From Bolinopsis microptera (taxonomy: Eukaryota; Ctenophora; Tentaculata; Lobata; Bolinopsidae), in the NCBI RefSeq assembly GCF_026151205.1, contig NC_087076.1, positions 13,563,675-13,627,674 of the forward strand: a DNA stretch of 64,000 bases, read 5' to 3'. Position numbers and translations under genes: made by a program. Of the stretch, positions 1-64,000 are shown one piece after another; the stretch's first letter is position 1; each line of letters begins with the position of its first letter. The notes below the pieces were generated by a model. The model worked only from the letters and a program-made list of their open reading frames with translations. It had not been told where the DNA came from and did no database searches.

Positions 1-70
1 CTCTCAAAAGTACAATTTCAACTCTGATTGTGACAACAATTCCCAATTCTCGACGATAAACTGCAAAATT

Positions 71-3000
71 TTAGCTGAAAACGAATCCCTTGGAGCCGTA
101 GCGGATAGCTATTAACAATTGTTTCTTCATGATCTCCTGAGAAGAGTACGGAGGTAAGGACAGTTGGTTAAAACAGGTGGCAGCAGTAGGTAGGCTAGTG
201 TCCATCTCACCATAACCAGAGACCAGGGTAAACCTGTAAGTTCGAGAGAGTTTACACGAGGAAACTATTGTTGATTATAAATTACCATGTGACTGATAAT
301 ATATATCACTTTATTTGTGATCGATTGTAAAAATTAACTAGATAAAACTTAGAGAATCGACAAAAGTTTCGTAAGAAAGTGATACAAAAAGATCGATCTT
401 AATATCAGTAAATAACACGTACTTCTTGGAGAGATAAGCGAAACCACCAGAGGGGAGGCTCGACAATCCAGTAGCAAAATGTAGCAGAGATTGTCTATCC
501 TCAGCGCTGAAACTCTCGACACATCTCCAGAAATTTGTCTTAGTTTCCTGTAAACAGATCTCGTGAGAATGTTGCAGACCTGGTGATACAGGTGGCACGT
601 GATTGTTTTGACATGTTGCAGTGGTTCGGGGTTATAATTGGTCAATGCTGGACGCTGATTGGTTAATCACTGCAACGTGTCAGAAACAAATAGGGTTCAT
701 CTTCCCACCAGCACCCATAAAACTTAAATTATGTGTGTGACACGTGTAGTGCACACGTGCCGGGTAGTGCACACGTGCCGGGTAGTGCACACGTGCCGGG
801 TAGTGCACACGTGCCGGGTAGTGCACACGTGCCGGGTAGTGCACACGTGCCGGGTAGTGCACACGTGCTGGGTAGTGCACACGTGCCGGGTAGTGCACAC
901 GTGCTGGGTAGTGCACACGTGCTGGGTAGTGCACACGTGCCGGTTAGTGTACACGTGCCTCAGATCATAATCATACGATAATTCCAGCTAGCACTCTCTT
1001 ATTTCCATTAATTGCCCAGGGTTCAGATTGAAAACTGCTGGAAATTTGTCTACCTGTGTAATCCTTTCGTGATTAGTATTATTCATCCAATCAGTTAGGT
1101 TCAATGTTAGCTCCCCACAAATAAGTGCACCCAATTCTCTAGCAGTAAGTAGTTCCTTAAATTTGGATGGGAATATCCTGTCGAATCCCGCCTTTAGCTC
1201 TTTCAGCTCCAGGTTTGGAAAATCGTAAAGAGCCCTCCCTTTTAGTACCATATAACTGAAAAAAAAAAAGTTGATTGAGTAAAAACAATTTCGGATTAAA
1301 ATAGTGGAATAATAAGTAAAGTAAAGGTTATATATATATATATGTCTGAAAGGTTACATATTATTGATACTGATAGTTGGATAATATCCGGTTGTATATT
1401 ATATGTCTGAAAAGATTAAATTCCTCTTCAAACGTTAAATTACCGATTCTTATCAGTTTCAAATTCTCCGGTGTTGACAGTGGATAGTGGAACTACGATA
1501 GCTTCCTTGGTAAAGGGATCCATAATGGTTTCAAAAAGTTCAAGCTCCAACTCACGAAAATCCTGGTAAGGATCATAGTTATCATCAAATAGTGGTTCAG
1601 ATAATTTTCAGTGGTATTCGTCAATAAAAAGCTGATATTTGAAGTGCAGATCTGAATACTTGTGGGGAGGGAACAACATATTTTTCAAGTGACAGTGATT
1701 AATTAATAAGCGACCAGAATTGACCAATTATAACCGAACGTCATAGTCACGTGCCAAAAGAAATATGGTTCACCTCCTCACCAGTCTCCAGATCTATAAA
1801 TTGTCAATCATGTTCCACAGTACCTTAGGTTCTACTTCGTTGATTGAATTAAATAAGCTTTTATCGGTTCTTTCCAGATCAAGCAGCACGTTTTTTCGTT
1901 CATTTAACACAAATTTGTAAATGTATTCGGCTAAGTTGAGGCCCAAGGGTACGTTGTTCAGTACTGCTCTAGCCAACATCTGTCCCACTAAATTATACCT
2001 GACGGGAATTCTGTTAGATTTCTGGGAATGAGAATTTAGAATTCGCATATCCAGATATTTTTCAAGAAGATGATAAAACGAAAGATTTTTCTAATTTTGA
2101 AATTTGAAACTTGGAACCGATAACTGTTAGAGACATAGAAGATATTTAGTCTAGTTTTATAGATTATCTTAGGGTTATCAATAATTTACATCGCTGAGCA
2201 ATGAGCGTTTGTTTATTTATTTAATTTAGTTTTTGATTCCAAATAAAATATGATATAGAATGATAACAATGTTGACATTGAGCTTGATTTCGTGAAGCGG
2301 TAATGCCCCTTGTCGCCAAACGTCGAGGGAAAATAAAATAAAGTTGATATCGATTTGGACTGGTAAGAAATTAAACTTACAAGACTTTAAACTGAGCATA
2401 GTTTTGCTTGTTGTTGATGTTCTTGTAAAGGAGAAGTAAGCAAGTAAACTTCAAGAATCCATCCTCATTTGACTTGAACAAGTGATTATCTACAACACTT
2501 TGACTAAACAGCTGATAGAACTCCTTCGTTGGGCCTGAAATACGATCAAATTAAAATAAGGGGATTACAACTACAAGATGTAGAGATGTTGCTCATTCAG
2601 GGAAACAGTTCCTGTTAGTGTTAGGGTTAAGGTTATGGTTAGGGTTATTGTTAAGGTTAGGGTTAGGGTTAGGGTTAGGGTTAGGGTTAGCGTTAGGGTT
2701 AGGGTTAGGGTTAGGGTTAGGGTTAGGGTTTGGGTTAGGGTTCACCATACAAATTTCTACCCTAAAGTGCACCCTAAATGGTCGGGTTTCTTAAAATTTA
2801 CCAACATCATGCTCGAAAAGCATCACATTAACACTAACCTGGCCCACCTGCGGGCTCGTTTCTGAAGGTAGCTGATATACTTGTTCTCCCTTCAATTTTA
2901 TGTCTCTGAGAAAGTACATCTTGCAGTAGATCGTCTCGCCGGATCTCTCTTAGGGCTCCAAAATTCATGAAAGAACAGCGAGACCTAATATATCTGACCT

Positions 3001-6000
3001 TAACACCTGAGGAGATAAATCAATTGTCAAATGGCTGGATGCAACCCGATTTCGTCCTAAATATCCGCTTTGAAAGTTTTTTAAAATTTTTGCCTTTTCG
3101 TTACAGCAAAACGAGCATCCATGAATCATTAACTGATGAATAATTTGATCAGCGATTAACTTATTTCTCAAACCTGTGGATACAAGACCAGGGTACTGCA
3201 TCAGTTCCTCCAAAATAAAATCGGACAGAGTTCGATCATCAATGCTCGTAACAAGGTCATTCAACAAGTGTCGTAGTTGGTCGCTTTCAGCCACATGTGT
3301 GATTAATTTCTGTATCATACCGAAGTTCTTCTCTTTTTTCTTTCGATCTCTTTTTCTGTACCTAAACAATAAATTCTGATAATCTATTTTCTGCACACTG
3401 AGATACTGCATAATAAAATTGCCTCGAAATTTTCAGAATTTAAAAATTCAGCTTCAAAATCATCTCTTTTAAATGAGACTCACGTTTTATGTCTAAGACT
3501 ACTGATGACATTCAGCAGCTTTTTAGATTCGTTGTTCTGAGACAGATTTATAGACAGCATCATGTCTACAGTCTCCCAGTGATCATGGAAAACTGCGTTC
3601 ATCACTGGAGTCCATCCTGAATCCGAACTAAAAATTGTTATTGTAAATCAGAAAGATCGAAGGAAGCATTAAAAATGTTGATAATGAATACGCTATAAAT
3701 TCACTGTACTACCAAATAAATTAATGACAATTCCAACAGTTAATAATTGATGTCAAACATTTGTTAACAGAGTTCATAAAATAATAAACAATCACCCATG
3801 GATTTCTGAGAGAGTTTGTCCTTCTTTACGAAGGATTATTTCAGCACACCTCGTGTGACCATGTGCAGCCGCTATATGAAGTGCAGTTCCATCTTCTGAA
3901 GGTGTTAATGGATTTGCTCCTTCTTCAAGAAGAAACTTTACGGCGGCTGGCAGATCTGAGACAAATAAGTACGGGTTCAAATAAAATAATGTTTGAAAGC
4001 AGAATAGATTTCACATTTGTTATTACCTTACAAGACATATTTATAACGTACGAAATGTGGCGGTTTTCCGAAAATTTCGCCATATTTTCGGACCGCCAAA
4101 ATTTCGGTCACCGTAATAGAATCCGTCGCATTATCTTTTAGCTTATTTCAATGACTGTGCCTTCACTGCTTTATTTTGTTTCTAAAAAGTAATATCAAGT
4201 AAAATAAATAAATAAATTCTGGCATCTTGGGACAAATTATCACCACACCAATGACGAATTGAATGTCAAGCAATACAGTTTAAATTTGCATTAAAATACA
4301 TGTGTGTGCTAACATGAAAGTCTTACAGTCTTAATACAGACTAAGTTTGAACATGATTTTACCGAATTTCAGAAATTTCCTTACTGCTTACTGTCACAAA
4401 AAATGATGAAAAATACCCTTATTTTCTGTGACGTCCGAAATTTGACGGTTTTTGTTCAATTTCGCCATATTTTCGGACCGCCAAAATTTCGGTCGTCGCA
4501 AATTAGGCCGCCATAAATATGTCTTGTAAGGTACATTAATTTTCATCAAGGGTACGATTATAATCTATAATATTATGATTAATTATTTTAATATTATGAT
4601 TAATTATTCTGCTAGGTCCCATTTCTCACCATACTGCGCGCCTCGCATCAGTGGAGTCAAGGCAAAGTCATCTTTGTCATCTTTATGGGGTTTTTCAATA
4701 ACCTCTTCCTTATTAAAACAATCAAGCACCGTTGTCAGGAACATCCTGCAGAAATCCTCATCCTCGCTCCACCTGAAAGAATAGGCAGTTACATTGCTGC
4801 CATCTGATATTCTGTTGCTACCAATTACCATGTCTGGTAGTACTTGGATATGAGATTTGCCCGAATTTTAAAGGGTGCTTATCAGTCCACTTTTAAATTC
4901 TTACTCCATAAGAACATACTACACATATTATAATAGTTCGGAACTGCATTTACCTATCGGATTGTTGCAAACATTTTGAGATAATCATGGAAGGAGCATA
5001 ACATTCAGAGGGTAGTTCCAAGCTGACTAAGTGCTTTAGGGCCATTGTGTTTAAATTCTCGCCAATCGTTCCTGAAATGGAAAACCTTACAACATTTTGG
5101 TTATATAATATCAATATGAGTAATGAATATTGGCGCATGATCTATCCACTCAAGATATATGACGGATAAGCAAGTCAAACTAATTACATTACATACCGAA
5201 AACCCGTCTAATTCCTTCATTTTTTTGTAAAACCCTCTCCATAAAAGATGTTTCGTCCCATAGTCCGGACGCAACTTCTTCTTGCCAGTCCCCCAGGGCC
5301 TTTAAACAGCTTATATCCCCTTTTACGAGGTCCCGAGCGCACCTTTAATTTTACAAATTTTTAATAGCGCTATAAAGTTAATCTAAAGTTAATCTTAAGT
5401 TAATCTAAAGTTAATCTAAAGTTAATCTAAAGTTAATCTAAAGTTAATCTAAAGTTAATCTAAAGTTAATCTAAAGTTCATTAATTAACGGCAGATAGGT
5501 GATATTCAATTCAACAATAAACCGCAGGGAATAATTCTTTTAAGCAGTCATAGTCTGTGATGGCAGGGATAATATTCTGATCTTATCAAAATCCTTAAAT
5601 TCCTAGTTTGTTTTCTAACATTGAATTTTTTTAACATTGAATGAAATGTTAGTCAAATACCATCCGGTAATCTCCGAGCAAATCTTTTTGGGTTTCCTTC
5701 TCATTTCCATCATGATAGGTGGCAGATTATCAGCTCTTCCAGCTTTTATAGCATGAGTTAAAGGTCTTCCAACTTTAGCCTGATCCGCCTCAAATACATC
5801 AAATCCTGATCATTGAAACCTGTCAGTGTCGTAATCTGAATCTGTTATTATATCCGCGAATTCAAGTGCATTGAAGCAATCAGCCGGCAAAATCTAGTAT
5901 AAAATTTAAAACAGTTTACCGATTTAAAGAGTAACACGTACCAAACTTTTCGATAAGATAGCCAACAAGTTTGGGAGTACTGATAGCAGCAGCTTCACAG

Positions 6001-9000
6001 AGAAGATCTGGGTAATTATCTGGAGACGTATCTTTAGGGAGTTCATTTAGTTTTCCTTCCCTGGAAAACGGTCGGGTTTTTTTGTAAATTGGTTACTGAA
6101 TAGTAAGCGCTTGATTTAACGATCAAAAGTTAGGTTTTAGAGACAACATTTGTTTTCTATGCTAGTAGTAAGAGTATCCGAACAAACCTTAATATCTGAA
6201 CAAGTTTATCCTGTACTTCATCAAAATTTCGATCATCATCTTTCTCGTTATTTCCTTGATCACCGTCTACCTGATCGCTTTCATCTCTGTCCTTGCTCCT
6301 GTCATCCCGATCATGTACGTCATCATGTACGTCATCATGTACGTCATTAAGGTTGATCTCAACCGTCCTGTCACCATTATTCTCACCTCCGTTTCCCATG
6401 TTCGAGGGCCCTGCCTCCTGGGAGTTGTGGAACCGACTAGGCTTACTGTTCACGGGGTCTTGTGTGCAAAAGTTTACAAAATCGTCTTTAGAATTTTCGG
6501 GTGATTTTTCTTCATCTGATGACGACGAATTACTTTCTTCCGTGTCTCTAGCTGACTCGCTCGAGGTAATGCTTATTGCCCTCTTCCCTCGCTTTGACAT
6601 TGACGCCAATTTTTTTAGAGCCTTTGCAACCTTTGGGGATTGTCGAGATGGCCTTTTTCTACTAGATCGCCTAAGCGTTATATTCTTTTCCTCCTCATCA
6701 TCATCGTGTTCACTTGGTGTGTTTGATTCTTTTCCATCCACAATAGTGTCTGAATCATCATCCGAAGATAAAATCTGTTTACGCTTGGGGTCAGTCTTCC
6801 TTACTCGCTCTCCACCGCTGTCAGGGTCGGACTCGTTGCTGCTGCTAGTGCTTGCGATGAAATTGTCGTCTAAAAAATCGTCAGTTCTACAGGTGTATCC
6901 ACTTTCTCGGTAGTACGAACTAGTATTTCTGGGGTGAACATGTTTCATTTAAACAGCGAAAAATGTTAAATTGCAATTGTAAAAATTAAATAGATTTTTC
7001 AATCATGCCATTATATAAATCTGTTCATGAAAATTAAATGTAAGACTTAAGATCAAACTTACCGTGCGTACGGATTTTTGGTCATTTTAGGTGTTTCGTC
7101 TTGGAGGTATATCGGCATTCGTTTCGTTGGAGTATCTGAATGTTATATGCGTTATTTATTAAAATATTGAGATAAGCTATAATTTTGAATTTATTTGTCC
7201 AGATTCCTACTCACTCCCACCCTGTCGATAAAACTTTTGGAATCAGCACTTCCGCTCACTTCACTGAATTTGATAACCTTATTTAAAACGGACTTTGCTG
7301 TCACGTGACCTCCCAGCTGCGCTATGATTGGACGCTAGATAAACTTCAGTTCTTCTGCTGATATCTTCCTAAAACAAAACAAACCTCCATGTAACTGCAT
7401 ACCCTGCATAACATTGATTAAATCATTCAAAATTATACTGATATTTCTCTCCGTGAGCCCAGAACAGTTCTTGAACTTCAAAATAACACCTCCCAATTCT
7501 TAAACCAAGATACTTTTCTGTGTGTACACTCCGCTTTTTGTTTTCTCGTTTAAGCGTTTCCGGGCTGAAAAACACCCAGGAAAATGTTACTCCCTTATCT
7601 TCTCCTCTTAGTCATAGTATCGTATCCTGCTACTGTAGAGGCAAATAAGCAAAGAGCATTAAGATTTGGTCAAAGCACTGCCGACTATATAGAGTGGTCT
7701 CCGAACATGGCCCCTTTTACAAGGTAGTTCTCTGTCTGTACTTGGCTAAAGAAGAGACATCAGTCATCATATCCAATAGTTGTGAACTACCATCCTCCAG
7801 GTTACGAGATACAGTTTGGTGATAACGGTTATTATAACTACGTGGTAGGTTCTAATCTTGATGTACGGAGCAAATACAACGTGCCTGATGGAGAATGGTT
7901 TCACGTCTGCTGGTTGTGGAGTGCCTCTAGTTACACCACTACAGTCTACCTGAACGGAGAGATTATAGGATCTACAACTACTAATCAGAGGGAGCTGAGA
8001 ACAGGAGGAACAATGTGTCTTGGTAACTGGGCTGTGCGTAAACATGCTCAACATACCTTCGGTGGTGACTTGTTCAAATTTAGTATATACAGTAGAGTTT
8101 TAACAGACACTGAAATCCGAAACATGGCCTCTGATATATGTTCTAACGAGGAGGAGAGTCTAAACTCAATAAGAAGTCTAAGGTGGGAAAGTATAATATT
8201 ACTGGAGAGAAGTGGCTCTCTGACGGAGACAACAACTGGTTGTCCTTCTTCTGAAGAGATTGAAGCTGGAAGGCGGGCTACACTGCTGAGACTCATTGAT
8301 GAAAGACTGAAGACATTTGAGATTAGGTTACAGATTACCGAGCAGGAGTTGGCAAGGACAAAGACTAATTTAGAACAATCTGATGCTAATTTAGAAAATG
8401 TGTCCGCAAAGCTAAAAAACTCTGAGCAAGATCTAGCAGAGACGAAGTCTACCCTGAAGGTATTTGAAGAGAAGTTAGGAAGTTTTAACTTCTCCCTCAC
8501 AAGCACACAAAACGAGGTGTCCAACACCCAACTTGAGCTTACAGCGACAAAAACTAATCTCACACAGCAATTGGAAAGTGTCTCTGCGTCCCTGAACCAT
8601 ACCCAAGAGGAGCTGGAAGCAGCTACAAAGAACAAAGTCCGCAGCAAGTGGGACGTGCTTTTCTCGGACAGGTTTTTCAACAAGAAACTTACTAGGGAGA
8701 TGTCTCCAGAGCTCAAATCAACATGGAATATTCTAGGTAATTTCTCTCTTTTTAGGTTGTCTATTGATCTTATGAAATTTTTCGTTTTCGAAGAATAGAT
8801 ATTTTTTGTATAGATTGCGTAATTTCTTAAAATCATGGCATAAATTTGATAACTCCGGTTGTCTAGTAAAAACGATATTATTTTAACAGATTTCCCTTTC
8901 AGACCTGTTTTTAGGATCGAACATAACAGAACCGTTTATCGAACACTTAAAGCATTACCACGAACCCAGAGAATTGAGCTGTACAAACCCCGGAAACTGA

Positions 9001-12000
9001 TATTATTCTTTAAGTGCCTCAGTAATAACATTTAGGGAATCTGAACTTATTTTATCATACAAAATATGTCTAATGGACCTTTCGTTATTAAATTTGTAAT
9101 CAAACTTGGATATGAATCCTTTTATTAGAATCCTAATCGCAGTGACGGATTATTCACTTTTTGTTTTTTGTGTATATGTGCTTATGTATTCTATAGCTTT
9201 GGCGAAACAGTAATATTCAAATATGTCAACCTCATAACTATATAATTATATTTATAATTTTTTTGTCAAACACAATTGTTTGATTATTTTCTTCTGACTT
9301 CTACTCAATTGAGACTGTTTTGAGAGATATTGAAATATGTTTAGGAGGGTAAAATTCCAAAATCCCCCCCCCCCCCCCCCCCGCACTGCGCGCCAAGCTG
9401 CACCCACCCAAAGATTTTGAGCTGGAGCCATGCCTGTCTGTCCAGCAAACTGTACAAACTGAGATGAAAAAACGTGGTGCAGCATCATGAAGCACTGTGG
9501 AACAACTACCAGTGCTCCGTAGATTGACAGTATAAAAGTATAAAGACAGCTGTGAAAACCGTAGTTGAACCTCACCGAGATTTGGGAATCATCGGGGTGT
9601 TATCCTAAAGTGGTGGCAGCAAGTTTGATCGGGATTCAAAAACTTGCAGATAGTGGTAAACCGAGACCGATAAAAGTGACATTGGCTTGTATGGAATCAG
9701 TCAAAATGGTTTTTGCTCGAGCAAGAAACCTGAAGAAATCTAAATGTGCAGCGTACCATACGTGGTTCATCACACCTGACAGAAATAGGGAGGAGAAAGC
9801 AGCTCATCAGAAACTTGTTGTAAAAATGAAGGAAATGATTACTGCTCAGCCAACAAAGTATCATTATATTAGAGACGGCAAGATTTTCAATGTAGATAAG
9901 TTCAAGGTGTAACATACAATGTTTTTGATATCCAATATCCATATTACTTAGATTTAAGTGTACTATAAGGCTCTTATCTATGGCTGTTGCGTGTATTTGT
10001 TGATTTCGGCCGATAACGAGGAACTTTTAATTGTGAGTTATAAAACTGCAACCGTGATTGTAACTCAGGTATGCGATGACTTGTAGAGCACACATCGCTG
10101 AATAGCAATCGCAATGCAGGTCTCACACAGGCCAGGTTTATCTATAGGGCTCTTTTCTGAGGAAAAACTACCAGTTGTTTATGTATTGTGTTGTGTGCTA
10201 AGGTACATCGTTTCATTTTTGGATATATTGGTATTCCTAAGCAAAGGGAATTTATATTTATCTAATTTTATGTAATTATTATATATGTAATACTTCAATA
10301 GTATTGACCCAGTTTCTACTCACTCCCACCCTGTCGATAAAACTTTTGTAATCAGCATTTCCGCTCACTTCATTGAATTTGTTAACCTTATTAAAAACGG
10401 ACTTTGCTGCCACGTGACCTCCCAGCTGCGCTATGATTGGATGCTAGATGGACTTCAGTTCCTCTGATAATCTCTTTCTAAAACAAATCAAATTTCCATG
10501 TAACTGCATAACATTAAATCATTCAAAATTATACTGATAATTCTCTCCATGAGCCGCTCACTTCATTGAATTTGTTAACCTTATTAAAAACGGACTTTGC
10601 TGTCACGTGACCTCCCAGCTGCGCTATGTTTGGATGCTAGATGGACTTCAGTTCCTCTGATAATCTCTTCCTAAAACAAATCAAATTTCCATGTAACTAT
10701 ATAACATTAGATCATTCAAAATTATACTGATAATTCTGTCCATGGGCCAAGAACAGTTCTTGAAGTTCAAAATAACATCTCCTGACCTTCCAATTCTTAA
10801 ACCAAGATACCTTTCTGTGTGTACACTCCGCTTTTTGTTTTTTGTTGTCGAAGTGTTTCTGGTCTACAAAATACCCTACAAAACACCCAGGAAAATGTTA
10901 CTACCTTTAGCTCTACTCTTAGTCATAGGATCGTTTCCTGCTACTGTAGAGGCAAATAAGCACAGAGCATTAAGATTTGGTCAAAGCAGGGCCGACTATA
11001 TAGAGTGGTCTCCGAACATGGCCCCTTTTAAAAGGCAGTTCTCTGTCTGTACGTGGCTAAAGAAGAGACATCAGTCTTCAGCTCCAATGGTTGTGAACTA
11101 CAATCCTTACGAGTACGGGATGATATTAGGTGATAACGGTTATTATAACCTAGTGGTAGGTTTCAAAATCTACGAGGCACAAGTAGTCTCTATTCTACTC
11201 TACAACTGCAACTCCTGGGCTGCACCACTAGCTTCGTTGAATGAACTTGATATTGCTCATCGCAAACACCTCCGAAGAATCCTCAACATCAGATGGCCTA
11301 CTGGGGTTATTTCTAATGAGGCACTCTATGCTCGTTGTTATGTCACTCCCTTGTCTGTGAGAGTCTCTAAGTTTCGATGGAGAATGTTAGGACATATCTT
11401 AAGAGGACAGGAATACTCACCAGCATACACCTCTATGTTATTTGCTATAAATTCTGATATTTTTATGGAAGGGAGACGGGGTAGACCATGTTTAAACTTA
11501 TTAGATGTTATTAGAAAAGACTTGACTAGTAGAAATCTTGATATTAGACTTAAGAATTTGACTGATTTCGAAGACCTTAGATTTTTAGCTTTAGATAGGG
11601 AGGAGTGGAAGAAGTTAGAAGATGGTTGATGTTTTTGTTTTCTTTTTTATGCGTTTTGATATCTATAAGGTGCCTAGGATGCTCTTTTAAAGAGATATTT
11701 CGTACTTTGAAAGATTTACTACTACTAGTGGTAGGTTCTGATTTTTTTCTGAGCGAGTACAACGTGCCTGATGGAGAATGGTTTCACGTCTGCTGGTTGT
11801 GGAGTGCATCTAGTTACACCACTACAGTCTACCTAAACGGAGAGATTATAGGATCTACAGCTACTCATCAGAGGGAGCTGAGAACAGGAGGAACAATGTG
11901 TCTTGGTAACTATGCTGCGAGTAAGGAATCTAGATACGCTTTCGGTGGTGACTTGTTCAAGTTGAACCTATACAGTAGAGTTTTAACAGACACTGAAATC

Positions 12001-15000
12001 CGAAACATGGCCTCTGATATATGTTCTAACGAGGAGGAGAATCTAAACTCGATAAGAAGTCTTAGGTGGGAAAGTATAATATTACAGGAGAGAAGTGGCT
12101 CTGTGACTGAGATAACTGGATGTTCTCCTGAAGAGATTGAAGCTGGAAGGCGGGCTGGAATGCTGAGGCTCATTAAAGAAAGACTAGAGACATTTGGGAG
12201 TAGGTTAAAGAACACCGAGCAGGAGTTGGCAAGAACAAAGACTAATTTGATACAATCTGATAAAAAGTTAAAGAATGTTACCGCATCCCTCACAGCAACT
12301 CAAGAAAAGCTAAAGAACTCTGAGCAAGAGCTAGCAGAGACTAAGTCTAATCTTAATCAACAATTAGAAAATGTTATCACCTCCCTGACAGGTACCCAGA
12401 ATAAGCTTAACGACACTGAGCAAGAGCTAGCCGAGACTAAGTCTACTCTGGATCAACGACTAAATCAAACCGAGGATAAGTTGGAGAATGTAACCACATC
12501 TCTCAAAACCACCCAAGAAAAGCTTAAGAACTCTGAGCAAGATCTAGCAGAGACAAAATCTACCCTGAAGGTATTTGAAGAGAAGTTAGGAAGTTTTAAC
12601 TTCTCCCTCGCAAGCACACAAAATGAGGTTTCCAACACCCAACTTGAGCTTACAGCGACAAAAAATAGTTTTACACAGCAATTAGAAAGTGTCACCGTGT
12701 CCCTGAACCATACCCAAGAGGAGCTGGAAGCAGCTACAAAGAACAAAGTCCGCAGCAAGTGGGACGTGCTTTTCTCGGACAGGTTTTTCAACAAGCAACT
12801 TACTAGGGAGATGTCTCAAGAACTCAAATCAGCATGGGATGTTTTAGGTAAGATTTGCTTGATCTGTTGTCTAGTGAGTAGTGTTCTTATGAAATGTATC
12901 ATTTTCGAAGAATAAATATTTTTTGTATGGATTGCGTAATAATAATATTTTGTAATGTCTTAAAACCATGGCATAAATTTTTAATATATCCTTTTTTGTC
13001 TGGTAGTAGTAGATCAAATACTGTTTTAACTTTAACATCTTTCCTTTCAGATCTGTTTTTAGGAGCAAACATAACAGAACCAGTTATCGAACACTTAAAG
13101 CAACAGCACGAGCCTAGAGTAATGGTCTGTGCGAACCCCAGAAACTGAGAATATTCTTTAAATGCTTCAGAAGTGATATTTTTAGAATCTGAACTTATCT
13201 TAATATACAAAATATGTCTAATGGACCTTTTGTTATTAAATTTTTAATCAAACTTGGATATATGATATGACTCCTTTTATCAGTATCCTAATCGCAGTGA
13301 CGGATTATTCACTTTTTGTTTTTTGTGTATCATGTGCTTATGTATTCTATAGCTTTGGCGAAACAGTAATATTCAAATATGTCAACCTCATAACTATATA
13401 ATTATAGTGTTCTTCAAAATCAAGATTATCTTTTGTGACTTTTCGTAAGTGGATCCGGTAATATTTTGTAAACGTTTTCACCAATACGTTAGTAGCATTG
13501 TCTGAAACTACCTGTGCTAATGGGCCAATAAATAAACTGCTGCTATTCTGTCTGGTAGGTCTAGTCATTCTTGGACAATGGACCTTGGACATACCTTTGG
13601 GAAGGTTTGTGCAAAGTTTCGTGAGTATCTAGAAATTTGCAGGTACCAAACCAAGAATGTCCATAAATGACTGGACTACTATAGGGCCTGGTGTGATTAA
13701 CACATAAGGTAGCCTATTAAAAATAGCAGCAGCAGCTTTGGATAGTTACGTCAATAATTGACAACTTTTAAACCGCCCATAAAACGTCAATAATCTTAAC
13801 TCAGAGTAGAATTTAAAATTCTCTTCCACGACAATTAATCTTATGGCAATTTGTGAATATTCAATGAAAGATTTACTCACTTTTCTTTCTGTCAACAATC
13901 ATCTCTTCTTCAGATTCATTACTCTCATGCTGGTCATCCTCTGACTGTTCTTTTTTGCTCTTCATATTCTCAAATTCATTATCTGCAGGCTGCACATTAT
14001 CGTTTTCAGAGGCAGTATCAATCGGCTGAACTCTGGAAGGTCTTAGCTTATCGTCGTTTGATGATTCCTCGGAGTCTTCTTCAATCCGCGGGGGTTTCTT
14101 TTTGTTCCGAAACTTTCTGGACCGTAGGTGGAAACTGAAATTTAACGTTTATTTGACAATGCAATCAACAAAATAAAGATTCAAATATGACAGACATATC
14201 CATCCTTTCCTGTTGCCTATTGATTTAGCCTGCACTAGAGCTATGCGCTAAGCGCTTGTTGTTACGAAGATTTTAAAAAACCTTTCACTTGCTAAACAGG
14301 AGGTAAGGCTATCGACAACTATTATTGACCTTTCCAATACAATTTTTAGGGTCATATACTTAGGACATCCGCCAAAATCGCAGATTTTCAGACCACCCCC
14401 TCCCCCTGTCCCGTGTCCGGGTGTGTCCGATTTTCAGAAACCACCGCTGTGTACTTGTGCGGGGGGGGGGATGCACAATCTTAGGGGGGGGGGGGGGGCC
14501 AAACCGTCGTTTGAACAACGCTACGCCACTGAAACCACCCCCTCTTCCCCTGTCGGGATTTGTCCGAAATTCCAAAACCACCCCCTCCCTATTTGCCGGA
14601 CGTCTTAAGTAGATGACCCCGTAGCAATTAACCGCAGGAATGGAAGTTTTTCAGATAAATTGGCCAAATCATGTAAAATATGTTTGTTGCAACAACGAAC
14701 TGGTGATGAGGAATAAACCCTGCGAACTGGAATATTTGTTTAAATGTAGTTGTCACCTTCGTCAATTCGCAAAGGATATATAAGATAGGGGTTCTTAAAT
14801 ACGTAGCAAGTTTATAATTGACATACGTTGCATGCCACTTTTCTCTGATATTTGTGATACGTAACATGTATCAAGTTTATAAGCTTAGCTGTATTATACG
14901 TCAGTCTAACAATTTACCGCGAATCGATGAGAGGCGCGTAATGTACGTAATTTAAAATAAATGCGTGCGGTGAGTGCTAAACTGTATACAAATTATACCC

Positions 15001-18000
15001 GCGCATTCCAACTAAGTCGATCATAAAATTGTGCATCCACTGACTGTTAAACTGCCAGTCAACCGAAATTGAATCTAAAACTCGTTCCATCATCAATACT
15101 TATAATCTCAAGATGTGTGTGTATGTGTGTTCGTTCGCGTGTAATTTCAGAGCGGCTTAATCAAGAAAACAGTTAGAGTTATGGGACTGGTTATTTCGGT
15201 AAAGTGCCGACAAAACTCTGACCAAGCCAAATGATTAAGGTTTTTTAAATTGGCCGGTGGTAAGTGGTTTAATTGATCATTTTGTGACCTAAATGTGATA
15301 CTAAAGTGTGTGTGTGTGTGTGTACTCTCCCACTCTCCCACTCTCGCTCTCTCTCTCTCTCTCTCTCCCCCCCCCCCCCCCCCCCCCCCCCCACCATAAC
15401 AAATTTGCTATATAAAAAGATAATTTGGCAGTAGACCTCAAGATTCCCTATCAAGTATTACTATTAGATACGTGAGGGGCACTAAGAATTAAATTGCGGT
15501 CTGTTTGGACTGAGTGACTTGCAATGCAATGCGTGTATTCGAATGTAATAGGCGGGTTTATACTTTTACATTTCAACTGCGATAGTGAACTCCCGGCCGT
15601 AGGCACAGGTTACACTAGTAATTATATAATAGGATTGAAACTTGTTTGTTTGTTTATAGAACCCGTCCCCAATCTCGTATTGGAAAATGACTAAACTCAA
15701 TTCTGAGTGTGAATACTATACGGGTGGTACCTACAAGTGTATTCATAATAAGCATTTAGAAACTTAACATACCGTCGTTTAACTGTCTCCGAATCGCTGC
15801 TGGCAGAATTGGAGTTCTCAGTGATGCTCCTGAAATATCACCGATGTAGCAACCAATCACACAATTTAATTTCTGTTACCGGAATATTCTTGGCACAATC
15901 AGTTATCAGAAAGAATGTCTTGGTTCAATTTGAAGACTTGCAAATCAACGAGCTTAATTAGGAAACGTGTGTGTCCAGATAGTGGATACACGGAGAAGCT
16001 TGATTCTTTGATTGATGACAAAAAAATACGCACCATTTTCAACATTTATTGAAATGATATAACAGTACAAATTCTTATAACAAAACCATACTCTATTTAA
16101 CTCGTGACCTAAGATTTTGTTTTATCATATTCCCATTTTTTTCGTTGTAGATCTCTTTACCTCCAAAACTCGGGTTCAGAAAGCATTTTAAATCTTACTG
16201 TATCTGAAATTATATGCAAAGCCCTTATGGCCTTAACTCTGTAATCTACGGGATTCAATGATATAAATCTCAAGTCATAAAACATAATCTCAAATCCCCT
16301 TTAAAAAGTGATATATATTTAAAACGGGACATTTTGCCAAATCAAAAACAACATTTTCAACACGATCATGTGATGAAATTTGGGAGATGACCGAGCTAGG
16401 GCGGCTCCACAGGAGAAAGAAAATGTTTGCAATTAATACAAATCAACAGCTGTTGCAAATAGACATAATATAACCCCGAAATGCGTATTTTTAGAGTCAG
16501 CATTTTGTATCGAAAATTCAGATCAAATCCCAAAGATCATTGCACATAGCTATAACCTAAATTTAACCCGTCACTATCAAAATATTGAAATAGCTCAATT
16601 CTTGAGTTCACATTTATCTGATCATATAACCGAACCGGTTTAGTTTTCCGCTGATTTCTCTGATTTTGCTCTGTGAAAATAACATAAACTTCACAAGTTA
16701 ACAATCCGAATTTAACAACATTTACTAATAACACTAACTGGATGCATTCAAATTTGTGGAAATTCAATTCACGTGAAATAATGAATATGAAAAATAGTGT
16801 AAATTAACCATGAAATAATAAAATGTTAAGGAATTGCACAAAATGTGAAAGTATCATATAATTTAATGAAATAAACCTAAAATGTCCAGCAATCGAATGG
16901 GATGCAAGATAGTTCATACTTATTTCAAGAACCAGACATGCAATTGATCCCCAAAAATAGAGTAAGAAATGTTGCTACGTGCTCCCAGACCACTCGCTAC
17001 TCGAGTCTGACCTGATAAGAGAGTGACGACTAGATTTCAACACATTGGTAAGTCGCTGTATTATAGCAGCTTGCTATACAATAGCAGGTTGCTACATATA
17101 CAATTACAGCTTGCTATACTGAGGTATATATCATTGCAGTACAGTTAGAAAATGTAAGTCTCAGATTGTACAACAGCTTGCCTAGCTACTAAGTGGAGAT
17201 TATAGAACACAGCAAATCACACTAAAAAGTCTGCATTCATCAAATCAGCATTCTGCAGAGAAACAATCTAAACAAGGAGGATAGCATACTGCTGAAAGAT
17301 GCTACAGAGGTCAGTGATTGGAGATATACAGCTATATACACTATATAGTATACAGCAGTGTAAAAAGCACTAATTCGGTATCAAGTGAGGTCCATGCCTG
17401 GACCTTATTATTTTACGAGGGTACAAATGTCAAGGTTAAGAATGTCACAGCCAATACTCTTTTATTGTTGCCACCACCAGGCATCGTAACACATATAGAA
17501 CATGCATACTTTCAAAAGAATGCATAACAAAAGAATGCTTACCTCTTAGGTGAGCCAAAGTCAGAATCGCTCTCCATCATTTCAGGTAAATCTGCATAAG
17601 ATATTTTCTTCTTAGCTTTCCCCGTCCTTGTTGTGTACCTTTAAGAAAGGGTGTAACATTGATGATTGAGGTGTAATATTGAGGTGTAATTGAAGTGTAA
17701 CATTGTTATGTTAACAATGTTCACTGTATGTAATGGGATAGTTAGACCTTTGAGAGCAGGCGTATAATTTCAGTTCTCGACTTGCAATTAGCAATGTTCT
17801 TATTGTATTGTATTCGAAATTGAGAAAGGTAGAGCGAGAAAGTGTGTACTCTGCGACTCTTTTGAAATCGGATACGCTGAAAACTACATGCGACATTGCG
17901 TGGCTACCATAATTACATTATCTACTTATCTACTTCCGCATAAACGCTTTTCTTGCATCCCACCTTGTACAGTAATAAAGACTACCTATTGATAACTATA

Positions 18001-18852
18001 ACTTGTAGACTTTCTATTTTAGATAAAGTACCAGAGTAATGACCAATCCAATCTTTAAAATTGTTGTTTTAGTTGATATAATATGATTATCCTAACATAA
18101 CTTCCATCGAATATTTCATTAAGGCGGAAAGCAACCCATTGCGGAGATATTACTACTTGTACAATTCTGTATGATAAAATTTGGCCCACAATATAGCTGA
18201 ATCTTAAGTAGAAACCTATTCGTCGCTACAGGGCTGGATTCTGGGTCTCTTGACTCTCGTTTAGAGCTCTTCTTCTTTCTCGTTTTGTTTTTGGGCGACT
18301 TGGGAGAGAGACTCTTCCTAGATGGAAATTGGTCAAACAAATTGTATTTTTATAAAGTCACCTTACATCGTTGTTGCAGCTGAAATTGGAAGCGGCAAAA
18401 AAAGAATCACAAATTAACTACCTGAGGGGACTTTCTTCAAAATCATCTGGGCTGCTGTCTGACGGTAGTTGGTTTTTGCCAACTTTTCTCCTCTTTCTGG
18501 AAATGTTGAGTTCTGGTGAAGAGCTTTCGGTGCTTAGCTGAAAAGGGAAATATAATTTATCAATTGCACAGACACGAATTAATGACACGATGTAAGCTGT
18601 CGTAAGTATGGGTACACTTAATTAGGTCTTAAACACTATCAATAAGACAGATGATTCTATAATACTTAGTTCAATGTCTTGTTAATTTAATCATGCCCGC
18701 ATTGCCTACAAGCTATTAACCTTTTGTTTTCTTAAACCAATTCTAGGAGAACTTCGAACCAGGTTTTCATAAATACTCTGAGTTTTAAGCAGCATCTGTT
18801 GGGGTGTCATTTTAGGATTCTTGTCTTCTTTTGATTCATCTTCAGTCGACAT
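71..18852 (-). CDS. Ankyrin-repeat HECT E3 ubiquitin ligase with acidic/basic disordered N-terminus, 23 coding exons, complete
   Basis: The coding exons, in transcript order, are 18852-18721, 18537-18422, 18317-18216, 17638-17543, 15829-15773, 14134-13881, 7135-7063, 6928-6188, 6060-5942, 5805-5661, 5342-5197, 5071-4954, 4772-4630, 3955-3796, 3627-3484, 3361-3007, 2944-2848, 2534-2381, 1998-1824, 1562-1444, 1255-1054, 547-423 and 233-71. All have GT/AG borders and compatible phases, giving 1311 residues. Residues 1-530 are low-complexity S/D/E/K with basic nuclear-type stretches (RKRRK, RKKK). Residues about 530-850 hold ankyrin-like repeats, clearest in exon 3955-3796 (GTALHIAAAHGH). Residues about 968-1311 form a HECT domain: start IRRDDLLQDVL, N-lobe YNLVGQMLARAVLNN, FPSGGFAYL-like segment, and C-lobe LPTAATCFNQLSLPPY with catalytic Cys1278 (codon 175-173). 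HECT ligases pass ubiquitin through this cysteine to substrates; ankyrin repeats usually bind the substrate. HACE1 shares ankyrin plus HECT but not this N-terminus. The 3' end of the exon at 2848 and the acceptor at 5342 are the least certain borders. Substrate unknown. Confidence 0.88.
741..958. repeat. 18-bp minisatellite, about 12 copies, each with CACGTG
   Basis: Tandem units of the type GTAGTGCACACGTGCCGG, with only C/T variation (CCGG or CTGG). The array lies in the intron between HECT-gene exons 1255-1054 and 547-423. The open frames across it are products of the 18-bp period and are not genes. Confidence 0.9.
2614..2744. repeat. Interstitial telomere-type (TTAGGG)n array
   Basis: About 130 bases of TTAGGG repeats, perfect in the centre and degenerate at the left edge (TTAAGG, TTATGG). 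They lie in the intron between HECT-gene exons 2944-2848 and 2534-2381, with coding exons on both sides, so this is not a chromosome end. Confidence 0.9.
5371..5480. repeat. 11-bp tandem repeat (TAATCTAAAGT), about 10 copies
   Basis: A near-perfect AT-rich array in the intron between HECT-gene exons 5805-5661 and 5342-5197, only about 30 bases upstream of the 3' splice site at 5342. Confidence 0.85.
7301..7331 (+). promoter_or_regulatory. Conserved upstream element: CACGTG, CAGCTG, inverted CCAAT
   Basis: CACGTGACCTCCCAGCTG followed by CGCTATGATTGG. The same block recurs at 10410-10440 and 10601-10632 upstream of the second pentraxin-like gene. Two E-boxes and an inverted CCAAT box about 250 bases before the ATG suggest a proximal promoter. 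This is inference from conservation; no transcription start can be seen. Confidence 0.45.
7584..9000 (+). pseudogene. Secreted pentraxin/LamG-like coiled-coil protein, copy 1, interrupted by an in-frame TAG
   Basis: Exons 7584-8736 and 8903-9000 join in phase (GTAATT donor, TTTCAG acceptor) into 417 codons. The protein starts with a signal peptide (MLLPYLLLLVIVSYPATVEA). A pentraxin/LamG-type domain follows (FSVCTWLKKR; GEWFHVCWLWSAS; VYLNGEIIGS; GGTMCLGN; FGGDLFKFSIYSRVLTDTEI), then a heptad coiled coil rich in T/E/L repeats and a short conserved tail (ITEPFIEHLK). Codon 48 is TAG (7725-7727) where copy 2 has CAG, so full-length translation from the signal peptide is blocked unless the stop is read through, allelic or a sequencing error. 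Everything after the stop stays open and highly conserved. It lies antisense inside a HECT-gene intron. Ligand unknown; such domains bind glycans or microbial surfaces in other animals. Confidence 0.75.
9565..9912 (+). mobile_element. Retroelement ORF1-like remnant
   Basis: An open frame of 115 codons without its own ATG; a TAG precedes it at 9562-9564. It resembles the C-terminal part of a nucleic-acid-binding protein often linked to invertebrate LINEs: PRPIKVTLACMESV, then a basic stretch (ARNLKKSK), a PDRNREEKAAHQKLV motif, and a KYHYIRDGKIF end. It lies between the two pentraxin-like copies and is absent from the matching flank of copy 2, so it was probably inserted. The family call is from memory of the motif pattern and is tentative. 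Confidence 0.45.
10361..10746. repeat. 193-bp tandem duplication of the pentraxin-gene promoter
   Basis: CCGCTCACTTCATTGAATTT starts at 10361 and again at 10554, giving two 193-bp units. Each carries the CACGTG/CAGCTG/CCAAT block; the second has ATGTTTGG in place of ATGATTGG. Copy 1 of the gene has only one unit. Confidence 0.8.
10895..13148 (+). CDS. Secreted pentraxin/LamG-like coiled-coil protein, copy 2, split by a LINE fragment
   Basis: Start ATG at 10895 follows CACCCAG|GAAA. Signal peptide MLLPLALLLVIGSFPATVEA, then a pentraxin/LamG-type domain (FSVCTWLKKR ... GEWFHVCWLWSAS ... GGTMCLGN ... FGGDLFKLNLYSRVLTDTEI), a long coiled coil, and the last exon 13051-13148 (ITEPVIEHLK). A 562-bp LINE 3' fragment (11163-11724) with a 13-bp duplication interrupts the domain. 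If 11160-11734 is spliced out (GTAG|GTTT donor, GTGGTAG|GTT acceptor), the parts 10895-11159, 11735-12847 and 13051-13148 give an intact 491-residue protein; unspliced, translation stops at 11627-11629. The coiled coil is about 75 residues longer than in copy 1 through extra repeats of the KNSEQELAETKS type. Whether it is functional depends on that splice, which I can only infer. Confidence 0.7.
11163..11724 (+). mobile_element. 5'-truncated LINE 3' end inserted in pentraxin-like copy 2
   Basis: Encodes the C-terminal region of a LINE reverse transcriptase polyprotein: VSILLYNCNSWA, then DIAHRKHLRRILNIRWP, RWRMLGHILRG and GRRGRPCLNLLDVI motifs, ending in ALDREEWKKLEDG with a stop at 11627-11629. 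It is flanked by the direct repeat CTAGTGGTAGGTT at 11150-11162 and 11725-11737, a 13-bp target-site duplication. Copy 1 of the host gene has the uninterrupted site. Confidence 0.85.
14360..14610. mobile_element. Probable short inverted-repeat element (MITE-like)
   Basis: Imperfect terminal inverted repeats: AGGACATCCGCCAAA at the left, TTTGCCGGACGTCTT at the right. The interior has runs of C and G and repeated GTGTCCGATTTTC / CCACCCCCTCCCCCTGTC blocks. It lies in the HECT-gene intron 14135-15772. No target-site duplication was settled. Confidence 0.4.
15309..15392. repeat. Compound microsatellite (GT)n-(CT)n-(C)n
   Basis: Adjacent simple-sequence runs ending in about 25 C residues, in the HECT-gene intron 14135-15772. 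The rest of that intron and of the large introns 15830-17542 and 7136-13880 (outside the nested genes) shows no further coding signal. Confidence 0.9.
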
Positions 18853-19303
18853 AGCTCCTGAAAATCACGTTAAATTGTGTAAATTTTCAATTAAAATAGA
18901 TTGGAATCGAAAATCGAATAGGGTGTTAAAATTGTACATTCTTTGTGAACATCTTTTCGCACTGAAATCAGTTGTAGTAATATTGACAATTCTATGAATT
19001 GACATGATAATTACATAACATCTTAAGACAAGAGTAAAATGCTCACAATAATAACATAGAAACTGATTTAAAACAATTGCTGTAATAATATCATATTTAC
19101 ACAGAATAAATAAGCTATCAAATCTTTAATTCATCTAAAGAAATGCAACGTAAATTCTCAATTTTATTAGGAGATCTTCTGAAAGCATAGTTAAATGGTT
19201 AAGAAAACACAATCTGATTTCTCTCAAATAGGATATTTCAAGTTAATTCAACTATGAAAATTAAATACCTACATAATATCAATCAGCAGTTAACAGATTA
19301 ACA

Positions 19304-21664
19304 CTACGAAATTCTTAAAAGATCAACAACATGTCTCATGGTAGGTCGACCATGCGGACAGTTCCAGGGATGATCCATGTTGGCCATGTGGTCCACTATT
19401 TCCCTCATCTGTACAAAGCTTAATGCTGTGCCAATCATTACAGCTGATCGACAAGCTCTTGAAGCAAACATTCTGTGAACCTTCGATGGTCGTAAATTTT
19501 CTATGTTAAGAGTTGATTCTTCAGATAATAACCATAGTAATTCTTGAACATCCTCTTCTTCAAACAGAAGGTATTTGCTGCGTGGCACACCAGTTAAACA
19601 AACTCTCTTGCCTGGTTCTTTAGTTTCATCAACAGAAAATGTAAATCCATTTTTGTCAAAAATGTGCTCATAGGATAACAAAAGATCCTCCTGTGCTCCA
19701 TTTAGTGCCATCGATTTGGGGCAAATAAGCTTTTGATTATCAATTTTGGTTTCCCTCCTGAGCGTTTCGTATCTAAACTTTTCATCACTGGCATGCTGAT
19801 CTATAATAAAAAGATTTCCATTCAATTTTACTAAAATGAATCCCAGATTAAACTGTCCAAGTACCTCCATTTTACGGAACATTGCTTTAGTAATCTGCTG
19901 ATCAAGCTCTTTTTCAGCATCTTTGTTTGATTCTATTTGATGATTAAAGTGAACTAAATTTACGTGACTAGTTTTCTTAGCATGTTGAAACTGTGAACTT
20001 TGTTTCAAAATCAAACTGGAGTTACATTTAATTGTTACCTTCTTCCTTTTCCGAGAAACATTAGGTTCATCATATCTGTCAACCGGAGTCTTTTTTGGAG
20101 AGCTGACATTATCATAAGAGGATTTTGCTGTACTAAATTGTTTGGGTAGATGATTTTTAGCAATCCCATTAACCGGATTAGCTTCTATAATATCCATCAC
20201 AAATCCACCAGACAGGCAATTTTCAGGTGAGACAACAGAAAAAGCAAGACTTTCATTTTCTGTCTCAGTGACAGGCTCAAATATCTCCATTTTGAATCCA
20301 TCATCATTCTGACCTTCTACACAATTTTGGAGCCCATTTCCATTCGTAAGTCTACTTGGATACATGATACATGAAGAATTGGTCTCTTTACTAGTTTTAA
20401 AACAATCGATGCTGGGGTTAGGAACAATTGCTTTTGAGTGACCAGTATCAACATTAGTCAAATTGAGTTGACTAGCAAATGGTCTATTGTTGGAGAAATG
20501 TATGCCTTCATCATAAAGGGGACCTGTTTTTTCTTGTAGGCTGGGAATCAAGTCTTCCTTATGACTCAATTCGATAACAGGTAATGTTAACTGAAGCTTG
20601 GAAGTCTGTTCAAGAAATACTCCAGCATATTTCTGAAACAGATTCTCAAAATACTTTGACAGGTTGTCAATCAGTTGATTTTCATTGTCAACAAATAACT
20701 TTCGTTTGTCAGGAGTGACATTCACATCAATGTTATCTCCAGTTATATCAATCACAAGTATACAAATTGGATACTGAAATTTTTGATGCTGCTTGAATGT
20801 AGAGTTAATTGTCTTTGAGAGTTTTTCATGATCACAAGGTCTTCCATTAATAAAAAAGTACTGCTTATCAGCACTTCCACGCCCATGTTTGGGCAAAGGT
20901 TTAGATACATATCCATGAACATGGAATATACATTCACTGAAATCGATTGCAACAAGATTTTTAAAGATTGAACATCCTAGAACATCAATCACATTGTCTT
21001 TGAGAGTCGACTTGCCTTGAGTGGAGAATATTACCTGCTTGCGTTTGTTTATAATATTTAGGCAATGTATCCTAACATTTAATGAAACCATTGCATATGC
21101 TTGGAGAGCATCAATGGCTTTGTGAAAATTTTTCTTAATGTTTTTCATAAACTCTTTATGTCGAACAGGGAGTGAATGAAACAAGTTCTCAATTGTTACA
21201 GTTGTTCCTTTAGGCCTAGCTTGGTGAGTTGATTTTATGATATTTCCATCCTTCCCATACGACAAGAAAGTTCCAAGTTCACCTGTTGAAGTCAAAACAC
21301 TGAGGTTACCAAGGGCACACAACGAACTTAAAGCTTCGCCACGAAATCCGAAGGTTGAGACATCAGATATATCCTTGAAATCACGGATCTTAGAGGTATG
21401 ATGTTTAAGTGTCAGGCCAGCGAAATTCTCTTCTGATATTCCTTTTCCATCATCGGAAACCTCAATAGCTTTAGCCCCATATTCTCTAAAAGTGACATTG
21501 ATAGATTTGCCACCAGCATCGATGGAATTCTCAACTAATTCTTTTACAGCTGTTGCAAGAGTAACAATAACCTGTCCTGAGCAAATGTTGTGCACTGAAG
21601 ACTTATCAATGCACCTTACTTGTGGAGCTGTTAACATCCTGGTGATAGTCATGTTTGTCAACAT
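19304..21664 (-). CDS. PMS2: PMS2-type MutL mismatch-repair endonuclease, intronless
   Basis: Single open frame of 786 residues (human PMS2 is 862). The frame is open further upstream, but the first in-frame ATG is at 21664 (MLTNMTITRMLTAPQ); two later ATGs are also possible. The N-terminal GHKL ATPase has ELVENSIDAG (ATP/Mg), DDGKGI and GFRGEALSSL. The C-terminal nuclease has GQFNLGFI, DQHASDEKFRYE (DQHA(X)2E(X)4E metal motif, from residue 622), ACRSAVMIGTAL and CPHGRPTMRH (zinc/metal site), so latent nicking activity is expected. In other animals PMS2 pairs with MLH1 to form MutL-alpha, which nicks the new strand after MutS recognises a mismatch. Absence of introns is odd beside 23- and 11-exon neighbours. 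A polyadenylation-type AATAAA lies at 19167-19162. Confidence 0.96.
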   Translation of the reverse strand: MLTNMTITRMLTAPQVRCIDKSSVHNICSGQVIVTLATAVKELVENSIDAGGKSINVTFREYGAKAIEVSDDGKGISEENFAGLTLKHHTSKIRDFKDISDVSTFGFRGEALSSLCALGNLSVLTSTGELGTFLSYGKDGNIIKSTHQARPKGTTVTIENLFHSLPVRHKEFMKNIKKNFHKAIDALQAYAMVSLNVRIHCLNIINKRKQVIFSTQGKSTLKDNVIDVLGCSIFKNLVAIDFSECIFHVHGYVSKPLPKHGRGSADKQYFFINGRPCDHEKLSKTINSTFKQHQKFQYPICILVIDITGDNIDVNVTPDKRKLFVDNENQLIDNLSKYFENLFQKYAGVFLEQTSKLQLTLPVIELSHKEDLIPSLQEKTGPLYDEGIHFSNNRPFASQLNLTNVDTGHSKAIVPNPSIDCFKTSKETNSSCIMYPSRLTNGNGLQNCVEGQNDDGFKMEIFEPVTETENESLAFSVVSPENCLSGGFVMDIIEANPVNGIAKNHLPKQFSTAKSSYDNVSSPKKTPVDRYDEPNVSRKRKKVTIKCNSSLILKQSSQFQHAKKTSHVNLVHFNHQIESNKDAEKELDQQITKAMFRKMEVLGQFNLGFILVKLNGNLFIIDQHASDEKFRYETLRRETKIDNQKLICPKSMALNGAQEDLLLSYEHIFDKNGFTFSVDETKEPGKRVCLTGVPRSKYLLFEEEDVQELLWLLSEESTLNIENLRPSKVHRMFASRACRSAVMIGTALSFVQMREIVDHMANMDHPWNCPHGRPTMRHVVDLLRIS

Positions 21665-21731
21665 ACATTTGACTTGTTCCAGTAAAAAATATTGTGATAT
21701 AAATAAAGACAAATTCTATATAATATAAGTG

Positions 21732-24700
21732 ATATATAAAGTGGGTAATTAGGGGTTAATTTACAAATAATAACTTCTGTTCTTTTTACAGTTTTATGTT
21801 TCACCTCAGTCCAAGGTGAAGATCTACAACTCCTTACGTTTGAAATTATCTTTTATAGCTGAGCAATGAGCATAAGGGTAGAATTTAAATTATTTCAACC
21901 TGTATACAAATTACATGTCTGTCTGTATGACCGCCCAGTGCCCACGTGCAAATTAGATGAGAAATAGGAAGCTGCATAGTAACGGTGTTCTAAAGCGCAC
22001 GTGCACGTGCAAAGATTTGCGAGCGACATTTTGATCGGTTTTGTGGTAACTAAGTTGTGTTCAGTGCGAGCTACACTTTAATAGGCTGTATCTTCGGTTG
22101 TGATGGATGTTTTTTGATGCAATACTGACTGACTGACTAACTGACTACCAAAGAATACTATTTATTAATTAGCTTCCTCCCTGTTACCACCGGCTTTCTA
22201 GTTATTATTATAAAAGTGGGTTTAACACAAAACTTTCCGATCACAGAGGGAGTGTTAATCCATCTTTTTTTCACTGTTTTAATGAGACAATGACAGTAAT
22301 TTGGCCTATATGACCGATGCTGTCATGAATAAATAGCTATTCAAATAAATGTGTATGTTGATTTGAACCAAATTACGTTGCTCCTTCCAACAAGGCTTTT
22401 GGGTTTCCAATGAATATGTTCACTACCTATGAGAGTTGGAAGAAGAAAGCTTTAAATTACTTAAGGTTTATTGCAGGTAGAGGCAGGTAAAGCATCCTCG
22501 TGCTATCCTTTCGTGGGCCATCTATACTCAGCCTCTCTTTTCAAAAGACGTTTATTGAAGCTGTGAAACGGGATATATATACATATAACTCTTAAACTCT
22601 GGTCACCAGAGCAATTGCCTAAACGTGCAGAAGTAAATTAACAAATACATAAAAAATACTAGCAGTCCTTAAAATTCGCAATAAATAAATTCGTTTAATG
22701 TCATAATATTCTTAAAACCATATATGTGGCCAGTAAGTAAGTTAATTGGACTGCTGTGTAAAAGTCTCAATACAAACTTTTGGCCAGTAAGTAAGTTAAT
22801 TGGACTGCTGTGTAAAAGTCTCAATACAAACTTTTCTTTATTTACAATAATACATCAAATTAAACCCATATCAACCTTTGGTGTGTAAGAATGATTAAAC
22901 TAAAACTGTTTAGTTGAGTCCATGTAACAGAATTGAACTGTAATAGCACCTCTGCAGTTAAGATGTAATTATATTTTCGTCCGGTCTAACATTGAACCCA
23001 TCTCATTAATCAAAGGGATGGTGTAGTATAGTAGTTGGAATATAACAACTTTTCACAGTTTTACCTCTATTCGAAGGAATTATTCTCCATCCTTTTTTAT
23101 TTCAAAAACTTAATCAAAGAACTTGCGAAGTCTGCTCCATGATATCAAAATTGAGTTCCCATTGATACATGTTACGTCTCACAAACATTCAGAGATATTA
23201 TCCGCCTTCAGCAAGTGGCATGCCGTGGGTTAAAAATATTGTGGAACGGGAAGAAAAGCCAACATCTTTTGTTAATAAGCTAGCTGATAAGAAAATCTGG
23301 TCAACGATTTAATTGACAATTTCGATCCTTATATACCTTTAAGTGTATCGAGTGGTATACGATGTTAAGTGACGATGTCAATCCTTCGCAGCTCGGTGAG
23401 GCACAATGGTGCATTTTGCCGATCTAACAAAGGTTTCGATAAGCATTATTGGATGCACGGCGCGGCCCAGTAGTGCAATGTGCATTACTATACAATATAC
23501 AATGTGTATGCAAAGCTAAAGCTTATAGCAAAGTATGCAACGAGTTTTAAGTGCAACCGCCAAGGCTACATATAATATTGATTTAGAATTTGGCATTACT
23601 GATTACGAGCAAAAGTTGCAAACGGATGTTACTCGTCTAAATTTTTCGAAGTAGCGCGTTGCGCGCACCGCGCTTTCTTCTCTAAATGGCCCGAGGCATG
23701 TGCTACGAAGTAGCGCGTGTCGGGCTAGTCCATTAACAATGGATAAGACTGGGCCGCGCCGCGCGCGCATCAAATGATGTCTCTTGATCTTGCGGCAAAA
23801 TGCACCATTGGGCTTTGTAAGTAATACGCCATCGACAGTGAGCCGCGCTTGCCGACTGTAGGATCAAGGATGGTTTTTAAGCGCTAATTTCGGCCAGCAC
23901 AATTTTCTTCAAACAAATAGATATTGAGTATCCTTTCTGACCTCCGATTGCAACAAAAATTGGTAAGCTTACTCATAGATCAGTACTTACAAGGAACGTG
24001 TCCGAAAAATTTAAAGCATATCCAACCATCAGACATTATGTTACAGCTAAAAGCAGCGTATTTTGCCCCATTTTGATCACTGTATCAACTCCGATATCCA
24101 CCAAATTTTTCGGACAGTTGTGAAAGCCCTATTGGAAGGTAGTCGCTAATTTTCAAAATGATCTCATTCAAGGAACCGAAGACATATCCGAATAATACGA
24201 CAAAAATCAACGAATTTGGTCAAATTACGCGACTTTTACAGCTACTAACTACTTTTGCTCCAAAAGCCGCGCACCATAAAATATGGCACCTAGGCGAAAC
24301 TCACTGATCTTTTTAAAAAGGTATGACAAATTTGGTACTGTGAAAATTCTCACAGTCTCTAGAAAACAATGGTACAAACATTTTAAAAATCCGAGCAAGT
24401 TTATTTTTATCGTGCACCCCTTGTAGCGCGATGCACTACTGGGTCGCGCGCGCATCAAATAATGCTTCTCGCAACCACAGATCGGCGCGATGCGAAGGAT
24501 TGACATCGTCAATCAAGTGCACCCCCTACACCTAGTCCTTGCCGAGCTAGCTGCGAAGGGTTGATATGACATCGTGAATCAACAATTAAATATGCTATGT
24601 TTACTTTTTTGTTGATTTTGAATATGTTATCTCTCAATCTTTATGTGTTATGTAGCGCAATGCACTTGCACCACTGAACCACGCTGCGCATCAGTTAATT

Positions 24701-26374
24701 TAATAATTCGTCTCGATATCGCAACCGCATTGCTGATCTAACTAACTTTGAACTTGAAGTTGAATTGCGTGCAACTATTCAGCTAGAGCTGAGTAATGCC
24801 GATGGGCATCGCTTTTCACAGGTTAATTATAGGAAATTCTGCAATATCTATCCAGGCTATATCTCATAAGGTAGTCTCTAAGTCTTACTGCATGGACGTC
24901 ACCAACCTTGAACCTGTGACGTGCTTGTCATACGTTGTATGACCCGCCTGTATCGTCAGGACCATAGTGAAACGACCGCGGGGGTCGCAACGTGAAACGA
25001 TGGCGTGCCAGCTCCGCCATATTTGCGATATTTGTTTCTTAACACTTAATAATAATAAGCCGTGGGTTCCCAGCTAGGTTGATTGACGATGATCCGCGTT
25101 GCTCTGCAAAGCAAGAATGATAGTTCGCGCGGCGCGTCATCCAATACAAGCAACAAGGTACACTGCAGTAAAATTCCAAAAGTACAAATAAAACAGTTTA
25201 TTTTTAACAAATTTGTGATTTAGTAATTGTGGAATACCGATAATTTAAAGAAAGTAGGTTCAATTGAGACGAAAAATGTCCCTTCGTGATATGCTGCAGT
25301 CTTAGCTAAACGAGTAATATTTCACTGCATTATATAAACAATAAGTATAACCCTTTTAAAGTCATACAACATACAATCTCTACGAAAGTGAGCTATTAGT
25401 TAGAATCTATCCAACTATATCAAACATTCTAATATTCTTAGTTTTGTAGGCTATTTTAGCACCAGCTTAAAATTATTCGAAGAAATGAATATTCCTTGAG
25501 AGTTTCTATAGTATTAGGGAATCTATGTGCTATTCCAGTTTGAAAGATTTCGTTCTGAAGGTTTTATCTAAATCCAAAAAGCAATATCAAGATATGAATA
25601 GTTGAAAAACAATAAATTCTGACACGAAGATAATTGCATCATTAACTTAATCTTCGTTTCAACTGTTATGTACAGGAGACAAATATAAGTCATGCATTGA
25701 ACATCATTGATCATATAAACAAATACGACTACAACTAGAATTTTGCAAACGCAAGAATCTTGCGTTTGCAATATATTCTTATAAACGGACAAATATTATT
25801 TCATGATGATATCAATTACATTAACTTACAAATACATGCAAGATAATATGTGCATGAAAGGTTGTTCATTCCGTTTGTATGACTTAATGACAGATCTCTA
25901 GAAATGTAATCCTGTTATTAAAGTTCAGAGCGAGGTCCAAACGTTACGAACAACAGAAAAAAGTATACACCACAGTATGTTATCAAAGTAAAGACTGTTA
26001 GTTCTGAATCTGACTTCTGAAAAAGTTTCCACATGTTTACACCAAATTTGAGCCCAACAACCAAAAAATTCTGATCAATTTGATCTGAATGAGAACTGAC
26101 CCGGGTCTGAATTCTGGAAATTAAAAATAAATTGCAAAGCGTGGCCACGTCAAGCCAGATAGTACAATGAAAATTTACAACATTATTATCAAACACAATT
26201 ATAATCATTGCATCAAATATCAAGGCAAGCCAACTCAGGGCCAACTATCCTAAATATCTAAATTAACACTAATGTCGCTGCTTGTCTATAAGCGATGCAC
26301 GTTCCTTCATACAACAAAATGTGCACTGCCTCTCACTGAGTAGCAATATCCGCTAACTGAAGGTTAAACTCAGT
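21732..26374. other. Gene-poor interval between RhoGEF and PMS2
   Basis: It contains a two-copy 54-bp tandem repeat (22728-22835) and a GC-rich fold-back block (23371-24510). A hydrophobic open frame on the minus strand (25918-26244, 108 codons) has a good 3' splice-like site inside it (TTTTTAATTTCCAG near 26117); I do not recognise it, and it may be chance or an isolated exon. Otherwise I see no coding signal. Confidence 0.6.
23371..24510. mobile_element. Fold-back repeat block with GC-rich arms
   Basis: GACGATGTCAATCCTTCGCA (23371-23390) has an exact inverted copy at 24491-24510. Internal inverted pairs include CAATGGTGCATTTTGCCG (about 23405-23421) against about 23791-23811, and AGTAGTGCA near 23470 against TGCACTACT near 24435. 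GCGC-rich motifs of the same kind recur at about 42200-42340 and in the 86-bp insertion at 43101-43186, so this is a dispersed family. No transposase was seen. Confidence 0.6.
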
Positions 26375-29300
26375 TCAAACAGTAGAGGTTTTGGCGAGTG
26401 AGGGGCTGGTCGGGGGCGCGTCGTCTACAATCAGTCTCAACACGTGCTCGTCAGTGCGCAACATCAGTTTCGGAGAAGTATTGCTAAACGGCGTCATCTG
26501 ATTCGCAACATTCCTACAGTTCTCTCGATCAGCACTCGAAGTGGCCGTTGGAGTGCCAGGGTTTGATATTTTAGAGGCAGGAGTGCGGAGTTTAGCACTC
26601 GGTGTAACACATTTAGAGGCAGGAGTGCGGAGTTTAGCACTCGGTGTAACACAGGCAGGAGTGCGGAGTTTAGCACTCGGTGTAACACAGAACTGATCAT
26701 TGCTCGTCTTCCGCAGCTTCTTCCCTCCTTCTAAAGTCGGCGTATAATCAAAAGTGGTTCGGGACAGGGGCGGCTTTGCTTGAGGAGTGATGAATTCTAG
26801 CGGCGGACTAGCAGGTGCTGTTGGGGTACTCAGTACTCTGACGTCATCAACCGGTACTCTGACGTCATCACCCGGTACTCTGACGTCATCTTCAGAGGTG
26901 ATAGGATCACTTTCAATATTATCAGAACCATTCACTTCAGGACAAGGTAAGAGCGGTAAACTACGAGGTGACATCATTTTCTTTGCAGACAGAGCCTTCT
27001 TAGCGTTCAGGATGGAGTCTATCCACTGTTTCTTAGTGCCGGACTGAACCGATAGCGTGTAGCCCAGACCCTCTCCCTCGAATACTCTGAAGAAGTTTTT
27101 GCTGATCTCTCCAGCTGTGGTGCTGAAAGTCCGTTTGAAGCTGCCCCCGACTCTAACTTCTTGTAAATCTTCTACTTGTATATCAGACACTAAGATGGGC
27201 GTTCTGTAGACCTGTACAAGATAAAAGTATCAGTTCCTGTTTTATACAATATTGGGGGCCGGGGGTCCACTAAACTTTTTTACACTACACTTTTGCCTTT
27301 TTTGGTGAATGGTGTAGTAAAAACTGTAGTAAAAAAGGTACACTAAATCACACTAAATTACACTTTTTTACACCTTAAAATCTTCTTTTTCCTGATATTA
27401 TATGTATATATATTCCCATCAGTCTTCACAGTTCACATAGTACATTTTCAAAGGCAAAACAGGGGTAAACTATACCTTTGGTGAGAAAAAAATTCCCTTT
27501 TCACACTTTTTAAGGCTTTTTTAGGCTATTTTACACTACACTTTTGCCTTTTTTTATTTTTTTATGTATGGTGTAAAAAAGTGTAGAGAACCCCCCTCCC
27601 CCCTCCACAATAGTAAGGGCCAATGATATTAAACTTGAAACATATTATTATCGAACTTGAATACACATCCCCTTACAGCATGTACCATGTCATATTATTA
27701 TTAACCTGGTAATGTAGTTTTTCTTTCTGAAGCTGTCTAGTGAGCAGGAATACTGTGTCAAAGAGGAGAGCGTGCACTTTCTGAGGGGCAAATCAGAATG
27801 TCAAGATCTAGTTAATGTAACAGTCAAATTGTATCATATTCAACGCAAGCAGTTTGATATTTAATGGAATTGGTAATGCCAAGTTTTTCCCCAAAAACAC
27901 GATGTGAAAGACAAAGATCATTATACGAGGAACGGTGTAGCACAGGACGCATTTCGGGAACGTCCGGGAAACTAAATTAGTCTCTCGAACTTTCCACGAA
28001 ATAAGAATTGTGTCACACTCAGTGGAATTAATCACAATTATAAATAAGTAATAGTTATGCTAAGTTTTCATGCAGTGCAAAGTACAAATAGTGAAATATA
28101 TAACATATTATATTTCTCGATTATATTGCCCATCAAATTTGCTACACATATAATTCTTGTGAGACCCCTTGATAGAATGAATATCATTTCAGAGTTTAAT
28201 AAGATAAATCTACGCGATGCAGCTCACATTTAAAGAACTGAACAACCACTATGAACTGAGTAGTCCCTTGCAATCCCTGTTGTTAGAATGTTCAAGTTTC
28301 AATCCACGATCTAAGACAACACACCCAACACAAACGAGTCAAATAGTCAGTACTCTTTCGAAAAATATAAACGGACAAAAAACTATAAAGAGATGAACAT
28401 CGAAACCAGCATATATGCAAGAACCAGAATAACTGTTACATCACACTGCATATAATTCTACAAACTTACAGTTCCGTTTTTGTTTTTGAGAGGTCCATCA
28501 CAGAGAAGGGAGGTAGCAGACTGTATCTCACCTGTATCATGCTCCTCCTGCAGGAACACCAACCTCGACTTATACTTGTCACACTGGGAGAGATTTTAAG
28601 TTTAAAAATAACAAATATGACACTCCTACGGTACACACTCTAGTGAATTAAATAACCGGCACAATCTGATAGATCACCTCCAAGTTTTGAAACAATAAGA
28701 TAAAGACAAACCTTGGCTTGTCCAGTAGCCTTGTCGACAGCAGAGAGGACAGTGTGGAGGCCCTCTATAGCTTGTTGTAGTCCCATTTTGTCAGAGTGTG
28801 TCGGCAGGGTCATCCTCACTATGTTCTTTATCAGCAACACATACTGCAGATTAATGAATTAGACGTTTAGTAATTAGTACTCAGTATATATAACCCTCTT
28901 TCGAATATGCAAGACGCGACGAAAACAGTGTGCCGAACTTTTATGCGATCGTACAATTCAGTTGGCTCAGTTCCAAATTGTCAGATTCAGTACACATACC
29001 TTAGGGAGTCTCCGTCTGGGAGTATCGAGGAAGCTCCACAAATCTAACTTTCTGGAGAAAGAGGACGCTCTGCACCGCTCCAGGAAGTCAGCAACGTCTG
29101 TCTTCTGAGATATCTGGTCGAATACTTCCTTGGCGTATATCTGGTTACTGCAGTACTTGGAGTAACAGTTCAACAATGGTATCTGAGGGAACAAGATATT
29201 TAAATTTAGCAAAATTAAAAAGATATTGTGAGCTAGCTTTTATACAAATCGCATACAAAACGGACTACACTTGATAAATTTCTGTAGACTGTAACATTAT

Positions 29301-32300
29301 CATTTTATTAACAACAAATAAAAGAAAAAGCGCCTAGTTTCGACTAACCCATTCTGTCACCGTATCTGATATACTGTCATAAACACCAATCTGGTTCTGT
29401 AGAGCCTCAAGTTTGTGGACTATAGTCTGATGAACTGAGACTAGCTCCTCGATATTCCCAAAGATCAACCCTATTTCCTCCTCTGTTATCAGACCCAGTT
29501 GTTTCATGGGTACTTTAAACACTTTCAGGACAAGGCTTAGATCCTCAACTAGCTCCTTCTCTCCCTGTAACAATGTAACATCCCAATCAGATCATTTACT
29601 TGATTTGTCAGATCATTTTGTCAATACGGCAAATAAAAGCAAACTCGAGTTATAGGCATACGTCCTCGTACATTTATACTTTTCATAATAAAATAATAGC
29701 AGTAGTATTACAATTTACAAACAAGCCCTCAAACCACCAACCCTGACCAACCTGCAACAACTCGTATATAGCTTCCTGTCTCCTCACTAGAGCAGGGGGC
29801 ATGTGCTCCAACACAAAAGGGTCCACTGTCTTCTGCCATACCATGTGCTCCCGCACCTTGCTGGGGGTCAGGGCGGGTCCGGAGTACGGCTTTATAAACT
29901 CGGCTGTGGGCGATCTGAAATCGTTACAAATGTTCAACATTATGTCAACATATCAACATCATCGAGTTTTGTAGGAACTGGTTAGTAGTTCACTAGTTTC
30001 AAAAACTGTGATGTAACAGTGCAATCCGATGGTAGAATATGATAGCTTTAAGTCGGTTAAGATATGCAACTTAAGTAAAAGCTTGTGACCAACACGTTCC
30101 ATTCTAAGTGATCAAAAAAGTCAAACCGCATGTCAATTAGATTCTGGGAGGATAAATTCCCGATAAATGGAGAATAAACTGTAAGACAGTACTAAAAACA
30201 ATACTAACCGAACCATCCTGAGACTGTTAGTTCTTGTCAGGGTACCACTGACTGATTTCATTCGGCCCGTTGTAACACTTGACAAGTTGGCTATGTTCCC
30301 GATACTTCCGTGTCTTTTCCTCTTGTTTTTTGCAGAACATTCGTCGTCACACATCTTCCGTTTTCGTTTCATCTTTCCTTTAAGCTGTTTGAGGATGAAA
30401 AGACGCATAAGAGCACGATTGAAAGATAACGAATGTAAATATACAAGAAGGCAAACTAAATGCAAACTCAAAAATGTTGCACCTAATTATCGATCTGTGA
30501 CTTCATTACAGTTTACCGCAACATTAGGAAGACGCCTTTACCCTGAGGCTCTATGCCCAATAATGCAGCTGCGGCCTTCAAGTTGAAATCTCGATTATAC
30601 TCAATTTACTAATGATACTTATAATTATTAAACTATTGGACGATGGACATTGGGATTTTTTATTGAAAAACAATATAAGAGTAAACTAGGTCGCTATCAT
30701 CCAAATTATTTTTAAGTCATCATAAATAATGTTTTAAACTAATTACAACACTACAAATCTATTACATTTATTGAGAATTATGAAATGTAACGCGACGGAA
30801 GTATTTTAAGCGGGCATATCCTGTCCAAACCCAGGATACATGACATAAAAGATTCGTTTTAACTTGTTTGCATGAAAAGCATTAATCACAATGCTGGCAA
30901 CCATAACCGTTGCCCTTATATTCACAACACTATTTACCCCCTATACTATTATATCCCCTTTATTGTTTTCCAGGCATTAAGACTCATCGAAAGTAATTCA
31001 GCAGGTATATTTAAGTTCAAAACATTCTAATTCAATGTTAAAGATGACAGGAATAAGAAATAGTTATGTGGAGGTTTTTAAGAAATTTGCGCAAAATACG
31101 CGCCAGCATGTTATACGAAATTAGGTAAAAAACCCAAAATCGCCATATTCAGGTGCCTTAAAAACCATGTTAAAATTGAGTCAGAGATCTGAAACGTTGC
31201 AGGGCGTCTAGACCTTGTCCAAATCGACTGTAAAAAAAATTTCATGTTTCAGGAGTATCGGGAAGTGGGTTTTCTGGAACCCCTGTTTTACAACAGATTG
31301 TCGTAAAGCATATATATGTATATATGTATGTATAGACGCTTTTTGCAGTCAATTGTAGCCTACATTTAAGTGTCCGTAGATTCAAAAGTATAAAAGATAC
31401 AGTCATTTCGAACCACAGGTTTTAAAGATAATCGTTTATACTTTAGTTTACTTTATATTGAAAAATAATTTATCGTCATCATCATCACTTGATGACGTCA
31501 TCAATTTAAGTGTTTTTAAAACTTGATTTGACAAAATAACAACTTTTCAAATCGATTTTACACCATTAAGGAGTAATTTTATTCAAAATCTGAGGACATT
31601 TTCATCTTAGATAATTGTTCAAGCATTCTGAAAATCTACCGGAAAAGTTTCTTACCTTACTCCTTCATTAAAATATTCGCTATTGAAGTTAGTGCTTTTT
31701 TGAAGAATAATTTTATAAAAACACAAAAGTTGTGAATTAGTATTCTCTGGTGTTGGGCCATCTGTTGGGTTGTGGAGCTCAATTTTACTTCTTAAAGGTC
31801 TAAATTGTGTTATAGGCTAGTTTTAAAGTTAAAAATCGAAAAGTTGCACACGTGGGGACACGCCCAAATTGATTTAAAATAGCTAAAATCACTGAAAATT
31901 GTTATTTTCACAATTTTTATCAACTTTGGAGTCCCGTTGTGATCCAAGTTCTTTTTGAAATCTTCTGAAACTTTGCATGCTTATCAAACTATATATTAAA
32001 TACCACTATGCAAAAATTTATGGTGATTAAATATTGTATGCGCACGCAACGTCCGCTCAAAGTTTGCATGTGCGAAAGGTGAGAATTTTGCTCATTCGTG
32101 ATTTCGAATATATTCTGCTTTCCCACGATATTTAAATGGCATTATATATGAATTAAATGCCAACTTGAATGAGTAAAAAGTGCCATATTCAGTCTGTTAT
32201 CGACAGATAAACCTACCTGAACACAAGGAAACGTTTTCAAAGGTGAAATTTCAAAATTGTTGAAATTACCTCCTTATTAATGAAGTTTCGACTGTGTAAA

Positions 32301-35300
32301 TTATCCTGACATTATAATCAAAAAGAGATGATATTTGACCAAAACCCATAATCATGGGTAGAGTGAACCGCTGCCAGTGTCTCTCTTTTTCAAACAAAAG
32401 GAAATGATATTAATTTGAGGAACCGTCCGCAAATGCAAATTGATACCGAGAATGAAATCGGTCGCTCGCTTTTCCCATTCATTCACGGCTTACGAATTGT
32501 AATAAAGCTTATTGAATGGGAAAAGCGAGCGACCGATTTCATTCTCGGTATCAATTTGCATTTGCGGACGGTTCCTCAAATTAATATCATTTCCTTTTGT
32601 TTGAAAAAGAGAGACACTGGCAGCGGTTCACTCTACCCATGATTATGGGTTTTGGTCAAATATAATAAGAATAAATTTGTTTAAATCTAAACACAAACCT
32701 TGTTTCTAAGAGAATTGAAGCCACCGGAAATGGAAGCAATACTAGATATAGAGGAGATGGAAGAGACACTGTTGATACTTCTCAAGCTGCTATTGCTAGA
32801 CTTCCGTCGCAGGGGACGCCTGAGAAAGGATGAGTTACTAACGTGTTCAGAAACGAGTGAAATACACAGTCATGCATGAAGTTTATTAGCCATTATCAAT
32901 AAAAATATCTGTTCAGAAAATCACAATATCTTACAGAGAAAGATGATAGGGAGTCAGAGCCATTGATAGAGAGCTAAGAGTACTAACAACTAAATAAAGT
33001 TACGAGCAGGCTAAAGGAGACGAAGTATACTGGATCATAGTTCAAACTGGCAACTACTTGATTAGGTGCTAACCATTAAAATGGACTAGTGAGTCAATTA
33101 GCAACCTCGTCAGACACCAAGGTCTCAAAATTAGGACACGTTCGCTTGATTGGGCTAATATGGGAATTTAGGAAATCAGAGCCACGAACTCGATCAGACA
33201 TACTTAGAAAGCAAATCATTCCTGGAACAGACGTGCAATCATTGCGTTTTTCACCATGAATGGCTGAGTGCTTGCTAAAATGTAGATGCACATGTGACAC
33301 TGTGTAAAATACTGGCCCTGGCTTCAAATCCCCCTCTTTTCAAATAGGACTGAGTGACTCACTCTATTACATCATTAGGATCATTACATGAGGTCTTTAC
33401 AGCTGTTATTACTTGATTACATCAAAACGAATATGACCCGCAGCGATTTGATGATTGACCACAGTAAATGTTTGGGCCGGAATTTCAAGTGGTATTAGGC
33501 GGTAAAATCTGCTTTATCTCGCATAGTTTTTGGTTTTATACACGTTCTATACCTTTTTTTGGCCGCAACGTGTATGAATGTGTGGTCATTTAAAAATCAT
33601 TGAGGGGGTCAAAAGAAGTTTCCAGAGGTCTCAGACTTGACGTCATTACACGATGAAATTCTTATAATAATTACTGGTCACAATTATAGTAACAAGAAAA
33701 CAAGACATGTTCGATCATCATGGTAAATATGCTCGATTATAAACATTTCTCCAGCCATTTAAGGTGAATTTCTAACTAGTAACTTGGGTTATAGCTGGGT
33801 TTGGTGCAGTACTCTGGTTGATTTCAAAATAATTCCCAGCGCACAATCAAGTGGGAGGAGCACACGGAATACACCATTTGTCAATTAATTTTAAATTCAA
33901 TTAAGTTTAAATTGGGAGGAAACTGACAGGACGGCGGGCCCTCAAGCGCCTAAATCTAACAAGAAAGTCTAAAGCCGCGCAAATGGAGTGCTGACACATA
34001 CTTTTAATACTGATCACACACAAATTAAAGCACAAATTGTCGGCGCGGATCGCGCGAAAAATTCAAACTTTAAGTTGTAAACATGCATGATAGGGTGAGT
34101 GGTTAAGGAAGTTGCTTTTACTTTAGTTATAGTTAGCTTGCTCTATACAAGTTACATTGAGCTCCAGGGGGTTCGATTACCTTACATTAGCAAGAACATG
34201 GGCCTCAATATCATACGATTTGATCCAAATTACAAATCTTTTGAGGAAATTTGCAATTTACTATTAATAATTCAACGGAGTGCAGGGTTTCCAATTTTTC
34301 GACAGAAAATAATACAAAGGTTTCTGAAGCCAACCACAATCGTGGAATGTTAATCCACAGAACAGAATAATCTATCTTCAAGAGGTTTCTGAAGCCAACC
34401 ACAATCGTGGAATGTTAATCCACAGAACAGAATAATCTCCGATAAACTGAGGTTCTAACCTGAAACCAAGTATATTTTCTGAGTTAGTGAGAAGAGCTAT
34501 CTCTTTTTCTATCTGAGATTTAGTCCTCTTCGGCGTCTTCACGTGATTTGATTTTGGTGTGGATAATTCACCTGAAAAGGAATGACTGTTACGTCAAGAA
34601 AATGTGATCCTGGGAGACATTGGTCAATATGTTCGGCGTAAGGTGTGGTCAATGGTCATGCGTTGTAAAATCAAAACTGACCATTCTGACTGATAAGACT
34701 GAGGAATATTTTAATATATTTCCATGTAATTATTCAATTTTATTACATTCCAAGATCGAGGCATCTTCCCTCTTTTCTATTAGGGGTCGTTCACATATAA
34801 CGTTATCACTTTTTGGACAATTTTTAACCCCCTCCCCCTTCCGTAATCAGTTTTATACATATTGTGTAAATATAGCGAAATCATTTGGAAACCACCCCCC
34901 CCCCTTCCCCCCCCCCCCATCCCCCGGCTGATAACGTAATATGTGAACAACCCCTAACGGTGACAGTATTAAACAAATTATTGTTTTACAGTTGCGATAG
35001 GGGGGGGGGGGGGGGGGGGGGGGCCAATGGCATAAAATGGCATAAAATGGCATAAAATGGAGACTTTTTCTATGGAGAAAATGGAAAAACCCATGAGTAA
35101 TTCTCCATTTTCTCCATTTTATGCCATGAATTTTGTCTTCGAAATTTCATCTTTAACACCATTTAACACCTAAATTGGACATCCTAACATGTTTATTTAC
35201 GCTTACTAGGGGCGTAACAAGCTTATGAAAGCTCATAGTAGGCTACTAGATGCTTATACTAGGTTAGTAGAGGCACACCTCAGGCAAACTCATAATTACT

Positions 35301-37200
35301 CAAGCCTAGTGTAAAGTTATTTCTACAGGCTACAGCAGGAGTGAGTAATAGGGGAGAGTAATAGGCACTGAGAAGTGAGACCTAGGTCCTCGAAAGTCGA
35401 AACAAGCTCGCACTGCAAATGGGAGGCCTACTTTCCGAGATCGCATTACCAGGGGGAAGCCTCGAGTCCAAATTTGTGTATCGAGGGGTAGGTGTAGACT
35501 TCGATAAACCGAAAAAATATTTTCGGCTAATAATGAAGAGGGATGCATGAAACGTGGAGAAAAGTGGTTTTTAGAAAAACTTTGAAAAATTTTGACTTAG
35601 AAAATTTTCGGCCCGAGTCATTCTCGATACATACCCCTCGTATCGAGAGCTCCCGATTCCGAGCTCGTGTTGCAAAGGGGAGGCCTACCTTCCGAGATCG
35701 CATTACCAGGGGGAAGCGTCGAGTCCAAAATTGTGTACCGAGGGGTAATTTTCTAAGTCAAAATTTTTCAAAGTTTTTCTGAAAAACACGTTTCATGCTA
35801 CCTTGTTCAATGTTCATTATAAGCCGAAAATATTTTTTCGGTCAAAATTTTTCAACTTTTTTCTGAAAACCGCTTTTCTTCACGTTTCATGCTACCCTGT
35901 TCATTATTAGCCGAAAATATTTTTCGAGGTAATGCGATCTCGGAAGGCAGGCCTCCCCTTTGCAACACGAGCTCGGAATCGGGAGCTCTCGATACGGGAG
36001 GTACGTATCGAAAATGACTCGGACCGAACATTTTCTAAGTCAACTTTTTTCAAAATTTTTCAAAGTTTTTCTAAAAACCACTTTTCTCCATGTTTCATGA
36101 TACCCTGTTCATTATTGGCCGAAAATATCTTTTTTTAAATAATTTTTCTCGAAATTCTAAATTTTTCAGGTTTTCAATGGCATAAAATGGCATAAAATGG
36201 CATAAAATGGAGACTATTTCTATGGAGAAAATGGAAAAACCTATGAGTAATTCTCCATTTTCTCCATTTATGCCATTGGCCCCCCCCCCCCCCCCCCCCC
36301 TTGCGATATTTTTCGTGTTCACATTATCAGCTATTTATATAATGTAACATTCTTAGGATTCCAGAGCTATTTAGAATTACATTACTACGTAATGGAGTTA
36401 AGGGTCTTTACTCTGGTGGTAATAATTACAATATCATTATATCTATTACCGAGGAGCTTTTACAACACACTTGAATAAGCAATTTTAGTTATCTATTTAG
36501 GCCAAATCATAAAAGTTGTTGAGTTTATGTCACCAAACTGGTAAATACGATTATTATACTTCTACTGTTCTAGAAGTTCGGTATAGTGTGTAACTCATGT
36601 GCTGTAGAATTGATTACCAACCCCAAATGTAATGACAAAACCTTGCTACCCACCTCAGGTATGCTATGAATGTACACAACTTTACACAAATGATCCAAGA
36701 GCTGGAGTCAAACATGGGAGGTAAATGATCGAATTTACACTTGGTACAGATGGAATTTACACAATTTATCGAGTAGAATTTCGCTTGGGGACACCAGACA
36801 CTGTACTACATTACATCGGTTCTCAAACTTATCTCAGAACCCCAAACTATAACTAAATTTATGTGAGCTATTTAATTCGGAAAATATTTTCAAACAGAGA
36901 CAAGTGTCCAATAACCTTGACTCAGTGACTAACTTTATGATTTGACTTGAAGCAAACATTTTAGCGTTTATCATAGCAAAAATTGATAGGTATGTATGTA
37001 CCTGGAAAAAAATTACGTATCAACACATTGACAGAATAATCCTGTGACATCTGAAAAGCACATTCCACATTTTAAGTTGTCCTACCTGAAGCTGGAATTT
37101 CGACCATACTTTTCATGACTGCACTAAGAGATGGAGTCCTTTTTAGGGTCGACATCTTCTGGTCGGGAGTTTTAACTTCTGGAGAAATCGCTTCACTCAT
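26375..37200 (-). CDS. NET1: NET1/ARHGEF3-type Rho guanine nucleotide exchange factor, 11 coding exons
   Basis: Exons: 37200-37086, 34571-34460, 32819-32699, 30384-30209, 29914-29752, 29564-29349, 29182-29000, 28843-28712, 28583-28470, 27780-27706 and 27211-26375. All splice in phase to 747 residues. The N-terminus is basic and S/T-rich with nuclear-type signals (KRKRK, KNKRKRH), as in NET1. The DH domain (about 222-410) has RRQEAIYELLQGEKELVEDL, YCSNQIYAKEVFDQ and SFSRKLDLWSFLDTPRRRL. The PH domain (about 425-545) has LLCDGPLKNKNGT, VHALLFDTVFLLTR and EVRVGGSFKRTFST. The C-terminal tail is a single exon with three CVTPSAKLRTPAS-like and three DDVRVP-like repeats. Such proteins load GTP on RhoA and shuttle between nucleus and cytoplasm; ARHGEF3 is the close paralogue and cannot be excluded. 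The ATG follows an ATTATAG|G splice-like site. Confidence 0.92.
26567..26690. repeat. Coding tandem repeat (42/36 bp, three units) in the RhoGEF tail
   Basis: GGCAGGAGTGCGGAGTTTAG followed by CACTCGGTGTAACAC recurs three times, encoding the CVTPSAKLRTPAS repeats, each with two S/T-P sites. A second repeat of 21 bp (three units, about 26833-26893) encodes DDVRVP(G/V). Confidence 0.85.
27254..27606. mobile_element. Short inverted-repeat element with G-run ends
   Basis: The left end (G-runs, then CTAAACTTTTTTACAC) mirrors the right end (GTGTAAAAAAGTGTAG, then C-runs). Imperfect 8-bp flanking repeats are ACAATATT (27246-27253) and ACAATAGT (27607-27614). It lies in the last RhoGEF intron. Interior copies of TTTACACTACACTTTTGCC add sub-terminal repeats. 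No coding capacity. Confidence 0.6.
30385..32698. other. Long RhoGEF intron
   Basis: A 2.3-kb intron between exons 32819-32699 and 30384-30209. Apart from the palindrome at 32331-32662 and a TGATGACGTCATCA palindrome near 31487-31500, I see nothing that looks coding. Confidence 0.7.
32331..32662. repeat. 332-bp near-perfect palindrome (fold-back element)
   Basis: The left arm, from ATATTTGACCAAAACCCATA, is matched base for base by its reverse complement ending ...GGTCAAATAT at 32662. The arms are about 154 bases around a loop of about 24 bases (about 32486-32509). It sits in a RhoGEF intron, so the pre-mRNA would form a long hairpin. The open frame through it is a by-product of the palindrome. 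Confidence 0.9.
34319..34448. repeat. 65-bp tandem duplication
   Basis: GGTTTCTGAAGCCAACCACA through CAGAATAATCT appears at 34319 and again 65 bases later at 34384, immediately before the 3' end of the RhoGEF second coding exon at 34460. Confidence 0.8.
34783..34954. mobile_element. 172-bp MITE with 25-bp terminal inverted repeats
   Basis: The left end GGGGTCGTTCACATATAACG and the reverse complement of the right end (GGGGTTGTTCACATATTACG) match with few differences. It is flanked by TTA at 34780-34782 and TAA at 34955-34957, compatible with a TA or TWA target duplication (Tc1/mariner or PIF/Harbinger type). The interior is C-rich. Located in the first RhoGEF intron. Confidence 0.65.
35000..36300. 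mobile_element. 1.3-kb non-autonomous transposon with poly-G ends and 8-bp target duplication
   Basis: TTGCGATA occurs directly before (34992-34999) and after (36301-36308). The element begins with a G-run then CCAATGGCATAAAATGG and ends CCATTTATGCCATTGG then a C-run, so the termini are inverted repeats. Both ends also carry a block of about 105 bases (three ATGGCATAAA units and a TTCTCCATTTTCTCC segment) in the same orientation. The interior has repeats with GAGCTCG / CGAGATCGCATTACC motifs also seen at 60960-61730. An 8-bp duplication suits hAT or similar transposases; no transposase is encoded. Confidence 0.75.
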
Positions 37201-38582
37201 CCTATAATAAGTGATGATGTTTGAAAATTAATACATTAACCAATTCCATGAAAACATAGTTTCAATTGTAAATTTTAAACTTAGTTTTTAATACTTTTAA
37301 CACTTAAATATATAACAAATGATTGTGACCTAATGAAGAGAGATAGAGAGATAGAGAGAGAAAGAGAGAAAGAGAGAAAGAGAGAGACAGAGTCCCTAAA
37401 TTTGTGGTATCAATACTCTGTTGTTAGCAAGATCTGCCAGATCACTTGTACTGAAGGTCTGATATACCTCTCAACCCGGCCCCTGGGCTCACCAACAGTA
37501 AGGTGTTTAGTGTTACTGGTCAATCCTAATATTATCAGCCCTCATAATTATATTAAATTAAACAAACTAGCGATATAGTATATACCCGTCCTACGGACTA
37601 TTAGTCCTACTTTGAAAATAAAGGTTCGCTATGAACCTAAAAGTTACTTTTCTTAACTTAGTATTCATGTTATTTTCTTGGATGACTAGTTTAAACACTG
37701 CTGAGTATAATATAAGTTGTATCTTAATAACGGTGTTATTAAATTTCAATTTATTATTATTATTATGAGACAATAAATGAAATTCAAAACACCCAGCTAG
37801 AGCTGGAGCTTCAAGAATCCATTTCACATTCATATATTATAAGACGGTGCTTTATAAAGAGTAAGATAGCAAGTTACTGCATAGTGCATGAATTAGGATA
37901 ATAGATTAACCAGAACGCTTATAAGTACATTGGAATTTCAAAGAAATACGATTAAATTAAAAATTAATTTTTGCTATGGATTTACGCAACTATCTCTGAT
38001 AGTTGCGTAAATCCATTTTACACAGCATTTTACACAGCATCTTTTCTAAACTGTTAATAAATTTTCTCAGTAGCAGAAAATATCTCGAAAATGTTTGTGG
38101 ATTATGGAAGTAATAAAATAAATGAGTTAAAATTGAAGTTAAAATTGCACCATAATATATGAACTATGAAGCCATTTTCAACGTCAGATCCCGCTTGATA
38201 CAACATTCTGTTTAGATAGAAGCTGCTTTAAAAAATAAATCTGGTTTAAAATAAAATTATGATTTAAAATAACTAAGTCTGGACTAACAAACAAATATAA
38301 ATATAACTGAATTTCTCAAAAACAAAATTAAAATTCGATCCAACATATGTAACCAAAGGTAACTGTTAGTTGTAAACAATCATAATTTACCGATAATATC
38401 TGAAAAATGGTTTTAACAAATTTTTAAAAACTAGTTTAATAAAGAATCTTACATGATACATAAATCTTCTTAGTCGTTCATATTTGAAGTTCGAACACAA
38501 AAAACATCGCAATGTAAAGTTATAAATCTGTAATGATAAGAAATAATAAGAAGTAACATGCTTCAGTGCTACACATCATATT
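37201..38582. other. Intergenic, RhoGEF 5' side, with a perfect short hairpin
   Basis: Contains a GAGA microsatellite (about 37340-37387) and an exact inverted repeat TGGATTTACGCAACTATC around TCT (about 37977-38015). Part of the surrounding sequence recurs at 40474-40600 on the other side of the PLAT-SRCR gene. No gene was seen. Confidence 0.6.
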
Positions 38583-40351
38583 TTATCCATTATTTTTCCT
38601 AAAAATGCTTGAAATCCTACTAATTGAAGACCTTGATTTGAATCGATTGGGGCTGGCTGCGACTTCATCATAACTGGGCAGAGCCTCTGCAGCTGCTGTC
38701 GGTGCCATTTCGAGGTTGTAGGCCGGTGGGGCGGATGGTGCTGATGAAGATGGCGTCTGCACATCTAGTGTAAAAGGTGCCGCTTCTGGTCTAGATTGTT
38801 GTTGATTAGCTCTCTTCCTTCGCTTACAACAGACTACCAAACATATCAGAAAGGCAACAATAAGAACTGCTATAACTGCGATTATTATCACAACTGTTGT
38901 AGTTACCAGTCCCTTTGCTGCAGTACCGTCTGCAGTAGAATAAAAAGTGTTAAAAATATGATACAAAATTTGATGGTTAGGGCTACCTCCCCCAGAAACC
39001 CTCCCACACTTGCCTTGATTAGTGATTTTATTGATCTGATTTAAAAGAAAATACACCATGATATAAAAGCAATTAGACTTTGAAACATTTCCCCATTGAA
39101 TAACTTATTAATTGATCTATTACCTCCACATGTCAGAAATACATCCTCTTCATGCTTGCATTTGGGAGTTGTTGAGAAGGAACACTGATACCAGTAACTG
39201 GTACTGCACTTAACTTTGTCCAGTCTAATATGTTTTTTACTCTGCAGAGTACCGTACAAAGATCCCCCCAGATAAGATGTCCATGAAACGTTGCTATGTG
39301 GGCGCCCCATTGCTATACAGATCGATTTAGCAGAGTAGTCACTAAAGTCGTCATCACACACTGTTCCGCCATCGAATAGTAGTAGCCCCTCATGCTGTCC
39401 CTCTACATTTCTTGAATCTTTATCAACCAGTTCGAATGCCCCTGAAATAGGGTATCTAGCCTTTATCATAAGTAATCGAACTGGCGACGCATTCATAAAC
39501 AAACTGTCATTAACGAATTGGTGACTTTTTAAGAAGAACCATGACTGTGTCAACTGTTCATGGTGAATACAGATTCATTTCATTAACATTTTATAAGCTT
39601 ACTTTCAAATAGTTTTTTAAAACATGCTCTCACCTATGCTCTTTAAACAGAAATCCACCGAATTTTCTTGAAACCAAAATGTGTTGTCAAGTTTTGTTCC
39701 CCTTAGATTTGTATAAGTGTACGTTACTCCACTTTCTAATACCACTGTAGACTGTTATATTATTGTAAGTGTAGAGTAATATTGGAGGTCGAATGTTAAA
39801 TATTAGAATGTATACTCTAAGCAATTGAATGATCATTCAATCTCTGATCAAAAACATCATAATGAAGCAATCACTTACCTTCTCCATTGTCCAGCCATCT
39901 GTGCCCTCTTTCAAGGTAAACTTCAAGCAAACCAAATCCAAGCTATCTGTGGTGAATTCAAACACCCTAACCTCGCCCTCTTCAAATTTGCCTAGTTTTT
40001 TCTCCTCAGAAATCTTCTGTCCGGTGGGACCCATCAGGGTAAGATAAACGTCTGTCTCTTCGTTTCCCTCATCAGCAGCCGTCTCAACCCTCACCTTTAT
40101 TTTATATGCTGAAATGTAGCACATCACTCTATTGCAATACAAATACTGAAAACATATAATTACCCGATGCAGATAACACTTACGATTACTGTGAAAAAAT
40201 ATCTTTATTTTATATGGCCTCTCCAATCTCGAGTGGTTCTCAGATTGGTGACAGGTGATCACTTAATTGATGTGATTATCTTAATCTTACCATAGAAACT
40301 AGGGATGAGATACAGTGTTTGAAAGAGGATTATAGCCAGAAATGCTGACAT
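38583..40351 (-). CDS. Single-pass membrane protein with PLAT and SRCR-like ectodomains, 5 exons
   Basis: Exons 40351-40291, 40108-39879, 39751-39634, 39441-39124 and 38929-38583 join in phase to 357 residues. Exon 1 is a signal peptide (MSAFLAIILFQTLYLIPSFY). Exons 2-3 form a PLAT/LH2-type domain (YKIKVRVETAADEGNEETDV; GEVRVFEFTTD; TDGWTMEK; NTFWFQ). Exon 4 is SRCR-like (GGTVCDDDFSDYSAKSICIAMG; IRLDKVKC; CKHEEDVFLTCGG). Exon 5 has a transmembrane helix (about residues 249-274), a CCKRRKR stop-transfer end, and a proline-rich tail with PPAY (WW-binding type) and PSYDEV. This suggests a surface receptor with a trafficking or ubiquitin-ligase docking tail. I do not know a vertebrate protein with this order; ligand unknown. 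The ATG follows CTTTCAG by 10 bases. Confidence 0.85.
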
Positions 40352-42483
40352 AGCTTGCTTTCTGAAAGTTTGTTATTTCAAGGAGTCTGTTTCACTGTGT
40401 CCTTTTAACAGTGCATATTTCAGAGTTTCGTCCTTCTTGTGGACATGCTTTTGGTATCTTGAATTAAACATTGTACATTGAAATTTCAAAGAAAGACGAT
40501 TAAATTGAAATGAAATTAAATTTTTCCAGCAATTCTTTAGTAGTTGCGTAAATCCACTTTATACAGCTTTATCTTGAAACCAGCAACAGTGAGCACTTTC
40601 GCATGAAGTTAAGAATAAGACGATCAGAAAAAAATGTCCAGCTTTAAACTTCAAACGAATGTATTACACAAACGCTTACTATAAAGAGAGAGCAAACACT
40701 GCACCATCAACGAACAACATGATGTCAAAACATATCTTATAATAATTATTTCATATAAAGGAAGCAAATTACAAGCATTTTTGAAGTATTCTGCACTCCA
40801 CTTTAACGAAATTTCACACCCAATGTTACACAGTATTTAAAAGTGGAGGAGGCGTCATATTAGAGGATCAAATGTATTAAGAGGCAGTAAAACTAGCGCA
40901 AAATTCATGCTGTTGTGCTTTTTACGGAGAAATAAGACAACAGCGTTTTAAGCTTATTATTATTCTCTTTAAAAAGTATTTCAAGTGATTTATTTAAGTA
41001 AAGTGCATATATTGATTCTAAATACATTGCAGAAGATTTGATCTCGATTCATAAATAGAAGTTTTTAAAAAGTAACTACAATGCGTGCAATTTGGGGAGT
41101 GTGCTGTCGTGGGAGATATAAACTACACCAACATACATTCAAAGCTTTGAAAAATACGAAAGACTCAAGACATGCTGCAACCCAGGAATCAACTAAAATG
41201 CTACCATCGCTCAATAATTGGTTCAGTGTTGACGTTTCATATTTTTTCTGATTATAAAGCTCATGGCTTAAGTGTGCCAACCCTTAAATTGGCATTTTGC
41301 AATTTTGCAATCCGCTCTTCTGTAACTCATAAAAAGCATCGCATCAGTAATTCTCGCGCGTCGTAATAGTATGATGCATGTAAAATTCTTAAAATCTTTA
41401 AATTAAATTAGGCACTCACAGGTCCTTGTGATCGCTGCGCAAGGTTTTTTAAATGCGCGGCGCACCTCCAAGCTTAAATTATTTACCTTACTGAGGCAGT
41501 CAACCAACGCGCAGCTTTATTTTTATGATATGATATGTTTTGATTGTTATTAATAAATGCCAAAATTTAAAACTTGTTTTCCTAAAACTTGTTATTCAAA
41601 TATATTCAACTAGCAGGAACCCGTGTATCAGTATAGCGGAGTTATAAGAAGTCATAGCGTGAGCGTAAATGTGAGCTAGTTTTGAAATTATGACGTAGCA
41701 TACAGCATAACAACGCGCGTTGTTAATCTGTGGTTGCTCGCCCACGTGCATTTTTATCGTTGCTACGCAACAGCGCAGTAAACCTTTGCTAAAATAACGC
41801 CATTATTCTAACGATTATTTAACCTCACTTCCGACGTTAATTATAAAAAATCTAAAGCCTAAATCAAAATTCTAAGAATGCTATAGCCTATTCCTATCCT
41901 TTTTCTACAACCCTGCTAAAAATGGCGAAGTTTCAACTCCATTTGCGAGCTGGGTTTGGCTTCACCAGAGGGTCATTTTGAGGTCGATTTTCGGTGTTTT
42001 TTCTTCTATGTCCCCGTTGCCGGGGAAATTTCGTCAAGTTTAAAATATAATATAGATGTCAAATGTATTGATTTTCAGTAAATAAAATGTTTTATTTAGT
42101 CACCTACTTCATTTTGCCGTAATTTTGATACTATACTTACCAGGCTATAATGTTTATAATATTAATTTGGCGGAATGCAGAATGACAGGCTTAGCACCGC
42201 TCAATAAACCATTTACTAATTGGAGGACTTCGCCGCTTCGACGCGCCGCGCAAACTAGAATTCTTGCTTCGCATCGTCGATCGTTGCTTCGCAGAGCAAC
42301 GATCTCGATGGATTGACATCTTCAATCAAACCATTTACTTGACGGTAGATGTAAAAATTCACTAGATTGAAAATGCAGTTCAAATGTGGTGAAAATGCTA
42401 TTTTAACAGGGCGTTTGTTAAAATACTTTAAAAGTGAAAATAACAAACAAGAGAGAACCAAAACTATAAACATGTATTAATTA
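40352..42483. other. Intergenic with GC-rich repeat fragments
   Basis: 40474-40600 resembles 37940-38060 (ATTTCAAAGAAA, GTTGCGTAAATCCA, ACAGC). About 42160-42340 carries fragments of the fold-back family (GGCGGAATGCAGAATGACAG; ATTGACATCTTCAATCAA). No coding region was seen. Confidence 0.55.
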
Positions 42484-43100
42484 AAGACTGGGAGAATCAG
42501 CCCCATTTACAAAAAAGAAGATGAACAGCTATTAGAAAACTATAGACCAGTATCAACTCTACCTGTATTCGGGAAAATTCTAGAAAAGTTAATTTATAAG
42601 AGGCTCTATAGTTTCCTTACTTCCAAGGGGATAATACATGAAAACCAGTTCGGCTTTAGGAAAGGACACCCCACCAGCCATGCACTGAACTACTCTGTAG
42701 AACATATAGAATCGTTGATTAGTAAAAAGCAACATGTCCTAGGGGTCTTCATCGATCTCTCAAAAGCCTTTGACACTCTAGATCACTGTAAACTAACTAC
42801 TAAATTAAAAAACTACGGTATAAGAGGGAATGCTCTGAATCTTATCTCTAGTTACTTGTCTAATAGGAAACAATTTGTAAATGTTCTAGATACCAAATCT
42901 GATGAATTACCGGTCGAATTTGGAGTCCCTCAGGGTAGTGTATTAGGACCTCTACTTTTCCTACTGTATATCAATGATATTTGCAATATAACTAATAAGG
43001 GTAAATTTGTCTTATTTGCAGACGATACTAATATATTTGTCGCTGCCGATTCGAAAAATAAAGCATACGAATTGGCTAATGAAGTACTACAGGCCGTAAA

Positions 43101-43186
43101 TTACCTGAGGACCCCAGGCTTTAATGTTGGTAAACAAACAAGATTAGGCGGAATGACAGGCTGAGCGCGGCCCAGTAAGCCGTAAA
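43101..43186. mobile_element. 86-bp insertion with 8-bp target duplication inside the LINE
   Basis: GCCGTAAA occurs at 43093-43100 and 43179-43186. Removing one copy plus the insert rejoins LQAVN to KYMGVN in frame. The insert contains GAGCGCGGCCCAGTAA, a motif of the fold-back family at 23371-24510. Confidence 0.7.
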
Positions 43187-43649
43187 CAAGTATATGGGAG
43201 TTAACCTACTGCACATTAATGTAAAGAAGTGTTGTTATATGTACTTTTCTCCCTCTAAACGTGATAATAGCGAATTAAATGCAGATATAGATAGCCAAAA
43301 CTTGTCCATAAATAACAAAATAATTAAACGTGTAAGTCAGACAAAATTTCTTGGAGTAATCATTGATGATAAACTGAGCTGGAAACCACACATATTATCT
43401 CTCAATAAGAAACTAAGTAGTGCTTGTGGACGTATCTACCGTATTAAGAAATGCTTGCCAGAATCACTATATAAGCAAATATATCATTCTCTCTTTGAAT
43501 CACACCTAGGTTATGCTATTTCTGTCTGGGGAGGTATTCCCAATAATCAGTTGAAACCGCTATTTATTACTCAAAAGAAGTGTATCAGGATTCTCTTTGG
43601 AGACTTTGAAGCCTATGTAGACAAGTTCAAGACATGTGCTAGAGCAAGA

Positions 43650-45805
43650 GTAGAGGCTGTAGCAGGTGGAGTAGAGGCTGCTGTACATGGCTTAAGGAAG
43701 ATATTTAACGACGAAGAAAGTGAAGCAGTACTCTTAGTAGACGCAGACAATGCATTCAACAGACTTAACCGAACCGCAGCGCTACACAACATACAATTCA
43801 TATGCCCAGAGATTGCTACTTACCTCATTAACACTTATAGGAATCCGGCGAGACTCTTTATCTCCAACTCAGACAAGGAACTGCTAAGTGAAGAAGGGGT
43901 AACTCAGGGAGATAATTGTGCAATGGGAAAATACTCTTGCTCCCTCATGCCTCTAGTTCAAACTGTTGCACAATCAACACCTGATGCGACCAATGTGAAA
44001 CAGGTATGGTATGCAGATGACGCAGCAGGGGGAGGGAAATTGGATGATGTTCTTAGATGGTGGGAAAAACTCAATGAAACTGGGCCACTGTTTGGCTATT
44101 ATCCCAAAGCAGCCAAGACATGGCTCATTGTTAAACCACATTGCAAAGAGAAAGCAGAAAAAATGTTCCCAAATATACAAGTATCAGAGGTTGGGCACAG
44201 ATATCTTGGATCATTCATTGGAACTGAGGAGGGGACAAAATCATTTGTGGAGAGAAAAGTCGATGAATGGAATAATGACATTGAAGATCTAGCAGATATT
44301 GCTAAAAGGGAACCTCAGGCAGCTTATTCTGCATTCAACTATGGGTTATCTAAAAGATGGAATTATGTATGCCGAACAACACCTGGCATCAGTCAATACC
44401 TTAAAAGACTAGAATACAAAATTCAAGAATCCTTTATACCAGCAATATTGGATAGATCTTTTGGAACCAACGAAACAAGCAGAAAACTCTTTGCATTACC
44501 AGTCAAAGAAGGAGGTCTTGGTATATATGACCTAAGTTTGATGTCTGACCTAGAGTACAAGTACTCATGCCAAGTAACATCAGATCTGACAGAAGCAATA
44601 TACAAACAAAACCCAGATTTTTATGACGATCAGGAAAAACTTGTCGAGATCAAGACCCAAATCCGAAAATCAAGGATAGAGTTTTTCAAAGAGAGAAAAG
44701 AAGAGGTTACAAAAGACCTGAATGAAACCCAAAAATTGCAATTAGATCTTACATCAGAGAAAGGGGCAAGTTCCTGGCTTTCATCACTCCCACTCAAATC
44801 ATTTGGATTCTGTCTCAACAAACAAGAATTCAATGACGCCCTAGCCCTTAGGTACAACTTTGGAATAAAAGATGCTGCAAGAAAATGTGTATGTGGAAGT
44901 GACAACTCAATAAACCACTCATTGATATGCAAAAGGGGTGGGTATGTATCTCTCCGCCACAATTCATTGAGAGATGTGATAGCAGAGCTATTAGAAACTG
45001 CTGGCTGTAAAGATGTTACCACTGAACCTCTCCTCATTCCTGTCAACGGGAGAGAACTTCCTGCAGGGGCCAACAAAGCAGATGGAGCTAGATTAGATGT
45101 TAGTGCTAGGAGTGTATGGAACCCATTGGAAAGGGCATTTTTAGATGTAAGAGTATTTCATGCTCAAGCTCCTTCCAATAAGGCTCTTGGATCTCCAACC
45201 ACTATGTACAATAGCCACGAGAGACAGAAAAAGAATTTATACAATAAAAGGATTGTAGAAGTCGAACATGGGACGTTTACACCGATAGTCCTATCAACCA
45301 CTGGGGGTGTGGGAAGGGAAGCTAATAAGTTCTTCAAGAAGTTAGCGGATAAACTATCTAGGAAATCAGGCCAACGATATAGTGAGGCAATGACATTTAT
45401 TAGGAAGAGAGTAAGATTTGACCTATTGAGAACAACAATCATAGCTCTTAGAGGAGAGAGAGGGTTTAAAAGTAGTAGTGCAATAAAAATAGCAGAATTA
45501 GATATAAATTTGGAGCCAGTTCTTTAAACTGGCTTACTTATACTACTTAAAGGGTGTTCAAGGGTTTTCTATTGAATTTATATTGAATTTTATATAGGGT
45601 AATTGTTATATTATGTGTATATTGTTTGAATAATTTTTATAATTAGGTAAAAAAAAAAAAAAACTTATTACACATTTGTGCTCTGCTTTAGCATCACTTG
45701 ACTATTTAAAAGGGTTAAAAAAAAATTGTTTGTTCGGGCCATGACCTTATAGTCAGCCAATTGGCCATTGCTATATTATGTGTATATTGTTTGAATATTC
45801 TTTTC
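43650..45805 (+). mobile_element. LINE with restriction-like endonuclease (R2-type domains), inserted in another LINE
   Basis: Flanked by TGTGCTAGAGCAAGA at 43635-43649 and 45806-45820 (15-bp target duplication). The open frame through the insert ends at 45527. Motifs: LLVDADNAFNRLNR (RT A), GVTQGDNCAMGKYS (RT B), VWYADDAAGGG (RT C), SKTWLIVKPHC-like thumb, a CCHC finger (CVCG...H...C), RHNSLRDV (RHN motif), then ARLDV...LERAFLDVRV (PD-(D/E)XK type), as in R2-like elements. The 5' part is missing. The 3' UTR has an A-run (about 45651-45664) and TATATTATGTGTATATTG twice (45607 and 45772). The endonuclease call rests on motif order only. Confidence 0.75.
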
Positions 45806-46209
45806 TGTGCTAGAGCAAGACCAATTAATTCTCAACGTCTAGGATCTGAATTCTATGTTAAAGAGTCCACCAAACCTCTATTCACAAAACACGAACTACT
45901 TGCTATAGAGAACCTATACAGATACCGTTGTTTAATGGAATTGTTTAAGATCATTAAGTCACGAGTACCAATTTCGTTAAACTACCTATTCGGCTTATCA
46001 AATAGGAAAGATAATTTGTTAATCACGCCCTCTCCAACTAATCAATTTATGTACAAATCTGCATGACTGTGGAACGAATTTCGTAAAGTTGGGCCGATGA
46101 ATTTCACCTCCCCTTGCAGCTCTGTCAAGAATTTGCTTAAACAGTCACTTCTAAGAGCTCAAAACAGGTATGGAACTGATTGGTGTGACAAAAATTTCAC
46201 TGAATTCTG

Positions 46210-47968
46210 AGTGAGAAGTGATACTTGCCTGTTATTCCCACTTACTGACTGATAATCTTATCTATGGATACCATGCTTGAAATTAGGTAAACAACATAGC
46301 ACTTCCTAACCAGTCACGTTGAACGCGATCGCCGAATGATAAAACAATATGGGAGCGCGCACAGCATTGCGCGCTGATACTCTAAATACTGTGCTGTGCG
46401 CGTTTCGTCCGGAACCTGGGGGAGTTCCCGCTCTAATATATCTGACGACAGTGATCACTCATTATGAGAACTAACCCCGACCACTTTCCCGGTCGAACCG
46501 TACCCAAATCAAACTAATTTATGAACCACGTGTATAGCCAACGTCCTTGCGGTGCTGAGCCGATGTAAAACTCTTCTGTCTCTTGTTAATATTTTAGTTG
46601 TACTGTGCATAAAAGTGTGTAGTGACAAGTGTGTAGTGGTAATGTATTATTTATTATGACGACGCGATATTTATAATGCAGAATTAAAAGCTGCTTTCGA
46701 TATGACTGGTGGTGGGCTGTCTCCGGCGGGACATAGATCTATATAGGGGGTACCCGGGGTACGAGTTAACGAACAGTGTTCGTGTCCTTCCACAACCCCC
46801 TGTTACCTGTGTTTCTGTCGGGGTAGCCTAATTCATCCGTTAGAATCGCAGAGTTAGCGGAGCTCATGATATCTCGCGACGTATGCTGCATGAACGGTGC
46901 AAGACTTGCGCCGTTTGTTTCAGCATCCAGTTGCGAGTGCTTGCCCATCGAAAACATGATTAGTGATTGTGGATTTTATTGATATTACTGATTATCCATC
47001 ATATTCAGTATTAATGTATCCATTATTTATTTATTGACATCCTTCAGTCTCCAAAACGAGGTGTGAAGGTAAATTAACTTTGAGCCTTGTTTTGGCGACT
47101 GCTTAATCAATGGGCAAGTAGGTATTTGTTTTTTAGCAGTGTTGAACATTGAAACAATTATAAAATGTTTATTTTTATCTTATATAACCAATAACGTACA
47201 ATATGAATGACATATGCTATAGTGACGTAACATATATAGTGCAAAGAATTAGTAACTTGCGAGATGTGATTTAGTGATAATCGACATTAACATTTTGCAG
47301 TTTACAGTTGCACAATCAACAATGTTGGCGTCGATTGTTACTAACATTTATCTGAATTTAATACAAGTACATGTCACATATAAATTGGGTAGCTGAATGA
47401 AACTCGTGCCTCAAAATTTTCCGTTATTAGCATTGCAGTGTCCACGCCCTATACTGCGTTAACGACCGAAATTTTCCCAATATGCAATTATTATTTTGCT
47501 TCTTAAATTCTCTGATAATTAATAATATATCGTGACATGTAATTGTAAGATAACAAACCTCGCGCGCGCGGCGCTTACATCTGCACCTGAGAATCTCTCA
47601 GCAATGTGTGGCTGTCTGCGCGGCGGGCTGTGTATTGTGTATATAGCTGAATTTAAATTTAGATTTATTTGTAAATGTATAATAATATTAAATATGTATT
47701 GATTGTTTTGTGGTAAATAAAAATTTTGTTTTACTAAATTTTGTTTTACTGTAACCAGACTAAGATGTTGATATATCGAAAGATGCAATCTTATTACTGT
47801 GTGATTCAACTTGGACACGTTATTATTATTGCCAACGCAGCAGTACGTTGATCGAATGGGTCAAATGAAAAGTGTTGTTGGTAGGCCATGTCCATACCAC
47901 AAGTAAACCTAACCAGAGAGTGGCGACGGGTCCGACTTGCAGTATATTTTAAATTAAAAATTATTCAA
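46210..47968. other. Intergenic, no confident gene
   Basis: A minus-strand open frame at 46766-46957 starts with MFSMGKHSQLDAETN and meets a good donor (ACACAG|GTAACA, about 46805), so it could be a first exon, but no partner exon was found. The rest is AT-rich with no recognised feature. Confidence 0.4.
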
Positions 47969-48316
47969 ACTTTTTTTATCAAGACACTTATTTTATTTCG
48001 TCAGCCACATTGTTACACAAGTGCAACCAGCCAATTACAGGAAGCCGAAGGATTTATTTGGCCAGTGACGGTTAAGGTAGTGTGTACCATACTTTCTTCG
48101 CCCGAGACTTTGCTGCAATGTGCAGCTCCTCATTTAACCCTCTCACCCGATTTCTCGAGTATTCGGCTGAGTAGACCGGGGGGCTGCATAGACCACTCAG
48201 GATCCTTAGCTGAACGTCAACGACGCTCACCCCACGACCAGGCAGACAGTGGGATTTGAACTCACAACCTCACGATTGTAAAGCTGGCGTTCTAACCAAC
48301 TGCGCTACCTGGCCGC
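47969..48316 (-). mobile_element. tRNA-derived SINE
   Basis: The head on the minus strand reads GCGGCCAGGTAGCGCAGTTG, an A-box-like promoter, followed by GAGTTCAAATCC, a B-box-like element. The putative anticodon stem is mismatched, so this is a tRNA relic and not a tRNA gene. A body of about 250 bases follows, ending in ATAAAATAAG / GATAAAAAAAG at about 47969. No target duplication was found. Confidence 0.65.
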
Positions 48317-48791
48317 TAATACAACAATATACACATAATTGTCACAACAGAGGCGGCTCATGGGAGCTGGCTGGCAGTTTTGTTGGGTGTCCGACCGAGT
48401 GGGGGTGGGGGTGGCTTGGGGGCCGCCCAAGCTCCCCCCCCCCCCCAAACTGCCGATGTCTATTCACCGATGACTGCATACAATACCATTACCATAGCAG
48501 AGAGTTAATTAATTAATTAAATTATTCCAACGTACATTACAGTTACACACAGGCCACAGTGCCTCATGTATGTAATGTGTCACAGGCACATTACATGACA
48601 GCAAATAAACAAAAACAAAAACTTATAACATGAGAGAAACAGGACACAACACGTGTACGATCTCAGCCACGCAGTATTATAACAGTCAAAAGTTCAAATT
48701 ACAAGGTGTCCTGGACAACCAAATCATATAGATTACCTTTAGTAGATGCGCTTGATGTGCTTTGTACCGTTTACAATTAACTATGTGTTAA

Positions 48792-49516
48792 GGGGGCAGG
48801 GGGGGGTCTTCATGGAAATTTTCTCAAAATTGACTTTTTAGTTGTTTCTGATAAACGGGAGTGATATCTATCAGATGCTTTTAATCCGATAGAAAAATAT
48901 TGCTCCTAGCAGAAATTATCGCCGGTAAAAGGTCAGTGCTTGTGTGTAATTGTATTGCGCGAGCGATTTTTGATCGCGTGCCCTGAAAATCGAGTCTAAA
49001 AATCTATCTCCTCCTACATTTTTTGAGCTATCACCCTCAAACTTTCAGGATATGTTCTAGGGATCATTTAAAAGAGATTGTCCAGGCAAAATTTTGAGAT
49101 AGGCCTTTAAACATTTTTTATTCGATTTTGAAAATCTTGGACCTGGTTTTTTGAAGATTTTTCGAGGTCCAAGATTTTTAAAATCGAATAAAAAATGTTT
49201 AAAGGCCTATCTCAAAATTTTGCCTGGACAATCCCTTCTAAATGATCCTTAGAACATATCCTGAAAGTTTGAGGGTGATTGCTCAAAAAATGTAGGAGAA
49301 GATAGATTTTTAGACTCGATTTTCAGGGCACGCGATCAAAAATCGCTCGCACAATACAATTACACACAAGCGCTGACCTTTAACCGGCGATAATTTCGGC
49401 TAGGAACAATATTTTTCTATCGGATTGAAAGCATCTGATAGATATCACTCCCCTCTATCAGAAACAACTAAAAAGTCGATTTTGAGAAAATTTCCATGAA
49501 GACCCCCCCTGCCCCC
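48792..49516. mobile_element. 725-bp full-length palindrome bounded by TTAA
   Basis: The left end GGGGGCAGGGGGGGTCTTCA is mirrored by the right end TGAAGACCCCCCCTGCCCCC; the arms (about 350 bases each) match almost throughout and meet near 49154. TTAA stands at 48788-48791 and 49517-49520, the target type of piggyBac transposases. It has no coding capacity and is a fold-back MITE in form. Confidence 0.85.
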
Positions 49517-50137
49517 TTAAAACTGCGCGTCTTAGTTGTCCAAACAAGGATTGGACACCCTACAACACAAAATTTCACAAAGATCATGCGTGCGCTTACA
49601 TTCAAACGTTTGAGTGAATAGAGAGCTTTATATTGCGGTTAGATATTTCCGAATACCATTACTAATCACTATTTCTATTTTCAAGCACCAGCCACCAGAT
49701 AATAATTTTAGGGCGCCTGGACGCCCTCAAAAGCCGCCTCTGTGTCACAATGACCCTTTATAAAAACAACCCTTCAAAAACTCAATAAATTCCCTATCTT
49801 TAATATTGGGAGAAACATTTGAAAATCACCCTTGGCCTTGTGGCTCCAAATTTAAATCTAGACTATATATATTAACCAAGTTCTTTCTCGCACCTCTTGC
49901 AGTATATTCAAATATCTAATTTTATTATTGTACTATATTGAATGGTAACTTAAATGGTTTTAAAGGCAAATTGTAACTTTCTGGGTTGATGAGATTTTCA
50001 ACGGGGTTAAAGACTTCAAGATTGTTTTAGCATACAAAATATAAGTTTCGAAATTCAATGACTTCAATCAGTCTAGTATATTTGCATAATCTAACTATGT
50101 TTTACATTTCAATTTTCAGGCAAGGTTGAATGCTAAA

Positions 50138-51892
50138 ATGCTCTCTCCTGACTACATACGGTTTGAAGAAAGTGTCGCAAGCTCACAGGCCTCCAAACCT
50201 CTGAACTCTCTTACTACAAGCATGAAATTCATGGAGGATAAAAGGAAAAAGTACTCAATTCATCTTATTTGCCTCATTGTCATTTTACAGAATGTGTCAG
50301 ATTTTAGCGTTTCAGCAAATATGGTATGGATGGCATCAATTGTTGGTAACAACAGCTGGACATGGTTGCCATGCAAGCAGGGTTCAAACAATATTGACAA
50401 TCCTGCCATATCCAGGCCCAGTACAGCAGAAGGGGCTACAGCTACGTTTAGTTACTACCTTCTAATTGCCATCTTCTCAATTATTGGTGGGTACCTGGGT
50501 GACACAAAGCTGGGTAGATACAAAACTCTGAAACTGTCCCTGGTGATTGTCATCTTAGGCACAGCACTCTATGCTAGTCTAGCAATTGTACTGCAGGCAA
50601 ACGACCGGAGTCAAGGTTTCCCGATTGAGAGTTACATGGGTGTCACTGCTTACAACACTCTAGTGTACAGTCTGCTGTTTTTCAGTATAGTGATCTGTGC
50701 TGCCGGATCAGGGATACATTGTGCCAATATAATACCATTTGGTGTGGAGCAGTTTGTTGATGTGCAGACTGAGGAGGAGGACGGGGAACAACATGGCCAG
50801 TACACTAAGATAAGCCAGGCGATACACCTATTGTATTTTGTCAGAAACTTTGGCTGCTTCTTTACTTTTGTTGCTATCTCCAGCCTTCAGGAACACAAAT
50901 GGTCCGTTGGATTCTGTATGCCTTTCATCTGCTCAGTCATTTCCGCAGCACCATTGTTCTTGGGAAAGAAGTATTTTGTTGTCAATGTACCAAGAACTAA
51001 TGCCTCCTCCTTGTTTGTAAACGTAATAAAGGAAGGCTACAAACTCTCCAGAGTCACTGGGATTGCAGTGGACTCTAATCTTCATTATTTGGACTATGCT
51101 AGACGAGATTATGGTGGTAATTATGACAGGGAGGATGTAAATGCTGTGAAACGCTTGTTAAAGCTCATCCCTAAACTGTCAATCTACATGGTGTATTTTC
51201 TTCTCTATTCCCAAATGCACACAACGTTTTATATTCAAGGCCTATTCATGAAAACCCCGCCATATTTTCCTTATGCTGGCGCAGAAGGAATCAATAACAT
51301 TACAATAATGTTGCTGATACCATTGGTAATATTCAAGGTGTACCCCTACTGGAGGAGGCACTACGGACCTTTATCGCCCATTCTAAAGTCCCAAGTGGGA
51401 TTTGCTCTAATTGCCCTGTCCATGGTGGTTGCTGGATTGCTGGAATACTTCAGAATCCTACACTCTGACCCGACCTACAACGAGGCAGCTAAAGTCCGCC
51501 TACATTTCTACTCTTTGTTGGAAATAACTGTTAACCAGTCTCTCGACTTTTACCTGAGGTTTCCTCAGTATTTCCTCATTGCGATTAGTGAGGTGTTTGT
51601 GGTTATTGTTGCGCTGAAGCTAGCTTACATTGAGGCACCCAGACAGTTTAAGAGTGTATCTATGGGAATATTATACATGTTCAACGCGCTGGGGACCCTG
51701 CTAGCAGCGGCAGTGCTGCTGCTCACCCAGTTGATAACGTATTACGCTTTTGATGGTCACGGCTGGATTTGTCAGGATCTGAATGCTGGTCATATGTATT
51801 ATTATTTCTACACTGTTTGTGTTTTGATGGTTGTTAACATGATTGTTCTTTGTTTTAAGTCAGATTCTTATGAACTTGATATATCGATTTAA
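50138..51892 (+). CDS. SLC15/PTR-family (POT) transporter-like protein lacking the ExxER motif
   Basis: 584 residues from ATG 50138; the open frame reaches a 3' splice-like site (TTTTCAG|GCAAGG at 50119-50120), so an upstream exon is possible. Family features: GGYLGDTKLGRYKTL loop, YFVRNFGCFFTFVAISSLQ, LKLIPKLSIYMVYFLLYSQM, QYFLIAISEVFVVIVALKLAY and EAPRQFKSVSMGILYMFNAL, with about 12 membrane spans. The family moves di/tripeptides (SLC15A4 also histidine) with protons, SLC15A4 in endolysosomes. Helix 1 reads VILQNVSDFSVSANM where the family has ExxER, so proton coupling may be lost. A relative begins at 55221. Length matches SLC15A4 (about 577). Confidence 0.88.
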   Translation: MLSPDYIRFEESVASSQASKPLNSLTTSMKFMEDKRKKYSIHLICLIVILQNVSDFSVSANMVWMASIVGNNSWTWLPCKQGSNNIDNPAISRPSTAEGATATFSYYLLIAIFSIIGGYLGDTKLGRYKTLKLSLVIVILGTALYASLAIVLQANDRSQGFPIESYMGVTAYNTLVYSLLFFSIVICAAGSGIHCANIIPFGVEQFVDVQTEEEDGEQHGQYTKISQAIHLLYFVRNFGCFFTFVAISSLQEHKWSVGFCMPFICSVISAAPLFLGKKYFVVNVPRTNASSLFVNVIKEGYKLSRVTGIAVDSNLHYLDYARRDYGGNYDREDVNAVKRLLKLIPKLSIYMVYFLLYSQMHTTFYIQGLFMKTPPYFPYAGAEGINNITIMLLIPLVIFKVYPYWRRHYGPLSPILKSQVGFALIALSMVVAGLLEYFRILHSDPTYNEAAKVRLHFYSLLEITVNQSLDFYLRFPQYFLIAISEVFVVIVALKLAYIEAPRQFKSVSMGILYMFNALGTLLAAAVLLLTQLITYYAFDGHGWICQDLNAGHMYYYFYTVCVLMVVNMIVLCFKSDSYELDISI

Positions 51893-54800
51893 TTTCGTAT
51901 GCATGTACTATGTAGGCATTTAATTATTTACCAATTAAAGTGGAATAATGGACTACAGACCAGCTTTTAATTCTGGACTACATTAAAACGGGGCCAGATT
52001 ATTCCCTGACTTTTATGCTGAGACAAAGTATGGTAATTCGATTTGGAGTCTTAGTTTAATTTCCGACAAATCATTCTTGGCAAAAATTCAATTTTATTGG
52101 AAGAAAGTTAAACTGGTCTAGAGGTCGAATTTTGATCAAAAGCTATCAATGTTTATAGTTTTGCTCTTAAGTTTTTTCAATGAGAAATTGTTGTAGTTAT
52201 TAATTATTTATAAAGTACCTAGTTAGTTATTAATTATTAATTACCTTATCGGACGTTATTTGACCGGACATTGCGTGAACGGATATAATTTTGAACAGAC
52301 ATTAAAATGAACGCTAGCCGCTAGGGCCTCTAGCGTCCAATTAACATCCCTTCAAATAAAATCCGATAAGTTATTAATAGAATATAGTGTAGCAGTTATT
52401 ACTTATTGTTGATTGGTGTACAGTATCGAGTTTATCTCAAATTACACATCTATCACAATAATTGATGTAACTACCAATTTGTACTTTTGGCACACTTTTC
52501 GAATGAATGACGTGATTAATCAAGATTCCTCTATTAAGTAATATGACACGTTGATAATGCTTTAATTAGTGACGTGTATTTACTCCGGACCAAACTTTTA
52601 ATTGTGCTGAACGTGACTTGAACAGAAGATATTTATATAAAATTTGATATTTTCTAAAACTTTGTACTATTATGACTGTGTTGTTTTTGTTTTTAGATTT
52701 TGGATTTATTTTCTCACAATGGGGGTTTTTAACTTTTGGTAATTTACAATAAAATATGTGGAAAGTAAACATTACAATCTTATTTTGACTGTGTTTTATG
52801 TACTTGATAGTATTACTGTTTACATCGTACACTAATTTACACTATCACGAATGAGAATTGCACAACTCATATCCCAAACAAATGGCCACAAACAGCTTAC
52901 TTCAACCTTACATAATTAGTAATTACACGTGTTGTAATAATTAGTAATTACACGAGTTGTAATAATTAGTAATAACACGTGTTGTAATAATTAGTAATTA
53001 CACGTGTTGTAATAATTAGTAATAACACGTGTTATAATAATAAGTAATTACACGAGTTGTAATAATTAGTAATTACACGTGTTGTAATAATTAGTAATTA
53101 CACGTGTTGTAATAATTAGTAATTACACGAGTTGTAATAATTAGTAATAACACGTGTTGTAATAATTAGTAATTACACGTGTTGTAATAATTAGTAATTA
53201 CACGTGTTGTAATAATTAGTAATTACACGTGTTGTAATAATTAGTAATTACACGTGTTGTAATAATTAGTAATTACACGAGTTGTAATAATTAGTAATAA
53301 CACGTGTTGTAATAATTAGTAATTACACGTGTTGTAATAATTAGTAATAACACGTGTTATAATAATAAGTAATTACACGAGTTGTAATAATTAGTAATTA
53401 CACGTGTTGTAATAATTAGTAATTACACGAGTTGTAATAATTAGTAATAACACGTGTTGTAATAATTAGTAATTACACGTGTTGTAATAATTAGTAATAA
53501 CACGTGTTATAATAATAAGTAATTACACGAGTTGTAATAATTAGTAATTACACGTGTTGTAATAATTAGTAATTACACGTGTTGTAATAATTAGTAATTA
53601 CACGAGTTGTAATAATTAGTAATAACACGTGTTGTAATAATTAGTAATTACACGTGTTGTAATAATTAGTAATTACACGTGTTGTAATAATTAGTAATTA
53701 CACGTGTTGTAATAATTAGTAATTACACGTGTTGTAATAATTAGTAATTACACGAGTTGTTCACCAGAGGGTACTTGTTGTGCTGTGTGGATCTGGAGGC
53801 AGAGTTACGGATCTGCCGACTGATTTAAGGATGTTACAGTGTTAAATACTTTGTAATTTTAAATTTTGATACAATTTACAATTCCCAGCTCTGAATATAT
53901 TTCAAAGCTTGAAATTGGATGAGAAAATGACCCAGAAATCATACTCTTAATAATACGTTTAATATTATACTTAGTGTTGAACATGTTGAACTACTGATAT
54001 TGTAGGGGGTTTACTTATCTAATACCCCAATCTTATCTTCAGATTTGGTTTATTTCTCGCTAGTTAGGAAAATACGTAAGTAAGGAAAATACGTTGTATT
54101 GGGAACTTGGTTTTGCTTTTGAGAGTTTAAATACTGTATAACCAGGGTTTTGTATGTATGGATACAAGGATACAGAAATTATAATTACATTTATTGAGTT
54201 CACAATAATTGTAACCCTGAAATAATTTACACATCACGGGCAAGTTGGTCCCCTCACGATCAAAATTAGTATGTTAGGCTCCATTTGGAGAAAGGAAATG
54301 GCCGCAGTAAATCGGAGTTTTACTGTACCATGGTTCACTATTTGACTACATAGTAGTTTCCTCCTAGTCTGAGGAGAGAATACATTACTATGTGGTAATA
54401 ACAATGACTTATCATTGGAACATGCAGTATGGAGTGTATATATTATTTACACACTCAGAATTTACAATATATATATATTATATACATTAATTCTCACAAG
54501 GAAGCTGACTTTCTCAGAAAGTTGTTATTCACTTCCTAGCGTGTCAAGTTACTCCGTAAAACATGTCATATTGAGGTTATAAGTTATAACAGTGATGATA
54601 GCGACAAAATACAGATGGTTGAGTACTGAGTAGCAGGCTTATCATGCAAAACATTGTTTGTGCTCTGACGATAACGGCACGGAAACAAGTTGGCTCTATT
54701 TATAGTAACAAACATCTCCTGGTAACAAGGATTGAGAATACTATTATACTAAGTATACCTTCATTTGTATTTGCTTACAAGCTCAACTATCTACGGAAAT

Positions 54801-55220
54801 TGTACATCAGCTGAAGCCAAACCTGTTCTCATCTCTGTATTCGTGTATTCGTACTCGCATTCTTATCTCTACACACACATGTTGTGTACTCATCACATGT
54901 TTTCAGTCTGTATCGTCCCAGACAGGCTCTCACCTTACAGTTTCACACTGTAATATTACACTAGCATTGTAATATTACACTAGCATTGACCTGATTGTAA
55001 GTGTTTCACCGCGTATACACTTTACACTATACAAGTAACATATCCCTACAATGAGAATATAAATTCATGCTACCAAATTATTCATCGAGACTACTGACCT
55101 ACCTATGTGACCTATGTACTACAGACAATAATTTGATCATTTCATCTCTACTGAGCATCTTCATCCCGTTAATATTGACAACTCATGAAACTTACAATAA
55201 TGAAAATAAACATACAGCTG
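51893..55220. other. Intergenic between the two transporter genes
   Basis: AT-rich, containing the 25-bp satellite at 52911-53760. I see no further coding sequence. Confidence 0.6.
52911..53760. repeat. 25-bp satellite, about 34 copies
   Basis: Unit AATTAGTAATTACACGTGTT plus GTAAT. Variants CACGAGTT, AACACGTGTT and TTATAATAATAAG recur in a fixed order, giving a higher-order period of several units. Each regular unit has the palindrome ACACGTGT. The array ends abruptly at TTCACCAGAGGG. Confidence 0.92.
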
Positions 55221-55691
55221 ATGGTAAGTTATTTGGAGGAAAGTTGTGCAAGTGATACGGACTATAGTGAGTCAGACCCTCTTTCTGGTAACCATGGTGA
55301 TAAGAACTACCGGCTCCCTCGTACCAACAGAGCTGCAGCTGTTTTACTTATTCTTGTAAGTATAATTATACAGTTTGTCAGTTTTTAGTGTGGCCATGTT
55401 TAGCTTATTGATAAGTAATGCTATAACTTTATTTTCTATGCTTGATGATGCGTGCAAACAGATTAATAATAATGAAAGTGTGTACCAGCTCTTCGATCTG
55501 TGGGATTTTATCTAGATTATAATATCATAATAATCAAGAATGAACCACATTTCCATTTGTATTCTATGACCTATGTTACAATTGATTAATACGGAGTGTG
55601 TTTCAGGTGACAGTATTTGAGAGGTGTGGCTACTACACACTAACTGTTAACATGCCCTTTACCCTCAGTCGGTGGTTCAGACTTTCGTCTA
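55221..55691 (+). CDS. 5' exons of a second SLC15/PTR-like transporter (partial)
   Basis: Exon 1 (ATG 55221, or 55185 upstream in frame) runs to 55355 with donor CTT|GTAAGT. It encodes an acidic leader (SDTDYSESDPLSG) and the start of helix 1 (AAAVLLIL). Exon 2, 55607-55691, has acceptor TTTCAG|GTG and donor A|GTAAGT, and reads VTVFERCGYYTLTVNM, matching the family helix 1 with the ER pair kept. Phases agree. No further exon is seen before the 184-bp satellite, so the gene either continues beyond 64000 or was cut by it. Confidence 0.65.
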
Positions 55692-56125
55692 GTAAGTAAC
55701 GATACACTCGACTATCACGTGACTTACTTTAACACGTTCTCTAGATGGCCCCCAATTTTCGCCGATAACTCGCTAGGGGAGCATTTTAACCCGATGTCAT
55801 GTGGGGTGATTCGGAATCAGCGCTCTAAAATACATTGGTTCAAGCTGGTTTCAACTGTCATGGGACACTTTTAGAAAAATCTCGAAAATCGAGTGTAGAA
55901 TAATTTAGCACGCTCGTTAAAAAATTAGACTAACCTGGTCATCCTCAGCAAAGAATCAAGGTCTAGCGAACTGTACTGGCGATTCATCTTCAACAAACTA
56001 CTCTCATTTGGAGTGAGTATTCAGTTTTACGTTTATGTTGAGTTCGGCTTACCTTTGAAACGGTCTACAGTTTATTTGAGAGCACGTTTCCTTGATTTTT
56101 GTAGTGGATTTGTAGTGCTTTTCAC

Positions 56126-59100
56126 CCCTGTAGTGCTTTTATGTTCCGGGGTAGGTGGGACATGTTTTAGTTTAAAAATGGGTTCTGCCTGTCCCAGACC
56201 ATCATAAAAATCAAGTTTCGACCTCTCAACCCACTCGGGCCACTCCCAGGGGCCACGCCCATCCCAAAATGACCGAAATCCAGCTAAATCCAGACTTTAA
56301 AATCTTTACCCCTGTAGTGCTTTTATGTTCCGGGGTAGGTGGGACATGTTTTAGTTTAAAAATGGGTTCTGCCTGTCCCAAACCATCATAAAAATCAAGT
56401 TTCGACCTCTCAACCCACTCGGGCCACTCCCAGGGGCCACGCCCATCCCAAAATGACCGAAATCCAGCTAAATCCAGACTTTAAAATCTTTACCCCTGTA
56501 GTGCTTTTATGTTCCGGGGTAGGTGGGACATGTTTTAGTTTAAAAATGGGTTCTGCCTGTCCCAAACCATCATAAAAATCAAGTTTCGACCTCTCAACCC
56601 ACTCGGGCCACTCCCAGGGGCCACGCCCATCCCAAAATGACCGAAATCCAGCTAAATCCAGACTTTAAAATCTTTACCCCTGTAGTGCTTTTATGTTCCG
56701 GGGTAGGTGGGACATGTTTTAGTTTAAAAATGGGTTCTGCCTGTACCAAACCATCATAAAAATCAAGTTTCGACCTCTCAACCCACTCGGGCCACTCCCA
56801 GGGGCCACGCCCATCCCAAAATGACCGAAATCCAGCTAAATCCAGACTTTAAAATCTTTACCCCTGTAGTGCTTTTATGTTCCGGGGTAGGTGGGACATG
56901 TTTTAGTTTAAAAATGGGTTCTGCCTGTACCAAACCATCATAAAAATCAAGTTTCGACCTCTCAACCCACTCGGGCCACTCCCAGGGGCCACGCCCATCC
57001 CAAAATGACCGAAATCCAGCTAAATCCAGACTTTAAAATCTTTACCCCTGTAGTGCTTTTATGTTCCGGGGTAGGTGGGACATGTTTTAGTTTAAAAATG
57101 GGTTCTGCCTGTCCCAAACCATCATAAAAATCAAGTTTCGACCTCTCAACCCACTCGGGCCACTCCCAGGGGCCACGCCCATCCCAAAATGACCGAAATC
57201 CAGCTAAATCCAGACTTTAAAATCTTTACCCCTGTAGTGCTTTTATGTTCCGGGGTAGGTGGGACATGTTTTAGTTTAAAAATGGGTTCTGCCTGTACCA
57301 AACCATCATAAAAATCAAGTTTCGACCTCTCAACCCACTCGGGCCACTCCCAGGGGCCACGCCCATCCCAAAATGACCGAAATCCAGCTAAATCCAGACT
57401 TTAAAATCTTTACCCCTGTAGTGCTTTTATGTTCCGGGGTAGGTGGGACATGTTTTAGTTTAAAAATGGGTTCTGCCTGTCCCAAACCATCATAAAAATC
57501 AAGTTTCGACCTCTCAACCCACTCGGGCCACTCCCAGGGGCCACGCCCATCCCAAAATGACCGAAATCCAGCTAAATCCAGACTTTAAAATCTTTACCCC
57601 TGTAGTGCTTTTATGTTCCGGGGTAGGTGGGACATGTTTTAGTTTAAAAATGGGTTCTGCCTGTACCAAACCATCATAAAAATCAAGTTTCGACCTCTCA
57701 ACCCACTCGGGCCACTCCCAGGGGCCACGCCCATCCCAAAATGACCGAAATCCAGCTAAATCCAGACTTTAAAATCTTTACCCCTGTAGTGCTTTTATGT
57801 TCCGGGGTAGGTGGGACATGTTTTAGTTTAAAAATGGGTTCTGCCTGTACCAAACCATCATAAAAATCAAGTTTCGACCTCTCAACCCACTCGGGCCACT
57901 CCCAGGGGCCACGCCCATCCCAAAATGACCGAAATCCAGCTAAATCCAGACTTTAAAATCTTTACCCCTGTAGTGCTTTTATGTTCCGGGGTAGGTGGGA
58001 CATGTTTTAGTTTAAAAATGGGTTCTGCCTGTCCCAAACCATCATAAAAATCAAGTTTCGACCTCTCAACCCACTCGGGCCACTCCCAGGGGCCACGCCC
58101 ATCCCAAAATGACCGAAATCCAGCTAAATCCAGACTTTAAAATCTTTACCCCTGTAGTGCTTTTATGTTCCGGGGTAGGTGGGACATGTTTTAGTTTAAA
58201 AATGGGTTCTGCCTGTACCAAACCATCATAAAAATCAAGTTTCGACCTCTCAACCCACTCGGGCCACTCCCAGGGGCCACGCCCATCCCAAAATGACCGA
58301 AATCCAGCTAAATCCAGACTTTAAAATCTTTACCCCTGTAGTGCTTTTATGTTCCGGGGTAGGTGGGACATGTTTTAGTTTAAAAATGGGTTCTGCCTGT
58401 ACCAAACCATCATAAAAATCAAGTTTCGACCTCTCAACCCACTCGGGCCACTCCCAGGGGCCACGCCCATCCCAAAATGACCGAAATCCAGCTAAATCCA
58501 GACTTTAAAATCTTTACCCCTGTAGTGCTTTTATGTTCCGGGGTAGGTGGGACATGTTTTAGTTTAAAAATGGGTTCTGCCTGTCCCAAACCATCATAAA
58601 AATCAAGTTTCGACCTCTCAACCCACTCGGGCCACTCCCAGGGGCCACGCCCATCCCAAAATGACCGAAATCCAGCTAAATCCAGACTTTAAAATCTTTA
58701 CCCCTGTAGTGCTTTTATGTTCCGGGGTAGGTGGGACATGTTTTAGTTTAAAAATGGGTTCTGCCTGTACCAAACCATCATAAAAATCAAGTTTCGACCT
58801 CTCAACCCACTAGGGCCACTCCCAGGGGCCACGCCCATCCCAAAATGACCGAAATCCAGCTAAATCCAGACTTTAAAATCTTTACCCCTGTAGTGCTTTT
58901 ATGTTCCGGGGTAGGTGGGACATGTTTTAGTTTAAAAATGGGTTCTGCCTGTCCCAAACCATCATAAAAATCAAGTTTCGACCTCTCAACCCACTCGGGC
59001 CACTCCCAGGGGCCACGCCCATCCCAAAATGACCGAAATCCAGCTAAATCCAGACTTTAAAATCTTTACCCCTGTAGTGCTTTTATGTTCCGGGGTAGGT

Positions 59101-60525
59101 GGGACATGTTTTAGTTTAAAAATGGGTTCTGCCTGTACCAAACCATCATAAAAATCAAGTTTCGACCTCTCAACCCACTCGGGCCACTCCCAGGGGCCAC
59201 GCCCATCCCAAAATGACCGAAATCCAGCTAAATCCAGACTTTAAAATCTTTACCCCTGTAGTGCTTTTATGTTCCGGGGTAGGTGGGACATGTTTTAGTT
59301 TAAAAATGGGTTCTGCCTGTCCCAAACCATCATAAAAATCAAGTTTCGACCTCTCAACCCACTCGGGCCACTCCCAGGGGCCACGCCCATCCCAAAATGA
59401 CCGAAATCCAGCTAAATCCAGACTTTAAAATCTTTACCCCTGTAGTGCTTTTATGTTCCGGGGTAGGTGGGACATGTTTTAGTTTAAAAATGGGTTCTGC
59501 CTGTACCAAACCATCATAAAAATCAAGTTTCGACCTCTCAACCCACTCGGGCCACTCCCAGGGGCCACGCCCATCCCAAAATGACCGAAATCCAGCTAAA
59601 TCCAGACTTTAAAATCTTTACCCCTGTAGTGCTTTTATGTTCCGGGGTAGGTGGGACATGTTTTAGTTTAAAAATGGGTTCTGCCTGTCCCAAACCATCA
59701 TAAAAATCAAGTTTCGACCTCTCAACCCACTCGGGCCACGCCCATCCCAAAATGACCGAAATCCAGCTAAATCCAGACTTTTAAATCTTTACCCCTGTAG
59801 TGCTTTTATGTTCCGGGGTAGGTGGGACATGTTTTAGTTTAAAAATGGGTTCTGCCTGTACCAAACCATCATAAAAATCAAGTTTCGACCTCTCAACCCA
59901 CTCGGGCCACTCCCAGGGGCCACGCCCATCCCAAAATGACCGAAATCCAGCTAAATCCAGACTTTAAAATCTTTACCCCTGTAGTGCTTTTATGTTCCGG
60001 GGTAGGTGGGACATGTTTTAGTTTAAAAATGGGTTCTGCCTGTCCCAAACCATCATAAAAATCAAGTTTCGACCTCTCAACCCACTCGGGCCACTCCCAG
60101 GGGCCACGCCCATCCCAAAATGACCGAAATCCAGCTAAATCCAGACTTTAAAATCTTTACCCCTGTAGTGCTTTTATGTTCCGGGGTAGGTGGGACATGT
60201 TTTAGTTTAAAAATGGGTTCTGCCTGTACCAAACCATCATAAAAATCAAGTTTCGACCTCTCAACCCACTCGGGCCACTCCCAGGGGCCACGCCCATCCC
60301 AAAATGACCGAAATCCAGCTAAATCCAGACTTTAAAATCTTTACCCCTGTAGTGCTTTTATGTTCCGGGGTAGGTGGGACATGTTTTAGTTTAAAAATGG
60401 GTTCTGCCTGTACCAAACCATCATAAAAATCAAGTTTCGACCTCTCAACCCACTCGGGCCACTCCCAGGGGCCACGCCCATCCCAAAATGACCGAAATCC
60501 AGCTAAATCCAGACTTTAAAATCTT
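56126..60525. repeat. 184-bp satellite, about 24 head-to-tail units (orientation A)
   Basis: The unit starts CCCCTGTAGTGCTTTTATGT and ends near GACTTTAAAATCTTTA. Units are almost identical, with one frequent C/A site (CTGTCCCAAACC or CTGTACCAAACC) and one unit with a 13-bp deletion (near 59738). Short open frames inside recur with the period and are not genes. Confidence 0.97.
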
Positions 60526-61775
60526 GGATTAAAGTTAGCAAGGTTCTCGTCCCTTATGTGATCTATGAATCGAGCAGATAGATCATGTTCACTTTGCAGC
60601 CTTCCAGACATTGATTGGGTTGACGAGGTGTCGTACGTCACCTCAAGATCGACCGACAGGGGGCTGCCCAGGCCAGAACCCAATTGATTGGGTCTAAAGT
60701 CACGTGACCACGTGATTATTAGCCTTAAGTCACGTGACCATGACGTCACCAGAGCTTTTCTCCGTTTCGCGCTCATTGGACCAGGTGTGAGGTGAGCTTG
60801 CATGCTTGTGAATGTAAGTACAGCTGTACTGTACAGATTCTCAGTCTGGATTTTACCTGGATTTAAATCCAGGTAAAATCCAGGTGGCCTGAGTGGGTTG
60901 AGAGGTCAAAACTTAATTTTTACGATGGTTCGGGACCCATTTTAAAACTAAAACATGTGCCACCTTTTTAAAAGTCCAAATTTTTAAAAGTTTTTCTGGA
61001 AACTTCTTTTGTTCATGTTTCATGCTACCCTGATCATTCTGAGCCAAAAATAATTTTTTTCGGTTTTCGAAGTTCGATATACGATTTTGGACTCGAGGTC
61101 CCCTTTGTAATGCGATCTCGGAAGGCAGGCCTCCCCTTCGCAATACGAGCTCGGAAAGGGGGAGCTCTGCTTTCAGAGGTACGTATCGAGAATGACTAAG
61201 ACTGAAAATTTTCTAAGTCAAAATTATTCAACGTTTTTCTGGAAACTACTTTTGTTCATGTTTCATGCTACCCTGATCATTCTGAGCCAAAAATAATTTT
61301 TTTGGTTTTCGAAGTTCGATATACGATTTTGGACTCGAGGGTATCCTTTGTAATGCGATATCGGAAGGCAGGCCTCCCCTTCGCAATACGAGCTCGGAAG
61401 CGGGAGCTCTGCTTTCAGAGGTACGTATCGAGAATGACTAAGACTGAAAATTTTCTAAGTCAAAATTCTGAGCCAAAAATAATGTTTTTTCGGTTTTCGA
61501 AGTTCGATATACGATTTTGGACTCGAGGGTCCCCTTTGTAATGCGATCTCAGAAGGCAGGCCTCCCCTTCGCAATACGAGCTCGGAAGCGGGAGCTCTGC
61601 TTTCAGAGGTACGTATCGAGAATGAATAAGACTGAAAATTTTCAAGTCAAAATTTTTCAACGTTTTTCTGGAAACTACTTTTGTTCATGTTTCATGCTAC
61701 CCTGATCATTCTGAGCCGAGAATATATTTTTCGGTTTTTTGAAGTCCGTACCTACATTCGGAAATTTGTGGATGT
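60526..61775. other. Spacer between the two opposed satellite arrays
   Basis: Left part (60526-60840) is unique, with three CACGTG sites and a TGACGTCA site (60690-60750). Then a palindrome, CTGGATTTTACCTGGATTTA and its inverse (about 60846-60883), a diverged satellite piece in orientation B (about 60893-60966), and three tandem blocks of about 250 bases (about 60967-61740). These carry GAGCTCGGAAGCGGGAGCTC / GGTACGTATCGAGAATGA and are related to the inside of the element at 35000-36300. Confidence 0.8.
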
Positions 61776-64000
61776 GAGTGGGTTGAGAGGTCGAAACTTG
61801 ATTTTTATGATGGTTTGGGACAGGCAGAACCCATTTTTAAACTAAAACATATCCCACCTACCCCGGAACATAAAAGCAATACTATATACAGGGGTAAAGA
61901 TTTTAAAGTCTGGATTTTAGCTGGATTTCGGTCATTTTGGGATGGGCGTGGCCCCTGGGAGTGGCCCGAGTGGGTTGAGAGGTCGAAACTTGATTTTTAT
62001 GATGGTTTGGTACAGGCAGAACCCATTTTTAAACTAAAACATGTCCCACCTACCCCGGAACATAAAAGCACTACAGGGGTAAAGATTTTAAAGTCTGGAT
62101 TTAGCTGGATTTCGGTCATTTTGGGATGGGCGTGGCCCCTGGGAGTGGCCCGAGTGGGTTGAGAGGTCGAAACTTGATTTTTATGATGGTTTGGGACAGG
62201 CAGAACCCATTTTAAAACTAAAACATGTCCCACCTACCCCGGAACATAAAAGCACTACAGGGGTAAAGATTTTAAAGTCTGGATTTAGCTGGATTTCGGT
62301 CATTTTGGGATGGGCGTGGCCCCTGGGAGTGGCCCGAGTGGGTTGAGAGGTCGAAACTTGATTTTTATGATGGTTTGGGACAGGCAGAACCCATTTTTAA
62401 TCTAAAACATGTCCCACCTACCCCGGAACATAAAAGCACTACAGGGGTAAAGATTTTAAAGTCTGGATTTAGCTGGATTTCGGTCATTTTGGGATGGGCG
62501 TGGCCCCTGGGAGTGGCCCGAGTGGGTTGAGAGGTCGAAACTTGATTTTTATGATGGTTTGGGACAGGCAGAACCCATTTTAAAACTAAAACATGTCCCA
62601 CCTACCCCGGAACATAAAAGCACTACAGGGGTAAAGATTTTAAAGTCTGGATTTAGCTGGATTTCGGTCATTTTGGGATGGGCGTGGCCCCTGGGAGTGG
62701 CCCGAGTGGGTTGAGAGGTCGAAACTTGATTTTTATGATGGTTTGGGACAGGCAGAACCCATTTTTAAACTAAAACATGTCCCACCTACCCCGGAACATA
62801 AAAGCACTACAGGGGTAAAGATTTTAAAGTCTGTCCATTTAGCTGGATTTCGGTCATTTTGGGATGGGCGTGGCCCCTGGGAGTGGCTGAGTGGGTTGAG
62901 AGGTCGAAACTTGATTTTTATGATGGTTTGGGACAGGCAGAACCCATTTTTAAACTAAAACATGTCCCACCTACCCCGGAACATAAAAGCACTACAGGGG
63001 TAAAGATTTTAAAGTCTGGATTTAGCTGGATTTCGGTCATTTTGGGATGGGCGTGGCCCCTGGGAGTGGCCCGAGTGGGTTGAGAGGTCGAAACTTGATT
63101 TTTATGATGGTTTGGTACAGGCAGAACCCATTTTTAAACTAAAACATGTCCCACCTACCCCGGAACATAAAAGCACTACAGGGGTAAAGATTTTAAAGTC
63201 TGGATTTAGCTGGATTTCGGTCATTTTGGGATGGGCGTGGCCCCTGGGAGTGGCCCGAGTGGGTTGAGAGGTCGAAACTTGATTTTTATGATGGTTTGGG
63301 ACAGGCAGAACCCATTTTTAAACTAAAACATGTCCCACCTACCCCGGAACATAAAAGCACTACAGGGGTAAAGATTTTAAAGTCTGGATTTAGCTGGATT
63401 TCGGTCATTTTGGGATGGGCGTGGCCCCTGGGAGTGGCCCGAGTGGGTTGAGAGGTCGAAACTTGATTTTTATGATGGTTTGGTACAGGCAGAACCCATT
63501 TTTAAACTAAAACATGTCCCACCTACCCCGGAACATAAAAGCACTACAGGGGTAAAGATTTTAAAGTCTGGATTTAGCTGGATTTCGGTCATTTTGGGAT
63601 GGGCGTGGCCCCTGGGAGTGGCCCGAGTGGGTTGAGAGGTCGAAACTTGATTTTTATGATGGTTTGGGACAGGCAGAACCCATTTTTAAACTAAAACATG
63701 TCCCACCTACCCCGGAACATAAAAGCACTACAGGGGTAAAGATTTTAAAGTCTGGATTTAGCTGGATTTCGGTCATTTTGGGATGGGCGTGGCCCCTGGG
63801 AGTGGCCCGAGTGGGTTGAGAGGTCGAAACTTGATTTTTATGATGGTTTGGGACAGGTAGAACCCATTTTTAAACTAAAACATGTCCCACCTACCCCGGA
63901 ACATAAAAGCACTACAGGGGTAAAGATTTTAAAGTCTGGATTTAGCTGGATTTCGGTCATTTTGGGATGGGCGTGGCCCCTGGCCCTGGGAGTGGCCTGA
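61776..64000. repeat. 184-bp satellite, about 12 units (orientation B, inverted), runs off the window
   Basis: Reverse complement of the 56126-60525 unit (AAGCACTACAGGGGTAAAGA). It includes the same C/A variant site, and one unit carries an extra CTATATA (near 61880). Not closed at the window end. Confidence 0.97.

Follow-up and report, generated by a model that had tools for sequence, protein, structure and literature searches.

Two tandem copies of a pentraxin/laminin-G-like gene lie on the forward strand of the 64,000-nt stretch of the Bolinopsis microptera genome analysed here (the window), and the first coding exon of the second, copy 2, is interrupted by an insert whose unique part is 562 bp long (Table 1). 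When the two coding parts of copy 2 are joined across the insert, the N-terminal 230 residues score 61.1 bits for Laminin_G_3 (cut-off 27.6) and 27.4 bits for Pentaxin (cut-off 25), and we read the predicted product as having a signal-peptide-like start and a coiled coil. The fused frame of copy 2 as it stands matched no family. The insert is 5′ of a predicted native intron, the equivalent of which occupies 8737-8902 in copy 1, and with a GC content of 0.374 it is poorer in GC than the exons (0.424-0.426) and much richer than the native intron (0.266). Were the native intron to be retained, both copies (8737-8798; 12848-12915) would read into a hydrophobic alternative C-terminus ending in FEE, followed by a stop. 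Elsewhere in the window, long single-frame open reading frames encode a PMS2-like MutL protein (803 aa, 19304-21715) and a POT-family transporter (600 aa, 50090-51892).

Table 1. Features of the tandem genes, the insert and the candidate splice sites, in window coordinates.
Feature	Position	Strand	Basis or remark
Tandem copy 1, without LINE, TAG at codon 48 (7725-7727)	7584..8736	+	Frame reading, paralogue comparison
Copy 2, 5′ coding part: signal-peptide-like start and first half of pentraxin/laminin-G-like domain	10895..11159	+	Open frame from ATG 10895; paralogues align
Left target-site duplication, CTAGTGGTAGGTT	11150..11162	+	Same letters as the right copy; paralogue L015 lacks the insert
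Stronger donor GTG|GTAGGT inside left duplication	11156..11161	+	Score 8.6; frameshift with acceptor 11734
Proposed 575-bp intron, GTTTCA...GGTAG (candidate)	11160..11734	+	Donor 3.0, acceptor 2.0, joint 5.07
5′-truncated LINE: 3′ end of reverse transcriptase ORF, 3′ UTR and start of (CTA)n tail	11163..11724	+	Genome matches; longer copies extend upstream into RVT_1 ORF
TGATG: fused-frame stop overlapping the ATG of a frame that continues into the second half of the gene	11627..11631	+	Sequence reading
Right target-site duplication, CTAGTGGTAGGTT	11725..11737	+	Identical to left copy; empty site in L015
Copy 2, 3′ coding part: rest of domain and coiled coil	11735..12847	+	Open frame
Copy 2, native 3′ intron, GTAAGA...TTTCAG, 203 bp (predicted)	12848..13050	+	Donor 9.1, acceptor 12.5

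The insert is a 5′-truncated insertion of a recently active LINE, with all the expected marks: a reverse transcriptase frame in longer copies, variable 5′ truncation, a repeat tail and a target-site duplication. At least 40 matches to the 562 bp are present in the genome at 99-100% identity (window copy counted), a lower bound since 40 of 195 candidates were scored, and 38 of these 40 carry a CTA-repeat tail. A longer copy contains a 654-residue open frame with a reverse transcriptase domain, and RVT_1 scores 61.8 bits in longer copy L003 (cut-off 29.6); the short insert of the window itself matched no Pfam family. Eight loci were fetched, one being the window copy. Among the other seven, similarity upstream stops at different points, with the 5′ end located in four, while for the remaining three it is beyond the fetched flank or the copy served as the reference. 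The insertion is very young, indeed nearly new: compared with each of these seven copies, the window insert has one private base in 562, the same base each time.

The original prediction placed a 13-bp duplication containing AGGT around the LINE, and this is borne out letter for letter (13/13 bases). The paralogue L015 reads ...TATAACCTAGTGGTAGGTTCT..., with the same 13 bases in place and no insert, and the 13 bp are therefore a true target-site duplication; by paralogue comparison the site is without the insert in all nine other family copies. The first CTA of the right duplication is compatible with the LINE tail as well. The presence of AGGT inside the duplication is unremarkable by itself, since about 6-7% of 13-mers across the coding sequences of copies 1 and 2 contain it. 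Moreover, AGGT is not a preferred target of this LINE. Over the 40 scored copies the target bases are AT-rich, and AGGT occurs in the 13 bases after the tail in the window copy alone; copy L066 has AGGT at bases 13-16. An introner-like target preference was considered and is ruled out by this count of one in 40. Automatic duplication guesses for other LINE copies (7-12 nt where found) overlapped the tail and were excluded from the counts.

The gene that received the insert belongs to a partly decaying family. Ten copies of its 5′ part, including the two in the window, lie in tandem groups on one chromosome, and a 77-bp fragment on another chromosome also matches the 5′ part. Apart from copy 2, two of the nine (L010 and L017) keep an open frame as far as the conserved C-terminal stretch and five look broken: copy 1 (L009) by its stop at codon 48, L012 by a frameshift inside the domain, and the trio L011, L013 and L014 by a stop together with a C-terminal stretch that lies in a different frame, which a coiled-coil intron gone unrecognised may explain. 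L015 and L016 were left unclassed, the C-terminal stretch not having been found in them. Thus copy 1, which had been put forward as the uninterrupted counterpart of copy 2, is uninterrupted at the insertion site but not as a gene. Values of dN/dS between copy 2 and eight paralogues are 0.48-0.79, and the 36 pairs of the nine sequences (L012 omitted for its frameshift) have a median of 0.71 and a range of 0.48-1.1. These figures show weak constraint; as a test of copy 2 they were rejected, being silent on the period after so recent an insertion.

The consequences for the reading frame depend on whether, and where, the insert is spliced. Excision of 11160-11734, that is, of the LINE and one duplicate, restores a single open frame, just as the original prediction had it. 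A decayed frame downstream had been named as a refuting check. The frame from 11735 is open to its end, but with an insertion this recent the point carries no information. Unspliced, copy 2 reads 89 gene residues and then enters the LINE ORF in the LINE's own frame (compare L003), to end at a stop at 11627-11629 as a fusion of 244 residues. Since this stop is 1.2 kb upstream of the native intron, the transcript would, by the usual rule, be exposed to nonsense-mediated decay. The ATG that overlaps the stop begins a frame of 438 residues whose start is hydrophobic and which continues through the lectin half downstream and the coiled coil.

The proposed splice sites were scored against introns of the same genome. 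Thirty-six introns were mapped in five CCT (chaperonin) genes by a spliced alignment guided solely by GT, AG and protein similarity; one doubtful intron was dropped, and the site matrices, which rest on just these five housekeeping genes of one family, were built from 35 and scored leave-one-out. The genome's U1 RNA begins with the usual ATACTTACCTG (read by eye on the minus strand of L037). Taken singly, the donor TAG|GTTTCA and the acceptor are each within the natural range, with three of the 35 natural donors and three of the 35 natural acceptors scoring lower, and the length of 575 bp is inside the natural 106-2399. The joint score, however, falls below all 35 natural introns, the lowest of which reaches 7.3, and with the dropped intron put back, 0/36 are at or below the candidate pair. 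The donor combines T at +3 with a base other than G at +5, which is found in none of the 35 natural donors scored: G at +5 accompanies T at +3 in all nine cases (9/10 if the dropped intron is real). The eight pyrimidines from -18 to -4 of the acceptor sit within the natural 5-14. The U1 duplex energy of the stretch at 11160, -8.8 (natural introns, -1.5 to -12.6), was set aside as support for this donor, as we attribute it to the overlapping GTAGGT register. In the window, 17.4% of 3613 GT and 17.0% of 3583 AG dinucleotides score at least as high as the proposed donor and acceptor, respectively, and of the 5829 GT-AG pairs 80-800 bp apart across the insert and the coding stretch of copy 2, 345 (one being the candidate itself) equal or exceed the candidate's joint score.

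The idea under examination is that the spliceosome uses the GT at 11160 and the AG at 11734, both supplied by the duplicated AGGT, and so removes the LINE and one duplicate exactly. Its geometry is as the original prediction described: a LINE inside a coding exon, AGGT duplicated, the frame restored, and an AGGT insertion of the kind described as a route of intron gain (PMC3443670). Against it stand the joint score, the donor's bases at +3 and +5, and the stronger donor at 11156, which overlaps the proposed one from 4 nt upstream and whose pairing with 11734 (joint 10.6) would take out 579 bp and put the frame out of register. Judged on splice-site scores, use of the insert as an intron is not supported, and we consider exact removal of this kind highly unlikely; that this comb jelly LINE is on its way to being a spliceosomal intron, drawing both sites from its own duplication and spliced at least at a low level, may be called very unlikely. 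A less exact form of intronisation fares no better. In a scan of donors up to 11165 and acceptors from 11630, with frame judged on length alone, eight other frame-keeping pairs outscore 11160/11734 (best 11.2), and pairs such as 11156-11871, 11130-11827 and 11160-11827 would drop the LINE together with some codons. Each of the eight also deletes codons, however, at a cost of at least 10 from the domain, and two frame-breaking pairs, the top pairs of the area, score higher still (13.9). We give this variant the same highly unlikely standing as exact removal.

A different kind of rescue would split the gene into two overlapping frames, with the fused frame ending at TGATG and its ATG starting the 438-residue product, through termination-reinitiation or from an internal promoter. 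Stop-start coupling of the TGATG kind occurs in some LINEs, and the frame is open into the gene; but TGATG could be a chance product of the LINE 3′ end, and half of the domain would be absent from the predicted product. From the sequence, reinitiation at TGATG appears a less likely rescue route, and the split gene as a whole is extremely unlikely.

The most likely reading is an ordinary disruption of a pentraxin-like gene by a young LINE. Ordinary 5′-truncated LINE insertion mutations combine truncation, a simple-repeat tail, a target-site duplication and a disrupted frame; all of these are shared by the window insert, and nothing essential differs. A recently active LINE would have copied its 5′-truncated 3′ end into the first coding exon of copy 2, presumably by target-primed reverse transcription, duplicating 13 bp at the target in one gene of the tandem family. 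If there is no splicing at the insert, translation would pass into the LINE frame to yield the 244-residue fusion, from a transcript that is likely a target of nonsense-mediated decay; if the insert is spliced, the strongest local donor, 11156, would favour frame-breaking products. For copy 2 the most likely outcome is thus either a fused frame that stops early or splicing that breaks the frame, with probable loss of gene function. We hold it highly probable that this account as a whole is correct, namely that a recent LINE insertion disrupts copy 2 and that exact excision is rare.

Mechanisms of the proposed kind are already known, and the locus would be a further candidate. Insertion of a transposon into the protosplice site AGGT is an intron-gain model set out in a review (PMC3443670). 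Like that model, copy 2 has an insert in a coding exon with AGGT on both sides, and its exact removal leaves the coding sequence unchanged; unlike it, splicing here is a proposal, and the two site scores add up to less than those of the introns scored in this genome. By the account in PMC9860276, some introner families draw both splice sites from the insertion site, and intron-making elements are found in only two animal groups. Dispersed, near-identical elements are common to introners and to the LINE described here, whereas introner families constitute many introns and the window element belongs to a LINE whose copies are truncated at variable 5′ points, with AGGT by the tail in one of 40. 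PMC4974935 discusses the variant of the model in which AGGT is tandemly duplicated, together with the requirement for additional splice signals. Among the literature matches listed, we recognised none in which a comb jelly LINE had been intronised by way of its own duplication. For B. microptera, RNA-seq and Iso-Seq data have been described (PMC10232365). If exact splicing were true, the locus would offer a dated, single-event case of an animal intron born from a retrotransposon. At present it is a clean illustration of how a young LINE interrupts a member of a tandem family that is itself partly in decay, and it recommends caution: AGGT in a target-site duplication is insufficient alone to make an intron.

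One further observation concerns the 5′ end of the insert. Of the two LINE copies whose match begins at query base 3, one, L073, is longer, and the other, L074 (G000:C7:2509400-2511600), has its truncation point no more than about 2 nt from the 5′ end of the window copy. A shared truncation point of this sort could possibly reflect a preferred stop of reverse transcription, or microhomology.
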